A DNA stretch of 64,000 nucleotides, from positions 3,472,001 to 3,536,000 of the forward strand of contig NZ_CP097263.1 in assembly GCF_028622115.1 (NCBI RefSeq), in the 5' to 3' direction. The notes beneath the pieces were generated by a model. It had not been told where the DNA came from. It made no database searches and saw only the letters and a program-made list of their open reading frames with translations. Every line of letters begins with the position of its first letter. Positions within the stretch are counted from its first letter, which is position 1. This DNA is from Kutzneria chonburiensis (GTDB lineage: Bacteria; Actinomycetota; Actinomycetes; Mycobacteriales; Pseudonocardiaceae). Shown in pieces: positions 1 to 64,000 of the stretch. Position numbers and translations under genes: made by a program.

Positions 1-1583
1 AGCGCGTCGGCCTCGTCGAAGAACAGGACGGCGTCGGCCGTGCGGGCCTCGGCGAAGATCCGGGCCAGGTTGCGCTCGGTCTCGCCGACGTACTTGCTGA
101 CCACGCCGGACAGGTCCACCTTGTACAGATCGACCGAGAGCTCGCCGGCCAGCACCTCGGCGGCCATCGTCTTGCCGGTGCCGGGCGGCCCGCTGAACAG
201 CACGCTCAACCCCTTGCCGTGGCTGAGTTTGCGGCCGAACCCCCAGCGGTTGAGCACCTGCTCGCGGTGCCGCACCTGGTCCCGGATCTCGCGCAGCGTG
301 TCGACGCGGTCGGCCGGCAGCACGAGGTCGTCCCAACCGGCGCGGCAGTCGACCTTGACCGCGGCGTCGCCCAGCGTCCGGCTGGACTGCCGGCGGCACG
401 CCGCCGACACATCGCCGAGCGTCAGCTCCCCCGGCTCGGTGGCTCGCATCCGGGTGGCCAGCCGAACCGCCGATCGAATCCGGGCCGGCGGCAGCTGGTA
501 CCGATTCGCCAGCTCCGCGGCCCAGACCGCCGCGTCACGAGTGTGCGGGGCCAGGTGCTCACGCCAGACGGCTGTCGCACGGTCGGCGTCGGGCAGTGTC
601 ACGGCGACCTGGTGCACGTCCATGCCGCCGGTCCACGGCTCCTCGCCGGTGACGAAGACCAGCCGGTGGTACTCGGCCAGCCCGCGAAGGTCCCGCTGGC
701 CGGCGATGTGCACCGCCGCACCCTGCAATACGGCTTCCCGGAACACCCGGCGGAGCACCGAGGAAGGGATGTCGTCGGTGTCCACGCTGATCAGCGGCAC
801 CCCGAGCCGGTCGCACGCCTGCACGGCCAGGTCGCGCTTGCCGACACCGACCGGGCCGTGCAGGTAGCAGACCAGGTTCGGCTCGTGTTCGGCCAGGCGG
901 GCCAGCTGGTCGGCCTCGGCCGTGATCTCCGCACCCGCCGGCCGGATGAGCTGGGTGTGGCCGGCCAGCATGGCGTCCAACTCGGTGGAGCCAATGAGAA
1001 ACTGGCGGATCCGCTGGTCCAGTGCCAGGAACTGGGCCAGGCCCGACGAGCCCGACGGGCTGCCCGGATCATCGACCAGGTGCAGGATGCCGTGCCGCAG
1101 CAGCGGCGCCGCCGGTGTGAACAGGGCGGACGCGGACCAGCGCTGGGGTTCGTTGTCGCACAGCAGTTCCAGCACCAGGTCCACGCTCGGGCGCTTGCGG
1201 GTGATGTCGTCCTGCGCGTACGCGTAGATCCGGTCGTACTTGCGGCGCAGTTCCGGCGCCAGGCAGATCAGCACCGCGCCGAGCTCGATCCGGTTCAGGC
1301 CGAACAACTGGCCCAGCGTGATCAGCGGCAGCTCGCCGCTGGCCTGCACCCGGTCCTCGATCTCCACCGAAAGCTGTTTGAGGGCAACGCCTTCCGCGAT
1401 CGGCTGGGCCTCGCCGCCGGCGGTCAGCAGCCGGTCGACCTCGGCGCGGCCGATGTAGACGGCCCGTGAGGTCTGACTGGCCTCATCGTGCAATGCCGCG
1501 GCGGCCAGGCGCAGGCCGATCAGCAGATCGAGCCGGCGCAGCTCATCGGCCAGGTGCTCGTACGGCGTGCGGTAGCCGATCAC
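1..1583 (-). CDS. AAA+ ATPase of a contractile injection system (C-terminus beyond window)
   Basis: About 527 codons are visible and the gene runs off the left edge. There are two ATPase modules. The first, near 800-870, has a P-loop-like GPVGVGKR that lacks the usual Thr/Ser after Lys and may be inactive. The second has a classical Walker A GPPGTGKT near 168-191 and the start of a Walker B, LFFDEADAL, at the very edge. The GTG start at 1583 overlaps the stop of the DUF4255 gene (GTGA), so translation is probably coupled. ATPases of this type (Afp15/Pvc15 class) are a constant part of extracellular contractile injection loci and are thought to help particle assembly. The assignment rests on the P-loops plus the phage-tail neighbours. 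Sensor and arginine-finger motifs lie outside the window. Confidence 0.85.
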   Translation of the reverse strand, partial: MIGYRTPYEHLADELRRLDLLIGLRLAAAALHDEASQTSRAVYIGRAEVDRLLTAGGEAQPIAEGVALKQLSVEIEDRVQASGELPLITLGQLFGLNRIELGAVLICLAPELRRKYDRIYAYAQDDITRKRPSVDLVLELLCDNEPQRWSASALFTPAAPLLRHGILHLVDDPGSPSGSSGLAQFLALDQRIRQFLIGSTELDAMLAGHTQLIRPAGAEITAEADQLARLAEHEPNLVCYLHGPVGVGKRDLAVQACDRLGVPLISVDTDDIPSSVLRRVFREAVLQGAAVHIAGQRDLRGLAEYHRLVFVTGEEPWTGGMDVHQVAVTLPDADRATAVWREHLAPHTRDAAVWAAELANRYQLPPARIRSAVRLATRMRATEPGELTLGDVSAACRRQSSRTLGDAAVKVDCRAGWDDLVLPADRVDTLREIRDQVRHREQVLNRWGFGRKLSHGKGLSVLFSGPPGTGKTMAAEVLAGELSVDLYKVDLSGVVSKYVGETERNLARIFAEARTADAVLFFDEADA

Positions 1584-2416
1584 GGCGTCACCTCGAAGAG
1601 GAAAGTGCGCCGATACAGCTGGGCGACATCGACCCGCAGCTCGTAGAAGCCGGGCTGGAGGTTGGCCGGAATCGTGGCCTGGAACGTGTCCGCGGTCAGC
1701 GCCTGGCCGGGCAGCACGGTCTGGCCGTCCAGCGACACGATCGCCCGCCAGCCGGCGAGGTGTGTGCCGGTGAACGTGACGACGGACCCGGCCCGGCCGC
1801 TGCCCGGCGTCATGCCGGTGAGCAGCGGCAGGCCTGGCGGCGTCCGGACGTCCGGTACGCCGACGGTGCGGACCCGTGGGGCCAGCGGCTGCGGCGCGGC
1901 CTGCTTGGCCAGCTGGACGGTGGACACCTGGTACATCACGGACAGCCGGAACGGTTGCGAGAACGTGGTCCAGATGCCACGCAGCTCCTCGGGGTCGAGG
2001 GTGCTGCTGGCGATCTGGAGATCTTCACGGGCGTCGGCCAGGCCGGGGTCGAGGTAGACCGCCGGCACGATCGGGTTCTCGTACAGCACGCGCATCGCCT
2101 CGCCCAGGATCTGGTGGGCGGTGGCGTTGCCCTCCTGCGGGTCGTTCGGCGCGTACGGCGTGAGCAGGTAGAACAGGTTCAGCGACAGCGGCGCCGGCAC
2201 CAGCTGGTTCGGGTTGCCGGCCCGCACGGTGAAGTCCTGGTTCTTCAGGAACTGGTTCTCGGCCAGCTTGTACAGGAACAGGTTGACCCGGCGGGCGCTG
2301 CTGGCCTCGTCCGGCGCGAGGATGGTCACGTCCGGCGGCGGGGTCAGGCGCATCTCGCCCACCAGCAGGTTGCGCAGCGAGGCGCTGACCATGCCGATCG
2401 CGGTCCCGGCGCTCAT
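1580..2416 (-). CDS. DUF4255 family protein (Pvc16-like tail terminator/cap)
   Basis: A 278-residue protein. The ATG at 2416 overlaps the stop of the upstream gene (ATGA), which decides this start over longer in-frame options. Residues about 1-180 resemble DUF4255, with an early MVSASLRNLLVGEM helix and an LNLFYLLTPYA segment. Residues about 195-278 look like an IPT/TIG immunoglobulin-like domain (GSVVTFTGTHLAG, then FYELRVDV). DUF4255 proteins (Afp16/Pvc16) cap the tube and sheath of contractile injection particles, and the gene sits directly before the AAA+ ATPase as in other such loci. The fold assignment comes from sequence pattern and context. Confidence 0.8.
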   Translation of the reverse strand: MSAGTAIGMVSASLRNLLVGEMRLTPPPDVTILAPDEASSARRVNLFLYKLAENQFLKNQDFTVRAGNPNQLVPAPLSLNLFYLLTPYAPNDPQEGNATAHQILGEAMRVLYENPIVPAVYLDPGLADAREDLQIASSTLDPEELRGIWTTFSQPFRLSVMYQVSTVQLAKQAAPQPLAPRVRTVGVPDVRTPPGLPLLTGMTPGSGRAGSVVTFTGTHLAGWRAIVSLDGQTVLPGQALTADTFQATIPANLQPGFYELRVDVAQLYRRTFLFEVTP

Positions 2417-3471
2417 CGCGAGATCCGGTTCAGCAGGCGGCCGAGCTGCCGGCGTTCCCAGAACGCCGGCTCTTCCTCGACCGGGGCCGGCGCGCGCACG
2501 ACCACCAGCCGCGGCGGCGGGGCTACGGCCGGGGCAGGAGGTGGTGGTTCGACCGGAGTCGGCTCGGGCGTCACGGGTGCGGCCGCGGCCGGCCGTACGT
2601 AGGGGGCGTCGAAGACCGGGACGTCCACCGGGCGGCGGACGGGTCGGTGCGGCGGCGTGTTCGGCGCGTCGACCGACCGCACGACAACCGGCTGCACGGT
2701 CGATCGCTTTCGCACCGGCACGGCCCGAGCGCGCTCCGGCACCACACGAACAGGTTCCTGGAGAGCATGAATCGGCTCCTGGAGAGCACGAGCAGGCTCC
2801 GGCGCGGAGGGCGTAGTCTCCAACCAGTCCACAGTGGATGGTACGGTCCATTGTGGAGCAGTGTCGACAATCGCGGCCGGCGAGCGCTTGACCGCCGACG
2901 GAGTCTCCACCGGCATCGCAACGGTCACGACTTCCGGCTCGACGGCGGCGCCGGGCTGTGCCACCGGCTGTGCCACCACAGGCGCCGGAACAGTCTGCGG
3001 CGCTTGGCTTTCCATCGCGCGCAGCACCGACGCGGCCTGGGGTGCTCGAACTTCCTCCGAAGGAGGAAAGACTGCCGGCGGACGAGCTACTTCGGGTCGC
3101 CGGACAGTGGGCTCCGGCGGCAGCACGACCTCGGTCACCAGCGAGCTCGGCACGGCCGTGACCAGAGGCTCGTCCAGGAACACCGGCTCGGGCGCTGCTG
3201 CCCGAACGGGCGCGGGGGCCGCGACGACATCGACGTCGTCGACTTCGAAGTTGTCGGTCTCGGCCAACCAGCCCGGCATGTCGGCGAAACCCTGCGGCCG
3301 CGGGGCGGCCGCCCGCACGTACCGAAAGCCACCGCGTGGCAGCGTCGACGGAAAGCTGATCCGCACGCCGTTGTCCTCCGGCGCGCCCAGCAGCTCGCGT
3401 ACCCCGGCGCGGTAGTGGAAAGGCCGTGCGCCGTCGGCCAGGACGCCGCGCAGGAAACCGTCAGGCGCCAT
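2413..3471 (-). CDS. Proline-rich, largely disordered injection-system protein
   Basis: A 352-residue protein starting at the ATG at 3471, inside the last codons of the preceding gene (11-base overlap). The first ~75 residues look ordered (FRYVRAAAPRPQG ends this part). The rest is dominated by Pro, Ala, Val and Glu with no predicted fold, including short near-repeats such as ALQEPIHALQEPVRVVPE. The last ~25 residues (FWERRQLGRLLNRIS) could form a helix. I do not recognise a named family. Its position between the gp26-like and DUF4255 genes suggests a structural accessory or scaffold. Long Pro-rich linkers are also known in tape-measure-like and cargo proteins, but nothing here proves either role. 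Confidence 0.7.
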   Translation of the reverse strand: MAPDGFLRGVLADGARPFHYRAGVRELLGAPEDNGVRISFPSTLPRGGFRYVRAAAPRPQGFADMPGWLAETDNFEVDDVDVVAAPAPVRAAAPEPVFLDEPLVTAVPSSLVTEVVLPPEPTVRRPEVARPPAVFPPSEEVRAPQAASVLRAMESQAPQTVPAPVVAQPVAQPGAAVEPEVVTVAMPVETPSAVKRSPAAIVDTAPQWTVPSTVDWLETTPSAPEPARALQEPIHALQEPVRVVPERARAVPVRKRSTVQPVVVRSVDAPNTPPHRPVRRPVDVPVFDAPYVRPAAAAPVTPEPTPVEPPPPAPAVAPPPRLVVVRAPAPVEEEPAFWERRQLGRLLNRISR

Positions 3472-4315
3472 GGTTGAGCACCTCGATCGCATCGGCGAGC
3501 ACGTCGATGTACGTCTGCCGCTTGTCGCGCGTCATCGCCATGATCTCGCTCTCGCTCCAGTGGTAGTGGTAGGCCAGGTAGTGCACTTCCTGGTACAGCA
3601 GGGTGTTGTCGGTGCGGAGCTCGCCGAACACGAAGCGGTGGATGTCGAACGGCGCGACGAACGTCCGTCCGCACTCGGCGCAGGCCGCGGCGAGGGTCTG
3701 CTCGACCTTCGGCGCGGCCCGCCGCATCCGCTCCTCGATCTCCAGCCGGGTGATCGCCGGCAGGGCGGCGATCCGCTCCGCATCCGGTCGCGCCCCACCG
3801 AGATCGAGCACGCACCGCGCCAGCAGCGCGGTCAACGCCTCGGCCTCGTTGACCGCGAGCCGCCCGGACAGCTCCTCCTGGTCGGCCCCGGTCGGCAGCC
3901 GGAAGGTGATCTCCTGGCCGTCCTTGAGGGTCTCCGTGTAGTGCGGCGCGCGGTGCGGCGGCGGCTCCACCGGCACGGCGTCGATGGAGAAGTCCACCGA
4001 CATCCGCTCGCCGCACTCCGTCCACGGGCAGGTCAGGGTGGCCCGGACCTGGTCCCCGAAGGTCGCCCGCCGCAGCTGGAGCAGCAGGTGGTTGCGGTCG
4101 GCGACGAGCAGCTGCCGGGTCACCGCCGGGGGCACCGGGCTGATGTCGCCCAGCCGGGAAACGCAACGGCTGAGCACCTCGGTCACCAGGGCCGCCGGCC
4201 GGGCGGCGGCCCGCGCGGCCAGCAGCTCCTCCTCCCGACCGGTCAGCGGGGCCAGGTCGAACTCGCGGTGCAGACCGCCGTGCTCGTCCCAGAAGCCACC
4301 CGGCAGCAGGCCCAT
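3461..4315 (-). CDS. T4 gp26-like baseplate/tail assembly protein with zinc-ribbon cysteines
   Basis: A 284-residue protein. Its ATG at 4315 shares one base with the stop of the tube gene. The fold resembles the T4 baseplate hub assembly chaperone group (gp26-like) seen next to tube genes in contractile particles. Cysteines occur as C-x4-C (CPWTEC) and later C-x2-C (CAEC), which could hold one zinc. The C-terminal third is helical, with a conserved-looking HYLAYHYHWSESEIMAM stretch typical of this group. No signal peptide or membrane segment is seen, as expected for a cytoplasmic assembly factor. Confidence 0.7.
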   Translation of the reverse strand: MGLLPGGFWDEHGGLHREFDLAPLTGREEELLAARAAARPAALVTEVLSRCVSRLGDISPVPPAVTRQLLVADRNHLLLQLRRATFGDQVRATLTCPWTECGERMSVDFSIDAVPVEPPPHRAPHYTETLKDGQEITFRLPTGADQEELSGRLAVNEAEALTALLARCVLDLGGARPDAERIAALPAITRLEIEERMRRAAPKVEQTLAAACAECGRTFVAPFDIHRFVFGELRTDNTLLYQEVHYLAYHYHWSESEIMAMTRDKRQTYIDVLADAIEVLNHGA

Positions 4316-4815
4316 CAGCTCTCCTTGAGCTCGATCACCGACGTGTCGCGCACCCAGCCCTCGTTCTCCAGCTTGATGGTGCTGATCATCACCGCGTTGC
4401 CGCCGGCGTCGAGCTGCGGCAGCGCCTGGTACTCCGACACCCAGCAGCGGTAGACGTTGTAGCCCAACACCTTCTGCCCGCCGAGGTTGTAGACCTCGAT
4501 GGAGATGTCCTTGCGGAATCCGGCCAGCGACATGGCCGCGTCGCCCTGGAAGTTGTTGACCTTGCCGGCCCAGTCCTCGAAGGTGGTGTCGTGGGTGACA
4601 CCGGCCTCAAGGGTGATCGGGTCGTACTTGGTCTTGCCGGGGATCTGGTGCGGTCCGGCGGCGTCGCCGCCCTCGTACCAGGAGGTGACCTCGGTGGACT
4701 TCTTCAGCGCGCTGCACTTGTTCAGGCCGGCCACGTACAGGCCGTCCACCTTGATCTTGAACCGGAACCCCAGGTAGGGGTCGAACCGGGTGGTGTTGAC
4801 TGAGAACTTCGCCAT
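4315..4815 (-). CDS. Phage tail tube protein (T4 gp19-like), injection-system inner tube
   Basis: A 166-residue protein, the normal size for contractile-particle tube subunits. The start at 4815 has a strong ribosome site (AAAGGAGC) about 8 bases upstream. Signature features are the early FRFKIKVDGLYVAG, the KTKYDPITLEAGVT strand pair and a C-terminal KLENEGW, all typical of gp19/Hcp-like tube proteins. The product should form the hexameric inner tube inside the sheath. It follows the sheath gene with a 23-base gap and precedes the gp26-like gene, the usual order. Confidence 0.93.
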   Translation of the reverse strand: MAKFSVNTTRFDPYLGFRFKIKVDGLYVAGLNKCSALKKSTEVTSWYEGGDAAGPHQIPGKTKYDPITLEAGVTHDTTFEDWAGKVNNFQGDAAMSLAGFRKDISIEVYNLGGQKVLGYNVYRCWVSEYQALPQLDAGGNAVMISTIKLENEGWVRDTSVIELKES

Positions 4816-4838
4816 CTGGCCGTGCTCCTTTCGAATCG

Positions 4839-6770
4839 TTACGACGCGAGTCCGGCCTGCTGGCTGATCTTGACCACGACGAACTCGGCCGGCTTCAGCG
4901 GCGCGAAGCCGACCTGCACGTTGACCACGCCGTTGTCGATGTCGGCCTGGGTGGTGGTCTCCGCGTCGCACTTGACGAAGAACGCCTGCGACGGCGTGGC
5001 GCCCTGGAACGCGCCCTGACGGAACAGCGTGGTCATGAACGACCCGATGCTCAGCCGCAGCTGCGCCCACAGCGACTCGTCGTTGGGCTCGAACACCGCC
5101 CACTGGATGCCGTTGTAGATGCTGACCCGCAGCATGATGGCGGTGCGGCGGACCGGGACGTAGCGCCACAGCGGGTCGGACGAGATGGTGCGTGCGCCGA
5201 AGGACACGATGCCGGAGCCGGCGAAGCGCCGGACCACGTTGATGCCCTTGGGGTTCAGGTTGCCGTGGTCGACATCGGACAGTTCGGCGGTCAGGCCGAC
5301 CACGCCGTTGAGGCTGGCCTCGGTGCCGGCCGGGGCCTTCCACACGCCGCGGGCCGAGTCGGTGCGGGCGTAGAGCCCGGCGACGTAGCCGGACGGCGGC
5401 AACAGGATCGGGTCCCGGGACCGGCCCGTCGGGTCGGTCGCCTTGACCCACGGGAAGTACACGGCCCCATAGGAATTCGCCGTGGTCAGCTTGTTGCGGA
5501 AGGTGGTCGCGTCGGACACCTCGTCGTCGAGCTGACCGGTCTCGCCGATGTAGAACATGTCCTGCAGCGGCCGGTTGGCGCAGTAGCCCATGCCCTTGTC
5601 GGCCATGGCCGGGGTGGCTTCGCCCGGCACCGCGAGCAGGCTGACGTCGGTGAGGTGGTCGAGCTTGGCGAACCCGTCGGCGAACAGCTGCTCGGTGAAG
5701 GTCGCGACGCCGTCCGCGCCGGCGTGCGCCGCGGACACCGGCGCGGCCACGGCCGAATCGCCGACCTGGATCACGGGGGCGTTGACCGGGCGGCGCACCG
5801 CGATGCCGTTCTCCGAGCGGCCACCGCCGGCGAGGCCCAGCTTGAGCTGGAACGACGCGTCGTTCGTGGTCGCGGCCTGCACCAGCACCGAGGACGCCGG
5901 GTTGGCCGCCGTGCCCGACTGCAGCAGCAGGTTCGGGCCGGCCGGGTCGACCGTGCAGGTGAAGCCGGTGAACGCGGTCGCGTCGGTGGACGTCTTCTTC
6001 TTGACCAGTGCCTTGACCGCGGTCTGGATCGCCGCCGCGACGTCGGCCAGCGCCGTCGCGGTGCCGGTCGCCGGCGGCAGCGCCACCTGCTGGTAGCCGT
6101 CACCATCCACATTGATCTGGAAGTTGAGGTTGCTGTTGAGCGGCAGCGTCGGGCCGGCGGCGCCGCGGTGCAGGCCGCGCTGGATGCTGGTGTTGGCGGC
6201 CAACAGCTGCGCGTTGACCAACGTGGAGCGAGAGCCGAGCACGCTCACCGCGTAGTCGGGCGAAGTCGGGTCGACGCTGAGGTTGTCGAACACCTCCAGC
6301 GGAGGCAGGTCCTGCGGGCTGGCCGGCACCACGGCCGGGTCGTCCTGCCGGCGGATGCTCAGCTTGAACGTGTTGCCGGGGTCCAGCGTGCCGTCCTCGA
6401 CCTGGAGCAGCAACGTGTTGCCCCACAGGCCCTTGTTCTTGGCGCTGAAGGTGAATCCGTTGACGCCGACGCGGTTGTTGAGCGACACGTCGGCGGCCAC
6501 GGCGTCGCCGCGGGTGACCCGCACGATGTAGCACTGGCGGCCGCCGTTGTTGAAGTACTGGAACACGCTCTGCGCGAGATAGCCGTCGTCGGTGAAGGAA
6601 CCGTAGCGGCGCTGGAAGTCCGTCCAGCTGGTCACGAGGGTGGCCTCGGTGTCCGGCCCCATCTCGGCCAGCCCGACAAACGCGGCCGTCGACGTGCTGG
6701 CGGTGTCCAGCGGTCGCACGCCGCCGGACACCTCCTGGACGTAGACACCCGGATAGCTCACGGTCGCCAT
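4839..6770 (-). CDS. Contractile tail sheath protein
   Basis: A 643-residue protein starting at the ATG at 6770. It opens with the hallmark YPGVYVQEVSGGVRP of sheath subunits, the N-terminal strand that links neighbouring subunits. A variable middle domain of about 350 residues follows (roughly 110-400). The conserved C-terminal domain includes INVVRRFAGSGIVSFGART, a nearby LWRYVPVRRTAIMLR, and a final VQVGFAPLKPAEFVVVKI. At ~640 residues it is at the long end for sheaths because of the middle insertion. The sheath contracts around the tube to drive puncture. Sheath followed by tube is the core of all contractile injection systems. Confidence 0.95.
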   Translation of the reverse strand: MATVSYPGVYVQEVSGGVRPLDTASTSTAAFVGLAEMGPDTEATLVTSWTDFQRRYGSFTDDGYLAQSVFQYFNNGGRQCYIVRVTRGDAVAADVSLNNRVGVNGFTFSAKNKGLWGNTLLLQVEDGTLDPGNTFKLSIRRQDDPAVVPASPQDLPPLEVFDNLSVDPTSPDYAVSVLGSRSTLVNAQLLAANTSIQRGLHRGAAGPTLPLNSNLNFQINVDGDGYQQVALPPATGTATALADVAAAIQTAVKALVKKKTSTDATAFTGFTCTVDPAGPNLLLQSGTAANPASSVLVQAATTNDASFQLKLGLAGGGRSENGIAVRRPVNAPVIQVGDSAVAAPVSAAHAGADGVATFTEQLFADGFAKLDHLTDVSLLAVPGEATPAMADKGMGYCANRPLQDMFYIGETGQLDDEVSDATTFRNKLTTANSYGAVYFPWVKATDPTGRSRDPILLPPSGYVAGLYARTDSARGVWKAPAGTEASLNGVVGLTAELSDVDHGNLNPKGINVVRRFAGSGIVSFGARTISSDPLWRYVPVRRTAIMLRVSIYNGIQWAVFEPNDESLWAQLRLSIGSFMTTLFRQGAFQGATPSQAFFVKCDAETTTQADIDNGVVNVQVGFAPLKPAEFVVVKISQQAGLAS

Positions 6771-6798
6771 GATCGTCTCCTATCGCGATCGAACCTGG

Positions 6799-7038
6799 TC
6801 ATTCGCCGGCGTCCTGGCGCTTTCGTGACGGCGCGCGGCCGGGTGCGGCCTCGGCGGCGACCGCCGTCACGTCGATGAGGCCGCGCCGGCGCAGCTTGTC
6901 CACCGCGGCGTTGCCGGCCACCTCGGTGTCGGGCAGCTCGTCGGAGTCCTGCCCCGGCGACAGGCGCACGGTCCGTCCGCTGTTCAGCGGCACCAAGATC
7001 GGGCCAGCCGTGCGCAGGCTCCTGATCCGCAAGGCCAT
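6799..7038 (-). CDS. Small protein preceding the sheath gene (unknown function)
   Basis: A 79-residue protein. The start at 7038 is supported by AGGAGA about 7 bases upstream; a longer reading to 7080 is possible but lacks a ribosome site. Seen in the sequence: a basic start, a short beta-rich part (ILVPLNSGRTVRLSPGQ), then a helix (NAAVDKLRRRGLIDV) and a charged tail. It is the first gene of the operon and lies 28 bases before the sheath. In some Mu-like phages a small DUF2635 protein holds the same place before the sheath. The positional parallel is suggestive, but I cannot show homology. Confidence 0.7.
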   Translation of the reverse strand: MALRIRSLRTAGPILVPLNSGRTVRLSPGQDSDELPDTEVAGNAAVDKLRRRGLIDVTAVAAEAAPGRAPSRKRQDAGE

Positions 7039-7072
7039 GTTGCTTCTCCTCATGACGTCACCAGCCGTGAAT

Positions 7073-7165
7073 ATGTCCACAAAGGACTATGAGGCGGGCC
7101 AGGCCCGGGATCGGGACGAACGGGAGTTCACCGACATGCTCCGCCTGGCGACCAGTCTGCCGTGA
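7073..7165 (+). CDS. Possible 30-residue small ORF divergent from the injection operon
   Basis: ATG at 7073 to TGA at 7165. The peptide is charged (KDYEAGQARDRDEREF) with a hydrophobic end. Third positions are GC-rich, but no ribosome site is visible and the ORF is too short for codon bias to decide. It fills the gap between the small sheath-preceding gene and the LuxR gene, so it may simply be promoter and leader DNA. Confidence 0.2.
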   Translation: MSTKDYEAGQARDRDEREFTDMLRLATSLP

Positions 7166-7206
7166 CCCGGACGGACCGGCATGAATCCCCGAGATCGGGA
7201 TTGGAT

Positions 7207-7908
7207 CTAGAACCGACCGGATCCCGCGACCAGGTGCAGGGCCGGACCGTCCGACCAGTAGTGCCGGCGGACCGCGGCCACCGCCTCGTCCCGGCCGCGC
7301 ACGCCCAGCTTCTCCAGGATGTTGTGCACGTGGTTCTTCACCGTGGTCAGCTGGATGTGCAGCAGCCGCGCGATTTCCTTGTTCGAGCAGCCGGATTCGA
7401 TCAGCGCCACGATCTCCAGCTCACGGCTGGTCAGGCTCGGCCCGGCGGTGGGCCGCCGTTCTCGGGCCAGCGCCGCCAGCCGGCTCACCAGCCCGGCCGC
7501 GACGCCGGCCTGGCAGGCGAATTCACCCCGGGTCGCCGACCGCAGGATTTCCACCAGGTCGGCGAAATCGTGGTTGTTGGTGACGTAGCCGGCGATGCCG
7601 GCTTCCGCGCAGGCCACCACTTCCGCCGGCCGGTCCGGGATGCCCAGCACCACGCGCGGCACCGCGGTCAGGTCGGTCAGCCGGTGCAGCGCGGCCAGGC
7701 CCCGCTCCCCCGCCATGTCACCGGTCATGTCCAGCAGGATCACGTCGGCCCGCGCCCGCTCCAGCAGGTCCGCCGCGTCGTCGACGCCGCTTGCCGTACC
7801 GGCCAGTGTCACGTCCGGCGCGGGCGCCATCAGGTGCGCCAACCCCTGGACGTAGACGCGGACCGGCGAGATGACAGCGACACGGATCGGCTGTCTGTCT
7901 TCTTCCAC
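7207..7908 (-). CDS. LuxR-type response regulator with atypical receiver
   Basis: A 233-residue protein: receiver-like domain at about 8-125, GerE/LuxR helix-turn-helix at about 160-220 (LTSRELEIVALIESG, then LLHIQLTTVKNHVHNIL). The receiver keeps the acceptor Asp (VILLD, about residue 60). It lacks the acidic pair normally found after the first strand (ISP here), and the conserved Lys near GYVTNN is replaced. It may therefore work without phosphorylation. No kinase lies beside it. It is transcribed in the same direction as the injection operon and ends 168 bases before that operon's first gene, so control of the operon is a reasonable inference. GTG start at 7908. Confidence 0.88.
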   Translation of the reverse strand: MEEDRQPIRVAVISPVRVYVQGLAHLMAPAPDVTLAGTASGVDDAADLLERARADVILLDMTGDMAGERGLAALHRLTDLTAVPRVVLGIPDRPAEVVACAEAGIAGYVTNNHDFADLVEILRSATRGEFACQAGVAAGLVSRLAALARERRPTAGPSLTSRELEIVALIESGCSNKEIARLLHIQLTTVKNHVHNILEKLGVRGRDEAVAAVRRHYWSDGPALHLVAGSGRF

Positions 7909-7920
7909 CAGGACCCCCAG

Positions 7921-7944
7921 TCATGTCACGCCACGATGACATGA
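7921..7944. promoter_or_regulatory. Perfect 8-bp inverted repeat upstream of the LuxR gene
   Basis: TCATGTCA, eight bases, TGACATGA: a 24-bp perfect dyad 13 bases upstream of the LuxR start. Size and spacing fit a dimeric regulator, probably the LuxR protein itself (autoregulation). A related TGACGTCA palindrome at 7053-7060 lies just before the injection-operon start. Confidence 0.5.
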
Positions 7945-8070
7945 ATGACGCGCCGGTCCGGCGCTGGAATGCCCCGCACCGCCCGTTTCCGCCCGAAAGG
8001 GCCGCCGGTCGGTCCCGGTGACGGACCGGTGATGGTCGTGCGGTTGACTGATCGATCCGTTGCAGGACAA

Positions 8071-8111
8071 CAAAAACCGAGCCCTGCTCGCCGATGGCGG
8101 GCAGGGCTCGG
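8071..8111 (-). terminator. Intrinsic terminator of the MMPL gene
   Basis: An 11-bp perfect stem (CCGAGCCCTGC at 8077-8087, its complement at 8101-8111) with a 13-base loop. On the minus strand it is followed by a run of T (TTTTTG), directly downstream of the MMPL stop. This is a classical rho-independent signal. Confidence 0.8.
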
Positions 8112-8124
8112 GTGGGACGGTTGA

Positions 8125-10602
8125 TCAGCTGGAGACGGTCTCCGGTTCGCGTTCGACGACGGGGGCGGTGCCGGGGAGCGGGTGGCTGCGCTCCAGGGCG
8201 GCGCCTTCGATGTCGACGTTGGGGAGGATGCGGTCGAGCCAGCGGGGCAGCCACCAGACCGACTTGCCGAACAGGTGCATCAGGGCCGGCACCAACAGCA
8301 TGCGGACGACGAAGGCGTCGAACAGGACGCCGACGGCCAGGCCGAGGCCGAGGGGGCGGACCATGGTGAGCTCGGAGAAGACGAAGCCGCCGAAGACGGC
8401 CACCATGATGATCGCGGCGGCGGTGACGACGGCCCGGCCGTTGCGGAGGCCGGCGGTGACGGCGGCGCGGGCGGGGACGCCGTGGACGAACGCCTCACGC
8501 ATGCCGGAGACGAGGAACAGCTGGTAGTCCATGGCGAGACCGAACAAGACGCCCATGAGGATGATCGGCGCGAAGTCGAGCACGGGCCCGGGATCGTGCA
8601 CGCCGAACACGGAGGACAGCCAACCCCACTGGTACACGGCGACGACGGCGCCGAAGGCGGCGAACAGCGAGAGCACGTAGCCGGCGGTGGCGATGAGCGG
8701 CACGAGCAGCGACCGGAACACGACGATCATGATGAGCAGCGACAGCCCGACCACGACGATCAGGTACAGCGGCAGCACGTCGAGCAGCTTGTCGGAGACG
8801 TCGATGTTGGCGCTGGCCGAGCCGGCGACGCCGAGCGTGATGTCCCCGGACAGCGGCGGCAGCGCGCGGAGCCGGGTCACCAGGTCCGAAGTGGACACAC
8901 TGGTCGGACCGCCGGCCGGAATGACCTGGAAGGCGAAGAAGTCCTTGCTGTCGGCGACGGCCGCCGGGGCGACCGCGACGACGTCGGGCTGCTTGCTCAG
9001 CTCGCCGGCGATGGCGACCTGGGTGGCCAGCACGTCGTCGACCGGCTTGGGGGTCTGCGCGGTGATCAGCAGCGGGCCGTTGACCCCGGTGCCGAACTCG
9101 GCCTCGACGGTCTTGAACGTCCGGTACGCGGTGGAATTCGTGGCCTGGGCCGAACCGTCGGGCAGACCGAGTCGCATGGACAGCGCGGGGGCGGCGATCA
9201 CCAGCAGGGCGCCGATGGCCAGCGCGGCGGTGACCAGGGCGCGCCAGGTCGGCATCGGCTTCGGCGCGGTCTCGGTGTGCTCGTCCCGCCCGATGGTCGC
9301 ACGGGCGCGCTTGGTCAGCAGGCGCGTCCCGACCAGCCGCATCAGGCCGGCCGGCAGGGTGATCGCGACCAGCACGGCGATGGCCACGCAGACCGCGCCG
9401 ACGTCGCCCATCACGCCAAGGAACGGGATCCCGGTGACATTGAGCGCCAGCAGCGCGACGATGACCGTGGCGCCGGCGAACACGACCGCGCCGCCGGCGG
9501 TGCCGTTGGCCAGGCCGATCGACTCGTGCAGGTCCATGCCGGCCCGCAGCTGCCGGCGATGCCGGTTGATGATGAACAGCGAATAGTCGATGCCGACGGC
9601 CAGGCCGAGCATCAGGCCCAGCACCGGCGTCACCGAAGCCATGTCGACCACACCGGAGAAGGCCATCGCACCGGCCACACCGACACCGACGCCGATGAGC
9701 GAGGAGATCAACGGCAGCATGGTGGCCAGCAGCGTGCGCAGCATCAGCAGCAGCACGAGGGCGGCCACGATCAGACCGGTGATCTCGCCGGGACCGACGA
9801 TGCCGTCGGTGGTCTGGGCGATCTCGGCCGAGTAGTCGACCCGCACGCCCGGGATCGACGCGGTGCCGAGCTTGTGGGCCACGGCGTCACGGGCCTCCTG
9901 CGGCAGCGAGAACTGGTCGTCGCTGAACATCACGACGCCGGTCGCGGTGGTGCCGTCGGTGGAAACCGTGCGGATCTTGGACGAGAAGTCGAGCAGCTGC
10001 TTGCCCTGCTCCAGCGGCTTGGACTTGGTGACGAGCTGGGCCTCGGCCGCGTCCAGCTGCTTGCTCTGCGCGTCCAGCTGGGCCTGCTGCTGGTTGATCT
10101 GCGCGAGTACCGCCGCGTTGCCGGCGGCCGCGGTCTTGGAGTCGGTCACGTGCTGCTGTGCCGTGGCGAGCTGTTGCCGGCCGGCGGCGATCTGGGCCTT
10201 GCCGTCGTCGACCTGCTTCTGCCCGTCGGCCAGCTGCTTGCGCTGGTCGGTCAGCTGCTGCTGCACGGTGAACGGGTCGACGACGTCGCGCACGTGGTCG
10301 TGGCCCTTGAGGCCGGCCAGCAGGTCGCTGACGCCCTTGCGCTGCTCGGGGGTGAACGGCTTGCCGTCCTCGGTCTGGAACGCGACCGTGCCGGCGACGC
10401 CGGCCAGGTTCGGCAGCTTCTGCGCCAGCTGCGCCGTGACCTCGGCGGTCTTGGTGCCGGGAATGCTGAAGCTGGAGGCCAGCGTGCCGCCCGCGGTGAA
10501 GAACGCGACCACCGCCAGCGCCAGCGCGACTAACCAGAAGGCCAGCACCCGCAACGGGTTTCGGGCCGCGAGGCGGCCGAGTTTGTACAACAACTGTGCC
10601 AT
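8125..10602 (-). CDS. MMPL/RND-family membrane transporter
   Basis: An 825-residue protein with two repeated halves, each a lone transmembrane helix, a large extracellular domain and a cluster of about five helices. The first extracellular loop carries a helical, Gln/Lys/Ala-rich stretch at about residues 105-195 (repeats like QLADGQKQVDDGKAQIAAG) likely to form a coiled coil. The membrane motif GIDYSLFIINRHR and the matching AMDYQLFLVSGMREA carry the Asp-Tyr pairs used for proton coupling in this family. MMPL proteins export lipids, siderophores or antibiotics; the substrate cannot be told here. Start supported by GGAG 10 bases upstream. It lies 31 bases after a TetR gene, so it is probably repressed by it. 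Confidence 0.93.
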   Translation of the reverse strand: MAQLLYKLGRLAARNPLRVLAFWLVALALAVVAFFTAGGTLASSFSIPGTKTAEVTAQLAQKLPNLAGVAGTVAFQTEDGKPFTPEQRKGVSDLLAGLKGHDHVRDVVDPFTVQQQLTDQRKQLADGQKQVDDGKAQIAAGRQQLATAQQHVTDSKTAAAGNAAVLAQINQQQAQLDAQSKQLDAAEAQLVTKSKPLEQGKQLLDFSSKIRTVSTDGTTATGVVMFSDDQFSLPQEARDAVAHKLGTASIPGVRVDYSAEIAQTTDGIVGPGEITGLIVAALVLLLMLRTLLATMLPLISSLIGVGVGVAGAMAFSGVVDMASVTPVLGLMLGLAVGIDYSLFIINRHRRQLRAGMDLHESIGLANGTAGGAVVFAGATVIVALLALNVTGIPFLGVMGDVGAVCVAIAVLVAITLPAGLMRLVGTRLLTKRARATIGRDEHTETAPKPMPTWRALVTAALAIGALLVIAAPALSMRLGLPDGSAQATNSTAYRTFKTVEAEFGTGVNGPLLITAQTPKPVDDVLATQVAIAGELSKQPDVVAVAPAAVADSKDFFAFQVIPAGGPTSVSTSDLVTRLRALPPLSGDITLGVAGSASANIDVSDKLLDVLPLYLIVVVGLSLLIMIVVFRSLLVPLIATAGYVLSLFAAFGAVVAVYQWGWLSSVFGVHDPGPVLDFAPIILMGVLFGLAMDYQLFLVSGMREAFVHGVPARAAVTAGLRNGRAVVTAAAIIMVAVFGGFVFSELTMVRPLGLGLAVGVLFDAFVVRMLLVPALMHLFGKSVWWLPRWLDRILPNVDIEGAALERSHPLPGTAPVVEREPETVSS

Positions 10603-10633
10603 GGAAGTTGCTCCGGTGTGGGTTGGGGTCGTC

Positions 10634-11269
10634 TCAGCCCAGGGCCGCGAATCCGTCGCGGAGCTGGACGATGAAGCGGTCGAACAGCTCGTCGAAGAGC
10701 TGCCGGGTCGCCGGGGTGTCGGCCAGCGCGGACCGCTCGCTCCAGCGCTTGTGCAGCACGATCAGCCCGCCGAGCAGGCTGGACACCAGGAGCTCGACGT
10801 CGAGCTCCGGCACGTTGGGATGCCGGCGGCGGGCCGTGGTCATCAGGTTGTCGCTGACGCTGAGCATCGTGTCGCGGACCACCGCCAGCACCCGCGCGTC
10901 CTGGTGGCCCATCGGGCCGAGGATGTGGGTCAGCCGGATCATGGTGTCCAGCAGGTCGATGGACCGCAGCATGGCGGCCAGGTCGTCGAGCAGGTCGGCG
11001 TGCGTGCCGTCGGCGACCGGCGGCCCGTCCACCTTCAGGCTGTCGATGGCCTCGCCGAGCAGCACGTTGCCCACCGCGATCAGCAGTTCCTCGGTGGAGT
11101 GGAAGTAGTTGAACACGGTCCGGCGGGACACCTCGGCCCGCACCGCCACCTCGTCCACCGACAGGCCCTCGACGCCGCGCTCGGCCAGCAGCTCCGTCGC
11201 CACGCGGACGATCCGCCGCCGTCGACGTTCCATGCTGGCCGCTTCGCGACCGTCCAGTGCCCTGGCCAT
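10634..11269 (-). CDS. TetR-family transcriptional regulator
   Basis: A 211-residue protein. The N-terminal helix-turn-helix at about 18-62 (ELLAERGVEGLSVDEVA, then VSRRTVFNYFHSTEELL) is textbook TetR. The C-terminal ligand domain has no named family. It is the first gene of a two-gene unit with the MMPL exporter and probably represses both by binding the dyads at 11282-11304. The start could also be the Met at 11233, which would still keep the whole DNA-binding domain. Confidence 0.92.
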   Translation of the reverse strand: MARALDGREAASMERRRRRIVRVATELLAERGVEGLSVDEVAVRAEVSRRTVFNYFHSTEELLIAVGNVLLGEAIDSLKVDGPPVADGTHADLLDDLAAMLRSIDLLDTMIRLTHILGPMGHQDARVLAVVRDTMLSVSDNLMTTARRRHPNVPELDVELLVSSLLGGLIVLHKRWSERSALADTPATRQLFDELFDRFIVQLRDGFAALG

Positions 11270-11281
11270 ACCTCTACACTA

Positions 11282-11304
11282 AGTGCAGTTTTGCACTCTG
11301 TGCA
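11282..11304. promoter_or_regulatory. Overlapping dyads, likely TetR operator
   Basis: AGTGCA-GTTT-TGCACT (11282-11297) shares a half-site with TGCAC-TCT-GTGCA (11292-11304). Both lie just upstream of the TetR start, as expected for autoregulation of the TetR/MMPL unit. Confidence 0.6.
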
Positions 11305-11326
11305 GTACTGGACGGCGTGGGTCCGG

Positions 11327-12610
11327 TCACACTCCGCGACCCTGGCTCCCACTATCGAGTGCCCTCAATACGGTGAGAACCAGCGTGCGGGTCACGGTGA
11401 CGACCTCGGCCAGGGGGACCTGTTCGCGAGGGCCGTGAGCCAGCCGCACGTCACCCGGCCCGAACTGGAGCGTCGGGATGCCGGCGGCGGCGTAGAGCCG
11501 GAGATCGCTGCCGTACGGGGCGCCGCATTCCTCGGGCCGCGGCCGTCCGGTGGCGTCCGCACACGCGGTTTGCACCAGATCCCGCAAGGGATCGCCGTCG
11601 TTGAGTCGTCCGCTGGCAAACTGACCGCCGGTCCACGCCACCGTTGCCGGATGAGCACGCAACCACGGGTCGGCGGCACACGTCTCGGCGACGCACGACT
11701 CCAGCTGTTCCCGGGCCACCGCCGGGTCTTCGCCCAGCCGCACGCCGAGGCGTCCCTCGGCAACGAGCAGGTCCGGCACGCTGCTGGCCCAGTCACCGGC
11801 GCACACCTTGCCCACCGACAACGCATACGGCACGCCATAACGCGCCATCAGCGGATCGGGCGTTCGGTTCCGAACGGTTTCCAGTCGGGCCAACGCGGTG
11901 TGGATCGGCAGATAGGCGTCGACGGCGCTGACGCCGGCGTCTCGCGTGCTGGCGTGCGTGGCCTGCCCCGGCACCTCGATGCGGAAGGTCAGCGCGCCCG
12001 CGTTGGCGGTGATCAGGTTGCCGCTCGTGGGTTCCGTGATGACGCACGCGTCGCCGGTGTGCCCTCGTCGCAGCGTTCCGAACGCCCCCAGGCCGCCATC
12101 CTCTTCGCTCACAACACAATGCGCCGCGACCCGGCCCCGTAACCGAACGCCGCTGGCCTTGATCGCCGCGAGCGCGGCGAGATTGGCCACCAGCCCGGCC
12201 TTCATGTCGCAGGCGCCGCGTCCGTGCACGACGCCGCCGGCGGCCCGTGGCGTGAACGGATCACCTTCCCAGCGCCCGAGATCGCCGGGCGGCACGACGT
12301 CGACGTGCCCCTGGAGGATCATCGTCGGCCCGTCGTCGCCGGTCACGCCGACCAGACCCCAGGCCTCGTCCCTCGGTGCCTCGAAACCCGGGAACTCCGG
12401 ATCTCCTTGCAGCGCCGGCAGATTCATCGACCAGAGATCGACGTCGAGCCCGAGGTCACGCAGCTTGCACGCCAGCCAGTGCTGCGCCTCCGACTCCGCC
12501 GCCGAGCCGGTCACGCTCGGGATCGCCAGCAACTCCAGCAGGGTGGTGGCGATCGCCGTCTCGTCGACCGCTGCCAGGGCGGCGGCTTCGGCTGAGGTGA
12601 GAGTGGTCAA
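11327..12610 (-). CDS. M20-family metallopeptidase (ArgE/DapE/carboxypeptidase group)
   Basis: 427 residues from a TTG at 12610 preceded by GGAGCGAGG; a longer ORF to 12715 exists but runs into the divergent promoter. Zinc-site motifs of the M20 family are all present: the HVDVVPPGD region (His, then catalytic Asp), GRGACDMKAG (bridging Asp), SEEDGG (catalytic Glu pair) and a C-terminal AHGPREQVPL (His). The dimerisation domain is at about residues 165-280. The family hydrolyses N-acyl amino acids or small peptides. Head-to-head with an Lrp/AsnC regulator, so amino-acid-dependent control is likely, but the substrate is unknown. Confidence 0.9.
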   Translation of the reverse strand: MTTLTSAEAAALAAVDETAIATTLLELLAIPSVTGSAAESEAQHWLACKLRDLGLDVDLWSMNLPALQGDPEFPGFEAPRDEAWGLVGVTGDDGPTMILQGHVDVVPPGDLGRWEGDPFTPRAAGGVVHGRGACDMKAGLVANLAALAAIKASGVRLRGRVAAHCVVSEEDGGLGAFGTLRRGHTGDACVITEPTSGNLITANAGALTFRIEVPGQATHASTRDAGVSAVDAYLPIHTALARLETVRNRTPDPLMARYGVPYALSVGKVCAGDWASSVPDLLVAEGRLGVRLGEDPAVAREQLESCVAETCAADPWLRAHPATVAWTGGQFASGRLNDGDPLRDLVQTACADATGRPRPEECGAPYGSDLRLYAAAGIPTLQFGPGDVRLAHGPREQVPLAEVVTVTRTLVLTVLRALDSGSQGRGV

Positions 12611-12758
12611 CGCGCCTCGCTCCGGTCGCACCGACGGGGACTTCAGGGATGCTAAGGCCACACCGGCGACGCAATCAATCACCATAAATTGCCTCTGACC
12701 TGCACTTTTTTGCATACCTTGCTACGCTGCGCAGGTTTTGCACCAGGAGAGGACGGTC

Positions 12759-13196
12759 GTGGACGCCATCGACGAGGGGATCCTCCGCTGCGTTTCGGTC
12801 AACGCCCGCAGCACCTACGCCGAGATCGGCGACATCGTCGGCCTCTCCCCCTCGGCGGCCAAGCGGCGCCTGGATCGCCTTGTCGCCGACGGGGTCGTGG
12901 CCGGCTTCACCGCCCTGATCAACACGGAGGTGCTCGGCTGGACCGCCGAGGCGTACGTCGAGGTGTACTGCACCGGCAATCCCACGCCGGCCACGCTGCG
13001 CCGTGAGCTGGAGGCGATCCCCGAGGTGATCGAGGCCTGCACGGTCTCCGGCGCCGCCGACGCGCTGGTCTACCTGCGCGCCGCCGACATCCCCCACCTC
13101 GAGCGGGCGATCCAGCGGCTCCGCGAATGCCGGGTGATCGACCGCACGGAGAGCCGGATCGTGCTTTCGCGACTGATCAACCGACCACGGACGTAA
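12759..13196 (+). CDS. Lrp/AsnC-family transcriptional regulator
   Basis: 145 residues from a GTG at 12759 with AGGAGAGG 7 bases upstream; a TTG at 12738 is also in frame but has no ribosome site. The N-terminal helix-turn-helix (TYAEIGDIVGLSPSAAKRRL) and a C-terminal RAM-type effector domain are both recognisable. The divergent partner is the M20 peptidase, its most likely target. The gap between them has two direct TTTTGCA elements (in the stretch 12705-12741) that could be part of the binding site. Confidence 0.92.
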   Translation: MDAIDEGILRCVSVNARSTYAEIGDIVGLSPSAAKRRLDRLVADGVVAGFTALINTEVLGWTAEAYVEVYCTGNPTPATLRRELEAIPEVIEACTVSGAADALVYLRAADIPHLERAIQRLRECRVIDRTESRIVLSRLINRPRT

Positions 13197-13235
13197 CGCG
13201 GTTCAGTCAGCGAACCAACGAGGTAGACTGCCGTC

Positions 13236-13778
13236 ATGGCCCTCCCGAGCACCTATGCCGAGCCCAACTGCTCGCTGGCCCGGGCGCTGGAGGTGGTCGG
13301 CGAGCGCTGGACGCTGCTGATCGTCCGCGACGCCTTCTTCGGCGTGCGCCGGTTCGGCGACTTCGCCACCCAGCTCAAGATCCCCCGCGCCGTGCTGACC
13401 AGCCGGCTGAAGTCCCTGGTGCAGGCGGGCGTGCTCAGCCGTGACGACTCCGACGGCACCGTCGAGTACCGGCTGACCGACCGCGGCCTGGCGCTGTGGC
13501 CGGTGATCCGCGCCCTGCTGCACTGGGGCGACGAGACCTACTCCCCCGACGGCGTGAAGCGGGCGCTCTTCCACGACGTCGACGACGGCGTGATCGACCA
13601 GGACAACCGCTGCCAGGCGTGCGGGGCAGTGGTGCCGGTGCCGGAGATCCGCATCGAGCCCGGCCCCGGCTACCAGCCGAGCGACGCGGAACTGGACGCG
13701 GTGTCGCAGCAGATCACCCAGCCGCGCCGGCTGCTCACCCCGATCACCGCCAGCCGCACACACACCACAAAGGACTGA
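13236..13778 (+). CDS. HxlR-family winged-helix transcriptional regulator
   Basis: A 180-residue protein. Opening CSLARALEVVGERWTLLIVRD and the following FGDFATQLKIPRAVLTSRLK are the hallmark of HxlR regulators. After the winged helix (about residues 10-100) it has a ~75-residue tail with a CQACG pair that is longer than in many HxlR proteins. It follows the Lrp gene by 39 bases on the same strand. HxlR proteins usually sense redox or electrophile stress; the target here is unknown. Confidence 0.9.
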   Translation: MALPSTYAEPNCSLARALEVVGERWTLLIVRDAFFGVRRFGDFATQLKIPRAVLTSRLKSLVQAGVLSRDDSDGTVEYRLTDRGLALWPVIRALLHWGDETYSPDGVKRALFHDVDDGVIDQDNRCQACGAVVPVPEIRIEPGPGYQPSDAELDAVSQQITQPRRLLTPITASRTHTTKD

Positions 13779-13790
13779 CCCACCCGCGCG

Positions 13791-13831
13791 AAGGCGGCTT
13801 TCCTCCACTCCGAGTGCAGGAAGGCCCCCTT
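13791..13831 (+). terminator. Long imperfect hairpin after the HxlR gene
   Basis: An inverted repeat of about 20 bp with three mismatches (AAGGCGGCTTTCCT pairs with AGGAAGGCCCCCTT), 13 bases after the stop codon. There is no T-run, as is usual in high-GC actinobacteria, so this is a probable terminator. Confidence 0.6.
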
Positions 13832-13862
13832 CCCAGCCTGGCCGGCGCGGTATGAGTGTGAC

Positions 13863-13885
13863 TCCGTTGCAGATCCTGCAACGGA
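13863..13885. promoter_or_regulatory. Perfect 10-bp inverted repeat in intergenic region
   Basis: TCCGTTGCAG, ATC, CTGCAACGGA. The intergenic stretch 13779-14094 (316 bases) holds the terminator hairpin, this dyad and the promoter of the metallophosphoesterase. The dyad could be an operator or a second terminator; the sequence does not say which. Confidence 0.45.
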
Positions 13886-14094
13886 AGGAACGCCTGGCCC
13901 ACAAGGGTTTCTTTCCTCCTGACGCGAACTCGACTTGACCGATTCACGACCGAAAACGTGTCTTGTGCGCTCGATCACGTGTCGCTACAGTCACCGCTAG
14001 TTAGGAAAGTTTCTTTACCGTTTACCCGCCGTTCATCTTGGTCCGCCGCCCCGCCGCCGCCGTGCCACCGCCCAGGTCCCTGAAGGAGCGCGAC

Positions 14095-15714
14095 GTGCCT
14101 TCCACCCGCCTGCGAAAATTAGGCCGGCTCAGCCCTGTCATCGCCGTCGGCCTGCTGATACCCACCGCGATCGCCGTGTCCGCCGCCCCACGGTTCGCCG
14201 ATACCCTGCTGTCCCAGGGAAAACCGGTCGCCACCTCGACGGTCGAGAGTTCCTCGTACACCGGCTCGAAGGCGGTGGACGGCAGCGCCACCACCCGCTG
14301 GGCCAGCGTCGAGGGCGCGGATCCGCAGTGGCTGCGGATCGACCTCGGCGAAGCCGCGACCATCCATCGTGTCCTGCTCAACTGGGAAGCGGCCTACGCC
14401 AAGCAGTACCGCATCGAGATCTCCGACGACGGCACCACCTTCACCACTGTCACCGCCGTCGACAATGGCGACGGGGGAACCGACGACCTCACCAATCTCG
14501 ACGCCCACGGCCGGTACGTGCGCGTCGTCGGCCTCGCCCGCGGCACCAGCTACGGCTATTCCCTTTGGGAGACCCAGGTTTTCGGCGTCACCGACGCCAC
14601 GGGCGACACCCAGCCGCCGACCACGCCGACCGGTCTGCAGACCGGCGCCGTCACCGCCACCAGCGTCGACCTGACCTGGCAGCCCGCCACGGACAACGTC
14701 GCCGTCGCCGGCTACGACATCCTGCGTGACGGGAAAGTCGTGGCCAGCAGCGATGGTCCGGCCTACACCGACATCGGTCTGGCGGCCAACACCACCTACA
14801 GCTACACCGTGCGCAGCCGGGACACCGCCGGCAACATCTCCCCGGCGAGCACGGCCGTCACCGCGCAGACCAAGACCGGCGGCAGCGGCGCGTTCATCCT
14901 CGCCGCCGCCGGCGACATCGCCGAGCAGTGCACGTCCAGCGACTCGAACTGCGCGCACCCCAAGACGGCCAAGCAGGTCGCCGCGATGAACCCGGCCGCG
15001 GTGATCACCATGGGGGACAACCAGTACGACGACGCCCACCTGTCGGACTACCAGAAGTACTACGCCACGACGTGGGGCAAGTTCAAGGGCATCACCAAGC
15101 CCGTGCCGGGCAACCACGACACCTACGATTCGCCCAAGTACAACGGCTACGACACGTACTTCGGCAACGCGGCCAAGCCCAACGGCCAGCGCTACTACAG
15201 CTGGGACATGGGCAACTGGCACTTCATCGCGCTGGACTCCACCCAGTTCATGACGCACGACTTCGCCTCCGGCGACTCGGGCGGCGCGGACCAGCTGGCC
15301 TGGCTGAAGGACGACCTTGCCAAGAACACCAAGGGCTGTGTCGCCGCCTACTACCACCACCCCCGGTGGAGCTCCGGCGACCACGGCGACAACAAGGACA
15401 GCATCGCGCTGTGGACCGCCCTGGTGAACGCCAAGGCCGACCTTGTCCTCAATGGACACGACCACGACTACGAGCGGTTCGTGCCGCAGGACGCCAGCGG
15501 CAAGGCCAGCAGCGCCGGGCCGGTGGAGATCGTCGGCGGCTCCGGCGGCGCCGACCTGTACCCGTTGAGCGCCAAGCACGCCACCACGGCAAAGCTGCTC
15601 AAGACGTACGGCGTGCTGAAGCTGTCCATGACCGACAGCACCTTCCAGACGCAGCTCATCGGCGTCGACGGCAAGACCCTGGACAGCAGCCCGACCTACA
15701 CCTGCCACAAGTAG
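14095..15714 (+). CDS. Secreted metallophosphoesterase with F5/8-type and FN3 domains
   Basis: 539 residues from a GTG at 14095 preceded by GAAGGAGCG. Signal peptide at about 1-33. Then a discoidin/F5/8 type C carbohydrate-binding domain (about 40-180), a fibronectin type III domain (about 183-272) and a calcineurin-like phosphoesterase. The metal-site motifs appear in order: GDIAEQ, MGDNQY, GNHD, YYHHPR and NGHDHDY. It probably acts outside the cell on a phosphoester while anchored to a glycan. Likely first gene of an operon with the MFS and propeller genes (8-base gap to the next). Confidence 0.9.
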   Translation: MPSTRLRKLGRLSPVIAVGLLIPTAIAVSAAPRFADTLLSQGKPVATSTVESSSYTGSKAVDGSATTRWASVEGADPQWLRIDLGEAATIHRVLLNWEAAYAKQYRIEISDDGTTFTTVTAVDNGDGGTDDLTNLDAHGRYVRVVGLARGTSYGYSLWETQVFGVTDATGDTQPPTTPTGLQTGAVTATSVDLTWQPATDNVAVAGYDILRDGKVVASSDGPAYTDIGLAANTTYSYTVRSRDTAGNISPASTAVTAQTKTGGSGAFILAAAGDIAEQCTSSDSNCAHPKTAKQVAAMNPAAVITMGDNQYDDAHLSDYQKYYATTWGKFKGITKPVPGNHDTYDSPKYNGYDTYFGNAAKPNGQRYYSWDMGNWHFIALDSTQFMTHDFASGDSGGADQLAWLKDDLAKNTKGCVAAYYHHPRWSSGDHGDNKDSIALWTALVNAKADLVLNGHDHDYERFVPQDASGKASSAGPVEIVGGSGGADLYPLSAKHATTAKLLKTYGVLKLSMTDSTFQTQLIGVDGKTLDSSPTYTCHK

Positions 15715-15722
15715 GAGCCGGC

Positions 15723-16954
15723 ATGTACATCGCGGCAAGCCGTACCTCGGACCTGGCCAATGGCACCGGTCGCAAGCCGGCGCTGCGGCGCGTCGCCGCC
15801 AACGTCGTGGCGCTCGGCGTGGTCAGCCTGGTCACCGACATCTCCTCGGAGATGGTGACCGCCGTCCTCCCGCTCTACCTGGTGCTCGGCCTCGGCCTGA
15901 ACCCGTTGCAGTTCGGGCTGCTCGACGGGCTGTACGCCGGCGCGACCGCGGTCGTGCGGGTGCTCGGCGGGCATCTGGCCGACCGGTGGCGGCGACTCAA
16001 GGCGGTCGCCGGGTTCGGGTACGGCTTGTCCGCGGTGTGCAAGCTCGGGCTGATCGCCGCCGGCTCGTCGGTGGCGGCGATCGGCGTCGTGCTGGCCGCG
16101 GACCGTACGGGCAAGGACTTCGCACCGCCCCGCGGGACGCGTTGATCTCGCTCAGCAGCGAGCCGGGCACGCTCGGGCGGTCGTTCGGGGTGCACCGCGC
16201 CCTGGACACCGTCGGGGCGTTCCTCGGCCCGCTGGTGGCGATGGGGGTGCTCGCGCTCAGCGTCGGCAGCTACACCTCCGTGTTCTTCACGAGTTTCTGC
16301 ATCGCGGCGCTGGCCGTGCTGCTGCTCGTGCTGTTCGTCCGCGACCATCCGGTTTCGGTGGCACGGGCCGGTGTGTCGTTGCGGGCCGCGGTGAACCTGT
16401 TGCGGTCCCAGGACTTCCGTCGGGTCACGATCTGGGCCGCGCTGCTGGGTCTGGTCACCGTCGGGGATTCGTTCATCTATCTGCTGCTGCAACGGCGCTG
16501 GGATGTCGCCGCCACGTACTTCCCGTTGCTGCCGTTGGGAACGGCCGGGGTCTACCTGTTGTTGGCCGTGCCGCTCGGCCGACTCGCGGATCGGATCGGC
16601 CGCTGGCCGGTGTTCCTCGGCGGGCACGCCGCGCTGTGCCTCGCCCTGGTGCTGATCTGCGGTCCACAGGCCGGATTCTGGCTGGCCGTCGTCGCGTTGG
16701 GTCTGCACGGCGTGTTCTACGCCGCCACCGACGGCGTGCTGATGGCCGCCGCCGGGCCGCTCGTGCCGTCGGGGCTGCGAGCGACCGGTCTGGCGGTCGT
16801 CCAGACCGGGCAGGCGGCGGCCCGGATGCTCTCCTCCGTCCTGTTCGGACTGGCGTGGACGCTGTGGGACCTGCGTCCGGCGGTGTTCGTCGCCGCCGGC
16901 TGCCTGGCCACCGTGGCCGTCGCCGCCGCGATCGTGAAACCGGTGCGCCCATGA
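15723..16954 (+). pseudogene. MFS transporter gene broken by a single-base frameshift
   Basis: The ATG at 15723 opens a frame with the first four or so MFS helices (SLVTDISSEMVTAVLPLYLV) that ends at a TGA at 16143. The remaining helices continue in another frame from about 16117 to 16954. The family motif read across the break is DRTGK in frame one and GLRTAPRDALIS in the other. Restoring one G in the GCAAGGACTT stretch at 16111-16120 would join them. There is no slippery heptamer, so programmed frameshifting is unlikely; a real mutation or a sequencing error are the alternatives. The 3' part stays in register with an ATGA overlap to the next gene, so the gene was intact recently. Confidence 0.85.
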
Positions 16955-17910
16955 CGATTGTGCCCATGAAGAAGATCCTGCTGGCCATCGCCGGCACGGT
17001 GGTCCTGGTCGCCGCCGCCGTTGCGTACACGGTCAGCGCCCGCCCGGACACGGCCGACGCCGTGCCGGCGGCCAAGCTGACCCTCGGGCCTGGACAACTG
17101 TTGTACCGCAACGTGTCCACCGGGCGCATCGCCGCTGTCCCGCTGAACGACCCCAAGGCGAGCCCGGCGATCAGTGGCCTCAAGTGCGACCGTTTCGCCG
17201 TCGCCAAGCAGACGGCGGTCTGCCTGGCGGTCGAGCCCGGCACGCTGCCGGCGGTGACCGATGTCATTGTGCTGGACGAATACCTGCACGTCCGGCACAC
17301 CGAGTCCGTGTCCGGCACGCCCAGCCGGGCCCGGGTCTCCCCCGACGGCATGCTGGTCTACTGGACGGTCTTCGTCACCGGGGATTCCTACGCCGCGACC
17401 GGATTCTCCACCCGCGCCGGCATCTACGAGGTGGGCACCGGCGCACTGGTCAAGACCGTCGAGGAACTGGCCGTGCAGGTCGACGGCAGCCCCTACACCG
17501 CGCCGGACGTCAACTACTGGGGCCTCACCTTCGCCGCCGACGGCAACCGCTTCTACAGCACCCTCGGCACCCAGGGCAAGACTTACCTGATCGAGGGCGA
17601 CTACGCCAAGTACCGCGGCAAAGCCCTGCGGGAGAACGTCGAATGCCCCTCGCTGTCCCCCGACGGCACCCGGATCGCCTTCAAGAAGAAGATCTCCGAC
17701 GGCGTCTGGCGGCTGTCCGTGCTCGATCTGGCCACCATGAAGGAGATCCCGCTGGCCGAGACGCGCAGCGTGGACGACCAGGCCCTGTGGCAGGACGACC
17801 ACACCGTCCTCTACGGACTGGGCAACGCCGTCTGGGCCGTGCCGGCCGACGGCTCCGGCGCGCCACGGAAGCTGGTCGACGACGCCTCCTCGCCGGCGGT
17901 CACCGGCTGA
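16951..17910 (+). CDS. Secreted/anchored TolB-like beta-propeller protein
   Basis: 319 residues from an ATG at 16951 overlapping the MFS stop (ATGA). One N-terminal membrane/signal segment (about 6-28). The rest is a repeating beta pattern with TolB/PD40-style motifs (RARVSPDGMLVYW, LTFAADGNRFYS, PSLSPDGTRIAF), about six blades. No catalytic residues are recognised. Possibly a surface sensor or scaffold working with the preceding secreted phosphoesterase. Function not known. Confidence 0.75.
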   Translation: MTIVPMKKILLAIAGTVVLVAAAVAYTVSARPDTADAVPAAKLTLGPGQLLYRNVSTGRIAAVPLNDPKASPAISGLKCDRFAVAKQTAVCLAVEPGTLPAVTDVIVLDEYLHVRHTESVSGTPSRARVSPDGMLVYWTVFVTGDSYAATGFSTRAGIYEVGTGALVKTVEELAVQVDGSPYTAPDVNYWGLTFAADGNRFYSTLGTQGKTYLIEGDYAKYRGKALRENVECPSLSPDGTRIAFKKKISDGVWRLSVLDLATMKEIPLAETRSVDDQALWQDDHTVLYGLGNAVWAVPADGSGAPRKLVDDASSPAVTG

Positions 17911-17913
17911 CGG

Positions 17914-18957
17914 TCACCGGCTGACGGTCATCTGCGGGATCCGGGCGGCGATGCGCTGGAGCTCGGCATCGCTGGAGATGCCCTGGAAGTCGTAGCGCGG
18001 CGTGTACGGGCGCTCCAGCTGGGCGATCTCGTCGTCGGTCAGCACGATGTCCAGCGAGGCCACGGCCTCGTCGATGTGCCGGGTCGAGTTCGCCCCGACC
18101 AGCGGGGCGACGACCACCGGGTTGGCCCGCAGCCAGGCCAGCGCGATCTGGGCCCGGCTGACGCCACGGGCATCGGCCACGGCCCCGACGGCGTCGACGA
18201 TCTGCCGGTCGCTGTCCGGGGTGGAGTAGAGCAGGTCGGCGTAGCCGCCGTCGGTCTCGGACCGGGCGGTGGCGTTGTCGTCCCACGCCCGGGCCAGGCG
18301 GCCGCGCGCCAGCGGGCTCCACACGATGGTGCCGACTCCCTCGTCCGCGCACAGCGGGAGCATCTCGCGCTCCTCTTCACGGGCGAGCAGGTTGTAGTGG
18401 TCCTGCATCGACACGAACCGGGCCCAGCCGTTGGCCTTCTGCAGGTGCAGCGCCTTGCTGAACTCCCAGGCGTGCATGGACGACGCGCCCAGGTAGCGCA
18501 CCTTGCCCGCCTTGACCAGGTCGTGCAGCGCCTCCAGGGTCTCCTCGAGCGGCGTGCTCGGATCGTTGCGGTGGATCTGGTAGAGGTCGACGTAGTCGGT
18601 CCCGAGCCGGCGCAGGCTGTGGTCGATCTCGGTCATGACCGCCTTGCGGGACAGGCCCTTGCCGTTGGGGCCGGGCCGCATCGGGTGCCGCAGCTTGGTG
18701 GCGATCACCACGTCGTCCCGGTCGGCGAAGTCGCGCAGCGCGCGGCCGAGGATCTCCTCGCTGGAGCCCAGCGAGTACAGGTTGGCCGAGTCGAAGAAGT
18801 TGATGCCCTGCTCGAGGGCGTGCTTGATCAGCGGGCGGGACTCCTCCTCGGGCAGCGACCAGGCCGGATGCCCCTGGTCGGGCCGGCCGTAGGTCATCGC
18901 GCCGATGGCGATCGGCGACACGTCCAGGCCGGTGCCGCCCAGTTTCACGTACTCCAT
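17914..18957 (-). CDS. Aldo/keto reductase
   Basis: A 347-residue protein with the (beta/alpha)8 reductase pattern. The catalytic tetrad is visible: Asp and Tyr in NFFDSANLYSLG, Lys in VIATKL, and His in YQIHRND. The C-terminal NADPH-binding stretch (AWLRANPVVVAPLVGANS) is intact. It most resembles the AKR11/12-like potassium-channel-beta-type reductases of actinobacteria. Two identical palindromes just upstream (18980-19025) indicate repressor control, but no repressor gene is adjacent. Substrate unknown. Confidence 0.92.
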   Translation of the reverse strand: MEYVKLGGTGLDVSPIAIGAMTYGRPDQGHPAWSLPEEESRPLIKHALEQGINFFDSANLYSLGSSEEILGRALRDFADRDDVVIATKLRHPMRPGPNGKGLSRKAVMTEIDHSLRRLGTDYVDLYQIHRNDPSTPLEETLEALHDLVKAGKVRYLGASSMHAWEFSKALHLQKANGWARFVSMQDHYNLLAREEEREMLPLCADEGVGTIVWSPLARGRLARAWDDNATARSETDGGYADLLYSTPDSDRQIVDAVGAVADARGVSRAQIALAWLRANPVVVAPLVGANSTRHIDEAVASLDIVLTDDEIAQLERPYTPRYDFQGISSDAELQRIAARIPQMTVSR

Positions 18958-18979
18958 GACTTGTCTCCCACAGGCTCAA

Positions 18980-19025
18980 GCGGAGAGCTCTCCGCATGCT
19001 TCCGACGTTAGCGGAGAGCTCTCCG
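18980..19025. promoter_or_regulatory. Twin palindromic operators upstream of aldo/keto reductase
   Basis: GCGGAGAGCTCTCCGC (18980-18995) and CGGAGAGCTCTCCG (19012-19025): two copies of one perfect palindrome, centres 31 bases apart (about three helical turns), 23 bases before the reductase start. This is typical of a TetR- or MarR-type repressor binding as two dimers. Confidence 0.75.
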
Positions 19026-19196
19026 GATAGCAACCCGATCACCAACCGCGTCCGCCCCGGAGCCGGGCGTGACCTCGCCGGCGGGCAGCGGGATGGCCAT
19101 CTTCGGGACAGTTGTCGTTCACGTCCGGTTTGCCGGGGCAGGTGAGGCTTCGCCCGAAACGCCCGTGTCGGCGCGGCGGCGAAAGAGGGTTTCCAG

Positions 19197-20915
19197 GTGG
19201 GACACGATCACGGTCACGACCACAACCACGATCATGGGCACGACCATGGGCACGACCATGGGCACGACCACGAGCACGGCGGCGAGGGCCTGTCGGCGGC
19301 GGCCGACCTGTCCGTGCCCGACCAGGAGCTGAGCCCGGACGCGCTGTCGCGCAGATCGATGTTCCGCCGGGCCGGGTTGCTCGGCGCCGGCCTGGCTTCG
19401 GCCAGCGTGCTGGCCACGGCCGGCACCGCGGCGGCCGGCCCCGAGCGCAACCGGTCGCGGGGCGGCCTGCTGTGGCTGGCCGGCGACCACCACATCCACA
19501 CCCAGTACAGCTCGGACGGCAAGTACCGGGTGCTCGACCACGTCCGGCACGCCAACGCGTACGGCCTCGACTGGATGGTCATCACCGACCACGGCAGCAA
19601 CGAGCACGCCAAGATCGGCGTGGACAAGGTCAACCCGGACATCGTGGCGGCCCGCGACAAGGTCAAGGACACGCTGGTGTTCCAGGGCCTGGAGTGGAAC
19701 ATCCCGGCGGCCGAGCACGGCACCGTGTTCGTGCACCCGGGCCGCAACGAGCTGCCGCTGCTCAAGGAGTTCGAGAACACCTACGACGGCTCGGTCAAGG
19801 GCGCGACCGCCGGCACGCCGGCCAACGAGGCGCTGGCCATCGCCGGCGTCAACTTCCTGGCCGACGCCGTGCGCCGCCACCGCGTGCAGGACGCGCTGTT
19901 CCTGGCCAACCACCCGGCCCGCAAGGGCATCGACTCGCCGCACGAGATCCGCGCGTGGCGGGACGCGGCCCCGAACATCGCCGTCGGCATGGAGGGCGCG
20001 CCGGGCCACCAGGGCGCGGGCATCCCCGCGCCGCACGGCCCGGGCAGCGGCCGCGGCGGCTACGACAACAGCCCCAGCGCCGACTCGTTCCCCGGCTACC
20101 CGCTGGAGAGCTACCGCACGTGGGGCGGCTTCGACTGGATGACCGCGACGGTCGGCGGCCTGTGGGACAGCCTGCTGGCCGAGGGCAAGCCGTGGTGGAT
20201 CACCGCCAACTCGGACTCGCACAACGTGTACGCGGACAACGCGGTGCGCGGCCCGGGCTCGGACTTCACCAAGAACGGCAAGTACAACGACCCGGTCTAC
20301 GGCGGCGACCTCAACCTGGGCGACAGCGACTTCTGGCCCGGCTACTACTCCCGGACCCACGTCGGCGCGTGCGACTTCTCCTACGCGGCGGTGATGGACG
20401 GCATCCGCGCCGGCCGGGTGTGGGTCGACCACGGCGGCCTGATCAGCGGTCTCGACGTGCGGCTGCGGGCCCGCAACGGCCGGGACGAGGTGCCGCTGGG
20501 CGGCATGCTGCACGTGCGGCGCGGCGCCGAGGTCGATCTGGTGATCTCCATCGACCTGGCCAACGGGCCGAACTGGGCGCAGTTCGTGCCGACGCTGGCC
20601 AGGGTCGACGTGATCGCCGGCGACGTGACCGGCAAGGCGGCCGACCGTGACGGCTTCGTCGCGCCGACCGCCAAGGTGGTGAAGTCCTTCGAGGTCAACA
20701 AGTCCACCGGCACGGTCAGCTTCACCTACCCGCTGGGCCGGGTCTCGAAGCCGCAGTACCTGCGGCTGCGTGGCACCGACGGCAACCGCGGCGCGGTCGG
20801 CCTGCACGGCGCGGGCGTCGACCCGGTCGGGCCGGCGATGGACGTGCTGGGCTCGGCCGACCCGTGGAAGGACCTCTGGTTCTACAGCAACCCCCTGTGG
20901 GTCCTGCCGTCGTGA
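19197..20915 (+). CDS. PHP-domain phosphoesterase-like protein with His-rich N-terminus and Tat signal
   Basis: 572 residues from a GTG at 19197 with AAAGAGGG upstream. Residues 2-28 are almost only Gly, His and Asp (GHDHGHDH repeats), a likely metal-binding tail. A twin-arginine-type signal follows (Arg52-Arg53, then an Ala/Gly/Leu-rich stretch to about residue 80). The PHP domain starts with GDHHIHTQYS (about 97-105), continues with ITDHGS, and has LFLANHPAR and WWITANSDSHNV metal-site segments. PHP enzymes are metal-dependent phosphoesterases, here probably exported folded with its metals. It is odd that the His-rich part precedes the signal, since it would be removed on cleavage. Confidence 0.85.
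   Translation: MGHDHGHDHNHDHGHDHGHDHGHDHEHGGEGLSAAADLSVPDQELSPDALSRRSMFRRAGLLGAGLASASVLATAGTAAAGPERNRSRGGLLWLAGDHHIHTQYSSDGKYRVLDHVRHANAYGLDWMVITDHGSNEHAKIGVDKVNPDIVAARDKVKDTLVFQGLEWNIPAAEHGTVFVHPGRNELPLLKEFENTYDGSVKGATAGTPANEALAIAGVNFLADAVRRHRVQDALFLANHPARKGIDSPHEIRAWRDAAPNIAVGMEGAPGHQGAGIPAPHGPGSGRGGYDNSPSADSFPGYPLESYRTWGGFDWMTATVGGLWDSLLAEGKPWWITANSDSHNVYADNAVRGPGSDFTKNGKYNDPVYGGDLNLGDSDFWPGYYSRTHVGACDFSYAAVMDGIRAGRVWVDHGGLISGLDVRLRARNGRDEVPLGGMLHVRRGAEVDLVISIDLANGPNWAQFVPTLARVDVIAGDVTGKAADRDGFVAPTAKVVKSFEVNKSTGTVSFTYPLGRVSKPQYLRLRGTDGNRGAVGLHGAGVDPVGPAMDVLGSADPWKDLWFYSNPLWVLPS
19233..19268 (+). repeat. Three perfect tandem 12-bp repeats in the His-rich coding region
   Basis: CATGGGCACGAC three times in a row, encoding His-Gly-His-Asp units. 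The flanking codons are degenerate copies, so the tract is prone to length change by slippage. Confidence 0.9.
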
Positions 20916-21436
20916 CGGTCTTCGGCGTCGACACCGGCAGCCGGTCGCTGCGGGAGGCGGACCACCTGATCCATGATCTGGTGGCCCGCCTCCCGGGGCC
21001 GGTTGTCGCCGGCACGCATCTGATCCGCGGCGAGCGCCCGCACATCGCGGTGTCGCTGGAGTCCGATGTGGAGAGTCTTCCGGTTGATCCGGAGATGAGC
21101 GTCGTCTCGGTCGTCTTCCGGGCCGGCCCTGACGGCCTGGCCGCCGCGGAAGCGTTTGCGCAGCACGGTGTTTCGGGCCGAGCCGTGGTGTTCCCCGGCT
21201 CGGAGCTCACCGGTGCCGTGCGGGTCGGCGATCTGCTGGCCGGCTCGTCGATCGACCGGTTGCACGTCGTCGGCGGCTCGGAACAGCCTGGGGCGGACGA
21301 CTTCCTGGACACGCGTGATCACCTTCGGCCGGAATGGCAGGGCGGCGAGCTCGTGCTGGCCGTCACGCCGGCCGGCGCGGGCCGGTTCGCGCCGTTCGAG
21401 GTGCCCAACCCGACGCCCTGCTGCGCCGATCACTGA
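20912..21436 (+). CDS. Conserved-looking small protein coupled to the PHP gene (unknown function)
   Basis: 174 residues from a GTG at 20912 whose start overlaps the PHP stop (GTGA), so the two are co-translated. The pattern is alternating alpha/beta. It ends in the striking NPTPCCADH, where adjacent cysteines and a His could bind a metal. No known catalytic motif was recognised. Its tight coupling suggests it serves the same pathway as the PHP protein. It overlaps the convergent response-regulator gene by 7 bases. Confidence 0.75.
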   Translation: MTVFGVDTGSRSLREADHLIHDLVARLPGPVVAGTHLIRGERPHIAVSLESDVESLPVDPEMSVVSVVFRAGPDGLAAAEAFAQHGVSGRAVVFPGSELTGAVRVGDLLAGSSIDRLHVVGGSEQPGADDFLDTRDHLRPEWQGGELVLAVTPAGAGRFAPFEVPNPTPCCADH

Positions 21437-22068
21437 ACGGTCAGCCCGGCTCGCACGGCCAGCACGACAAGCTGGGCCCGAGACCGGGCGTTGAGCTTGC
21501 CCATCGCCCGGGTCACGTGGGTGCGGACGGTGGCCGGCGACAGGAACAGCGCGTCGGCGATCTCGCCGTTGGACCGCCCGGTCGCCACCCAGGCGGCGAT
21601 CTCCCGCTCCCGCCCGGTGAGCGTGTCGAGGCCGTCGACCGCGGTCGGCGCGGTCCAGCGCCGGGCGAAGGTGGACACCATCAGCCGGGTCACCGACGGG
21701 GACAGCCACGCCTCGCCGTTGGCCACGACCCTGATGGCGGGCACCAGTTCCGTGGGGGCGCTGTCCTTGAGGACGAAGCCGCCGGCCCCGGCGCCGAGCG
21801 CCTCGAACACGTAGCGGTCGATCTCGAACGTCGTGACGACGATGACCTTCACCTGGTGGTCCAGGCGTTTGAGCACGTCAAGGCCGTCCATACCCGGCAT
21901 GCGGATGTCCAGCAGCAGCACGTCGGCCGGGATCCGGCTCAGCTGGGTCAGCGCCTGCCGGCCGTTGTCCGCCTCGCCGACCACCCGCATGTCGTCCTCA
22001 CGGTCGACCAGCACGCGCAGGCCCATCCGGACCAGCTGGTGATCGTCGGCCAGCAGCACCCGGATCAT
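21430..22068 (-). CDS. NarL/LuxR-type response regulator
   Basis: A 212-residue protein. A canonical receiver has the acidic pair (LLADDHQLVR), acceptor Asp (VLLLDIRMPG) and Lys (GFVLKDS). The C-terminal GerE helix-turn-helix (LTGREREIAAWVATG, then SPATVRTHVTRAM) binds DNA. The ATG at 22068 overlaps the stop of the kinase gene (ATGA), so the pair is co-translated and forms one two-component system. Targets unknown. Confidence 0.94.
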   Translation of the reverse strand: MIRVLLADDHQLVRMGLRVLVDREDDMRVVGEADNGRQALTQLSRIPADVLLLDIRMPGMDGLDVLKRLDHQVKVIVVTTFEIDRYVFEALGAGAGGFVLKDSAPTELVPAIRVVANGEAWLSPSVTRLMVSTFARRWTAPTAVDGLDTLTGREREIAAWVATGRSNGEIADALFLSPATVRTHVTRAMGKLNARSRAQLVVLAVRAGLTVQ

Positions 22069-23165
22069 CGGCTCACCGGCAGCCAGGCCACGACCTGGAA
22101 CCCGCCGCCCGCACGGGGTCCGGCCTCCAATCGTCCGTCCAGCTCTTCGACCCTTCGCCGCATGCCGGCCAATCCCCGACCGGCCGGCGCTGCCGCTCCG
22201 ACGCCGCGATCACTCACCCGGACCCGCACGTGCCGCTCGCCGCGGTCGACGGCCACCTCGGCCGTGGTCGGGCCGGCGTGTCGGAGGATGTTGGTCAACG
22301 CTTCCTGAACCACCCGGTACACCGTGCCGTTCACCGGCTCCGGCAGCTCGCCGTCCATGGTGAAGTCGACCGCCAGGCCACCGGCCCGGACCTGCCGGAT
22401 CAGGTCGTGGATGCCGGCCGGGTGGACGGCGTCCAGCATCCGCCGCAGGTCGGCCAGTGCGGCGGCGGACGTCTCCTTGATCGCCTCCACGAAGAGCCGG
22501 GCCTGGGCCGGCTGCTCGTCGAAGACGAGCAGCGCCACGCCGGCCTGCATGCTCACGACGGCGAAACCGTGGCCGGCGATGTCGTGCACCTCGCCGGCCA
22601 GCCGCATCCTTTCCTCCAACGCCGAGCGGGCGATCAGGTTGCGGCGCGCGGCCTTCATCACGTGGATCAAGGCGCCGAGCGACCAGGGCAGCACGATCCA
22701 ACCCGTCCAGGCCAGCGCCAGCAGCGTCGGCGTGTGCCCGTCGCCGAGCAGCCGCAGCAGGATGGTCGCCGAGGAGATCACCGCTGCCACCGCGCCGGCC
22801 GGGGCCGATTCCCGTAGCGGTCGCTGGCGGGCGAGCTCGAACACCGCGACCACCAGGCACAGCAACACCGGCCCGTTTACCAGCAACACCGCGCCGCCAA
22901 CACCAGCAGCGACAGACCAGACCCGTTCCAGCGGGCGGGGTCGTTCCGCGCCAACGGCAATCGTGCCCGCGACCACGGCAGCACGATTCAGCCCGTCCAG
23001 GCCGGCGACAGCGACCTCGGCGCGTGCCCGTCGCCGAGAAGAACACGGCTGCCAAACCCAGGATCGGCTCGGCCCCGCCGATGCTTCGCCCGGTTGGCGG
23101 ATTTCGCCCGCCGCCACCCGACGCCACCACCCACCCGAGCCGATGCGGCGGGCTAAATCCGGCAA
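22065..23165 (-). CDS. Two-component sensor histidine kinase with rearranged N-terminus
   Basis: The core is intact: dimerisation/phospho-acceptor helix with His in EVHDIAGHGFAVVS, then an HATPase domain with an N-box (VVQEALTNILRHAG), VSDRGVG and GRGLAGMRRRVEEL. Membrane helices are seen at about 80-180. The first ~65 residues of the open frame read through an out-of-frame duplicated piece (22970-23038) and one arm of a long inverted repeat, so they are not normal kinase sequence. The native start is probably lost or lies further in (around 22900-22950). Whether the protein still works is uncertain. Partner of the response regulator just downstream. Confidence 0.8.
   Translation of the reverse strand: MPDLARRIGSGGWWRRVAAGEIRQPGEASAGPSRSWVWQPCSSRRRARAEVAVAGLDGLNRAAVVAGTIAVGAERPRPLERVWSVAAGVGGAVLLVNGPVLLCLVVAVFELARQRPLRESAPAGAVAAVISSATILLRLLGDGHTPTLLALAWTGWIVLPWSLGALIHVMKAARRNLIARSALEERMRLAGEVHDIAGHGFAVVSMQAGVALLVFDEQPAQARLFVEAIKETSAAALADLRRMLDAVHPAGIHDLIRQVRAGGLAVDFTMDGELPEPVNGTVYRVVQEALTNILRHAGPTTAEVAVDRGERHVRVRVSDRGVGAAAPAGRGLAGMRRRVEELDGRLEAGPRAGGGFQVVAWLPVSR
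22970..23038 (-). repeat. 69-bp degenerate duplicate of an internal kinase segment
   Basis: These 69 bases match 22680-22748 at 60 of 69 positions with no gaps. Read in the kinase frame of the original, the copy gives LGDGHAPRSLSPAWTG then a stop where the original has AWTGWIVLPWS. It is therefore a decaying fragment of a kinase paralogue or of a duplicated 5' end. Confidence 0.8.
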
Positions 23166-23180
23166 GGGCGAAGCATCGGC
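23062..23180. repeat. Long composite inverted repeat (palindromic element)
   Basis: GCCGATGCTTCGCCC at 23077-23091 pairs perfectly with 23166-23180. CGGATTTCGCCCGCCG at 23098-23113 pairs with 23146-23161 with one mismatch. ATCGGCTCGG at 23063-23072 is also inverted inside the loop (CGAGCCGAT near 23136-23144). Together they make a cruciform-capable element of about 120 bp. It sits exactly between two 5'-truncated genes, which suggests a repetitive mobile or recombinogenic element. Confidence 0.8.
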
Positions 23181-23300
23181 CCCATAGGGGCCGAGCCCGC
23201 GACGCCGAAGGCGGCGCCGACAAGCACAGCCGCCATCGCCGACGAGGCGACCGGCTACGACGGCCCGGGCCCGTTCATCTACCCCGCGTTCGCACTGCTC

Positions 23301-23507
23301 GTGGCGCTGGCCCCGTGGCGCTACACGCCCCTGTCAGCCACGCTGATGAGCGCTTTCTTCCTGTACGGCGGCCTTGTGTCCTCGGAGTTCACCGCCAAGC
23401 TCATCCGGCCCGACGCCGTGCTCGACTTCGCCGCCGGTTGGGTGCAGATGCTCAGTTTCGCTGTTGCCGCAGTCCTTTCCATCGCCGCAGTCGTCAGGAG
23501 TGCATGA
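23301..23507 (+). pseudogene. 5'-truncated small membrane protein
   Basis: The frame is open from 23157, but its beginning reads through the inverted repeat. Recognisable membrane protein starts only around DEATGYDGPGPFIYP (about 23241) and continues with two or three hydrophobic helices (SATLMSAFFLYGGLVSS; MLSFAVAAVLSIAAVV). The expected first helix is missing. The GTG at 23301 is the first usable start and has no ribosome site. It appears cut by the rearrangement at 22970-23240. The stop overlaps the start of the next gene. Confidence 0.6.
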
Positions 23508-23911
23508 TGTTCCGTCGTCTCAACCGTGGCACCGTCGTCTCGCTGGCCGGGCTGCTGGTCGGCATCGGCGGTCTGCTCGTTCAGTGGGCCGCCGACCCGT
23601 CGATGTTCTCGGCCGGCGAGCAGCCGTTCGGCATCGCCTTCCCGCCGGGCATCCTGTTCATCCTCGGCGCCGGCCTGCTCACGCTGGGCACCGCCCGCTG
23701 GTGGTGGCATCCGGTGTTCGCCGTGCTGATCTCGTTCTGGATCGTGGTCGTCGGCGGCCTGGCCGGTCAGCTCACGCCGAACCTGTTCTCCCCCAACCTC
23801 GGCACCGTCGCCGGCAATGTGATCATGACCGTCGGCCTGGCGCTGGCCGGCATCGCCGGGGTGGTGGGCATGATCCGGGCCCGTCGCTCGGGCACACCTT
23901 CCCGGGCATGA
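23507..23911 (+). CDS. Small integral membrane protein
   Basis: A 134-residue protein. Two consecutive ATG codons (23504, 23507) follow AGGAG; the second has the better spacing. Four hydrophobic helices: about 10-27, 43-62, 66-87 and 100-120 (NVIMTVGLALAGIAGVVGMI). No catalytic motif. Start-stop overlap with the truncated membrane gene before it implies one transcript. Function unknown. Confidence 0.7.
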   Translation: MFRRLNRGTVVSLAGLLVGIGGLLVQWAADPSMFSAGEQPFGIAFPPGILFILGAGLLTLGTARWWWHPVFAVLISFWIVVVGGLAGQLTPNLFSPNLGTVAGNVIMTVGLALAGIAGVVGMIRARRSGTPSRA

Positions 23912-23947
23912 CCGTAATTGTGTGGCGGGCCGTGGTTCGATGGGGAC

Positions 23948-24871
23948 GTGACTGTCCTGCCCCAGCGCCGCATCGGCCGTGACGGCCAGACCACCGGCAT
24001 CCTCGCGCTCGGCTCGTGGCACACCTACGACCGTATGCACTTCCCGGACGCGGTGCGGATGCTGCGCCGGGCCGTCGATGCCGGGATCACCCTGTTCGAC
24101 GTGGGCGTATACGGGACCGCCGACCGGCCGCCGGTGTTCACCGACGTGCTGTTCTCGGCCATGGTCCGCGCGGCCGGCCTGCGCCGGGACGACTACCTGT
24201 TCTCGGCCAAGCTGTGGCTGGAGGACTACTTCGGCGACAACCTCCGCGAACAGCTGGAGAACGCGTTGTTGCGCGGCGGCGTCGAGCACGCCGACCTGGT
24301 GATCGTCAGCGCGCACCCGGCCGACACCGATCTCCACGCCCTGGTCACGGAACTGGCCGAGCTGCACCGGGCCGGGTTGATCCGGCAGTGGGGCGTGAAC
24401 AACTGGTCGCCGGCGTCGATCCGGGCCGCGCACGACTTCGCCGCCGCCGACGGCGTTCCCGGGCCGTCAATGGCCCAGCTGGTGTACAGCGTGGCCCGCC
24501 GGTCCACTGTGGAGGGCCCGGAGTTCGGCGCGGTGTTCGGCGACCTCGGCGTCACGTTGCAGTCGTCGGCGGTGTTCGAGTGCGGGCGGCTGCTGGGCAA
24601 GAGCCGCACCGGCGCCGAGCCGCACGACGACGCGCAGCGGCGTATCGCCGACAACGTGGATGCCCTGGCCAAGGCCGCCGAGAGCATCGGTGCCACGGCG
24701 GCCCAGCTGTGCCTGGCCTTCACGCTCACCCATCCGGCCAACACCACCACGTTGTTCGGCTCGACCAGCGTGCGGCAGCTGGAGGACAACCTCGCGGCCG
24801 CCGACCTGCTCACCAGCGTCGGCGCGGCCGAGCTGCGGGCGCTGGCCGAGCCGTTCCGGGTCGACCGCTGA
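23948..24871 (+). CDS. Aldo/keto reductase family protein
   Basis: 307 residues from a GTG at 23948. The barrel pattern and active-site residues are present in modified form: ITLFDVGVYG (Asp, Tyr), YLFSAKLW (Lys), IVSAHPAD (His), and a C-terminal LCLAFTLTHPANTTTLFGST. It differs clearly from the reductase at 17914-18957 and looks like a divergent subgroup (GVYG in place of the usual xxYG contexts). Substrate unknown. Confidence 0.85.
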   Translation: MTVLPQRRIGRDGQTTGILALGSWHTYDRMHFPDAVRMLRRAVDAGITLFDVGVYGTADRPPVFTDVLFSAMVRAAGLRRDDYLFSAKLWLEDYFGDNLREQLENALLRGGVEHADLVIVSAHPADTDLHALVTELAELHRAGLIRQWGVNNWSPASIRAAHDFAAADGVPGPSMAQLVYSVARRSTVEGPEFGAVFGDLGVTLQSSAVFECGRLLGKSRTGAEPHDDAQRRIADNVDALAKAAESIGATAAQLCLAFTLTHPANTTTLFGSTSVRQLEDNLAAADLLTSVGAAELRALAEPFRVDR

Positions 24872-24947
24872 CCAGTACCGGAACAGGTCCGGCCAGCTGG
24901 TGGACAGCCGGCGCTGCCCGGCCCGCCGAGGCGGGCCGGGCCCGCGA

Positions 24948-25373
24948 TCAGGCCAGGGTGGCCTCGAGGGTGATCTCCGGCACGGCGGCCAGCGCGCGGC
25001 TGACCGGGCAGCCCGCCTTGGCGCCCTCGGCGAACTCGCGGAACTGGTCGGCGTCCACGCCGGGCACGTCACCCTTGGTGACCAGCTCGATCTTGATGAT
25101 GGTCGGCACGCCGTCGACCGGGCGCAGCGTCACCGAGGCGTCGGTCTCGATGGACGTGGCGGTGAAGCCGGCCTTGGCCAGCGCGCTGGCCAGCGCCATC
25201 GAGTAGCAGGACGCGTGGGCGGCGGCGATGAGCTGCTCCGGGTTGGAGCCGGGGCCGTCCTCGAAGCGCGACTTGTAGGTGACGCCACCGGTGATGTTGT
25301 TGCCCGCGTTGAACTGGCCCGACCCGGTGGGGATGTCCCCGTTCCAGCTGGCGTGGGCCTTCGAGACCGGCAT
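24948..25373 (-). CDS. OsmC-family peroxiredoxin
   Basis: 141 residues from an ATG at 25373 with GGAGG about 8 bases upstream (an ORF start at 25406 is less likely). The two active-site cysteines of OsmC/Ohr are present: HASCYSMALA in the middle and AGCPVSRAL near the C-terminus. The family reduces organic hydroperoxides. The C-terminal placement of the second Cys fits the OsmC rather than the Ohr branch. Confidence 0.92.
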   Translation of the reverse strand: MPVSKAHASWNGDIPTGSGQFNAGNNITGGVTYKSRFEDGPGSNPEQLIAAAHASCYSMALASALAKAGFTATSIETDASVTLRPVDGVPTIIKIELVTKGDVPGVDADQFREFAEGAKAGCPVSRALAAVPEITLEATLA

Positions 25374-25508
25374 GTTCTCGTCCTCCTGGGTTGGTCCGTT
25401 GATCACCGCGAGTATGCCCCACCGGCGACAATCCGCAGGTTGTCCACCCCATGAGGACCGGCTGCATTATCGGTGAAATCGAACACGTGACCGCGTCGTC
25501 CTTATCCG

Positions 25509-25549
25509 GAAAGCGCTTTCTTGACAGTACTGTCCGAATCCTTGTAGAA
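25509..25549 (+). promoter_or_regulatory. Promoter with abutting LacI-type palindrome upstream of PEBP gene
   Basis: A perfect GAAAGCGCTTTC palindrome (25509-25520) touches a consensus -35 TTGACA (25521-25526). A possible -10 (TGTAGA, 25543-25548) follows at 16 bases. A second palindrome ACAGTACTGT overlaps the -35. The centre CGCG-type palindrome is the usual form of LacI/GalR operators. Confidence 0.55.
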
Positions 25550-25600
25550 GTGGATTCCCCGCCGCCGCGCCACCGTCGAAGGACGAACTGGGAGGACGCA

Positions 25601-26167
25601 GTGGCGAAGCGAATGGCCGTGCTCGTGGCGACGGCGATGGCCGTGACCTTGACGGCGACACCGGCAATGGCCGCCCCGGGCCTGGCCCTGACCAGCACGG
25701 CGTTCGCGGACAACGCGAAGGTCCCCGACCATTACACCTGCGTCTTCGACCACAAGGCCGGCCGGGATGTGTCGCCACCGCTGGCCTGGACCGGCGGCGC
25801 CGCCGGCGTGAAGGGCTACGCGATCGTGCTGGCGGACGTGGCCAACGGCGGCGACAAGGTGCACTGGGCGATCTGGAACATCCCGGCCGCAACGGCGTCG
25901 CTGCCCGAGGGCCTCGGCTCGGGCTACGACGTGCCGGGGCAGGGCGGCGCGAAACAGAAGGCGATGGGCAGCGGCGCCACGGCACTCCAGTACTTCGGCC
26001 CCTGCCCGGGCGGCAAGGAACACCCGTACACGTTCACCCTCTACGCCCTGAAATCGTTGCCGGCATTGAGCGCTTCGTCGACCATGAGCCAGATCGAATC
26101 GGCGATCAAGAAGGCCAGCAGCGCCACCGCCGTGCTGCGTGGGAAATCCGCCGCGGCGGCGAACTAA
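25601..26167 (+). CDS. Secreted phosphatidylethanolamine-binding protein (YbhB/YbcL type)
   Basis: 188 residues from a GTG at 25601 preceded by GGAGG. Signal peptide of about 25 residues ending AMA before APG. Family motifs are present: the DVSPPLAWTG strand with DxxP, KVHWAIWNIP, and the C-terminal PGGKEHPYTFTLYAL. PEBP-like proteins bind anionic ligands; the bacterial role is poorly known. It overlaps the convergent small gene by 4 bases. Confidence 0.9.
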   Translation: MAKRMAVLVATAMAVTLTATPAMAAPGLALTSTAFADNAKVPDHYTCVFDHKAGRDVSPPLAWTGGAAGVKGYAIVLADVANGGDKVHWAIWNIPAATASLPEGLGSGYDVPGQGGAKQKAMGSGATALQYFGPCPGGKEHPYTFTLYALKSLPALSASSTMSQIESAIKKASSATAVLRGKSAAAAN

Positions 26168-26424
26168 CGCCGCAGCCCGGGCCACTTGCGACGGGCACCC
26201 TGCCTGGTCATGCCGGCCGCGGCGCCGATATCGGGATAGTCGGCGCCGTGTTCGGCGGCCCTCCGCGCGGCCGTGGCGGCCAGCTGCTCGGCGCTGTCCC
26301 GCACGGCCAGCAGCGTGGTCAGCACGGCCAGCCAGTGCTCCCGCTGATCACCGTCCGCGTCGTCGGCTCGAGACAGCCGGTCAATGGCGGCGGTCAGCTC
26401 GGCGCGTTGCTCGTCGGACAGCAC
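26164..26424 (-). CDS. Small helical protein with C-terminal helix-turn-helix-like motif
   Basis: 86 residues from a GTG at 26424 (an upstream frame to 26538 would cross the divergent promoter). It is wholly helical. The end GADYPDIGAAAGMTRQGARRKW resembles a helix-turn-helix of the kind in small sigma-like or MerR-like regulators. It is divergent from the Ser/Thr kinase gene with an operator between. It may be a small DNA-binding protein; no family name was recognised. Confidence 0.65.
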   Translation of the reverse strand: MLSDEQRAELTAAIDRLSRADDADGDQREHWLAVLTTLLAVRDSAEQLAATAARRAAEHGADYPDIGAAAGMTRQGARRKWPGLRR

Positions 26425-26441
26425 CCCAGCATGCTCCCGCC

Positions 26442-26462
26442 GACAACATCTGTTGTCAACAG
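26442..26462. promoter_or_regulatory. Interlocking inverted repeats between divergent genes
   Basis: GACAACA-TC-TGTTGTC (26442-26457) overlaps CTGTTG-T-CAACAG (26450-26462). The shared half-site makes two alternative dyads between the small regulator-like gene and the kinase gene. Probable operator. Confidence 0.55.
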
Positions 26463-26516
26463 CACCGTTATGTACTGTCCCCTCCACACGATCGTCAGCG
26501 CGGAGGGATCTCGCCC

Positions 26517-27950
26517 GTGGCCACCACCCCGGACACACAGCGGCTGGTAGCCGGCCGATACGCCCTGCTGGCCGAGTTGGGCCGGGGCGGCATGGGCGTG
26601 GTGTGGCGGGCCGAGGACCGCGTGATCGGCCGGCCGGTGGCGGTCAAGGAGCTGCGCCTGCCCGACGACCTGCACGGCGAGCGGCGCGACATCCTGGAGG
26701 AGCGGGTGCTGCGCGAGGCCCGCAGCGCCGGCCGGCTCAGCGATCCGACCGTGGTCACGGTGTTCGACGTGGTCAGCGACAACGGCCGGTTGTTCCTGGT
26801 GATGGAGCTGGTCGAGGGGCCGACGCTGACGCAGTGGGTGGCGGCCAACGGCCCGATGCCGCCGGCCGCCGTGGCGGCTCTCGGCAAGCAGGTGCTGTCG
26901 GCGCTGGAGAACGCGCACTCGGCCGGCATCGTGCACCGGGACGTCAAGCCCAGCAACATCATGGTGCTGCCGTCGGGCCGGGCCAAGCTGGCCGACTTCG
27001 GCATCGCCCGCATCGACGACGACCCCCGCCTGACCAACACCGGCGCGGTGATCGGCTCCCCCGGCTACCTTGCGCCGGAACGCATCCAGCACGCCGTGGC
27101 GACACCGGCCACCGATCTGTGGGCGCTCGGCGCGACCCTGTTCTTCGCCGTGGAGGGCTACGCGGCGTTCGAGCGGGCCAACACCGCGGCCACGCTCTAC
27201 GCCGTCACGAACGAGGTGCCCTATCTCAGCCGCTGCCAGGGCCCGCTGGCCTCGGCGATCATGGGCCTGCTGATCACCTCGCCCGAGGCGCGGCTGTCCC
27301 ACCAGCAGGCCATGCACCTGCTGGAGCTGGCCGGCAACCAGACCCCGGGCAACACCACGACCGCCCTCGCCACCGCGCCGCTCACGAAACCCAAGCGCGG
27401 CAAGCAGATTGCCGCCTTGATCGGCGCGGCGGTGGTGCTGGCCGCGGCGGCCTTCGGCGGCGGCTGGCTGACCGGACGGTTCAACGAGCCCGACACGGCG
27501 GTGGCCTCGCCGGCCATCCAGACCACCTGGAGCTACGGCCCGGGCGCGGAGATCCCCCAGTTCAAGCTGTACACCGGCAGCTGCGCCGGCGGGGCCATGG
27601 TGGCCGGACACGCCTACACGGCCTCGATGTCGTGCGACGAGCCGCACGACGTCCAGGTCTACGGCACGACAACTCCGTTGGACACCAACTACAAGGGCGA
27701 CTATCCGGGCGAGGACGTGTTGGCCCGCAGCGCCGAGGGCTACTGCGCGCTGCTGTTCGAGAGCAACAAGATCGCCCCCAAGGACAAGGACACCACGCTG
27801 CGCTTCCGTGCCCTTGTGCCGGGCGAGCAGGCGTGGAACCACGTCAAGACCGAGGACGAGCCGGACGGCGGCGCGCGCGACGCCTTCTGCCTGGTGTACT
27901 CGGCCAACGGCAGTCAGCTCAAGGACACCGTGATCGCCAAGACCTCCTGA
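26517..27950 (+). CDS. Membrane-anchored Ser/Thr protein kinase (PknB-like)
   Basis: 477 residues from a GTG at 26517 with CGGAGGGA upstream. Kinase domain at about 10-275: GRGGMGVVW glycine loop, VAVKEL (Lys), IVHRDVKPSN (catalytic Asp), LADFGIAR, and APE. One membrane helix at about 299-321. The ~155-residue outside part has paired cysteines (GSCAGG, SCDEPHDVQVYG, EGYCALL, AFCLVYS), so it is probably disulfide-stabilised and resembles the septum-formation-like ectodomains of actinobacterial kinases, not PASTA. Likely a surface sensor kinase. Confidence 0.93.
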   Translation: MATTPDTQRLVAGRYALLAELGRGGMGVVWRAEDRVIGRPVAVKELRLPDDLHGERRDILEERVLREARSAGRLSDPTVVTVFDVVSDNGRLFLVMELVEGPTLTQWVAANGPMPPAAVAALGKQVLSALENAHSAGIVHRDVKPSNIMVLPSGRAKLADFGIARIDDDPRLTNTGAVIGSPGYLAPERIQHAVATPATDLWALGATLFFAVEGYAAFERANTAATLYAVTNEVPYLSRCQGPLASAIMGLLITSPEARLSHQQAMHLLELAGNQTPGNTTTALATAPLTKPKRGKQIAALIGAAVVLAAAAFGGGWLTGRFNEPDTAVASPAIQTTWSYGPGAEIPQFKLYTGSCAGGAMVAGHAYTASMSCDEPHDVQVYGTTTPLDTNYKGDYPGEDVLARSAEGYCALLFESNKIAPKDKDTTLRFRALVPGEQAWNHVKTEDEPDGGARDAFCLVYSANGSQLKDTVIAKTS

Positions 27951-30431
27951 TCAGCAGCCGAGTTCGTCGGCGAGGCGGGTGGCCGCGTCGCCGCGCAGGG
28001 TCCGAACCGGCCAGCACGCATCCCAGCCGCTGACCACCAACTGGCCGACGGCCGCGACGGTTCGCCGGTCCCCGGTGCTCGCAAGGTCGAGCAGGTCCTG
28101 CTCGGCCACCTGCCGTGAAGCGTGCGTCCAGGCCTGACCGACCCGCTCGGGCGTCACCCATGATCCGACCTTGCCGGCATCGAAACACCCTTGCCGCACG
28201 GAGATCTGGTTGGCCGCCAGCAGCACCGAAGCCTGGTCCACGGTCAGCCGGCCGGCGCCGACCCGGTCGAACACCGTGCGCAGGAAACCGTCGAGGGTCT
28301 GACAACGGTTGTTGTCAAGGTGGAGGCCGGCGGCGGCCGCTGCCTGCTGCACGGCGGCAAGGTCGGTGCCACCGGTCGCCGAAGCGAACGCTTGCGGGCC
28401 ACCGACAATCGGCAGACTGACCGTGCTGCGGGCGAGATCAACGGACAGCTTGGTGCCCGGCGACGTGCGGATCGTCGCCTCCTGGTCGCTGGCCAGCACC
28501 ATCAGCCCGAGCCGGTGCCCGGCCACCACGACGGCATCCTTCGGTTGCAGGTCAAGGCGAAGCCGGTAGGACTGGCCGGGCGTGACCGGCTCCGTGGCGG
28601 CCGCCGAGGTTCGGTTCTGCGGGTCCAGCCAGCCCCGGGTAAGGATGGTGCCGTTGCCGGTCGGCGGGTAGTCGACCAGCGCCACGGTCAGGTTGGCCCG
28701 CGGCGCGGAGGACGCCACCCACAGCGAAGCCCATGGCGTACCGGAGATCCGCACGTTCGTGGCCAGCGCCGGCGTCTGGTAGAGCAGCCGGGTACCGGAC
28801 GTGGCGGCATTGGCCGAGGTCACCGCCGGCACGGACGCGTCGTCGGTCAGGGTCTCGGTCACGGCGCTGGCCGGGCGCAGGGTCAGGCCGCCGATGCCCG
28901 GCGCACCCGCGGTGAGGTTTGCCGTGACCAGACCCGTTGCCGGGTCAGGCCATTCGGCGTACGGCGTGGGGTTCGCGCTGCTGCACGGCAGGCCGATCAC
29001 CGCCCCGGAGACGACACGTTCGCCCGGCTTTGCCGCCACCGCAACGGAGAGCGTGATGTGCGTGCGGTCGGGGATCTTGGTGATGACGGCGTTGGTGTTC
29101 TTGACCGTGCCGTCGGCCGCGGTGACGGGAATCGCCGGCGTGAAACCGAGGGTCAGTCGACTTGAGTCCGCGACCGCGAGAGTCGTGACGTTGGACTGGT
29201 CGCCGACCGACGTCGTCTGCCTTGTCGGGCAAGCGTTTGCCTCTCGTACCACCCAGGCCTTCGGTTGCTGCTCAACGCCGTTGTGCACGCCGAACAGGTA
29301 ACGCGTGAACCAGCGGTTGACCAGCACGTCCGGCGGCGCACCGCCGTGGCCGCCCTGGTGGAAGTACAGCATGTGCGGCACACCCTGCGCCTTGACGGCG
29401 TCGTAGAACTGGGCCATGTTCTTGGTCATCACGTTGAAGTCGTTGTCGCCATGGGCCATCAGCACCGCGGCGTGCACGTTCCGCACGTCCCGCATGGTGT
29501 TCCGGTCGTTCCAGAAGGCGCTGAAGTCGCCGGTGACCCGGTCCTCGTGCGCCGCCAGCCCGGCGATCACCGGTTGGCACACCTTGCGGTCGGCCCGCGA
29601 GTACACCGCGTCGGCCAGCACGTCCAGGTCCTCACCCTGGAAGGTGAACGGGGCGCGGACCATGCCGTTGGCACGGTAGTAGTCGTACCAGTCGGAGATG
29701 GCCGAGATCGGCACGATCGCCGCCAGGCCGTCGACGCCGGTGCTGGCCACCGCTTCCGGCAGCGTGCCGTTGTAGGAGGTGCCGATCATCGCCACCTTGC
29801 CGGTGGCCCAGTCCGCGTCGACCCGGTCGGTCGAGGTGGCGCTGGTGAACGCCGGCACGCGGCCGTTGAGCCAGTCGACCACGGCCTTGCCGCCGTTGGT
29901 CTCGTTCGGTCCGCCCGAGGTCGGGCAGCCCGTCGACAGGCCAGTGCCCGGCGATTCCGCGTGCACGACGGCGAATCCGCGCGGCAGCCACGTCGTCTCG
30001 TAACCACGGCTCACGATCGGGCTCGTGTTCGTCGCCGGCCAGCTCGGCGTCACCGGGCGTGGCGGCGGTTGTGTGCCCAGGTCGTGGTCGACCTGCCAGT
30101 TCTCCGCCGGGCCGATGCCCGCGTAATACGGGCTGTCCTCGAATACCACCGGCGCGCGGTAGTGGCAGCTCGGGTCCGCTGTCTGTGCCGGGCGCGTGAT
30201 GTCGACGTGCACGCGGTCCGGCACCCCGTCGTGATCGCTGTCGTCGGGCGTCTGCACCCAGGCCTCGCCGCGCAGCCACGTCGTCTGGTCGGTCGGGAAC
30301 ACGCTCTGCGCCAGGCCGTCCGCGAACTGCGGCGTCACGCAGGCGCTCGTCGTCGGGGCGGCCACCGCCACCTGCGGCACCGCCAGCCCGAGCGTGACCA
30401 CGGCGACGGCGACCGGCAACAGAAGGCGCAT
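27951..30431 (-). CDS. Secreted Xaa-Pro dipeptidyl-peptidase (PepX/CocE family, S15)
   Basis: 826 residues with a signal peptide of about 25. The hydrolase triad is recognisable: Ser219 in GTSYNG, Asp331 in AHGDNDFNV, His362 in HQGGHGG. The PepX C-terminal jelly-roll follows (about 500-665). The final ~160 residues, with several Cys, are an extra helical domain. S15 enzymes remove X-Pro dipeptides; related CocE proteins are esterases, and the sequence does not settle which. It ends directly against the kinase stop with no gap (convergent). Confidence 0.88.
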   Translation of the reverse strand: MRLLLPVAVAVVTLGLAVPQVAVAAPTTSACVTPQFADGLAQSVFPTDQTTWLRGEAWVQTPDDSDHDGVPDRVHVDITRPAQTADPSCHYRAPVVFEDSPYYAGIGPAENWQVDHDLGTQPPPRPVTPSWPATNTSPIVSRGYETTWLPRGFAVVHAESPGTGLSTGCPTSGGPNETNGGKAVVDWLNGRVPAFTSATSTDRVDADWATGKVAMIGTSYNGTLPEAVASTGVDGLAAIVPISAISDWYDYYRANGMVRAPFTFQGEDLDVLADAVYSRADRKVCQPVIAGLAAHEDRVTGDFSAFWNDRNTMRDVRNVHAAVLMAHGDNDFNVMTKNMAQFYDAVKAQGVPHMLYFHQGGHGGAPPDVLVNRWFTRYLFGVHNGVEQQPKAWVVREANACPTRQTTSVGDQSNVTTLAVADSSRLTLGFTPAIPVTAADGTVKNTNAVITKIPDRTHITLSVAVAAKPGERVVSGAVIGLPCSSANPTPYAEWPDPATGLVTANLTAGAPGIGGLTLRPASAVTETLTDDASVPAVTSANAATSGTRLLYQTPALATNVRISGTPWASLWVASSAPRANLTVALVDYPPTGNGTILTRGWLDPQNRTSAAATEPVTPGQSYRLRLDLQPKDAVVVAGHRLGLMVLASDQEATIRTSPGTKLSVDLARSTVSLPIVGGPQAFASATGGTDLAAVQQAAAAAGLHLDNNRCQTLDGFLRTVFDRVGAGRLTVDQASVLLAANQISVRQGCFDAGKVGSWVTPERVGQAWTHASRQVAEQDLLDLASTGDRRTVAAVGQLVVSGWDACWPVRTLRGDAATRLADELGC

Positions 30432-30511
30432 CAGGGCTCCTGATCATCGCAGGGACACCTCCGATGCTTCCCGACCGCCACCGGCCCGGACAACCGACGA
30501 ACGGCGGTAGC

Positions 30512-33500
30512 TCACGCTCGGCAGGGCGGGTCGTAGGGCAACGTGGGCAGGTACCGCCACCACTGGCCCTCGGTGACCGAATCCGTGGTCCCGCAGATCC
30601 GCGACACCGCGTGCTGCACGTCGAGGTCGAGCAGCCGCACGGTGTCGGCATCGTCGGACACGGCCAGGTACTGGCCACCAGGGCTGTAGGTCAACCCGGC
30701 GCCACGGCTGGTCAACGCGGCCATCGGAGCGCCGAAAGCGGTGCGCCGGCCGACGTCCCAGAAGCGAATGGTCTGATCGGTGCTCCCACTGACCAAGGTC
30801 CGGCCGTCGGGACTGAAGGCGACGGTCGACACGGAACGAGTGTGCCCGGGCATCACGGCGGCGGCCCGGGCGGCGACGTCCCACAGCCGCACGGTCTGGT
30901 CGGACCCGGCGGAGGCGAGGGTCCGGCCGTCGGGCGAGAAGGCGATGGTCACGACGTTGCTGGAGTTGCCCCTGAGCTGCCCGGCGGCCCGAGGGGAAGA
31001 CCGGACGGAGACGTCCCAGAGCCGAATGCTGTGATCACTGTCCACAGTGGCCAACGTCCGGCCGTCGGGACTGAAGACGACGGCGTTCCCGCCGATCTCG
31101 CCGGTGATCCGACCGACGACGACCGGGGTTCGAGGATCGGTGACGTCCCACAGCTGAATGCCGTGCTGGTCGTCGGGCAACGCCATGGTCCGCCCGTCGG
31201 GGCTCAAAGCGAAGGCGGCGCGGTACGGAGTCCTGGTCCTCAGGCCGTCACCGAGCGGCGCGGGCTGCTCAGGGTTGCCGATGTCCCAGAACCGCAACAC
31301 CTTGGCCTGACTCAAGACGGCCAGCGTGCGACCGTCGGGACTGATCTCGATGTCGGTGCAGCTGGCGCTGCACGAAGCGACCTCGCCGGCCGGCGGCGGA
31401 ATCTCGGCCAGGAGGGAGGAATCCTCGACCCGCCACAAACGCACGACACCGTCAAGACCGCCGGTGGCGACGAGCTTCCCGTCGGCCCGAAAAGCGATGG
31501 CGTCAACAGTAGTGCGATGCCCGAGCAACACCCGACCGGGCAACGACCACAGCCTCACCACGCCGTCGGAACTGCCGGTGACCACACGATTGTCGTCGGG
31601 CGCAAAGGACACCGTATAGACGTCGCCGCCGGCGTTGGCCCGCGACAACAACGCCGGGTGCGCCACATCGGCGACGTTCCACAGCCCGGCGGTGCCGTCG
31701 GCGCTGCCGGTGGCCAGCATGGAGCCGTCGTGGCTGAACTCCACCGACCACACGCCGGAACTGTGCTCGGTGAGCGGTGCCCCGACCGCAGCCCCGGTGC
31801 CGACGTCCCAGATCCGCACGGCGCCGTCCTGCCCGCCGGACACGACATAGCGGCTGTCGGGACTGAACGTCACGGAATGGACGAGCAAGTTGTTGCCGGT
31901 CAAGGGATTCCCGACGGCGACGGGATGCTCGACGTCCTGGATGTTCCACACCCGCACGGTCTTGTCCTCGCCACCGGACGCGAGCAACCGCCCGTCACCG
32001 CTGAAGGCCACCGACCGCACGGCCTGGGTGTGCCCGCGAAGCACGCCGAGCGACCGGGGATGCGCGGGGTCCGCGACGTTCCACAGCCCCACGGTGCCGT
32101 CGTTGTCGGCGGTGGCCAGCAGCCGGCCGTCGGGACTGAACGCCAGCAGGGACACGCTGCCGCCGACGGCGGGGATGGCCGCCCCGAAACGCTTGGGCGC
32201 CCGGGCATCGGCGACGTTCCACAGCTGCACGCTGCCGGCCTGCCCGCTCGTCGCCAGCACCCGGCCGACCGGGCTGAACACGGCGGCGCTGACCCAGCCG
32301 TGCTGGTCGCCGGGCATGGACGCCAGCAGCGCGGGCCGAGCCGGATCCCACAGCCGGAACGTGTCGTCGTTGCCGGCGGTGGCCAACACCTCGCCGTCCG
32401 GACTGAACGACGTCCAGTAGACGTTGCCGTTGTGGTTGCCGATGGTCTGCGCCAGGTTGGCGGTCTGCGTGCTGAGCAGCCGGGTGCGCACGGAGTCGTC
32501 CCCGGGCCGCATTCGCCACGCGACCATGGCCAGCTGCGCCGACAACGCTGGATCCCGGTCGCGCAGCCAGTCCGACTCGGCCAGTACCTGCTGGAACTGC
32601 GCGTCGTCCCGTTGTTTCAACGCCGTGGTGCGTTCATTGCCGGCAACCACGGCGGCGACGGCGGCGACGATCGCGAACACGACAACGGCAGCCATCAGGA
32701 CCCGCAGCCGCTTGGTCCGCCGCCGGGCCGCCGCCAGCTCGGCTTCCCGGCCGAGCTCGCTGGCGTCCAGGAACTCGCCTTCCCGTGCCGACGGCGAGGC
32801 CGCGGCCCGCCACAGCAGCGCCTGCTCCAGCCGGGCCCCGCGGTAGAGCGCCGAGGGATCACGGTCCATGGCCTCCCACGCGGCGGTCGCCTCGGTCAGC
32901 GCCCGGTGGATCCGCAGGCCCTCACGGTCCTCGGACAGCCACCGCCGCAGCCGCGGCCAGCTGCGGATCAGCGCCTCGTGAGTGATCTCCACCGACTCCC
33001 GGTCGGCCACCACCAGCCGCGCGTCGACCAGCTGCGTGATCACGTCGTCGACGCCGGGATCGAGCTCGGACCGCGGCACCCGCCGCCGCGTGTCCTCTGT
33101 GCCCTCGCCCAGCACGCACAGCCGTACGAACAGGTCCCGAGCGGTCAGCTGCTGTGGCTCGGTGAACCCGTCGAACACCGTGTCGGCCGTCCGCGCCAGG
33201 GCATGCGCGATGCCGCCGGCGCTCTGATAGCCGGCCAGCGTGAGCTTGGCACCGGCCCGGCGGCGCCACGTCTCCAGGAGCGCGTGCGACAGCAGCGGCA
33301 GGATCCCGGGCCGTCCCGACGCCTCGGACATCAACGTGGCTAGCAGCGCCCCCTCGACGGCACAGTTGGCCCGCGCGGCCGGCGCGACGATGGCGCGGCG
33401 CAACTCGTCCATCGTCATCGGCCCCACGGTGACCTGCGCGTCCTGCATGGCAGCGACCAGACCTGGGTGCTGCGCACAGTGCGGGTAGAAGTCCGCCCGG

Positions 33501-34156
33501 ACGCCGATCACCACGCGGTACGGGGCGTCGAGCAGCGCGGCGATGAACCGCTCCCGCTCGGCCTCGTCGCCGCAGAGCGTGAACAGCTCCTCGAACTGGT
33601 CGACGACAACCACATCCGCGGCGACGCCGTCGAGCGCGGCCATCGGCCGGCCGCCGGGCGTGATCAGGGCGGTTCGGCCGGACAACGCCGGGATCAGGCC
33701 GGCCCGCAGCGCCGACGACTTGCCCGACCCGGACGGGCCGAACACGGCGGTGAAGCGCTGTCGCCGGACCCGCTCGGCGAGGTCGGCGACAAGGTGCTCG
33801 CGGCCGACGAACCGGTCGGCGTCGGCGATGTCGTAGCTGGCCAGCCCGACGTACGGGGCGTTGGCGTCGTCCGGTATTTCCGGAGAGATCTCCGCTGCCG
33901 CCCGCACGGCATGCCAGCGTTGTTCCCACTCCTCGACGTTGCCGTCACACCCCCGGACATAGGCCAGGGTCACGGCCAGGCTGGGAAGGCGCTTTCCGCC
34001 GGCCGCGTCGGACAACGTGGTTGACGAGAAATGCGCCCGCGCGGCCAGTTCCCGATAGGTCGGGCGACCGGCCAGCTCACGGAGTTTCCGCAGCTCGGCC
34101 GCGAATTCGGACAGCGCGGAGCCGTCCAGGTCGAGCGGTTGTTCAGCACGCGGCAT
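30512..34156 (-). CDS. XRE-STAND ATPase with 14 WD40 repeats, membrane-anchored
   Basis: A 1214-residue protein. XRE-like helix-turn-helix (about 12-85). nSTAND ATPase (about 110-430) with Walker A FGPSGSGKSSALR and Walker B VVVVDQFEELF. A single membrane helix at about 497-517 follows a basic stretch. Then 14 WD40 repeats I can count (from VYWTSFSPDGEVLATAG to the last YSPGGQYLAVSDDAD), enough for two seven-bladed propellers. STAND proteins switch on by ATP binding and oligomerise. In actinobacteria this arrangement is common but its signals are mostly unknown. The propeller is probably extracellular and the HTH/ATPase cytoplasmic. Confidence 0.92.
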   Translation of the reverse strand: MPRAEQPLDLDGSALSEFAAELRKLRELAGRPTYRELAARAHFSSTTLSDAAGGKRLPSLAVTLAYVRGCDGNVEEWEQRWHAVRAAAEISPEIPDDANAPYVGLASYDIADADRFVGREHLVADLAERVRRQRFTAVFGPSGSGKSSALRAGLIPALSGRTALITPGGRPMAALDGVAADVVVVDQFEELFTLCGDEAERERFIAALLDAPYRVVIGVRADFYPHCAQHPGLVAAMQDAQVTVGPMTMDELRRAIVAPAARANCAVEGALLATLMSEASGRPGILPLLSHALLETWRRRAGAKLTLAGYQSAGGIAHALARTADTVFDGFTEPQQLTARDLFVRLCVLGEGTEDTRRRVPRSELDPGVDDVITQLVDARLVVADRESVEITHEALIRSWPRLRRWLSEDREGLRIHRALTEATAAWEAMDRDPSALYRGARLEQALLWRAAASPSAREGEFLDASELGREAELAAARRRTKRLRVLMAAVVVFAIVAAVAAVVAGNERTTALKQRDDAQFQQVLAESDWLRDRDPALSAQLAMVAWRMRPGDDSVRTRLLSTQTANLAQTIGNHNGNVYWTSFSPDGEVLATAGNDDTFRLWDPARPALLASMPGDQHGWVSAAVFSPVGRVLATSGQAGSVQLWNVADARAPKRFGAAIPAVGGSVSLLAFSPDGRLLATADNDGTVGLWNVADPAHPRSLGVLRGHTQAVRSVAFSGDGRLLASGGEDKTVRVWNIQDVEHPVAVGNPLTGNNLLVHSVTFSPDSRYVVSGGQDGAVRIWDVGTGAAVGAPLTEHSSGVWSVEFSHDGSMLATGSADGTAGLWNVADVAHPALLSRANAGGDVYTVSFAPDDNRVVTGSSDGVVRLWSLPGRVLLGHRTTVDAIAFRADGKLVATGGLDGVVRLWRVEDSSLLAEIPPPAGEVASCSASCTDIEISPDGRTLAVLSQAKVLRFWDIGNPEQPAPLGDGLRTRTPYRAAFALSPDGRTMALPDDQHGIQLWDVTDPRTPVVVGRITGEIGGNAVVFSPDGRTLATVDSDHSIRLWDVSVRSSPRAAGQLRGNSSNVVTIAFSPDGRTLASAGSDQTVRLWDVAARAAAVMPGHTRSVSTVAFSPDGRTLVSGSTDQTIRFWDVGRRTAFGAPMAALTSRGAGLTYSPGGQYLAVSDDADTVRLLDLDVQHAVSRICGTTDSVTEGQWWRYLPTLPYDPPCRA

Positions 34157-34315
34157 GTAGCCCCCAGACCTTGGCCGGCGCGACGCCGGCCATTGTCCGG
34201 TTGTTGTTGTCCGGCGTCCACTGCCCCGGCGCCGGACAAACCCGGCGCGCTAGACAGGCCGCAGCCCCGGTCGAAATGAGGGGAACCGGGGGCTTTCACA
34301 AGGGGGCCAGTCACC

Positions 34316-35320
34316 ATGCACAAACGCGTTGCTGTGCTCGCGACCGCCATGCTCGCGCTGGGGGTCGGTACCGCGGTTCCCGCCGCGGCCGCAGCCCAAA
34401 CCTGCACCTGGCAGGTGTCCAAGGTGTCGACACCGGCCGGCTATCTCGAGCGGTCGACCACCGTCACCGGCACCGACAGCCACGGCAACTACTCCGGCAC
34501 GACCGGGAGCGTGGCCACCGACGCGGCGATCCCGCTGGTGTGGACCAACGGCCGGCCGCGGGTCGCCGACGAGCTGAGCGACTTCACGTATCCGCAGGTC
34601 GTGGACGAGAATTCGCACGGCACCATCCTGGTGTCCGGCACGCAGCGCGGCACCGGCCGCAGCGGCGCGTTCCTGTTCACCAACGCCCACAGCGGCCACG
34701 GCACGCTCACCAACCTGCCGACGCCGGCCGGCTACGCGACCGACTACGCGGTCGCGCTCAACGAGCGTGGCGACGTGCTGGCCCGCGGCCACGCCGTGAA
34801 GGACGGCCACGAGGTCTCGCTGTACTGGTCCACGCTGGCCGCCGCACCGATCGTCATCGACACCCCGTACGGCAGCGGCGTCGACCTGGACGACGACGGC
34901 ACCGTGCTGCTCTACGACGGCGCGGACAACCCGGCGCACCTGTGGCGCCACGGCCAGATCGTCCCGGTGGCCGCCGACTTCCCGACGCTGTTCCGGGCCA
35001 TCCGCAACGGCACGGTCATCGGCACCAAGGTCGAGTCGCCGTGGCCCGAGTCGCAATCCCTGCTGTGGCGTGAACCCGGCACCGCCCGGGCCATCGACAA
35101 CGGCGGCACCGCGCAGGCGATCAACGCCCGCGGCCTGATCGCCGGCAGCAAGGGCGCGCTGGTCGGCCCGCCGGCCGTCTGGTCCGGCACCACCTACCTG
35201 GCCGACCTGCCGCTGCCGGCCGGCATCACCGACGACAGCGACGTCTACGTCATCGGCGACGACAACACGATCTTCGGCCGGGTCTCCGACTACGGCCCGC
35301 TCCAGTGGAACTGCGCATGA
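34316..35320 (+). CDS. Secreted HAF-repeat-like beta-propeller protein
   Basis: A 334-residue protein. Signal peptide at about 1-27, then a repeating beta pattern with GTxxG and ALNxRGDVLARG-type turns reminiscent of HAF repeats. Two cysteines at the ends (TCTWQV, QWNCA) could close the ring by a disulfide (Velcro). No catalytic residues seen. Its stop overlaps an in-frame ATG of the next gene (ATGA at 35317), so it is co-translated with the propeller-CHAP enzyme. Function unknown; perhaps a ligand or partner of it. Confidence 0.8.
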   Translation: MHKRVAVLATAMLALGVGTAVPAAAAAQTCTWQVSKVSTPAGYLERSTTVTGTDSHGNYSGTTGSVATDAAIPLVWTNGRPRVADELSDFTYPQVVDENSHGTILVSGTQRGTGRSGAFLFTNAHSGHGTLTNLPTPAGYATDYAVALNERGDVLARGHAVKDGHEVSLYWSTLAAAPIVIDTPYGSGVDLDDDGTVLLYDGADNPAHLWRHGQIVPVAADFPTLFRAIRNGTVIGTKVESPWPESQSLLWREPGTARAIDNGGTAQAINARGLIAGSKGALVGPPAVWSGTTYLADLPLPAGITDDSDVYVIGDDNTIFGRVSDYGPLQWNCA

Positions 35321-35331
35321 AAGGCACAAGC

Positions 35332-36648
35332 ATGCCCGCACTGCTGCGACGGATGCGAGCGGCGACCGTCGCACTCGCCCTCGCGCTCGGCTGTGTCACG
35401 GCGGTCGCCGTGCCGGCCGGCCCGGTCGCCCACGCCGACGCGACCTGCACCGCCAACGTCTCGGTATACGGCGTGCTCGCCGACAACCGGCTGACGTACA
35501 CGTCCATCGATCCGGACAGCGGCAACATCCTGCACATCATCAGCTCGGCCGCGGCACTGCCGTTCACGGCCAGGGCGATGGCGACGCTGAACGGCAACAC
35601 CGTGCTCGTCACGTCCACTGCCGGCGATCTGTACCGGGTCGACGTGATCACGAACAACACCAGCCTCACCTTCGCCACCGCGAAGCTGCAGAGCGGCTGG
35701 ACCCACAACCTGCTGACCTACGACGGCCACGGCCACATCTACGGCACGACCACCGGCGGGCAGCTGCTCCAGTACCTGATGTCGGCCAAGGACGGCAAGC
35801 CGGGCGAGCTCCAGGTCGGCCAGCGGGTGGAGATCGGCAGCGGCGGCTTCTCCCTGAAGACGCTGGCCGCCGCGGCCGACGACCGGCTGATCGCCACCAC
35901 GTCGGACGGCCAGCTGCTCAGCTACGCGGTCAACGCCTCCGCCGGCTACACGCGGGCCCAGCTGGACAACGCCGGCTGGCAGAGCTTTGCGAACCTGGTC
36001 TCGCCGGGCGGCGGCCTGTACTACGGCAAGAACCCCGACGGTGCCATGTACTGGTACGAGGACGCCGACCCGACCGACGGCCGTGGCAACGACATCACGT
36101 ACCACCTGGACGACCCGGTGGCGTCCCGCGGCTGGACCCAGGTGCTGCTGTCGGCCGACCCGACCACGTGCACGACGAAGCCGGTGGTCAACCCGCTGCG
36201 CGGCAAGATCGTCGCCGCGGCGACCGGCGAGGTCGGCACCCTGGAGAAGGACTGCGACCGGTACAACACCGCCTGCAACGGCGGTGCCACCCCGTGGTGC
36301 GCCATGTTCGCGACCTGGGCGTGGTGGAAGGCCGGCGTCGCCGACGTGCCGCGCGGCACCCTGGCCGCCCGTGGCCTCGGCGAGTGGGGCGTCAACCACC
36401 ACCTGTTCAAGTCCCGTTCCAGCAGCACACACGGCAGCCCGAAGCCCGGTGACTGGGCCATCTACGGCCCGCCGGACGGCGTTTCCGGCGGCCATGTGGA
36501 CGTCGTGACGGCGGTGCACCCGGACGGGACGCTGACCGTGGTCGGCGGCAACGTCAGCAACGCGGTGAAGCAGCGCGTCATCGACCCCGACACCGCCGTC
36601 CAGAACGGCCATTCGATCTCGGGCTACGTCTCCCCGCCCGGGGCCTGA
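35332..36648 (+). CDS. Secreted tachylectin-like propeller fused to a CHAP amidase
   Basis: 438 residues from the ATG at 35332, which has GAAAGG 7 bases upstream; the coupled ATG at 35317 is also possible. Signal peptide (about 1-33). A propeller of the tachylectin-2 type (about 40-275) has repeated blades (LLTYDGHGHIYG, FANLVSPGGGLYYG). Then a CHAP domain (about 290-435) with its nucleophilic Cys in PWCAMFATWAW and His in GGHVDVVTAV. CHAP domains cut peptide cross-links or amide bonds of peptidoglycan; the propeller could bind amino-sugars. The next gene carries a closely similar propeller. Confidence 0.88.
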   Translation: MPALLRRMRAATVALALALGCVTAVAVPAGPVAHADATCTANVSVYGVLADNRLTYTSIDPDSGNILHIISSAAALPFTARAMATLNGNTVLVTSTAGDLYRVDVITNNTSLTFATAKLQSGWTHNLLTYDGHGHIYGTTTGGQLLQYLMSAKDGKPGELQVGQRVEIGSGGFSLKTLAAAADDRLIATTSDGQLLSYAVNASAGYTRAQLDNAGWQSFANLVSPGGGLYYGKNPDGAMYWYEDADPTDGRGNDITYHLDDPVASRGWTQVLLSADPTTCTTKPVVNPLRGKIVAAATGEVGTLEKDCDRYNTACNGGATPWCAMFATWAWWKAGVADVPRGTLAARGLGEWGVNHHLFKSRSSSTHGSPKPGDWAIYGPPDGVSGGHVDVVTAVHPDGTLTVVGGNVSNAVKQRVIDPDTAVQNGHSISGYVSPPGA

Positions 36649-36712
36649 AGCCAACTCTCCTGACGGCGTCGCGTCCCCAGGCGCGGCGCCGTCCCCCAAC
36701 CTGGAGTCCTCA

Positions 36713-38032
36713 GTGCGTTTCGCAGCAAGAACAATCGCCATCGCCGCGGCCGCCGTGACCGTGCTGACCGCCGGCGCCGCCCAGGCCGCCACCGATTCCG
36801 ACGACGCCGTCCGGGCCCGGGTCGCGCAGGTCGCCGCGTACGAGAAGGCCCCGTGCAACGGCGCGCCGACCTCGGCCGACAGCGCCGACGCGACCAAGCT
36901 CAACGGCGTGCTCACCCAGGGCCTGAAGGACTCGATGACCGCCTACCGCGTGTCGTGCGCCCGGGCCGTCATCGACGCCGTGCAGAAGCGCGGGCTGGAC
37001 GAGCGGGCCGCGGTCATCGCGATCACCACCACCATCGTCGAGTCGACCATCGAGAACATCAGCGAGAAGGTCGACCACAGCAGCCTCGGCCTGTTCCAGC
37101 AGCTCGACGACTATGGCACCGCGGCACAGCGGCTCAATCCGAGCTGGGCCACCAACGAGTTCCTCAACAGGATGGAGACCCGCTTCCCCAACGGGAGTTG
37201 GCGCACCGCCGACATCGGCGAAGTCTGCCAGCGGGTGCAGGTCTCGGCCTACCCCGACCGCTACGACAAGCAGACGTTGGACGCCCAGCGCATCGTGGAC
37301 GAGCTGAGCGGGCCCGGCGCGGTCACCGTGCAGATCTACGGCGCGCTGTCCGACGGCCGGCTGACCTACTCCACGATCAACTCGCAGACCGGCGACCGCA
37401 CCAAGACGCTGGCCTCATCGGCCTCGATCGGTTTCGTGCCGAAGACGTTGGCCGCGTTGAACTCCAACACGCTGCTGGTCACCTCGCCGGCCGGTCAGCT
37501 ATACCGAGTGGACATCGTTACCAACAAGAACTCGCTGACATTCTCCACGCTGACCCCGTTGGGCGGCGGCTGGACGCACGACATGCTGACCTACGACGGG
37601 CACGGGCATCTGTACGGCATCGCCGACGGCAAGCTGATCTCGTACGTGGTCTCCCGGCCCAAGCCGGCCGAGAGCCAGATCGGCGGGCGGGTCGAGATCG
37701 GCGCCGGCTTCACCATGCGCACCATCGCCGGCACCGGTGACGACTGGGTCCTCGGCATCAGCACCACCGGCGTGCTGCGGTCCTATCACGTCGCCGCCGA
37801 CTACAGCTGGACCGGCGTGACGTTGGCCGACCGGTGGAGCACCTTCGACCGCATTGTCTCGCCCGGTTACGGCCTGTACTACGCGCAGACCCGTGACGGC
37901 GCGCTGTACCGGTACTTCGACCACAACCCGTACGACCTCAACGGTTCCGACATCGAGGGCTTCGGAACCGACCCCGTCGACACCCACGGCTGGACCCAGA
38001 TCCAGCTCTCCGCCGTGCCGCTCGTCGGCTGA
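36713..38032 (+). CDS. Secreted lysozyme-like domain fused to the same propeller
   Basis: 439 residues from a GTG at 36713 (GGAG upstream), signal peptide about 1-25. Residues about 28-190 look like a transglycosylase/lysozyme-like fold: a helical part with a candidate catalytic Glu in TIVESTIENI and the typical SLGLFQQ. The C-terminal ~235 residues are a tachylectin-like propeller, very similar to that of the gene before (LLTYDGHGH, GWTHDMLTYDG versus GWTHNLLTYDG, RIVSPGYGLYY). The order is the reverse of the neighbour (enzyme first). Likely a secreted peptidoglycan glycan-strand hydrolase working with the CHAP protein. Confidence 0.85.
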   Translation: MRFAARTIAIAAAAVTVLTAGAAQAATDSDDAVRARVAQVAAYEKAPCNGAPTSADSADATKLNGVLTQGLKDSMTAYRVSCARAVIDAVQKRGLDERAAVIAITTTIVESTIENISEKVDHSSLGLFQQLDDYGTAAQRLNPSWATNEFLNRMETRFPNGSWRTADIGEVCQRVQVSAYPDRYDKQTLDAQRIVDELSGPGAVTVQIYGALSDGRLTYSTINSQTGDRTKTLASSASIGFVPKTLAALNSNTLLVTSPAGQLYRVDIVTNKNSLTFSTLTPLGGGWTHDMLTYDGHGHLYGIADGKLISYVVSRPKPAESQIGGRVEIGAGFTMRTIAGTGDDWVLGISTTGVLRSYHVAADYSWTGVTLADRWSTFDRIVSPGYGLYYAQTRDGALYRYFDHNPYDLNGSDIEGFGTDPVDTHGWTQIQLSAVPLVG

Positions 38033-38035
38033 TCT

Positions 38036-38863
38036 TCATCGCGCGAATTCGACGACCAGCCGGGCCAGTTGGTCCGGCTGGTCTTCGGACACGAAGGTCC
38101 ACGAGTCGGCGACGTCGACCAGCCGGGCGTCCGGCAGGATCGTGGTCAGCCGCTCGAACAGCTCCGCTTTGAACACCTTGTCCTCGGTTGCCCGCACCAG
38201 CAGCACCGGCTTCTCGAAGCCCGGCAGCCTTTCCGCCGCAGCGAGCGTATGCCGGTTGTCCACCCCGACCAGGAACCGCTTGAGGTCACGGCGAATCGCC
38301 GCACTGTCCCGGCAGGGTCGCACGTACGACGCCATGATCTCGTCCGGGATACCCCGTTTGGCCAGCCAGCCAAAGGAATTCGGCTGCTGTTGCACCGCCT
38401 TCAGTTGCAGCGCCCGACTCAGCAGCCACGGCACCCCCGGCTTGCGGATCAGCCGCGTCAGCGCGTCGAACGGCTTGGGAAAGAAGTCTTCGAACGCATC
38501 ACACGGCGTCAGCACCACACGGCCGACGTGCTCCGGGTGGTTGACCATCAGGACCTGGGTCAGCGCACCACCGCTGTCGTTCGCCACGATCGTCACATCG
38601 TCGAGGTCCAGCGCTTCCAGGAAGTCCGCGATCAGCTTCGCCAGGCCCGGCGGCGTCAGATCAGCGTCCGGCATCGCCTTCTGGTGCGCCCCCAGCGGCA
38701 GAGTCGGCGCCACGCAGCGAAATCCGGCATCCGCGACCAGCGGGATCACCTTGCGCCACAGGTTGGCGTTGACCAGCAGGCCGTGAATGAACACCACCGC
38801 CCGGCCAGCACCCTGCTCGGTATAGGCGATCTCGCCGCCCGGCAGCGTCACGGTGTCGACCAT
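38036..38863 (-). CDS. Alpha/beta hydrolase
   Basis: A 275-residue protein with a standard hydrolase fold: oxyanion FIHGLLVN, nucleophile Ser in VANDSGGAL (GxSxG-like NDSGG) and C-terminal loops with candidate Asp/His. It matches the haloalkane dehalogenase-like/epoxide-hydrolase-like branch only loosely. It overlaps the patatin gene before it by 16 bases, so the two are co-expressed. Substrate unknown. Confidence 0.88.
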   Translation of the reverse strand: MVDTVTLPGGEIAYTEQGAGRAVVFIHGLLVNANLWRKVIPLVADAGFRCVAPTLPLGAHQKAMPDADLTPPGLAKLIADFLEALDLDDVTIVANDSGGALTQVLMVNHPEHVGRVVLTPCDAFEDFFPKPFDALTRLIRKPGVPWLLSRALQLKAVQQQPNSFGWLAKRGIPDEIMASYVRPCRDSAAIRRDLKRFLVGVDNRHTLAAAERLPGFEKPVLLVRATEDKVFKAELFERLTTILPDARLVDVADSWTFVSEDQPDQLARLVVEFAR

Positions 38864-39801
38864 GCTGACCTCCTCGGTGGCTCGTCGACGCAGCCCGCGA
38901 GCACGTCGGAGGCGGCCTGCCGACCGGCGTCGACGGCCGCGCGCAGGCGGCTGAGGCGGCGGTCGGTGCGGCCGATGCGGGCGCTACCAAGCGGCGGGCG
39001 GATCTGCAGGGTCGCGGGATGCTCGGCCAGCAGCCGTTCCTCCTCCGCCCGCAGCATGTCGCCGCGAAGCCACAGCTCCAGCGCACCGGGGGCGCGGCGG
39101 GCGAACCACCGGGAGGCCACCAGGCGTTCGGCCAGCGGCGGCGGCCCCGACTTCTCGTCCTCGCGCACCGTGCGCAGGGCGACGATGTGCGTGGCCTGCT
39201 GGGCCAGCGCCGATCGCACCGGCACCGATTCGGCCAGGCCGGCGTCGATGAGCTGCCGGCCGTCGATCTCCACCGGGCCGCCGGCCAGGATCGGCATCCT
39301 CGTCGACGCCCGCAGCGCCTCCTGCACGCCGGCCTGGCTGTGGATCAGGCCGTGCAGGTCGACCGCCTCGCCGGTACGCGCGTCGGTGGCGATGGGGTGG
39401 AACTCGACCGGGTTGTCGACGATCTCCTGGAAGCCCATCGGCATGATCGTGGTGTAGACCGTGTCGACCAGGAACCCGGTGTCCACCACCGGCTTGCCCC
39501 GCAGGGCGTTGCCGAGATTGATGGTCGTCCGCATGATCAGCGGGCTCCACCAGGCATGCTGCGTCTTCTCGGCCCGCCCGCACAGCAGCCACGCCGCGTT
39601 CAGCGAGCCGGCCGAGCTCCCGTAGACGGCATCGAAGGCCGGCAGCAGCCCCAGCTGCTCGATGGCGATCGTCATGCCGCTGGAGTACGCGCCACGGGAG
39701 CTCCCGCCCTCCACCAGCAGCGCCAGCCGCGCGCCGTCGTTCCGCCGCCCGGGGACGCTTCCCTCGCGCATGCGGTCGCGGAGCAACTGGAGAACGGTCA
39801 C
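38848..39801 (-). CDS. Patatin-like phospholipase
   Basis: 317 residues from a GTG at 39801 with AAAGGCGGG upstream. The oxyanion loop (GGSSRGAYSSG) and nucleophile elbow Ser63 in GSSAGSLN are typical. The catalytic Asp is in LIDAGLAESVPV (DAG instead of the usual DGG/DGA). The family removes fatty acyl chains from lipids. Co-expressed with the hydrolase after it. A TATAAA element lies just upstream of the start. Confidence 0.92.
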   Translation of the reverse strand: MTVLQLLRDRMREGSVPGRRNDGARLALLVEGGSSRGAYSSGMTIAIEQLGLLPAFDAVYGSSAGSLNAAWLLCGRAEKTQHAWWSPLIMRTTINLGNALRGKPVVDTGFLVDTVYTTIMPMGFQEIVDNPVEFHPIATDARTGEAVDLHGLIHSQAGVQEALRASTRMPILAGGPVEIDGRQLIDAGLAESVPVRSALAQQATHIVALRTVREDEKSGPPPLAERLVASRWFARRAPGALELWLRGDMLRAEEERLLAEHPATLQIRPPLGSARIGRTDRRLSRLRAAVDAGRQAASDVLAGCVDEPPRRSAWSTP

Positions 39802-39942
39802 CCCGCCTTTATACCGCATCCGCGCCGGTCAGGCGGCATTCGTGACCGTGCTAACAGCGTTCCGTATCATCGTTCCGTAACGACTGTCGATCCCGATAGG
39901 ACGCTGCGCCCAAGCACCGAACGCCGACCACAGGTCGCTGCT

Positions 39943-40030
39943 GCATGGCTACTGCATAGCTACTGCTTGGCCGCTGCACGGCTATTGCTTGACTGCTGCA
40001 CGGCTGCTGTTTGCCTGCTGCATGGCTGCT
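39943..40030. repeat. Eight tandem degenerate 11-bp repeats (consensus GCATGGCTGCT)
   Basis: Copies start at 39943, 39954, 39965, 39976, 39987, 39998, 40009 and 40020, each 11 bases, all ending in CT or TT. The gap 39802-40285 (484 bases) between the patatin and thioesterase genes contains no convincing gene: it holds this array, a second array (40152-40271) and no ribosome site. The 11-bp period is close to one helical turn. Confidence 0.85.
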
Positions 40031-40151
40031 GCTCCGGCAGCCGCCGACCGAGCCGTTCTACCGGCCCGCTGGCCGCACCGGCCGTCGTGGGCACAGTCTC
40101 GGTCTGGCCCTAGCCTCGGCGACTGCGCAGGCGCACGGCAGTCGGCTCGCC

Positions 40152-40271
40152 ATCACCACCAACCCGAACGGCTGGCTGACCACCACCACCAACCCGAACG
40201 GGGGCCTGACCATCACCACCAGCGCAAGCGGCGGCCTGGCCATCACCGCCAGCGCGAGCGCCGGCCTGGCC
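40152..40271 (+). repeat. Four tandem 30-bp repeats encoding a decapeptide in one frame
   Basis: Units at 40152, 40182, 40212 and 40242. In the plus frame ending at a stop at 40287-40289 they read ITTNPNGWLT, TTTNPNGGLT, ITTSASGGLA, ITASASAGLA. Units 1 and 2 are nearly identical, 3 and 4 have drifted together. The frame has no good start (a TTG at 40011 lacks a ribosome site). There are no spacers, so this is not CRISPR. Confidence 0.85.
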
Positions 40272-40285
40272 GGGACGGCCGCGCT

Positions 40286-41089
40286 CTAGCTCGGCAGCCG
40301 GAGCGCGCAGATCTGGGTGGCCTGCACGACCAGGCGGTCCTTGCTGTCCCACGCCCGCACCACGTGGTCGACCTGCCCACCGCCAACTTCGGTCGCGGTG
40401 ACGCGGATCCGGATCGGTCCGGGCGCGGGCAGCCGGCGGACGTACGCGCTGAGCTGCACGGTCGGAGCCCAACCGGGCGCGCCGAGGTCGTAGCCGATGG
40501 GCGGCATCGCGTCCACCGCCACGACCAGGCTCAGCGGATCCCAGTCGGCGCCGTCGGCCAGCCGCAGCCAGCCGGCGAACTCGCCCCTGCCGGTCGGCTC
40601 GCCGCGCTTGAAGCCGCTGACCGCGGGGTCGAGACGCTGCTCGACGACGTCGAGGATGTGGATCCGGAACGCGCCGCCCGGGGCCTCGGTGCTGGAGCGC
40701 GGGCAATCGGCCAGCGGCGGCAGGTCGACCGGTGTCGTGCCGGACCACCAGGGTTCGGCGTCGTCGAGCACGCCCTGCGTGATCAGCGCCTCGACGCGGG
40801 GCAGGCCGTCCTGGGTGAGCCGCGCTCGCAACTGCGTCGCACCGCGACCGGCGCGCAGCAGCTCCGCCGTCACCACCGCCGGCCCCGGTTTCGGCGACTG
40901 GACGAACGATCCGCTGATGGCCGTCAGATGCGGGTGCGTCGACAGCGACCCCGCAACCCGGCCCAGCACCGCAAGCAGGTAGCCGCCGTTGGGCTTGTCC
41001 TCCAACGCCCACTGCGGGTCAAGGTCGACATCGAACTCGCCGGCCGTCGCGCGCGGCACGAACGCCGTCGCCCCCTCGAAATTCGCCAC
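40286..41089 (-). CDS. Acyl-CoA thioesterase family protein (double hot-dog)
   Basis: A 267-residue protein. It fits the TesB-like double hot-dog fold used in actinobacteria: KPNGGYLLAVLGR with the helix, then a second half ending in DSKDRLVVQATQICAL, typical of the C-terminal strand. The catalytic Asp-Thr/Ser-Gln set cannot be fixed by eye. Probably hydrolyses acyl-CoA. Its stop overlaps the end of the short repeat-coding frame. Confidence 0.82.
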   Translation of the reverse strand: MANFEGATAFVPRATAGEFDVDLDPQWALEDKPNGGYLLAVLGRVAGSLSTHPHLTAISGSFVQSPKPGPAVVTAELLRAGRGATQLRARLTQDGLPRVEALITQGVLDDAEPWWSGTTPVDLPPLADCPRSSTEAPGGAFRIHILDVVEQRLDPAVSGFKRGEPTGRGEFAGWLRLADGADWDPLSLVVAVDAMPPIGYDLGAPGWAPTVQLSAYVRRLPAPGPIRIRVTATEVGGGQVDHVVRAWDSKDRLVVQATQICALRLPS

Positions 41090-41134
41090 GGGCGCGACGC
41101 TACCGGGAGCCGCCGGTCCGGCTCAGGTTCCGCC

Positions 41135-41698
41135 TCAAAGGGCACCCAGTCGGACCCGCTCCCCCACCGGCTCGGTGGGCTCGACCCGCAGCAACTCCAG
41201 CCACTGCCCCCGTGGCGACCGCAGCGCCACGACCTCGTCCCGTCGCACCTCGACCGGCCAACCCGTGGCCAGCGCCCAGTCGTCAGCCACCGCGGCCGGG
41301 TCGGCCGTCTCGACCAGGATCGCCGCGACGGGACCGGCGTCGTAGCGGGGATGCGGGTCGAGCACGCAGAATTCGTTCCCCTCGCGGTCGGCCAGCACCA
41401 CCCAGGGCACGTCCCCCTGCCCCAGGTCGAGGTGCCGAGCGCCAAGAGCCAGGGCGTGCCGGACGATCTCCCTCTGGTGCTCGGGCGATCGGCTGGCCAG
41501 CTCCAGATGAATCCGGTTCTTGACCGTTTTCGGCACGTCGACCTGGGCGAACACCAGCTCGAAGTCCCAGCCGCCCTCGGCTCGGACGCGGTCGTCGGCG
41601 CACGCCCAGCCGAGCAGCGCGGCCCAGAACTTCGCCTGCCGGTGCGGGTCCAGCGCCTCGATGACGACGTCCATCGGACCAGGATGAGCCTTTGACAC
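41135..41698 (-). CDS. VOC-family (glyoxalase-like) protein
   Basis: A 187-residue protein with two glyoxalase-type modules: first with FWAALLGW and RIHLELAS, then a second with WALATGWPV and RGQWLELLRVEP. Metal-ligand positions (His/Glu/Gln) are partly kept. Start uncertain: GTG at 41698 or ATG at 41674; neither has a well-spaced ribosome site. VOC proteins of this type are lyases, dioxygenases or drug-binding proteins; no substrate clue. Confidence 0.8.
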   Translation of the reverse strand: MSKAHPGPMDVVIEALDPHRQAKFWAALLGWACADDRVRAEGGWDFELVFAQVDVPKTVKNRIHLELASRSPEHQREIVRHALALGARHLDLGQGDVPWVVLADREGNEFCVLDPHPRYDAGPVAAILVETADPAAVADDWALATGWPVEVRRDEVVALRSPRGQWLELLRVEPTEPVGERVRLGAL

Positions 41699-41835
41699 CT
41701 TTCCGTGCGCATCCTGAGCAAGGGTGGGCAGCCGGTCACCGTCCGGCTGTCACGCCTTAGCTGTCAACTGTTGGCCATCAGCTCATCTCGCCGGTGGATA
41801 CTCGGCCGCGGCCCGGCGACCGAACGGAGACGGCG

Positions 41836-43125
41836 ATGAGCGATGTGACCCGGCGGGAGTTCCTGGCCGGCACGGCCGGTGCAGTGGCCCTGGCGGCGGT
41901 CGGATCCACGGTGGGGTCCACGGTGGCGGAGGCGGCGACACTGCCGGCGCCCGAGCAGTCGGGGATCGACCACATCGTCGTGGTGATGATGGAGAACCGC
42001 TCGTTCGACCACTACCTGGGCTGGCTGCCCGGCGCGGACGGCCGGCAGGCCGGGCTGACCTTCACCGACAAGGACGGCGTTGCCCACCAGACCCACCACC
42101 TGACCGTGCCGCACGGCTGCGGGTTCAGCGACCCCGACCACTCCTACGACGGCGGTCGTGTCGAGTTCAACAACGGGGCCTGTGACGGCTGGTTACGGGC
42201 CGGCAACAACGACGCGCTGTCCATCGGCTACTTCGAGGCCGACGACCTGGGCTTCTACGGCAGTGCCGCCCGTGACTGGACGGTCTGCGACCGCTACTTC
42301 GCTGCGATGATGGCTCCCACCTTTCCGAATCGGTTCTTCCTGCACGCCGCGCAGACCGACCGCACGACCACGTCCGTCGACAAGCTGGCCACCATGCCGG
42401 CCATCTGGGACCGGCTGGCCGCGGCCGGCGTCAGCGGGCGCTACTACTTCAGCGACGTGCCGTACACGGCGCTGTGGGGCGTGCGGCACCTTGGGATCAG
42501 CCGACTCATCGGCGAGTTCTACGCCGACGCGGCGGCCGGCCGGCTGCCGGCGGTGTCGTTCGTGGAGCCCGGTTTCCTCGGCGAGGCGGTCGCCGGGCTG
42601 GCCCAGGACGAGCACCCGCTGGCCGACATCCGGCTGGGCCAGCACTTCCTGGCCGGCGTCTACAACGCCGTGGTGTCCAGTCCCAACTGGCCGCGGACCG
42701 CGCTCGTGATCACCTACGACGAGTGGGGCGGCTTCTTCGACCACGTGCCGCCGCCGGTCGGCCCGGACCCGAACCCCGACCTCGGCGCCGGCCTGCGCGG
42801 TTTCCGCGTGCCGTGCCTGGTCGTCTCACCGCGGTCGCCGCGTGCCACCGTCGCGCACGGCCTGTACGACCACACCTCCATTCTCAAGATGATCGAGTGG
42901 CGGTTCGGGCTGCCGCCGCTGACCGTGCGCGACGCCGCCGCCAACAACCTGGCCGAGGTACTCGACTTCGCCAACCCTCCTCAGCTGGCCGCACCCCGTT
43001 ACCACGTCCCGTTCCCCATCACGCTGGGCTGCCTGCTCAACTCCGACGACCATCCGCACGCCGGCGAGGACTGGCCCGAGCTGGCCGCCCGCGCGCTAGC
43101 GCTGGGCTTCCCGCACCAGAGCTGA
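41836..43125 (+). CDS. Tat-exported phosphoesterase (phospholipase C / acid phosphatase superfamily)
   Basis: 429 residues from an ATG at 41836 (GGAGA 8 bases upstream). Twin-arginine signal at TRREFLAGTAG. The family motif MMENRSFDHYLG follows directly; later the metal-site pieces VITYDEWGGFFDHV and YDHTSILKMIEWRFGL are canonical for the bacterial non-specific phospholipase C group. Acts on phosphate esters of lipids or small molecules outside the cell. Its last 30 bases overlap the convergent glycosyltransferase gene. Confidence 0.93.
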   Translation: MSDVTRREFLAGTAGAVALAAVGSTVGSTVAEAATLPAPEQSGIDHIVVVMMENRSFDHYLGWLPGADGRQAGLTFTDKDGVAHQTHHLTVPHGCGFSDPDHSYDGGRVEFNNGACDGWLRAGNNDALSIGYFEADDLGFYGSAARDWTVCDRYFAAMMAPTFPNRFFLHAAQTDRTTTSVDKLATMPAIWDRLAAAGVSGRYYFSDVPYTALWGVRHLGISRLIGEFYADAAAGRLPAVSFVEPGFLGEAVAGLAQDEHPLADIRLGQHFLAGVYNAVVSSPNWPRTALVITYDEWGGFFDHVPPPVGPDPNPDLGAGLRGFRVPCLVVSPRSPRATVAHGLYDHTSILKMIEWRFGLPPLTVRDAAANNLAEVLDFANPPQLAAPRYHVPFPITLGCLLNSDDHPHAGEDWPELAARALALGFPHQS

Positions 43126-44262
43126 CACCAGCTCGTCCATCCCCGGCAGGCCGAGGATCCGCCGCTGGAAACCGTGTGCGGCGTAACGGAAAGCCGGGTC
43201 GCCCAGCACCTCCTCACAGGCCAGCAGGATGCCGGCCGGCGTCGCGTCGGCCGGCACCGTGACGCCGAGGCCGAGCTCGGTCAGCCGCTGCGCGTTGGCC
43301 GGGGCCTCGGCGAACAGCGGCATGGCCACCATCGGCACACCAGCGGCCAGCGCCTCCCGCACACCGTTGTAGCCCGCGTGCGTGATGAACAGGTCGCAGG
43401 CCGGCAGCAGCAGTTGCTGCTGCACGAACGGCACCAGGTGCACGTTGCCCGGGCTCGGCCCGTCCCACCGCCGATCCAGTGCCACCACCGCCGTGCAGTC
43501 CAGCTGTCCCAGGGCTTCGACGATCGGCGGCAGCGGCGAGTCGGTGAACATGTGGGCGGCGTTGGAGCCGAGCGTGACCAGCACGAGCGGCCGGTCCGAG
43601 CGCAACGCAGCGATCTCCGGATCCAGCGTGCCGGTTGCCGCCGGGGCCCGGAAGTGCTGGTGCGACGACAGGTTCTCGGCCCACCACTGACTGGGCAGCC
43701 AGCCGATCCACGCATCCCGGGCCAGCTCGTTGATGTGTGGCAACGCCTTCATCCCCAGCGTCGCCCGGGTCTGGTTCAGCGCCGGCAGCAGGCCCGGGTG
43801 GCGGACCGGGGCCAGCGGCGAGGAATCCAGCGTCACACAGCGCACCCCCAGCTGCTCGGCCACCAGGAAGCCGGCGAGCTCCGTGCCCTCGCGGACGATC
43901 AGGTCCGGCCCGAACTCCTCGGCCACCGCGAGCAGATCCACCGCGTTGCGCGCCGCCCCCACTCCGGCGAACAACCGGCCGAACCCCGCCCCCGGCGGCA
44001 TCTCGTTCAGCTCCGGCAACGGCACCCCGTCGGCACTCAGGCCGATCGCCTTGGCCAACTCCGGATCGGCCCGGAACTCCTGGCCCACCAGCATCCTGGG
44101 CAGCGGCCGGTGGTCCAGACCCTGCCGGGCCAGCTCGGCGGCCGGCGGCTGCCCGGTGGCCACCGCCACCTCGTGACCGGCCGCTTGCAGAGCCTTGGCC
44201 ACCGGCACCAACATCGGCACCAGGTGGGAGTACACCGGCATGCCGGTCAGCAACACACGCAC
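43096..44262 (-). CDS. GT1-family (UGT/MGT-type) glycosyltransferase
   Basis: A 388-residue protein in two Rossmann halves. N-terminal acceptor half begins LLTGMPVYSHLVPMLVP, the usual start of macrolide/antibiotic glycosyltransferases. The nucleotide-sugar half carries FITHAGYNGVREALAAGVP and LVTLGSNAAHMF, with Asn/Gln near PANAQRL. The likely substrate is a secondary metabolite, or it inactivates an antibiotic. No cluster of biosynthetic genes is nearby. Confidence 0.9.
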   Translation of the reverse strand: MRVLLTGMPVYSHLVPMLVPVAKALQAAGHEVAVATGQPPAAELARQGLDHRPLPRMLVGQEFRADPELAKAIGLSADGVPLPELNEMPPGAGFGRLFAGVGAARNAVDLLAVAEEFGPDLIVREGTELAGFLVAEQLGVRCVTLDSSPLAPVRHPGLLPALNQTRATLGMKALPHINELARDAWIGWLPSQWWAENLSSHQHFRAPAATGTLDPEIAALRSDRPLVLVTLGSNAAHMFTDSPLPPIVEALGQLDCTAVVALDRRWDGPSPGNVHLVPFVQQQLLLPACDLFITHAGYNGVREALAAGVPMVAMPLFAEAPANAQRLTELGLGVTVPADATPAGILLACEEVLGDPAFRYAAHGFQRRILGLPGMDELVSALVREAQR

Positions 44263-44276
44263 GCATCGACGCTACC

Positions 44277-44930
44277 TCAGCTCACTGCCGGCCGGACCAA
44301 ACCGGACTCGTAGGCCGCGATTACCAGCTGGGCGCGATCGCGGGCGCCGAGTTTCATCAGCAGGCGGCTGACGTGGGTCTTGGTGGTGGTGATGCCGACG
44401 TGCAGATGGTCGGAGATCTCGGCATTGGACAGGCCACGGGCGACCAGCAGCAGGATCTCGCGTTCGCGGGCGGTGATCTGGTGGTCGAGTGTGGCCGGCG
44501 GGACCGGTGGCACGCTGACGAACGCGCGGATGAGGCGGCTGGTGACGCTCGGGGCAAGCAACGCCTCGCCGGCGGCGACGACCCGGACCGCGGCCAGGAG
44601 CTCCGGCGGCCGGCCGTCCTTGAGCATGAAGCCGCTGGCCCCGGCGCGGAGTGCGGCGTAGACGTACTCGTCGAGGTCATAGGTGGTGAGGATGAGCACC
44701 TTGGCCCCGGACGTGGCCACGATCTGCCGGGTGGCCTCGATGCCGTCCATCTCCGGCATCCGGACATCCATGAGCACCACATCGGGCTTCACCTCCGGGA
44801 CGAGTTCCACGGCCTCGCGGCCGTTGCCGGCCTCACCGACCACCAGCAGGTCGGTCGTGCTTTCGAGCAGCACTCGGAAACTGCCGCGAACCAGCGCCTG
44901 GTCGTCGGCGAGCAGCACCCGGGTGGTCAT
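44277..44930 (-). CDS. NarL/LuxR-type response regulator
   Basis: A 217-residue protein. Canonical receiver (LLADDQALVR, acceptor VVLMDVRMP, GFMLKDG) and GerE helix-turn-helix (ITAREREILLLVARG, TKTHVSRLLMKL). Start at 44930 overlaps the stop of the kinase (ATGA), so both are co-translated. Targets unknown. It is 14 bases from the glycosyltransferase start, so that gene may be in the same operon. Confidence 0.94.
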   Translation of the reverse strand: MTTRVLLADDQALVRGSFRVLLESTTDLLVVGEAGNGREAVELVPEVKPDVVLMDVRMPEMDGIEATRQIVATSGAKVLILTTYDLDEYVYAALRAGASGFMLKDGRPPELLAAVRVVAAGEALLAPSVTSRLIRAFVSVPPVPPATLDHQITAREREILLLVARGLSNAEISDHLHVGITTTKTHVSRLLMKLGARDRAQLVIAAYESGLVRPAVS

Positions 44931-46048
44931 GCCACACCATCCGTCGGCAGCACGGCGCGAACGGTGAAGCCGCCTTCGGGGCGGGGCCCGGCGGTGAGCG
45001 TGCCGCCGTGCAGGGCGGCTCGTTCGCGCATGCCGAGCAGACCATGGCCACCGGGGCGCACGGCGCCACCGGGCCCGTCATCGTCAATCTCGATGACCAG
45101 TGCCTCGGTGGTGTGCCTCAGTAGTACGCGGGTCGGCGATGACCCGCCATGCTTGATCACGTTGGTGATCGCCTCCTGGACGATGCGGTAGGCCGACAAT
45201 TCGAGGCCTACCGGCAACGCCCCCTGCCCGTCAAACGACACAGTCACGTCGATGCCGGACTCCGCACGTACCCGCCGCGCCAGGATCTCCAGGTCGGCGA
45301 GCCCGGGCGTGGCCTCGGCCGGCACCGCGGAACGATCTTCGGAGCGAAGCCACCACAGTGACTTTCGTAGCACGGCCAGTCCGGACCGGCCGGTCTCCTC
45401 AATGGACGCCAGCGCGCGACGGGCCTCCTCGGGCCGGCTGTCCAGCACGTAACCGGCCACGCCGGCCTGAAGGGTGATCAGGCTCATCCCGTTGGCCACC
45501 ACGTCGTGCAACTCGCGGGCGATGTGCAGCCGCTCGCGCATGACAGCGGCTTGTATCTCTTGTTCTTGTTGTGCCGCAACGTAACTTCGATGCTCACGGA
45601 GTACGGTCCCCAGACCCCACGCGGCGATCACCATGGCGGCGTCGGTCACGGACTGACCACCCAGGGACCCGAAGGCCCCAGCTAGGAACACGGCCAGCGC
45701 GGCCACCAGCCCGATCACGGCCGTTCGACGCGACCGCGACACCGCGACCGAGTATGCGGCCACCGCGACCGTCACGAAGGGCGCGCCGATAATGGGCAGC
45801 AGCACCAGCGTCGAACACGCCGCCAGCACCACCCAGTACACCGCCACCGGCCAGATCCGCCGGACGGCTATCGGCGTCGTCGCGGCCAGCGTGATCACGA
45901 ATCCCACTGCCGCCGGCAGGTTGTACTGTTCGATCCGGGGCGAGGCCGGCACGACCAACGCGACCAGCGCCAGAGCCAGCACGGCGTCGAGGGCGAGCCA
46001 GTGCTCGCGGCGCAACCGGCTGGTGAGCGGCACTCGGAGTTCGGACAC
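44927..46048 (-). CDS. Two-component sensor histidine kinase (NarX-like HisKA_3)
   Basis: 373 residues from a GTG at 46048; a longer ORF to 46453 runs into the divergent gene. About five membrane helices at 15-140. The dimerisation/His motif is ARELHDVVANGMSLI, then HATPase motifs (IVQEAITNVIKHGG, IDDDGPGG, GHGLLGMRERAAL). Partner of the downstream response regulator. Divergent from the TAP-type hydrolase, which may be a target. Confidence 0.93.
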   Translation of the reverse strand: MSELRVPLTSRLRREHWLALDAVLALALVALVVPASPRIEQYNLPAAVGFVITLAATTPIAVRRIWPVAVYWVVLAACSTLVLLPIIGAPFVTVAVAAYSVAVSRSRRTAVIGLVAALAVFLAGAFGSLGGQSVTDAAMVIAAWGLGTVLREHRSYVAAQQEQEIQAAVMRERLHIARELHDVVANGMSLITLQAGVAGYVLDSRPEEARRALASIEETGRSGLAVLRKSLWWLRSEDRSAVPAEATPGLADLEILARRVRAESGIDVTVSFDGQGALPVGLELSAYRIVQEAITNVIKHGGSSPTRVLLRHTTEALVIEIDDDGPGGAVRPGGHGLLGMRERAALHGGTLTAGPRPEGGFTVRAVLPTDGVA

Positions 46049-46147
46049 GCGCCGATCGTATCGAGGCGGCGCGGCCGTCACGTCCTTCTCGAGAATGACC
46101 CACCCGAGCCGGACGACATGGCCTCGCCCCGGCCGCAGAATCGCCGC

Positions 46148-47560
46148 ATGCACCGAATCATCGCGCTGGCAGCCGCAGTGTCCTTCTTCGCCGGGCCCTT
46201 GCTCGCCGGCCCCGGGTTTCGTCCGTCCGCAGTGGACTGGACGGACTGCGGCAAGGGCGTGCTGTGCGCCACCATGACCGTACCGGCGGACTGGCACCAT
46301 CCCGGCGGTCCGACCACGCTGGTGAACCTGGCCAAGATACCGGCCAAGGGCGCCGGCGAGGGCACTCTCATCGTCAACCTGGGCAGCGGTGTCGGCACCG
46401 CCACCACGCACGCCACCCCGCGTATGCCCGTGTACGACGAGCTGACCGCACATTTCGACGTCGTGGTCATGGACTCACGGGGCGTCGGCCAACCCGACAA
46501 CGGCACGCTGATCCCGTGCCCGGTGCCGCAGCCCGCACCGACCGATCTGGTGAAAGCCACCTCCGAGGCCGACTGGGACGCCCACGCGCGCAAGGTCGCG
46601 GCCTACGACGCCAGTTGCCGCAAGGCCGCCGGCCTCCTGTACGACGGCCTCACCAGTTGGCAGACCGCGCACGACCTCGAGGCCCTCCGGGTGGCGGTAG
46701 GCGCGCCGAAACTGCACTATATCGGCAATTCCTATGGCGCTACCTACGGCCAGGCCTACGCCGAACTGTTCCCGACGCACGTGCGGAGCATGGTCCTGGA
46801 CAGCACGCCCGACCACACCCGGCCTCGTCTGGAAGACTGGCTGCGCGACCGAGCCATCACCCAGGAGCAGCAGCTGTTCCGGTTTCGCGACTGGTGTGAC
46901 GCCCGCGCCTCGTGTCCGTTACGCGGGCAGGATGCGGTGCGGATCTGGGACGATCTCGTGGCCCATCCCCCGGTGTCCGTCGGCGTGCTCGACGCCGGCC
47001 TGCTCACCAGCCTGCTGACGCCGCCGACCTGGCCCAAGCTGGCCTCCGCCCTGGCCAAGGCTCGTGACGGTGACCCCGGCGGCTTCCTCACCACCATCGC
47101 TCCCCCGCCACCCGAGTCCGCCGGCTACCTGATGAATGAGACCTTGTGTCACGACTACCTGCCCGAAGTGCCGAGCTATCAGCAATTCCAGCCGATCGAA
47201 CGGCGTCTCAAAGCCATCGCCCCGCACATCGGCTGGACCGAGGGCCGCCTCGAACTGGGTCGCTGCCTCGGTTTATCGCACGGACCGTCCTATCCGCCCG
47301 CACTGCTCAAGGCCACCGGGATGCCGCCCGCCCTGGTCGTCGTCGGCCGGCTCGACAGCAATTCCCCCAGTCTCGGCGCCGCCAACGTCGCCGCCCAACT
47401 GCCGGGTGCCCGCGCGCTGTGGCACGGCGACGGCCACGCCGCCTACTTCCTGCACGGCAACACCTGCGTCAATGGCTACGTGATCAGGTACCTGGCCGAC
47501 GACACGCTGCCGCCACCCGGCGTGACGTGTCCGGCGGAGATGATGAGCCATGTCGGATGA
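46148..47560 (+). CDS. Secreted alpha/beta hydrolase with TAP-like C-terminus
   Basis: 470 residues from an ATG at 46148, signal peptide about 1-22. The nucleophile is in YIGNSYGATYGQ. The TAP-like C-terminal domain provides the His (WHGDGHAAYFLHG) and a Cys pair (NTCVN, VTCP) typical of this actinobacterial family (SlpD/E tripeptidyl aminopeptidases). Likely a secreted peptidase cutting short peptides; some members are esterases. Confidence 0.9.
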   Translation: MHRIIALAAAVSFFAGPLLAGPGFRPSAVDWTDCGKGVLCATMTVPADWHHPGGPTTLVNLAKIPAKGAGEGTLIVNLGSGVGTATTHATPRMPVYDELTAHFDVVVMDSRGVGQPDNGTLIPCPVPQPAPTDLVKATSEADWDAHARKVAAYDASCRKAAGLLYDGLTSWQTAHDLEALRVAVGAPKLHYIGNSYGATYGQAYAELFPTHVRSMVLDSTPDHTRPRLEDWLRDRAITQEQQLFRFRDWCDARASCPLRGQDAVRIWDDLVAHPPVSVGVLDAGLLTSLLTPPTWPKLASALAKARDGDPGGFLTTIAPPPPESAGYLMNETLCHDYLPEVPSYQQFQPIERRLKAIAPHIGWTEGRLELGRCLGLSHGPSYPPALLKATGMPPALVVVGRLDSNSPSLGAANVAAQLPGARALWHGDGHAAYFLHGNTCVNGYVIRYLADDTLPPPGVTCPAEMMSHVG

Positions 47561-47570
47561 CGCGCTACCG

Positions 47571-48085
47571 TCACAGGCAGGTGATCCAGTAGTCGCCGTC
47601 GGAGTCGCGGTGGACACCGTGGGTCTCGCTGGGAAACCCGGGAAGTGGCGGTCGAAGTCCTCGAGGGCCCGCAGGTAGCGCAGGGTGGGCTCGTCGTGGT
47701 GGCCGGCGTTCTCGCCGGGCATGAGGTCGGGGATGCCAGGTGGGGTGGTGACGACCTGGGTCGCCACGGTGCGGTCGGCCAGCTCGGCGAGGCGGACGAA
47801 TTCGGTGCCGCCGCGCAGCGGACGCTGGTAGGTCTGGGCCCGACTTGCCCTTGGTGATGCCCATGGAGAACAGGATCAGACAGGTGTAGGCGTCGGTCTT
47901 CTCGACGACGGTGCAACCGGGTGAACCGGTTCATCAGCGCGGTCAGCACCGACTCGGCCGACCGTTCCAGTACCCAGTCGGCGTCGTGCAGGTCCCAGCT
48001 CACCAGGGCCGCCGTCAGATCGCCGCCACACAGGTATAGAGGGCATTCGGCCGCAGCGCCGATCGCCCGGACGACTGGATGCACC
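47571..48085 (-). pseudogene. Decayed Orn/Lys/Arg decarboxylase (C-terminal remnant)
   Basis: Read from the right, the recognisable pieces appear in turn: EKTDAYTCLILFSMGITKG in one frame, TEFVRLAELADRTVATQVV through DRHFPGFP in a second frame, then SETHGVHRDSDGDYWITCL back in the first. This is the known C-terminal end of fold-type I basic amino-acid decarboxylases, where PGFPSETHGV is continuous. Loss of one base near 47640 explains the last switch. At least three frame changes and no catalytic PLP domain: a dead gene, about 170 of ~700 residues left. Confidence 0.8.
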
Positions 48086-48324
48086 CGTCAGCCGATCGGT
48101 CCATCGTCCACTGCGGACACTTGTTGACCTGTCAAGGGAGGTCGCGCGCCGCGCACCACACCGCTGTCCACAAACGACTGTTGTTTCATTTGTTCCAGGC
48201 GCTTTTCGATACATGTTCCTTTGTGTGCCAGCGATGTTGACATACGTGAAATCCGGTGCTGCACTCTCCGCACCCTGTTACAGCAGTGTTACATTTGTTT
48301 CAAGACAAGGGAGGGTGTCCCTGC

Positions 48325-50211
48325 ATGACCTCCACCAAATCCCGTCACCGGCTGCTGGCCGGCTGTGCCGCGGCGGCGCTGGTCGCCTCTGCGGCCGCCT
48401 ACGCGGTCACCCAGGCCCCGCCGGCGTTCGCGGCGACCACTGCCAACGTGTGGCTGACCACGCCGGACCAGAGCAACAAGCTGACCCAGAAGACGCCGGT
48501 GTCGTTCGGCTCGCCGGGCAGCGGCCCGGTGATCACCATCGATCCGAACACCACCTACCAGTCCATGGTCGGCTTCGGTGCCTCGCTGACCGACGCGGCC
48601 GCCTGGAACATCGCCAACTCCTCGGCCCGCAACAGCATCATGACCTCGCTGTTCAGCCCGACCGGCGGCATCGGCCTGAGCTGGCTGCGCCAGCCGCTCG
48701 GCGCGAGCGACTTCTCGCGCAGCTTCTACAGCTACGACGACGGGTCGGCCGACCCGAGCCTGTCGCGCTTTTCGGTCGCGCATGACCAGTCCTACATCCT
48801 GCCGCTGGTCACGCAGGCCAAGCAGCTCAACCCGGCCGCGTCGGTGATGGTCGTGCCGTGGAGCGCGCCGGGCTGGATGAAGACCAACAACAACCTGGTC
48901 GGCGGCTCGCTGTCGACCAACTACGAGAGCACCTTCGCCGACTACCTGGTCAAGTCGGTGCAGGCCTACCAGTCGGCCGGCGTGCCGGTGCAGTACCTGG
49001 CCGTGCAGAACGAGCCGCAGAACCAGCCCGGCGGCTATCCCGGCATGCTGATGGACGCCAACCAGCAGGCCCGCATCATCAACAACCTGGCGCCGAAGCT
49101 GTCGCAGGCCGGCCTGAGTACGAAGATCCTGGCCTGGGACCACAACTGGGACAACCCGGGCTACGCCACGTCGGTGCTGTCCCAGACCGGCAGCAACACC
49201 GCGGGCTCGGCCTGGCACTGCTACGGCGGCGACCCCAGCGCCCAGACCGGTGTGCACAACCAGTTCCCCGGCAAGGACATCTTCTTCACCGAGTGCTCGG
49301 GCACCGAGTCGGGCAACACCTTCGCCGACTCTCTCGTGTGGCAGGGCCGCAATCTGGCCGTCGGCGCGACCCGCAACTGGGCCCGCTCGGTCAGCCTGTG
49401 GAACATGGCGCTGGACGCCGACCACGGCCCGGTGATCGGCTCCTGCGGCAACTGCATGGGCCTGGTGACGGTGAACGGCGGCAGCGTCACCTACAACGCC
49501 GACTACTACGTGCTGGGACACCTGGCCAAGTTCGTCAAGCCGGGGGCGGTGCGGATCAACTCCACCGCGCAGAGCCAGGGCGGCATCGAGAACGTGGCGT
49601 TCAAGAACCCGGACGGCACCATCGCTCTGGTGGCGGTGAATTCCGGCGGCACGCAGAACTTCCAGGTCTCCTACAACGGCCAGTCGTTCGGCTACAGCCT
49701 GCCCGGCGGCTCGATGGCCACCTTCACCTGGCCGGGCACCGGCGGCACCACCCCGCCGCCGACCGGGATCGACTCGTCCAAGTGGTACTCGGTGACCGCC
49801 CAGGTCAGCAGCAAGTGCCTGGACGCGGCCAACCGCGGCACCGCCGACGGCACCGCGTTGCAGCAGTGGTCCTGCACCGCGGCGACCAACCAGCAGTGGC
49901 AGTTCCGGTCCACCGGTGACGGCTACTACCAGGTGGTGAACCGGAATGCGGCCAACCTGGCCTGGGACGTCAGCGGTGGCGCTGGCGCGACGGGCGATGG
50001 CGTGACCGTGCAGCTGTGGAGCTACGTCGGGGGCTCCAACCAGCAGTGGCAGGCCGTCGACAACGGCAACGGGTCGTACCGATTCGTGGCCAGGAACAGC
50101 ACCAAGTGTCTCGATGTGCGGGATCAGTCCACTTCGGACGGTGGGCTGCTCCAGCAGTGGACGTGCAGCGGTGGGCCGGCGCAGTCGTTCCAGCTGACCG
50201 CTCAGTCGTAG
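48325..50211 (+). CDS. Secreted GH30 glycoside hydrolase with ricin-B lectin domain
   Basis: 628 residues from an ATG at 48325 (GGGAGGG upstream). Signal peptide about 1-36. GH30 barrel and side beta-domain at about 40-480: acid/base Glu230 in AVQNEPQNQ, nucleophile Glu323 in FFTECSGTE. A Thr/Pro/Gly linker, then a ricin-type beta-trefoil (about 505-628) with QxW repeats (QQWSC, NQQWQF, NQQWQAV, QQWTC). GH30 enzymes include beta-1,6-glucanases and glucosylceramidases; the fungal-wall beta-1,6-glucan is a plausible target but not certain. Confidence 0.93.
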   Translation: MTSTKSRHRLLAGCAAAALVASAAAYAVTQAPPAFAATTANVWLTTPDQSNKLTQKTPVSFGSPGSGPVITIDPNTTYQSMVGFGASLTDAAAWNIANSSARNSIMTSLFSPTGGIGLSWLRQPLGASDFSRSFYSYDDGSADPSLSRFSVAHDQSYILPLVTQAKQLNPAASVMVVPWSAPGWMKTNNNLVGGSLSTNYESTFADYLVKSVQAYQSAGVPVQYLAVQNEPQNQPGGYPGMLMDANQQARIINNLAPKLSQAGLSTKILAWDHNWDNPGYATSVLSQTGSNTAGSAWHCYGGDPSAQTGVHNQFPGKDIFFTECSGTESGNTFADSLVWQGRNLAVGATRNWARSVSLWNMALDADHGPVIGSCGNCMGLVTVNGGSVTYNADYYVLGHLAKFVKPGAVRINSTAQSQGGIENVAFKNPDGTIALVAVNSGGTQNFQVSYNGQSFGYSLPGGSMATFTWPGTGGTTPPPTGIDSSKWYSVTAQVSSKCLDAANRGTADGTALQQWSCTAATNQQWQFRSTGDGYYQVVNRNAANLAWDVSGGAGATGDGVTVQLWSYVGGSNQQWQAVDNGNGSYRFVARNSTKCLDVRDQSTSDGGLLQQWTCSGGPAQSFQLTAQS

Positions 50212-50271
50212 GTTCGCCCGTTCGGGCGCGCTCCGGTCAGGCTGCGCGCCCGAACCCCGCTCCCAGCGTCC

Positions 50272-50868
50272 TCAGCCCCGCAGGTCCCCGATCCCGGCCG
50301 GGCGACCGGGCAGCTCCGACTCCACGAGCAGTCCGTCCAGGTACACCTGCAATCCCCGGTGCGCGAACACCTCGATGTCGGCCCAACTCTGCCCGGCGCC
50401 GGGCCGGGTCAGTTGTGCCAGGGCCATCAGCACGTCGCCGAACCCGACGTCGCGGCGGATCTCTCCGGTGTCCTGGGCCGCGGTCACCAACTCGTCCACC
50501 GCGTCGATCACTCGCTGCTTCAGCTCGGACAGGCCGTCGTGGTCGTCGGCGGCGAGCAACGGGCACAGGATGGTGATCCGCAGGTCGGCGACGGCGTGCA
50601 CGAAACGGGCCAGGGCGTCGAAGGGCTCGGTCTCGGCCAGCAGGGCCCGCTCGGCCTCCTCGGCGGTCCGGGTCATCACCTGCCGCACGACCTCGTGCAG
50701 CAGCACTCCGCGGTCGGCGAAGTGCCGGTACACGGTCGCGTTGCCGATCGCCGCACGCTTGGCGATGTCGTCGAGGGCGGCCTCCGGCCCCTGCTCGGCG
50801 AACACATCGACGGCGGCGGCCAGTATCCGCGCCCGGTTGCGGAGCGCATCGGCCCGAACTGCCGGCAT
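50272..50868 (-). CDS. TetR-family transcriptional regulator
   Basis: 198 residues from the ATG at 50868, preceded by GGGGAGG (an ATG at 50886 would lie in the operator). N-terminal helix-turn-helix typical of TetR (AALDDIAKRAAIGNATVYRHF). Divergent from the luciferase-like monooxygenase; the two operators between them fit control of both genes by this protein. Confidence 0.93.
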   Translation of the reverse strand: MPAVRADALRNRARILAAAVDVFAEQGPEAALDDIAKRAAIGNATVYRHFADRGVLLHEVVRQVMTRTAEEAERALLAETEPFDALARFVHAVADLRITILCPLLAADDHDGLSELKQRVIDAVDELVTAAQDTGEIRRDVGFGDVLMALAQLTRPGAGQSWADIEVFAHRGLQVYLDGLLVESELPGRPAGIGDLRG

Positions 50869-50884
50869 AACCTCCCCTCTCATC

Positions 50885-50942
50885 AAGTGGGGATCCTATC
50901 CCCACTTATGCTACGGTCAAAGCGGGGAACAAGTCCCCACTT
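50885..50942. promoter_or_regulatory. Two 23-bp TetR-type operators
   Basis: AAGTGGGGAT-CCT-ATCCCCACTT (50885-50907, perfect) and AAGCGGGGA-ACAAG-TCCCCACTT (50920-50942, one mismatch), centres 35 bases apart, in the divergent promoter of the TetR and monooxygenase genes. Confidence 0.85.
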
Positions 50943-50953
50943 AGGGAGGGATC

Positions 50954-51925
50954 ATGCGTTTCGGACTCATCATCGACTTCCGCGGCTCACCCCAGGAGAC
51001 CCGAAGTCCGGCCCGGCTCTACGCCGACACCGTCGAGCACCTGACCCACGCCGAGGAGCTGGGCTTCGGCCACGCCCTGATCGGCGAGCACCACTTCACC
51101 GACGACCACTTCGTGCCGTCGCCGCTGGTCGCGGCCACCGCCATCGCCGCCCGCACGACGACGATGCGCGTCGCCACCAACGTCGCCCTGCTGCCGCTCT
51201 ACCACCCGGTCCGCCTGGCCGAAGACGTCGCCGTGCTGGACGTCCTGTCCAACGGCCGCGTCGACCTCGGTGTCGGGGTCGGCTACCGCGCCGCCGAGTT
51301 CGCCGGGTACGGCGTCGCCCGGGAAAACGTTGGCAGCACGGCAAACGAGACCCTCAACACGGTCCGCCGCCTGCTGAGCGGCGACACCGTCGACGGCGCG
51401 CGGATCACCCCACGACCCGTACAGGACCCACACCCGCCGATCTGGGTCGGCGGCACCAGCCGCGCCGCCGTGCGCCGCGCGGCGCTCTACGGCGACGCCT
51501 ACACCGGCCCCGCCGACCCGACGGTGTGGCGCATGTACCTGGACGAGTTAGCCACGACCGGCAAGCAGCCGCGGCTCAATCTGACCGGCAGCCCGTGGCT
51601 GTTCGTCTCCGACGACCCCGAGCGCACGCTCGCGCAGGTCGGCCCCGGCCTGCTGCACTGGTTCGCCGAAGCCGCCCGCCTAACGCAAGCCAACAACGTC
51701 AGCCACAGCGGCATCCGCGCCGTCACCACGATCGACGATCTCCGCGGCCTGGTCTCGATCCTCACGCCGGACGACATGGTGGCCAAGATCCGGTCCATGG
51801 TCGGCGATCTCCCGGTCGACACCTTCGGCCTTCGACTGGCCGCCCCCGGCATGCCGGCTCGTGACGTCGCCGATCACCTGGAGCTGTTCGCCGGCAAGGT
51901 GTTGCCGCGCTTCTCCGGCAGCTGA
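50954..51925 (+). CDS. LLM-class flavin-dependent (luciferase-like) monooxygenase
   Basis: A 323-residue protein. Start has AGGGAGG 7 bases before. Typical LLM features: GEHHFTDDHFVPSPL near the N-terminus, the MRVATNVALLPLYHPVRLAE barrel strand, FGLGVGVGYR-type DLGVGVGYRAAEF, and PPIWVGG. It uses reduced F420 or FMN; which one cannot be told. The gene is inferred to be repressed by the divergent TetR. Its last 52 bases overlap the convergent STAND gene. Confidence 0.93.
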   Translation: MRFGLIIDFRGSPQETRSPARLYADTVEHLTHAEELGFGHALIGEHHFTDDHFVPSPLVAATAIAARTTTMRVATNVALLPLYHPVRLAEDVAVLDVLSNGRVDLGVGVGYRAAEFAGYGVARENVGSTANETLNTVRRLLSGDTVDGARITPRPVQDPHPPIWVGGTSRAAVRRAALYGDAYTGPADPTVWRMYLDELATTGKQPRLNLTGSPWLFVSDDPERTLAQVGPGLLHWFAEAARLTQANNVSHSGIRAVTTIDDLRGLVSILTPDDMVAKIRSMVGDLPVDTFGLRLAAPGMPARDVADHLELFAGKVLPRFSGS

Positions 51926-53142
51926 GGGGCCTCGCCGCAGAAGTCGATCAACCCTCGCGCATCACCCACGCTGTAGGCGGCGAAGCAGCGGAGCAAGTGG
52001 TGCATGACGTAGCGGCCGTTGGCCTGACGGCGCAGCAGCGAGGCGTCTTCCAACTCCCGCAACACCTTCGTCACCTGGGGCTGTGACAGCCCGGTCGCCC
52101 CGGCAATCGCCGCGACCTCGACGTCGACGGTCCCCAGCACCCCGAAGACCTTCCGCTGCCCATCGGTCAGTCCCCGCAGCGACCAGGACAGCACCGCCGG
52201 CAGGCTGGCCGTCGGGTCGGCGTCGTCCAGCGCGTCGAGGCCCAGCTCGGCCAGCTCGGCGGCGAACTCCGACAGCGGGATGTCCGGATGGGCATGGGCC
52301 CGGCCGGCGACAATGGCCAGCGCCAACGGATATCCCCCGCACAGCCGGATCAGCTCACGCACGACGTCGGCCTCGGCGGCAAGCCGCCAGTCGCCGATCC
52401 GACGGGCCAGCAAGCCATAAGCTTCATTGTCCCCCAACACATCCAGCCGAACGTGCCGGGCACCGTTGCGGTGCAGCAAGGCGGTCAGCGTCGTCCGGCT
52501 GGTGATCAACACCGTGCACGACGACGAGCCGGGCAGCAGCGGCGCAACCTGATCCGCGCTGGCCGCGTTGTCCAGCACGATCAGTATCCGCCGATCGGCG
52601 ACGTGGCTCCGGTACAGGGCCGCGTGCTCGGCCACCCCACCGCGAAGATCCTGTACTCCCAACGCATCCAGGAATCCCCGCAGCGCGGTCAGCGGATCGA
52701 CGGGCTCCCCGTCCGGGCCGTGACCGCGAAGGTCGACGAACAGGTGCCCGTCCGGGAACTCCTCGGCGTGCTCGTGGGCCCAGTGCAGCGCCAGCCACGT
52801 CTTGCCGATCCCGCCCGGCCCGACCAGCACGGTCGGCGCGTCCACGACCAGGTCGGACCGCCCGGCGAACCCGTGCGGCGCGGCCGACAGCTGGCGGGGC
52901 CGGGTGGACCGCTCGGTCGGCTGGAGATCGTGCTCCGCCAACAGGTCCTCGTACTCGACCGGCGCGAGGCCGAGCACGTCGGCCAGCTGCCGCAGGGTGT
53001 CCGGGCGGGGGTTGACGCGGGTGCCGTTCTCCATGCCGCGGATGGTGCTGACCGACACCCCGGAACGGTCGGCCAGCGCCTCCTGCGTGAGCGCGGTTCG
53101 CATCCGAAGTTCACGCAACGTGGAACGGCGTCGGTCCGCCAT
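51874..53142 (-). CDS. Short XRE-STAND (NB-ARC) regulator without TPR domain
   Basis: A 422-residue protein. XRE helix-turn-helix (about 6-60: ALTQEALADRSGVSVSTIRG), then NB-ARC ATPase (P-loop GPGGIGKTWLALHW, Walker B RRILIVLDNAAS) and the winged helix/ARC end (YVMHHLLRCFAAYS). The gene stops about where the TPR region of its 711-residue paralogue would begin, and its end overlaps the convergent monooxygenase gene. Follows the paralogue with a 44-base gap. Such proteins normally sense by their C-terminal domain, so this one may need another partner. Confidence 0.88.
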   Translation of the reverse strand: MADRRRSTLRELRMRTALTQEALADRSGVSVSTIRGMENGTRVNPRPDTLRQLADVLGLAPVEYEDLLAEHDLQPTERSTRPRQLSAAPHGFAGRSDLVVDAPTVLVGPGGIGKTWLALHWAHEHAEEFPDGHLFVDLRGHGPDGEPVDPLTALRGFLDALGVQDLRGGVAEHAALYRSHVADRRILIVLDNAASADQVAPLLPGSSSCTVLITSRTTLTALLHRNGARHVRLDVLGDNEAYGLLARRIGDWRLAAEADVVRELIRLCGGYPLALAIVAGRAHAHPDIPLSEFAAELAELGLDALDDADPTASLPAVLSWSLRGLTDGQRKVFGVLGTVDVEVAAIAGATGLSQPQVTKVLRELEDASLLRRQANGRYVMHHLLRCFAAYSVGDARGLIDFCGEAPQLPEKRGNTLPANSSR

Positions 53143-53186
53143 TGCTCATCGCCCCCTCGCCGCATGGTAACCCGGGCGAAGGTGAT

Positions 53187-55322
53187 TCAACCGGCAGTCG
53201 TGTGATCCAGGGCATCGAGTTGCCGCCGGACTCGGTCGGCGTCGGCGTCCCGGCCCTGCTCCTGGAACAGCAGCAACGCCTCGCCCCAGGCCGCACGGGC
53301 GTCATCGAGCCGGCCGATGGCGGCGAAGGGATGCCCGATGCCGTCCAGCGCGACCGCCGCGTACATGGTGTTGCCGACGTCACGGAAGATCGCCAAGGAC
53401 TGCTCGTAATAGTCGACGGACGCCGCGTGGCGGCCGGTGCGGTGGGCGATCAGACCGAGGCTGTCCAGCGCCGCGGCCTCACCGTCGCGATAGCCGTTGC
53501 GGCGCTGCATCGCCAGGGCCTGCTCGCAGTGGCGGCGGGCGTCGTCGAAGTCGCCCAGCCGGGCCGCGTACCAACCCATGGAGTTGACGGCGTCGGCCTC
53601 CCAGACCGGCTGATCGAGCGTTCGGTACAGGGCCAGTGCCTGGCCGGTGTGCTCCAGTGCCACGCGGTCGTCGCCACGCTGCTCCCACGCCGCCGCGAGC
53701 ATGCGATGAGTGTTGGCCTGCTGTAAGGCGTCGCCGCCGGCCAGCGCCTGCTCGAAGTGCTCGGTGGCGTCCTCGAACCGGCCCAGCGCGCCGTAGGCCC
53801 GGCCGAGCAGACCGTGGGCGCTGGCCCGGGCCGCATCCGGCAGATCGGCCGCCAGCGCGGTCTGCCACACCGCGAGCCGGTCGTGGTGGCGGCCTCGCCG
53901 GTACAGGAAGCTGTTCACGGTCCGAGCCAGCTGCCAGACCTCGACGCCAGCGGCAACACGTTGCGCGGCAAGGAGATTCGGCAGCTCGGCGTCGAACCAG
54001 GACAGTGCCGTCGGCACGTCCGGGATCGGCTGCGGCTCAACGCTCGTCGGGGCCAGGTCCAACGGCTGCGGATCGATCTGCTGGGCGGCGGCATTGGCGG
54101 TGTGCAGGTAGAAGTCCAGCACCCGGCGTAGCGCCGCGGCCCGGTTCGGCACCTCCTGCCGTGCGGCGAAACCGCGGATCAGGTCGTGCATCGCGTAGCG
54201 GCCGTTGGCCAGCCGGGTCAGCAGCGACGCCTCGGTCAACGCGCGCAGGATCCCTGTCAGCTGCGGCTTCGACCGACCGGTGAGGCTTACGGCCGCCGGC
54301 AGGCCGATGTCGGCCCCCGGCGCGCTGCCGAGCAGAGCGAACACCGTCCGCTGCTCGTCGGTCAGCGCCCGCAGCGACCAGGACAGTACGTTGGTCAGCG
54401 CGTCCAGCCCGTGTTCTCGCAGCTCAGCGGCCAATTCCAGGGAGTTCCGATGGCGGGCCCGACCGACCATCACCGCCAGCGCAAGCGGGTACCGCCCACA
54501 CGCCTCGATCAACTCCGCCGCGGCCGCCGGCTCGGCCGCGACCCGGTCCGCGCCGAGCGCGTTGACCAGGAACTCGTGCGCCTCGGCTTCGTCCAGCGCA
54601 GCCAGCGGCAGGTGCTGGGCGTTGTGGCGGTGCAGCAGCGTCGACAGGGTCCGCCGGCTGGTCACCAGAACCTTGCAGGTCGGCGTGCCCGGCAGCAGCG
54701 GCACGACCTGGTCGGCGGTCGCTGCGTTGTCCAGCACGATCAGCAGCCGCTTGTTCGCCACCTCGCTGCGATACCGGGCCGCGTGCTCGTGGACATCGCC
54801 GGTGACGCGGGCCGTGTCGACGCCGAGGGCGTCCAGGAAGCCGCGCAGCGCGGTCAGCGGGTCGAGGGGATCGCTGTCCGGGCTGAATCCGCGCAGGTCG
54901 ACGAACAGCTGCCCGTCCGGAAACCGATCGATCCGCCGATGCCCCCAGCGCGCCGCCAGCCACGTCTTGCCGATGCCGCCCGCGCCGGCAATCGCGCTGA
55001 TCACGACCGTCGAGGACGCCACGTCGAGCTGGGCCAGCTCTGCCTCACGCCCGGTGAATCCCGCCGGCACGGCCGGCAGCTGCCGCGGCACCGACGGCAC
55101 GCCCAGCACCGACGCCATCAGCTCGTCGCGGTCCTCCGGCGACAGGCTCATCGCGTCGGCCAGCTGCCGTAACGAGCCCAGCTGCGGGTTCGGCCGATCC
55201 CCCGTCTCAAGACCGCGGATCGTACGGGTCGACACCCCCGAGCGCTCCGCCAGCGCCTCCTGGGTCAGGCCCGCCCGCTGCCGGAACCGCCGCACCACCG
55301 AATCGCCCACGCCATCGGACAT
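53187..55322 (-). CDS. XRE-STAND (NB-ARC) regulator with C-terminal TPR repeats
   Basis: A 711-residue protein. XRE domain (about 8-62: AGLTQEALAERSGVSTRTIRG), NB-ARC with P-loop GAGGIGKTWLAARW and RLLIVLDNAATADQVVPLLPG, a winged-helix ARC region, and about six TPR repeats at 480-700 (for example ALAMQRRNGYRDGEAAAL). This layout matches the AfsR/SARP-less STAND regulators abundant in actinomycetes. It probably turns on genes when a peptide or protein ligand binds the TPR. Upstream member of a tandem paralogue pair. Confidence 0.92.
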   Translation of the reverse strand: MSDGVGDSVVRRFRQRAGLTQEALAERSGVSTRTIRGLETGDRPNPQLGSLRQLADAMSLSPEDRDELMASVLGVPSVPRQLPAVPAGFTGREAELAQLDVASSTVVISAIAGAGGIGKTWLAARWGHRRIDRFPDGQLFVDLRGFSPDSDPLDPLTALRGFLDALGVDTARVTGDVHEHAARYRSEVANKRLLIVLDNAATADQVVPLLPGTPTCKVLVTSRRTLSTLLHRHNAQHLPLAALDEAEAHEFLVNALGADRVAAEPAAAAELIEACGRYPLALAVMVGRARHRNSLELAAELREHGLDALTNVLSWSLRALTDEQRTVFALLGSAPGADIGLPAAVSLTGRSKPQLTGILRALTEASLLTRLANGRYAMHDLIRGFAARQEVPNRAAALRRVLDFYLHTANAAAQQIDPQPLDLAPTSVEPQPIPDVPTALSWFDAELPNLLAAQRVAAGVEVWQLARTVNSFLYRRGRHHDRLAVWQTALAADLPDAARASAHGLLGRAYGALGRFEDATEHFEQALAGGDALQQANTHRMLAAAWEQRGDDRVALEHTGQALALYRTLDQPVWEADAVNSMGWYAARLGDFDDARRHCEQALAMQRRNGYRDGEAAALDSLGLIAHRTGRHAASVDYYEQSLAIFRDVGNTMYAAVALDGIGHPFAAIGRLDDARAAWGEALLLFQEQGRDADADRVRRQLDALDHTTAG

Positions 55323-55422
55323 TAGCCCACCAACCGGTCAGCCCACCGCCGATGCTCGAGAACCGCTCAAGGCCGGCTCGAACCGCGCCTGGATCCGGCC
55401 GCAGCCGTGGCAGGCTCGGGCC

Positions 55423-55875
55423 GTGCTCACGCTCGAGGAAGCCGCCGACCGGCTGGCGATTCGCGAACTGGTCGACGCCTACGCGCACTGCGCCGACCGC
55501 CGGGACGCGGCCGGACAGCAGGCTCTGTTCACTGTGGACACCAGGTTCCTGGTGTTCATGGACCGCACCGACGACCGGCCGACGCAGGAACTGCACGGCC
55601 GGGATTCGCTGGCGCCGGTCTTCGCCAACCTCAACACCTATGACGTCACAACGCATTTCAACGGCCAGAGCACGATCGCGGTGCACGGTGACCGGGCCAC
55701 CGGCGAGTCGTACTGCATCGCCCACCACCTGTGCGAGGTGGACGGCCGCCGGATGCTGATGAAGGCGGCCATTCGCTATCTGGACGAGTTCGCCCGGCAG
55801 CCGGACGGCAGGTGGCTGTTCGCCGAGCGGCGACTGATGGTGGACTGGACCGAGACCCGCCCGTCGACGCCCTAG
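55423..55875 (+). CDS. SnoaL-like / NTF2-like protein
   Basis: 150 residues from a GTG at 55423, no strong ribosome site. The cone-shaped NTF2-like pattern is clear: helices with RLAIRELVDAYAHCADRRDA, then strands HFNGQSTIAVHGDRATGESYC and WLFAERRLMVDW. Members include polyketide cyclases, dehydratases and ligand-binding proteins. No catalytic assignment. Stop is 5 bases from the convergent DUF4913 gene. Confidence 0.85.
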   Translation: MLTLEEAADRLAIRELVDAYAHCADRRDAAGQQALFTVDTRFLVFMDRTDDRPTQELHGRDSLAPVFANLNTYDVTTHFNGQSTIAVHGDRATGESYCIAHHLCEVDGRRMLMKAAIRYLDEFARQPDGRWLFAERRLMVDWTETRPSTP

Positions 55876-55880
55876 ATCTG

Positions 55881-56342
55881 TCAACCGAGGTCGAACGGAT
55901 TGCTGGTCTGCAGCCACTTCGACCGCTGGTCGTTGAAGAGGCCGGCCGGCGGCTCGGCCAGCGGCAGCGGCACTTCGGGTTGATGACCGTCGACGCAGCG
56001 GGCGAACGGCCCGTTGACCGGGTCGGTCAGCGCCCGCACGTGCGGGTCGACATGGTGCAGCCACCAGTTCGACATGCCCAACGCGGGATCGAAGCGCAGG
56101 AACTCCCACGCCCGCCACACCGAGTCCACCCGGGACAGTGCCTCGGGGTGCCGGAACCACGACGGGCACCAGACGCGTCCCGATTCAGGACCGGGCGCCT
56201 GGACGAAGTAGCGGAACCGGTCGGCGACGAACTCGAGGACGTTCGAGTAGAACAGCTGGCCCTGGTTCGCGGTGCCCAGCTCGTCCTGCTGGATGTCGGT
56301 GGGCGACTCGCCGCCCTCCTCGCCGGGGAGTTGTGCTGCCAT
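55881..56342 (-). CDS. DUF4913 family protein
   Basis: A 153-residue protein. Matches the DUF4913 pattern: FYSNVLEFVADRFRYFV, then VWCPSWFRHPEALSRVDSVWRAWE and LGMSNWWLHHVDPH. This family is found on actinobacterial plasmids and integrated elements, often near conjugation genes; its role is unknown. Its ATG begins directly after the TGA of the STAND gene (no gap), so it is translationally coupled to it. Confidence 0.88.
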   Translation of the reverse strand: MAAQLPGEEGGESPTDIQQDELGTANQGQLFYSNVLEFVADRFRYFVQAPGPESGRVWCPSWFRHPEALSRVDSVWRAWEFLRFDPALGMSNWWLHHVDPHVRALTDPVNGPFARCVDGHQPEVPLPLAEPPAGLFNDQRSKWLQTSNPFDLG

Positions 56343-58463
56343 TCAGGGTCTGCTCCTCATCAGATGGGTTGCGTCGACCACGTCGCTGTGGCGGCCGAGC
56401 CGTTCGAGTACGGTGGCGAGGGTAGCCACCGCCGACCGCAGATCGGTGTGGAAGTCGACATCCTCGACGACCAGCCGCCGATACGCGTTGAGCGCCGCCC
56501 GGGCCGGCCCTTCCGCACGCGCGGCCCGGCGCACGTCGCGCCGCCCGCACAGGCTCAGCACGTCGGCCAGCGCCTGTTGCCGCCATGCGACCGCCGCCGG
56601 GTCGTCGTCCGCCGCGGCCTGGCCGAGTTTCTCCAGCTCAAGGGCAGTGCGCCAGGCAGATGCGGCGTCGCCCACCATCTCCTGCCCACGCGCCAAGCGC
56701 GCGAGCGCCTGAAACAGGCCGGCGTCCGGATCCGAACGCCGCAGACGCACCTCGTGCTCGGCGATCCGGACGGACTCGCGGAACCTGCTCGTGCTCTGCA
56801 ACGCACGGCCCAGCGCCGCGCACGTGTCGGCCAGCGGAGGCACCAGGTCCTCATCGGTGGCAGCGAGTTCCACCCGTAGCTCATAGGCCTGCCACAGCGC
56901 GGCGGCCGCCCGATCCCAGACCCTGGAGTCCAGGTAGCTGACACCGATGTGATGCAGGCAGCCGGCCTGCCGGCGGCGCTGCTTCAGCCGCCGGTAGAGC
57001 GGAAGGGCCTGACGCAGCAGGATCCGCTCGGCCACCCGCCGGTCGTGGTGCCAGTACCACTCGGACAGGTCGTAGAGCGTGTCGGCGCGCAGGCGGAGGA
57101 ACTCGTCCAGCGAATCCGCGGAGACGTCGAGCGCGTGGGATCGCAGCGTGTCGAGGTGGCGGATCAACTCCTCGCCGAGGTCACGCTGCCACTTCCCCCG
57201 GTCCTCGGCCGCGACGTGCAGCAGGCCGGCCGCGCTGACGAGCGTGGCGAGGAGGTCGTGGCCGGCACGGTCGCGGATGGCGCGCTGGGTCAGCCGGTGC
57301 ATGACCACCACGGTGTTGCCCGTACCGGCGAACTCGATCAGCGACGCGTCACGCAGGGCGGCGAGTGCGTCGTCGGCATTCGGCCGCAGGGCCAACAGGT
57401 CGCGGGACACACCGTCGGGTGACAGCACGCTGAGCAGATCGAGCAGCTCCGCCGGCGTCCGGTCGGTCTCGTCGGCGGTGAAGGGCTCGACCGCGAGCAG
57501 GATCGCCTTCGCCGCACCGTACGGATAAGGGTCGCCGGGCAACGCGGTGAGCAGCCGGTCCGCGGCGGCGCTCTGGTAACGACGCAGATAGGTGGCGTAG
57601 TCGTGGTCGATCCGCACGATCCGGGCGGCCGCCTGGGCCAGGGCCAGCGGCAGGCAGCCCAGCTCACGGGCGAGCGTGCGGGCGCCCGACGGGTCCGGCA
57701 ACCCGGTGCTGTCGGCGAGGAACCGCACGGCGGTGTCCAGGCTGAACAGCTCCACCGGCACCCTGGTGCCCAACTGGTCGATCGTGTGGCTCGCGCTGGT
57801 CAGCACGATCTGCGCGCTGCCGGTCGCGGGCAGGTGCGGCATGACGTGCGCGGGATCGGTCACGTTGTCGAACACGAGCAACGCGGGCCGGCGCAGCGTC
57901 TGGAGGTGGTTGCGGACCCGCGCGACGGTCATCGCGGTGCTGTCCCCGGCGTGGCGCAGGTCCAGCGCGTCGGCGAGTTCCGCCAGCCCGGCCACGACCA
58001 GCTCCTCGGACTGGGCCGGGAACCACGCCACCAGCCAGCCGTCCGCGATCCGCTGACGCGCGTAGGCGCCGGCGGCCTGGGTCTTCCCGACCCCACGCAG
58101 GCCGGTCACCGTGCACACCACGGCAATCGAGCCGTCGACGATGCCGGCGAGAGCGCGCACCACGTCGACCGGAGGTTGGAAGTGCTGTGGCGCCCGCGGC
58201 ACGGGTCCCACCACGACCTGGTCGCCGTGCTCTTCCGGGGGCAGCTGTACCTCGATGACCCGCGGCGGCGCCGGGGCCTCACGGCCGGCCCACCAGCCCA
58301 GCGGCGACATGATCAGCGCGCTGGGCAGGGCCGCGACGCCGAGCGCGTTGCCGGTCTCCATGCCCAACGGGAAGTCGCAGAGCCACCACCCGAATGCGAA
58401 CACCGCGGCGCCGACGACCAGCGTGATGGCCCACTTGATCGCTCTCGGCATGCACCAACCCAT
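56343..58463 (-). CDS. Membrane-anchored STAND ATPase with TPR-like repeats
   Basis: About 706 residues from an ATG at 58463 (another ATG at 58451; an ORF to 58646 exists but encodes no sensible N-terminus). Two membrane helices at about 6-50 (WAITLVVGAAVFAFGWWLC; NALGVAALPSALIMSPLGWW). NB-ARC-like ATPase with P-loop VTGLRGVGKTQAA and Walker B PALLVFDNVTD, a winged-helix part, then helical TPR-like repeats to the end. Unlike its neighbours it lacks an XRE domain. Coupled to DUF4913. Confidence 0.88.
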   Translation of the reverse strand: MGWCMPRAIKWAITLVVGAAVFAFGWWLCDFPLGMETGNALGVAALPSALIMSPLGWWAGREAPAPPRVIEVQLPPEEHGDQVVVGPVPRAPQHFQPPVDVVRALAGIVDGSIAVVCTVTGLRGVGKTQAAGAYARQRIADGWLVAWFPAQSEELVVAGLAELADALDLRHAGDSTAMTVARVRNHLQTLRRPALLVFDNVTDPAHVMPHLPATGSAQIVLTSASHTIDQLGTRVPVELFSLDTAVRFLADSTGLPDPSGARTLARELGCLPLALAQAAARIVRIDHDYATYLRRYQSAAADRLLTALPGDPYPYGAAKAILLAVEPFTADETDRTPAELLDLLSVLSPDGVSRDLLALRPNADDALAALRDASLIEFAGTGNTVVVMHRLTQRAIRDRAGHDLLATLVSAAGLLHVAAEDRGKWQRDLGEELIRHLDTLRSHALDVSADSLDEFLRLRADTLYDLSEWYWHHDRRVAERILLRQALPLYRRLKQRRRQAGCLHHIGVSYLDSRVWDRAAAALWQAYELRVELAATDEDLVPPLADTCAALGRALQSTSRFRESVRIAEHEVRLRRSDPDAGLFQALARLARGQEMVGDAASAWRTALELEKLGQAAADDDPAAVAWRQQALADVLSLCGRRDVRRAARAEGPARAALNAYRRLVVEDVDFHTDLRSAVATLATVLERLGRHSDVVDATHLMRSRP

Positions 58464-58776
58464 CGACCGGTATCGACGGCAGAGACAGTACCGCAGCGGG
58501 GCCGGGGCCGTGGTGCACGTCTGACAGGACGCGCACCCCGTTGTCAGCGCTGGGAATCGCCTTGCCGACGCATTCCCGCGTCGGGTCGCGAAGTCCACTT
58601 CGGACAGCGGGCAGACCCAGCCCTCGGCACGGTCACCGGCGCGCACTGCGCCGGCTTCGCGCCGTCGGTCGCCGGGAACGGGCAGGCTGCCCGGCTGAGC
58701 TGCTGGTTCACGTAGCGGGACAAGAGATCCGGGACGGCCGCGGCTGGTCCGGACGGCGGAGCGCTATCGTCGACCC
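58464..58776. other. Intergenic region without a clear gene
   Basis: Between the STAND and LacI genes. A plus-strand frame to 58715 runs ALGTVTGAHCAGFAPSVAGN and has no start or family match. I see no convincing gene or terminator. The promoters of both flanking divergent genes must lie here. Confidence 0.5.
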
Positions 58777-59769
58777 ATGGCCGTGACGCTCAGGGACGTG
58801 GCCCGCATGGCCGGGGTGTCGATCAAGACCGCGTCCAACGTGGTCAACGGCTACTCCTTCGTCAAGCCGGAGAACCGGCGGCGGGTCGAGGAGGCGCTGG
58901 CCGCGACCGGCTACCGGCCCAACATCGGCGCCCGCAACCTGCGGCGGGGGCGGACCGGGTTCATCGCCCTGGTCGTGCCCGAACTCGGTATTCCGTACTT
59001 CGGCGAGCTGGCCGGGTTGGTCATCACCGCCGGGCGGGAGCTGGGCTGGAACGTGCTCATCGAGCAGACCCAGGCCAGCCGTGAGGGTGAGCGGGCCGTG
59101 TTGTCGGCCCTCGGGCCGCACCTCATCGACGCCGCCGTGATCAGTCCCGAGGCCCTGCACGCCGCCGACTTCGCCGAGCTCGACCCCGGCGTGCCGCTCG
59201 TCATGATCGGCGAGCACTCCGTCGACGTGCGGATCGACCGGGTCGCCATCGACAACGTGCTCGCCGCGCGGCTGGCCGTCGGGCACCTCGTGGAGATCGG
59301 GCGGCGGCGGATCGCGGCCATCGGCGCCCATCCCACCCGTGGCACCTCCGAGCTGCGGCTCGCCGGCTACCGCCAGGCGCTGGCCGACGCCGGGCTGCCC
59401 GAGCTCGTCCGCCCCGCCTTGTCCTACCACCGCCAGAACGGCGCCGCCGCCATGGCGTCCCTGCTCGACCTGCCCGAGCCCCCCGACGCCGTCTTCTGTT
59501 TCAACGACCTGTTGGCCATCGGCGCCATGCGGGCCATCGCCGACCGTGGGCTCCGGGTGCCTGAGGACATCGCCGTCGTCGGCTTCGACAACACCGAGGA
59601 GGGCGCTTACAGCCGGCCCACCCTCACCAGCATCGCCCCCGACAAGCTGGCCATCGCCCGCACCGCCGTAGAGCTGGCCCGCCGCCGCATCGAGGCCGAG
59701 GAGCCCTTCGAGCCCGAGGACATCCAGACCCCGTTCACCTTGGCCGTCCGCGAAAGCACAGCCGGCTAA
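58777..59769 (+). CDS. LacI-family transcriptional regulator
   Basis: A 330-residue protein. Canonical LacI helix-turn-helix and hinge ([22 protein letters not shown], with [16 protein letters not shown]) and a periplasmic-binding-like sugar domain ending in [17 protein letters not shown]. It probably senses a sugar released by extracellular enzymes. A LacI-type palindrome lies before the GH54 gene 500 bases downstream, making that its most likely target. Confidence 0.94.
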
Positions 59770-60203
59770 CTCGGGTTTTCGGTACGCCCGTCCAGCTGCC
59801 ACCAGTAGCCGGCGTCGTCATGGGCCGACGGCCGGCCGCCGGTGGCCTCGTACAACGCCTTCGCCGGGTCGTTGTCCTCGTCCGTGAACAGCCACATCCG
59901 GCGGTGGCCTTCCCTGATCGCCAGGTCGCGGAAGGCGGTCAGCAGGGCTCGGCCGACGCCGCGCCGGCGCATCGAAGCCACGACGCCGATCTCGTACAGC
60001 TGAACCTGCGAGTAGCCGCCGACATGCCGCTGCCGCAGGCCCCACACCCACCCGACCAGCTGCTCCCGCTCCAACGCGACGAAGGCGATCGAGGCGGGAT
60101 CGCGGAGGAAGGGCCCGTGGTCGGCGACCGCGATACCCCGGAATTCCAGCACAGCGGCGTCGAGCAGGCGGTGATCGTCGGCGGTCAAGCGGTGTACCAG
60201 CAC
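59766..60203 (-). CDS. GNAT N-acetyltransferase
   Basis: A 145-residue protein. The acetyl-CoA binding loop RRRGVGRALL and the beta-bulge (VQLYEIGVVASM) are typical. The C-terminal FTDEDNDPAKALYEATG is the pattern shared with AAC(3)-I-type aminoglycoside acetyltransferases and other small GNATs. An aminoglycoside role is possible but not shown. GTG start at 60203. It overlaps the LacI gene by 4 bases. Confidence 0.88.
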   Translation of the reverse strand: MLVHRLTADDHRLLDAAVLEFRGIAVADHGPFLRDPASIAFVALEREQLVGWVWGLRQRHVGGYSQVQLYEIGVVASMRRRGVGRALLTAFRDLAIREGHRRMWLFTDEDNDPAKALYEATGGRPSAHDDAGYWWQLDGRTENPS

Positions 60204-60273
60204 CGCGCGATTCTCGCGCAGGTCACCGCCCGATTTGTCGGCTGTTCACTGTCCTGAACCGGACATACCCATT

Positions 60274-60285
60274 TACAACGTTGTA
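60274..60285. promoter_or_regulatory. LacI-type operator upstream of GH54
   Basis: TACAACGTTGTA is a perfect 12-bp palindrome with a CG centre, as in GalR/LacI operators, 62 bases before the arabinofuranosidase start. The nearby LacI regulator is the obvious candidate to bind it. Confidence 0.65.
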
Positions 60286-60347
60286 TCGGCGGTGCCAAGC
60301 TGAATCGCCACGTGGTGTCCGCAGTCCCTGCTAACCCGGGAGACCCA

Positions 60348-61868
60348 GTGCCACGACGACTACTGTCCATCGCCGGGATCGTCTGCCTGGTGGTGGCCTG
60401 CCTGACGGCCATCGGCGCGAACACGGCGCAAGCGGCCACGTCGCTGCCGTGCGACATATACGGCTCGGCCGGCACGCCGTGCGTGGGGGCGCACAGCACG
60501 GTCCGGGCCCTGTACGCGAACTACAACGGACCGCTGTACCAGGTGAAGCGCGCGGACGGCGCGCTGGCCGACATCGGCCTGCTCGCGCCGGGCGGCATCG
60601 CCAACGCGGCGGCGCAGGATTCCTTCTGTGCCAACACGACGTGCATCATCAACGAGATCTTCGACCAGTCGCCGCGGCACAACGACCTGACCGTCGAAGG
60701 TGAGGGTGGCGCGGGTCGGGCGGACGTCGGGGCGCCGGCGGACGCGCTGCCGGTGAGCATCGGCGGCCACACGGCGTACGGCCTGGAGATCTCCGCGGGC
60801 ATGGGCTACCGCGACAACACGACCAGCGGCGTCGCGGTGAACGGCCAGCCGGAAGGCATGTACATGGTCGCATCGGCCACGCACGTCAACGGCGGCTGCT
60901 GCTTCGACTACGGCAACGCGGAAACCAACAACCAGGACACCGGAAACGGCCACATGGACGCGGTCTACCTGGGCCTGCGCTGCGAATTCGGCGGCTGCAA
61001 CGGATCCGGCGGCCCGTGGGTGGAGGCCGACCTGGAGAACGGCCTGTACCAGTCGAACACCGGCACGAACGTGAACGACGCCGGCCCGGGCCTGATCCCC
61101 TTCGTCACGGCGATGCTGTCCAACAACGGACAGGACCACTTCGCCCTCAAACGCGGCAACGCCCAGACCGGCGGCCTGACGACCACGTACTCGGGCTCCG
61201 AACCGACGGTCAAGAGCGGCTACTCCCCCATGCACCAGGAGGGCGCGATCGTCCTCGGCACGGGCGGCGACAACAGCAACGCCGATGTCGGCTCGTTCTT
61301 CGAGGGCGTGATGACGGCCGGCGTGCCGAGCAACGCGGCCGACAGCGCCGTGCAGGCCAACATCGTGTCCGTCGGCTACGGCGGCTCGAACGGCGTGCCG
61401 GGCGGGCAGCTCACGCCGGGCTCGTCCGTCTCTTTAAGGGCCACCACGGCCTGCTGCACCACCCGCTACCTTCGGCACAGTAACGGTGAAGCCGTTACTT
61501 CGGTGATCAGCACGGCACTGGACAAGGCCGATGCCACCTGGATCGTCCGACGGGGCCTGGCCAACCAGTCCTGCCTGTCCTTCGAGTCGAAGAACTATCC
61601 CGGCGACTACTTACGGCATGCCAACTACATCGTGCACCGGCAGCCGTTCGACGGCAGCGATCTCATGCGGCAGGACGCCACGTTCTGCCCGGCCCCCGGC
61701 AACTCCGGGTCCTTCACGTCATTCCAGTCGAACAACTACCCCGGCTACTACATCCGGCACTACAACGCCACCGTCTACATCGCCCACAACGGCGGCGCGA
61801 ATCCGTGGGACACCACGAACCTCTGGGCCGAGGACACCACCTGGGAGGTCACCGCGCCCTGGGCGTGA
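60348..61868 (+). CDS. Secreted GH54 alpha-L-arabinofuranosidase with CBM42
   Basis: 506 residues from a GTG at 60348 (GGGAG upstream). Signal peptide about 1-30. The GH54 jelly-roll (about 32-365) begins LPCDIYGSAGTPCVGAHSTV and contains GGCCFDYGNAETN, its typical Cys-rich site. The CBM42 (AbfB) arabinose-binding domain follows (about 375-505), with the repeated RYLRHSNG, DYLRHANY and YYIRHYNA. Releases arabinose from hemicellulose side chains. Probably under the LacI regulator via the operator upstream. Confidence 0.94.
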   Translation: MPRRLLSIAGIVCLVVACLTAIGANTAQAATSLPCDIYGSAGTPCVGAHSTVRALYANYNGPLYQVKRADGALADIGLLAPGGIANAAAQDSFCANTTCIINEIFDQSPRHNDLTVEGEGGAGRADVGAPADALPVSIGGHTAYGLEISAGMGYRDNTTSGVAVNGQPEGMYMVASATHVNGGCCFDYGNAETNNQDTGNGHMDAVYLGLRCEFGGCNGSGGPWVEADLENGLYQSNTGTNVNDAGPGLIPFVTAMLSNNGQDHFALKRGNAQTGGLTTTYSGSEPTVKSGYSPMHQEGAIVLGTGGDNSNADVGSFFEGVMTAGVPSNAADSAVQANIVSVGYGGSNGVPGGQLTPGSSVSLRATTACCTTRYLRHSNGEAVTSVISTALDKADATWIVRRGLANQSCLSFESKNYPGDYLRHANYIVHRQPFDGSDLMRQDATFCPAPGNSGSFTSFQSNNYPGYYIRHYNATVYIAHNGGANPWDTTNLWAEDTTWEVTAPWA

Positions 61869-61874
61869 CGGTGT

Positions 61875-61907
61875 GGTCCCGGCCGGCTCTGGGGGCCGGC
61901 CGGGACC
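61875..61907. terminator. Bidirectional terminator hairpin
   Basis: GGTCCCGGCCGGC (61875-61887) pairs perfectly with 61895-61907 around a 7-base loop. It lies between two convergent genes and could stop both. Confidence 0.8.
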
Positions 61908-61914
61908 GCGCCGG

Positions 61915-63294
61915 TCAGGGCGCCTTGGGGCCGACGTCAGCCGTGGTCAGCGGCCGCGCCGGGGCCGAGGCGTTGTACTGGTCCGCGCCGACGTCCTTGG
62001 CCGACGGCCGGGTCTGCTTGTCGATGTCCAGCGTCACCTGCGGGTACGAGCCCGTCGCCGCGCCGATGGCCGGGCTGTTCGCGCTGGGGCGCAACAGGTT
62101 GTGCGCGTCCCGCACCAGCTTCGGGTCCACGGTTCGGTACGCCCCCGATGGCAGCGAGCCGGCACCGGAGCCGAACAGGATGTTGCCGGTGAAGTGCAGC
62201 GACGTGCCGGTGCCCTTGGCCGCCGCCGGCCCGTGCCCGAGCAGGATGTTGTCGGCCAGGGTGTCGTCCAGCGGCGCGTACTTCTTGCTGCTCTCGTACC
62301 AGATCAGCGAGTCGCTGCCGGACAGCGTGTTGAAGGCGACCAGGCAATGGTCGGAGGACTCGTGGTCGGTGCCGTTGGTGGTGTCGTCGCGCACCTCGCC
62401 GCCGCCGAACTCCATGGCCGGCCCGGAGGTGTCCTCGACCAGGTTGTCGACGATCACGTGGTTGTTGCCGAAGAACCGGATGCCGGTGCTGCCGCCGATC
62501 AGGATGTTGCCCTCGACCCGCGTGTTCCAGCCGTGCCGCAGGGACAGCGTGCCCCTGCTGTTGACGATGGTGTTGTACTGCACCACGTTGTTCGAGGACT
62601 TCACCGAGATCGCCTCGGAGTCGCCGTCGGCCTTGTCGAACAGGTTGTCCTCGATGAGCCCGTCGGCCTCGGCGTGCTGACGGCCGGAGAGGCCGAAGCG
62701 GATGGACTCGCCGCCGTTGGCCCCGTGGTACTGGTGGTTGTAGAAGTAGTTGTGGTGCACGTGGACCCGCTTGGCCATGTCGTGCGCGCCCGGCCCGACC
62801 ACCTGGAGGTACACGCCCTGGGCGGTCCGATTGGAAAAGGTGTTGTGGTCGACCTCGGTGTCGTCGGCCTGCACGGTCAGGTCCGCGCCGCCTTTGTTGC
62901 CGTCGAACGTGTTCCGCGTGACCCGGTTGGCCTTCGCGTCCCCCGGCACGGTCAGGCCGCCGCCGTCGGCGAACACAAACCCTTGCACCACAACGTGTGA
63001 CGCGCCGGTCAGGTCGAAACCGCCGCTGCCGGTGAACCGCACTCCGCCCACCGACGCCGCCATGATGGTGATCGGCGCCTGCGAGGTGCCCGACCGGCTG
63101 ACCCGGATCAGCACGTTGTCATACGTGCCAGGGCCGACGACCACGCGATCCCCGGGCTCCGCCCGGGCCAGCACGGCCGACAGTTCGGACGGTGAGGACA
63201 CGACCAGCGCCTTCGCGCCGGCCAGCTGCGTGCCGCCTACGGCCAGCAATCCGGCCAGCCCGACGGCGATCGCCAGTTTTCGAGTATGCCTCAT
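61915..63294 (-). CDS. Secreted right-handed beta-helix polysaccharide lyase (PL6-like)
   Basis: 459 residues with a signal peptide (about 1-27). The rest is a parallel beta-helix with repeated xNxI and NxF/NxI turns. The start of the mature part resembles PL6 lyases (chondroitinase B/alginate lyase type): DRVVVGPGTYDNVLIRVSRSG, then HHNYFYNHQYHGANGGESIRFG. Candidate catalytic Lys/Arg sit in that region. The substrate cannot be told; acts outside the cell on uronate-rich polysaccharides. Confidence 0.88.
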   Translation of the reverse strand: MRHTRKLAIAVGLAGLLAVGGTQLAGAKALVVSSPSELSAVLARAEPGDRVVVGPGTYDNVLIRVSRSGTSQAPITIMAASVGGVRFTGSGGFDLTGASHVVVQGFVFADGGGLTVPGDAKANRVTRNTFDGNKGGADLTVQADDTEVDHNTFSNRTAQGVYLQVVGPGAHDMAKRVHVHHNYFYNHQYHGANGGESIRFGLSGRQHAEADGLIEDNLFDKADGDSEAISVKSSNNVVQYNTIVNSRGTLSLRHGWNTRVEGNILIGGSTGIRFFGNNHVIVDNLVEDTSGPAMEFGGGEVRDDTTNGTDHESSDHCLVAFNTLSGSDSLIWYESSKKYAPLDDTLADNILLGHGPAAAKGTGTSLHFTGNILFGSGAGSLPSGAYRTVDPKLVRDAHNLLRPSANSPAIGAATGSYPQVTLDIDKQTRPSAKDVGADQYNASAPARPLTTADVGPKAP

Positions 63295-63414
63295 CTACGC
63301 GCTCCTGGTTCGGTTGCAGGGTAACCGGACGGCCGGCGCGCGGCGGTGAGGCCAGGGAACCACCAGAGGTCGGATGAGTCAAGCCATGATCGGCCGAGCC
63401 GATCGCGGCATCAA

Positions 63415-63660
63415 TCACCGCAAGGCTTGCAGCGTCTCGCCCGTGCGGTAGAGCTCGATCAGCAGCGGGCGCAGGCTGAGGCCGGCCGGGGTGAGGCTGT
63501 ATTCGGTCCGCGCCGGGAATCCGCCACGGCGCCGGCGGCGCCGCAGGCCCTGCCGCTCAAGGCCGGTCAGGCGTTCGGTCAGAACCTTGTCGCTCAGGGT
63601 CGGCAAACCCGCCGCCAGCTCCGTGAACGAGCGCGGCCCGTGCATCAGATCCCGCAGCAC
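63415..63660 (-). pseudogene. N-terminally truncated HxlR-family regulator
   Basis: 81 codons from a GTG at 63660: the winged helix is clear (GPRSFTELAAGLPTLSDKVLTERL, RTEYSLTPAGLSLRPLL), but the first helix of HxlR proteins is incomplete. Just upstream the same frame reads ALAAISGRWATLVLRD, which is real HxlR sequence, then hits a stop (TAG) near 63713 before any start. So the gene lost its beginning by rearrangement with a SnoaL-like gene. It could still make a short protein, but normal DNA binding is doubtful. Confidence 0.75.
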
Positions 63661-63694
63661 GAGCGTCGCCCACCGACCGCTGATCGCCGCGAGC

Positions 63695-63850
63695 GCCGCC
63701 GTCGAGGCCGTCTACGAGCCCGACGGCCTCCTCGTGCCCACCCCCGGCGCGCCCGTCCAGGTCGAAGGCACCGCCACCGACGTTGCCCGCCGCGGCCCCG
63801 ACGGCTGCTGGCGCTACGTCATCGACAACGCCCTAGGCACCAGCACCTGA
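63695..63850 (+). pseudogene. Remnant of a SnoaL/ketosteroid-isomerase-like gene
   Basis: Reads AAVEAVYEPDGLLVPTPGAP then directly VEGTATDVARRGPDGCWRYV and a stop. In intact family members these two parts are separated by a block of about 60 residues, so there is an internal deletion as well as a missing 5' end. It abuts the truncated HxlR gene, which reads in the opposite direction. Confidence 0.7.
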
Positions 63851-63870
63851 CTTGTGTTTACTGAAGTCAG
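63847..63870. promoter_or_regulatory. Inverted repeat upstream of MFS gene
   Basis: CTGACTT and AAGTCAG with a 10-base spacer, containing a near-palindrome TTACTGAAGTCA. HxlR-type operators often have this form. It lies 18 bases before the MFS start. Confidence 0.45.
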
Positions 63871-63887
63871 CCCGTACCGTGCTGGCT

Positions 63888-64000
63888 ATGGTAAGCACTA
63901 GCCAGGTGGAGAGACGGGTCGGCCGGACGCTGCTCGTGCTGAGCGGGGCGCCGTTTCTGGCCGGCCTGGACCTGTTCGTGGTGAACGTGGCGTTCACGGC
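63888..64000 (+). CDS. MFS transporter (start only; continues beyond window)
   Basis: ATG at 63888; the first ~37 residues are visible. After a short charged start comes the first membrane helix LLVLSGAPFLAGLDLFVVNV with the LDxFVVNVA pattern seen in DHA2 (EmrB/QacA) multidrug exporters. A GTG at 63905 is another possible start. An HxlR-like regulator remnant sits on the other side of the dyad, a usual pairing for drug exporters. Confidence 0.8.
   Translation, partial: MVSTSQVERRVGRTLLVLSGAPFLAGLDLFVVNVAFT

Follow-up and report, generated by a model that had tools for sequence, protein, structure and literature searches.

Propeller-CHAP and GH184-propeller proteins in Kutzneria chonburiensis: a candidate two-cut wall-lysing pair with a matched lectin module

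In Kutzneria chonburiensis, two adjacent genes encode unrelated, predicted wall-cutting domains attached to similar propellers. The genes lie in the window, here meaning the whole stretch of 64,000 nucleotides that was analysed. The original prediction described gene 2 as a propeller-CHAP protein and gene 3 as a lysozyme-like-propeller protein, with similar propellers in reversed positions, and read them as a system that cuts peptidoglycan in two ways under the guidance of one targeting module. The domain comparisons below bear out this layout, and pairs built from other propellers and other enzymes lend support to the functional reading. It is fairly probable that genes 2 and 3 act as a two-cut pair in wall lysis, with both enzymes brought to a single surface glycan by a matched lectin that can be exchanged; domains, catalytic residues, adjacency and module matching are established for the pair at the level of sequence.

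Domains of the pair

Table 1. Features of the propeller-CHAP/GH184-propeller locus (window positions)
Feature	Position	Strand	Details and basis
nSTAND1 NTPase with WD40 repeats, divergent neighbour	30512..34156	-	159 bp upstream of gene 1
Gene 1, beta-propeller, secreted (by eye), 334 aa	34316..35320	+	AlphaFold model, fold matches
Gene 2, propeller-CHAP protein, secreted (by eye), 443 aa	35317..36648	+	Pfam
Gene 2, Tachylectin-like propeller	35449..36174	+	Pfam PF14517; boundaries from alignments
Gene 2, CHAP domain	36187..36645	+	Pfam; invariant columns
Gene 2, CHAP Cys328 codon	36298-36300	+	
Gene 2, CHAP His codon	36493-36495	+	
Gene 2, CHAP Asn codon	36550-36552	+	
Gene 3, GH184-propeller protein, secreted (by eye), 439 aa	36713..38032	+	GTG start, GGAG upstream
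Gene 3, GH184-type muramidase domain (predicted)	36854..37312	+	phmmer match to solved fungal GH184
Gene 3, catalytic Glu110 codon	37040-37042	+	
Gene 3, Asp121 codon	37073-37075	+	
Gene 3, Tachylectin-like propeller	37313..38029	+	Pfam PF14517, alignment, model

Both domains of gene 2 score above their Pfam cut-offs (Tachylectin, 45.5 bits against 29.8; CHAP, 42.4 bits against 26). The Cys, His and Asn columns of the CHAP domain, presumably the residues with the known CHAP roles, are invariant in all 18 aligned sequences and also across an alignment of 13. A phmmer search of gene 2 against the PDB gave one match, attributed to chance, and a literature search for tachylectin together with a CHAP domain found nothing.

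Gene 3 starts 64 nt downstream of gene 2, and its N-terminal part resembles solved fungal GH184 muramidases (phmmer; 8b2h, E 2.2e-11; 8b2e, E 9.5e-7). The essential Glu of GH184 is given as Glu41 in Kionochaeta and Glu125 in T. terrestris (PMC10394673). Glu110 of gene 3 aligns with this residue, and all 59 of the homologous domains examined have Glu at the position, while the column of Asp121 holds Asp in 51 of the 59; in the alignment with T. terrestris 8b2h both the essential Glu and the Asp are kept. The domain is thus probably a GH184-type muramidase, as predicted from these alignments. It is modelled as helical, with low confidence by the active site (segment 86-99 below 50), and in a Foldseek comparison of gene 3 with the PDB, propellers fill most of the best 50 matches and obscure the GH184 part. 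Two ways in which the original prediction could fail had been named with it, a lysozyme-like part lacking fold and activity, and propellers unrelated in detailed alignment. The solved GH184 relative and the kept catalytic Glu point away from the former and dispose of a false resemblance, and the propellers align clearly. Most of the fungal GH184 enzymes studied carry an SH3-like wall-binding domain, which bacterial members are described as lacking (Moroz et al. 2023, PMC10394673). Unlike those fungal enzymes, gene 3 has a beta-propeller as its binding module, and the neighbouring gene encodes a predicted peptide cutter equipped with the same module.

The propellers of genes 2 and 3 share 47% identity across approximately 236 residues, in reversed domain order (propeller then CHAP in gene 2, GH184 then propeller in gene 3). 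The Tachylectin score of gene 3 is borderline, at 28.7 bits, just below the cut-off of 29.8, and at 30.1 bits, above it, in the genome search. Its propeller fold is a modelled one: the C-terminal part gives a confident beta model whose Foldseek matches include PLL and tectonin lectins, with 1tl2 absent from the best 50. Gene 2 has three sites with an invariant GW motif and gene 3 has two; of the GW motifs that line the pockets in tachylectin-2, both genes retain only some. In the tachylectin group, the GH184 module is closest to that of its own partner in 0 of 14 cases; the window's two propellers have therefore long diverged separately, and they might now differ in ligand. The main text passages on bacterial tachylectin-like propellers in Pereira and Lupas (2021, PMC8023676) name neither these enzymes nor the matched two-gene layout. 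Elsewhere in the same genome, a trypsin-tachylectin protein (L001) is encoded.

Conservation and surroundings

Full-length propeller-CHAP proteins were found in 6 of 150 family genomes, full-length GH184-propeller proteins in exactly the same six, and the two are neighbours every time; this count covers matches down to E 1e-35 and one weaker match in the K. chonburiensis genome itself. Part matches are found as well, in 14 of these genomes for propeller-CHAP and in 51 for GH184-propeller. A search with gene 3 returned 47 loci, 12 of which match its GH184 part (L006-L017); gene 2 lies upstream in 12 of 12, in the same order and on the same strand. Genes 2 and 3 are a conserved cassette, and the tachylectin pair is intact and conserved in 14 loci. 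Among these 14, no flanking gene is common across genera, and no immunity gene of a known family, such as a bacteriocin-type lysin would have, was recognised beside the pair. Spread of the pair to Rhodococcus, considered on account of L013, is rejected, given that the L013 genome falls in the window's own family in the genome search.

The original prediction also placed a third, translationally coupled propeller before the pair, and this part stands with a narrower meaning. The stop TGA of gene 1 and the start ATG of gene 2 overlap as ATGA, and the AlphaFold model of gene 1 is all-beta and confident (pLDDT 90.7), with beta-propeller proteins making up most of its best PDB matches. Pfam gives no match above cut-off for gene 1, and the modelled propeller is a family of its own, not detectably tachylectin. 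Close homologues of gene 1 adjoin the pair in three Kutzneria genomes only, and gene 1 therefore lies outside the general system; a role as its integral third part is rejected on this ground and on that of the different propeller family. A relative of the divergent nSTAND1 NTPase is found at the equivalent position in another Kutzneria genome (L055). The signal peptides of genes 1-3 were called by eye from the translations, and NCBIfam gave a single match for the three genes, below cut-off. Scans of the locus found 0 promoter sites and 2 terminators, the latter against a shuffle mean of 1.4.

Module matching in other pairs

The same arrangement recurs with other modules. In the sample, 40 GH184 proteins carry a C-terminal module; for 38 of these, a neighbouring gene has the same module on a non-homologous enzyme. 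Many of the loci are related, and the pairs are not independent events; module identity within the 38 pairs is 47-99.6%. The sample was taken at a 150-bit limit, with the low-scoring group (<125 bits) left out apart from L111. The fragment L052 was left out, as were L098 and L099, in which the 'module' proved to be NlpC-like; L075, collected through a propeller fragment, has no GH184 frame. All 35 typed partners are peptide cutters (18 CHAP, 15 NlpC/P60-like and 2 M23) according to profiles derived from those same partners, and for the NlpC-like partners of L065, L066, L068 and L069, Pfam gives no NlpC hit at E 0.1. Three of the 38 matched partners remain untyped. The partner in L079 is M15-like by eye, that in L067 is cut by the contig end, and that in L076 has no enzyme domain found. 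The remaining two loci, L084 and L102, lack a matched neighbour, and the stretch examined there also holds no CHAP, NlpC/P60-like or M23 gene. A gene of one of these types adjoins 0 of 16 module-free GH184 genes.

Matching is not a by-product of one common module, given that modules match across loci in 343 of 1406 comparisons and that random re-pairing of the 38 gives a mean of 10.0 matches and a maximum of 20 in 20,000 shuffles. In the 15 NlpC-type pairs, the modules co-vary across loci almost perfectly (Mantel r 0.99) and the catalytic domains less so (r 0.45). Seven genomes hold two or three pairs; the modules are alike within each pair and unrelated or weakly related between pairs, except in G006. 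L068 and L069 are further pairs in the genome that contains the window. The same-module neighbour principle thus extends beyond the window-type pair, and the module type varies from pair to pair, even within one genome.

Seen from the peptidase side, pairing is not obligatory. Of 20 NlpC-module loci (six in the same score range, with frames below approximately 340 residues, were skipped), nine have a matched neighbour, one has a partial one (L159, a 41-residue match) and ten have none, which excludes obligate pairing for every module-bearing peptidase. All nine matched neighbours, found away from long-form GH184, resemble glycan cutters: GH25 (one), glucosaminidase (one), distant GH184-like (three) and GH75 (four), the last bearing the name of chitosanase and not of a peptidoglycan enzyme. 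Among 34 Streptomyces-type loci, seven have a single propeller-M23 gene and one a single propeller-NlpC gene.

An evenly balanced proposition is that actinobacteria hold a repertoire of address-matched two-cut lysins, in which an adjacent glycan cutter (GH184, SLT, GH25, glucosaminidase or GH75 type) and peptide cutter (CHAP, NlpC/P60 or M23) would be joined by copies of one lectin module. The module would be replaced or gene-converted in both genes, so that the pair is re-aimed as a unit, with several addresses per genome. An odd single operon would then become a general, testable rule, that of unrelated wall cutters lying adjacent with the same changeable lectin, which predicts function, pairwise, for many unannotated secreted actinobacterial proteins. 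Such pairs would also supply wall-lysing enzyme sets already matched by nature, as well as a system for studying the co-exchange of binding modules between non-homologous genes.

Mode of action, target and origin

Secretion, sugar binding, enzyme activity and synergy are what we infer for the pair from its sequence. Both proteins would be exported, and the common propeller would anchor both enzymes on one surface glycan. There, GH184 would cleave the glycan backbone of peptidoglycan and CHAP the stem peptide or amide; the combined cuts would open the wall, which either enzyme alone would merely loosen. The propeller would set the target, and swapping or homogenising it in both genes jointly would keep a single address.

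Comparable solutions exist. The pneumococcal choline-binding lysins and autolysins (Cpl-1 lysozyme, Pal amidase) likewise combine glycan and amide cutting with a common wall-binding module, and they act in synergy. However, the pneumococcal lysins have one module type and one host, whereas here the module type varies by pair and the genes are adjacent; genes 2 and 3 have no Pfam match to choline-binding repeats at E up to 1. In the PlyC-type endolysin, one binding unit, a separate subunit, serves two cutting activities, while each enzyme here carries its own copy of the binder. Phi29 gp13 is described as having two cutter-like domains in one polypeptide, the second LytM-like (PMC10394673), and the GH184-NlpC fusions of L098 and L099 are built in the same way; in the window, by contrast, the cutters are split over two genes and linked by a common propeller.

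As the usual target of the pair, a competitor or prey organism is modestly favoured. It is somewhat unlikely that the pair instead loosens the producer's own wall during hyphal branching, sporulation or germination, with a propeller that recognises an own wall polymer. Species differ in their wall polymers, which could drive module change, and at L085, L095 and L096 a GH43/GH32-like third gene carries a related module, which could fit own walls that contain arabinose. In S. lividans, moreover, an 'amidase domain with Tachylectin 2' protein appears among the secretory proteins whose amounts were tabulated (PMC6833217), and a second tachylectin-2 protein shows strong transcription (733 TPM) and is assigned to the Sec-secreted class (PMC5994538); that both belong to pairs of the present kind is judged by name only. 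Against this stand the patchy occurrence of the full window type (6 of 150 family genomes), the lack of a common flanking gene across genera in the 14 tachylectin loci, and the three pairs of genome G000, whose modules are unrelated or barely related; one own wall needs no such set.

General scavenging, in which the pair would digest dead bacterial or fungal walls for nutrients with the propeller as a broad GlcNAc binder and no specific target, is unlikely. GlcNAc is the ligand of tachylectin-2 (PMC4483166, PMC4735018), and both the pairs with GH75 chitosanase and the trypsin-tachylectin protein of the same genome would suit this use. However, broad binding needs neither module matching within pairs nor module difference between them.

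The matched modules could also be a tandem copying artefact, copied from the neighbouring gene with no functional meaning. Module DNA is nearly identical in L101 and L103 (dS 0.006 and 0.009), though the enzymes are unrelated, and dS between modules is very low in L089 as well; these values therefore indicate recent copying. Whole-gene duplication cannot yield such pairs because the catalytic domains are non-homologous. An account without function is nonetheless very improbable: the 35 typed GH184 cases and the nine reverse cases all combine complementary classes of enzyme, and old pairs, with 47-65% module identity, are still adjacent.

Least credible is a relic of phage lysins with a GH184 part from actinophage tail lysozymes: gene 3 is matched by 592 of 50,697 phage records, the best 20 of the 592, with 31-34% identity, being for the most part tape measure or minor tail proteins, but no record reaches 80% coverage of gene 3, signal sequences are visible by eye in both genes, which lie in a compact gene run, and the pair is intact and conserved in 14 loci with intact active sites. 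A remote phage origin of the GH184 domain would be compatible with a two-cut pair.

A propeller-bearing pair of probable cell wall enzymes

The window spans G000:C1:3472001-3536000 in a genome of 10.4 Mb. Genes 2 and 3 of the window, which form the pair, are separated by 64 nt, and a convergent alpha/beta hydrolase gene ends 3 nt beyond the end of gene 3. The original prediction of adjacent propeller-CHAP and lysozyme-like-propeller proteins with a similar tachylectin-like propeller holds, the two propellers being 47% identical across ~236 residues. The lysozyme-like part that it assigned to gene 3 has also found a family: in a sequence search of the PDB it matches the T. terrestris GH184 muramidase (8b2h, E 2e-11), and by that sequence match it is GH184-type. 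Glu110 of gene 3 aligns with Glu125 of 8b2h, the counterpart of Glu41, reported as essential in the Kionochaeta GH184 enzyme in excerpts of PMC10394673. All 59 homologous domains compared have Glu at this catalytic position, and 51 of them keep Asp in the Asp column. In the AlphaFold model of gene 3, the propeller is good and the region near the active site poor. According to the same excerpts, bacterial GH184 members exist, but lack the SH3-like binding domain that is a feature of the fungal enzymes (PMC10394673). Phage records matching gene 3 number 592 of 50,697; among the 20 matches listed, actinophage tape measure and minor tail proteins carry GH184-like domains. The muramidase domain may derive from such tail proteins.

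Features of the window and of related loci (L numbers are fetched loci)
Feature	Location	Strand	Description
Gene 1	34316-35320	+	Stop overlaps gene 2 start (ATGA)
Gene 2	35317-36648	+	Signal sequence (by eye), tachylectin-like propeller, CHAP
Gene 3	36713-38032	+	Signal sequence (by eye), lysozyme-like domain, tachylectin-like propeller
nSTAND1 NTPase	window 30512-34156		Divergent; WD40 repeats, XRE-like N-terminus (by eye); 159 bp upstream of gene 1
L001	G000:C1:3550213-3550926		Trypsin-tachylectin protein, same genome as the window, ~40 kb from the pair
L002			Further tachylectin protein
L012	1441-2724		Third tachylectin gene (NlpC-propeller) upstream of a CHAP/GH184 pair, Paractinoplanes pyxinae
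L067	3310-6077		FG-GAP propeller, repeats nearly identical (by eye)
L085	6098-8383		GH43/GH32-like third gene, related module
L095	1916-4165		GH43/GH32-like third gene, related module
L096	5430-8243		GH43/GH32-like third gene, related module
L098	4264-5718	-	GH184-NlpC-like direct fusion, both cuts in one protein; NlpC paralogues adjoining
L099	4350-6500	-	GH184-NlpC-like direct fusion, both cuts in one protein; NlpC paralogues adjoining

A GTDB genome scan with gene 3 returned 47 loci, the nearest named relative being Kutzneria sp. 744 (85% identity at gene 3). Twelve loci (L006-L017) match the GH184 part, 34 (L018-L051) the propeller alone, and one (L052) is a fragment. Gene 2 lies upstream of gene 3 on the same strand in all 12 GH184-matching loci, where only the presence of gene 2 counts as a test because gene 3 was the query. 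These loci come from Kutzneria, Amycolatopsis, Kibdelosporangium, Actinoplanes and relatives, plus one record titled Rhodococcus rhodnii (L013, JOAA01000010.1), which appears to be mislabelled and to belong to the window's family, in the genus group of genome G147. An even sample of 150 genomes of that family was searched with profiles of both genes: gene 2 gave any match in 14 and a full-length match in 6, and gene 3 any match in 51 and a full-length match in 6. The full-length matches occur in the same 6 genomes and are neighbours in every one, although these represent fewer than 6 independent events because the genomes are related. Genes 2 and 3 make up a cassette; a comparison of 14 loci shows flanking genes in common within genera and not across genera.

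Matched modules and complementary enzymes

In two family genomes (G022 and G111), CHAP adjoins GH184 without a tachylectin propeller. At these loci (L063, L064) both proteins bear a propeller of another kind that by sequence reads as PLL-like, with 56-63% identity between the two partners; the L063 propeller, the one scanned, matches Pfam DUF346. Because these pairs share a different propeller, stretches around all strong GH184 matches were fetched: those with E <= 1e-35 in the family, plus one weaker match of the window's own genome, and those reaching 165 bits or more in a class survey of 394 genomes, plus one of 124 bits. Eight first-scan loci were added, and four same-contig duplicates (L006, L008, L013, L014) left out.

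Fifty-nine GH184 frames scored >150 bits, 42 with a C-terminal stretch of at least 130 residues and 17 without. L098 and L099 were dropped from the 42, their "module" being the fused NlpC-like domain. A neighbouring gene with the same module is present for 38 of the 40 GH184-module proteins (8/8 first-scan loci; 30/32 from the surveys and the window), and was not found at L084 and L102. Matched neighbours are mostly <100 nt away on the same strand, except at L016 (gap 147 nt) and L082 (partner on the opposite strand); some gaps appear as overlaps, having been measured on over-long reading frames. Module identity within pairs is 47-99.6%, and cross-locus comparisons give module matches in 343 of 1406 cases (24%). 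When partners were shuffled among the 38 loci, 20,000 shuffles gave a mean of 10.0 and a maximum of 20 matches, against 38 observed. The third genes beside some GH184 pairs (42-43% module identity) hint at a third, glycan-trimming member.

Typed with profiles made from these same partners, the neighbours of the 38 comprise 18 CHAP, 15 NlpC/P60-like and two M23 proteins; L079, L067 (gene truncated where the contig ends) and L076 (no enzyme domain found) are untyped. Pfam supports CHAP in the window, L013, L063, L078 and L103, M23 in L081, and NlpC/P60 in L074 (over cut-off) and L101 (at cut-off), with L091 under cut-off. The partners at L065, L066, L068 and L069 have no Pfam NlpC match at E 0.1 and do align with other NlpC-like partners; Cys and His are invariant in 15/15 NlpC-like partners. 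Among the 17 module-free GH184 frames, L092 was set aside (frame cut by the contig end, NlpC-like gene adjoining), and the other 16 have no adjacent CHAP, NlpC/P60-like or M23 gene. The sole peptide-cutter matches in these stretches are ~4 kb away, within another pair (L087).

The reverse test searched the same 150 genomes with an NlpC-like domain, which matched in 55. The best 20 module-bearing loci (frames of at least ~345 residues, not beside long-form GH184) are partly same-genus, four (L158-L161) coming from g8. Nine have a matched-module neighbour, L159 has a 41-residue match only and 10 have none, so that pairing is not obligate from the NlpC side. All nine matched neighbours resemble glycan cutters: GH25 (L152), glucosaminidase (L158), GH75, named chitosanase, with PG_binding_1 as the common module (L147, L149, L153, L154), and distant GH184-like proteins (L145, L146, L150; 44-59 bits with the GH184 profile, no Pfam enzyme match). 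The 34 propeller-only loci are titled Streptomyces in all but one. By similarity to representatives, 26 hold propeller-SLT genes paired with propeller-NlpC (23), propeller-CHAP (2) or an untyped propeller gene (1), and single genes encode propeller-NlpC (1) or propeller-M23 (7). The M23 representative is over the Pfam cut-off, the SLT and NlpC/P60 representatives are below it, and the SLT-type domain is over the cut-off for NCBIfam 'aggregation-promoting factor C-terminal-like'.

Module descent and possible function

Compared with all modules, the GH184 module is closest to that of its own neighbour in 19 of 24 non-tachylectin pairs (exceptions: L063, L064, L080, L081, L096). This holds for 0/14 tachylectin pairs, which means that their two propellers parted a single time and have since followed parallel lines of descent. 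Synonymous divergence between the two modules is 0.006 at L101 and 0.009 at L103; because the enzymes are unrelated yet the modules nearly identical, the module was copied or converted between the genes. Co-variation across 15 NlpC-type loci is r 0.99 for modules and 0.45 for catalytic domains, and across 14 tachylectin loci 0.91 and 0.78, values that are indicative, module alignments across unrelated propellers being rough. The FG-GAP propeller at L067 suggests recent blade amplification. Seven genomes compared each hold two or three GH184 pairs. Within a pair the modules are 47-94% identical; between pairs they show weak relationship or none, G006 (63-66%) being the exception. The window's own genome has three such pairs, at L068, at L069 and in the window.

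Co-targeting, in which both cutters would be given one lectin address, is the most parsimonious interpretation. In other lysins, binding modules raise local concentration, and glycan and peptide cutters act in synergy. Tachylectin-2 binds GlcNAc, according to excerpts of PMC4483166 and PMC4735018, and its GW pocket motifs are kept in part in the window's propellers. Patchy presence, module exchange and the occurrence of several modules in one genome point to other bacteria as the likelier targets. The pair may instead act on the producer's own wall, since S. lividans tachylectin-domain proteins are listed among secretory (PMC6833217) or strongly transcribed (PMC5994538) proteins in the excerpts of those papers.

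Tachylectin-like propellers of bacteria that are linked to catalytic domains were noted earlier (Pereira and Lupas 2021, PMC8023676, in excerpt), and wall lysins with a common binding module are already known. What differs here is the adjacency of complementary enzymes with matched, exchangeable modules, which appears undescribed in the literature searched: titles and abstract starts, with subscription papers and preprints outside the search, gave no description of such pairs, and the main text of a wall hydrolase review (PMC6403190) has no word beginning propeller or lectin.

Gene 1 and its surroundings

The third propeller predicted before the pair is real as a fold: the AlphaFold model of gene 1 is all-beta and confident (pLDDT 90.7), and its top structural matches are mostly propellers. 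Pfam profiles give it no tachylectin match. Homologues occur in 5/7 genomes of the genus; close ones (68-100% identity) adjoin the pair in three, and the remainder (26-35%) are located elsewhere. Among L006-L017, gene 1 is present in L006 only. Gene 1 is a lineage addition. In the Kutzneria locus L055 the equivalent place is occupied by a relative of the nSTAND1 NTPase, and L073 and L077 share flanking frames.
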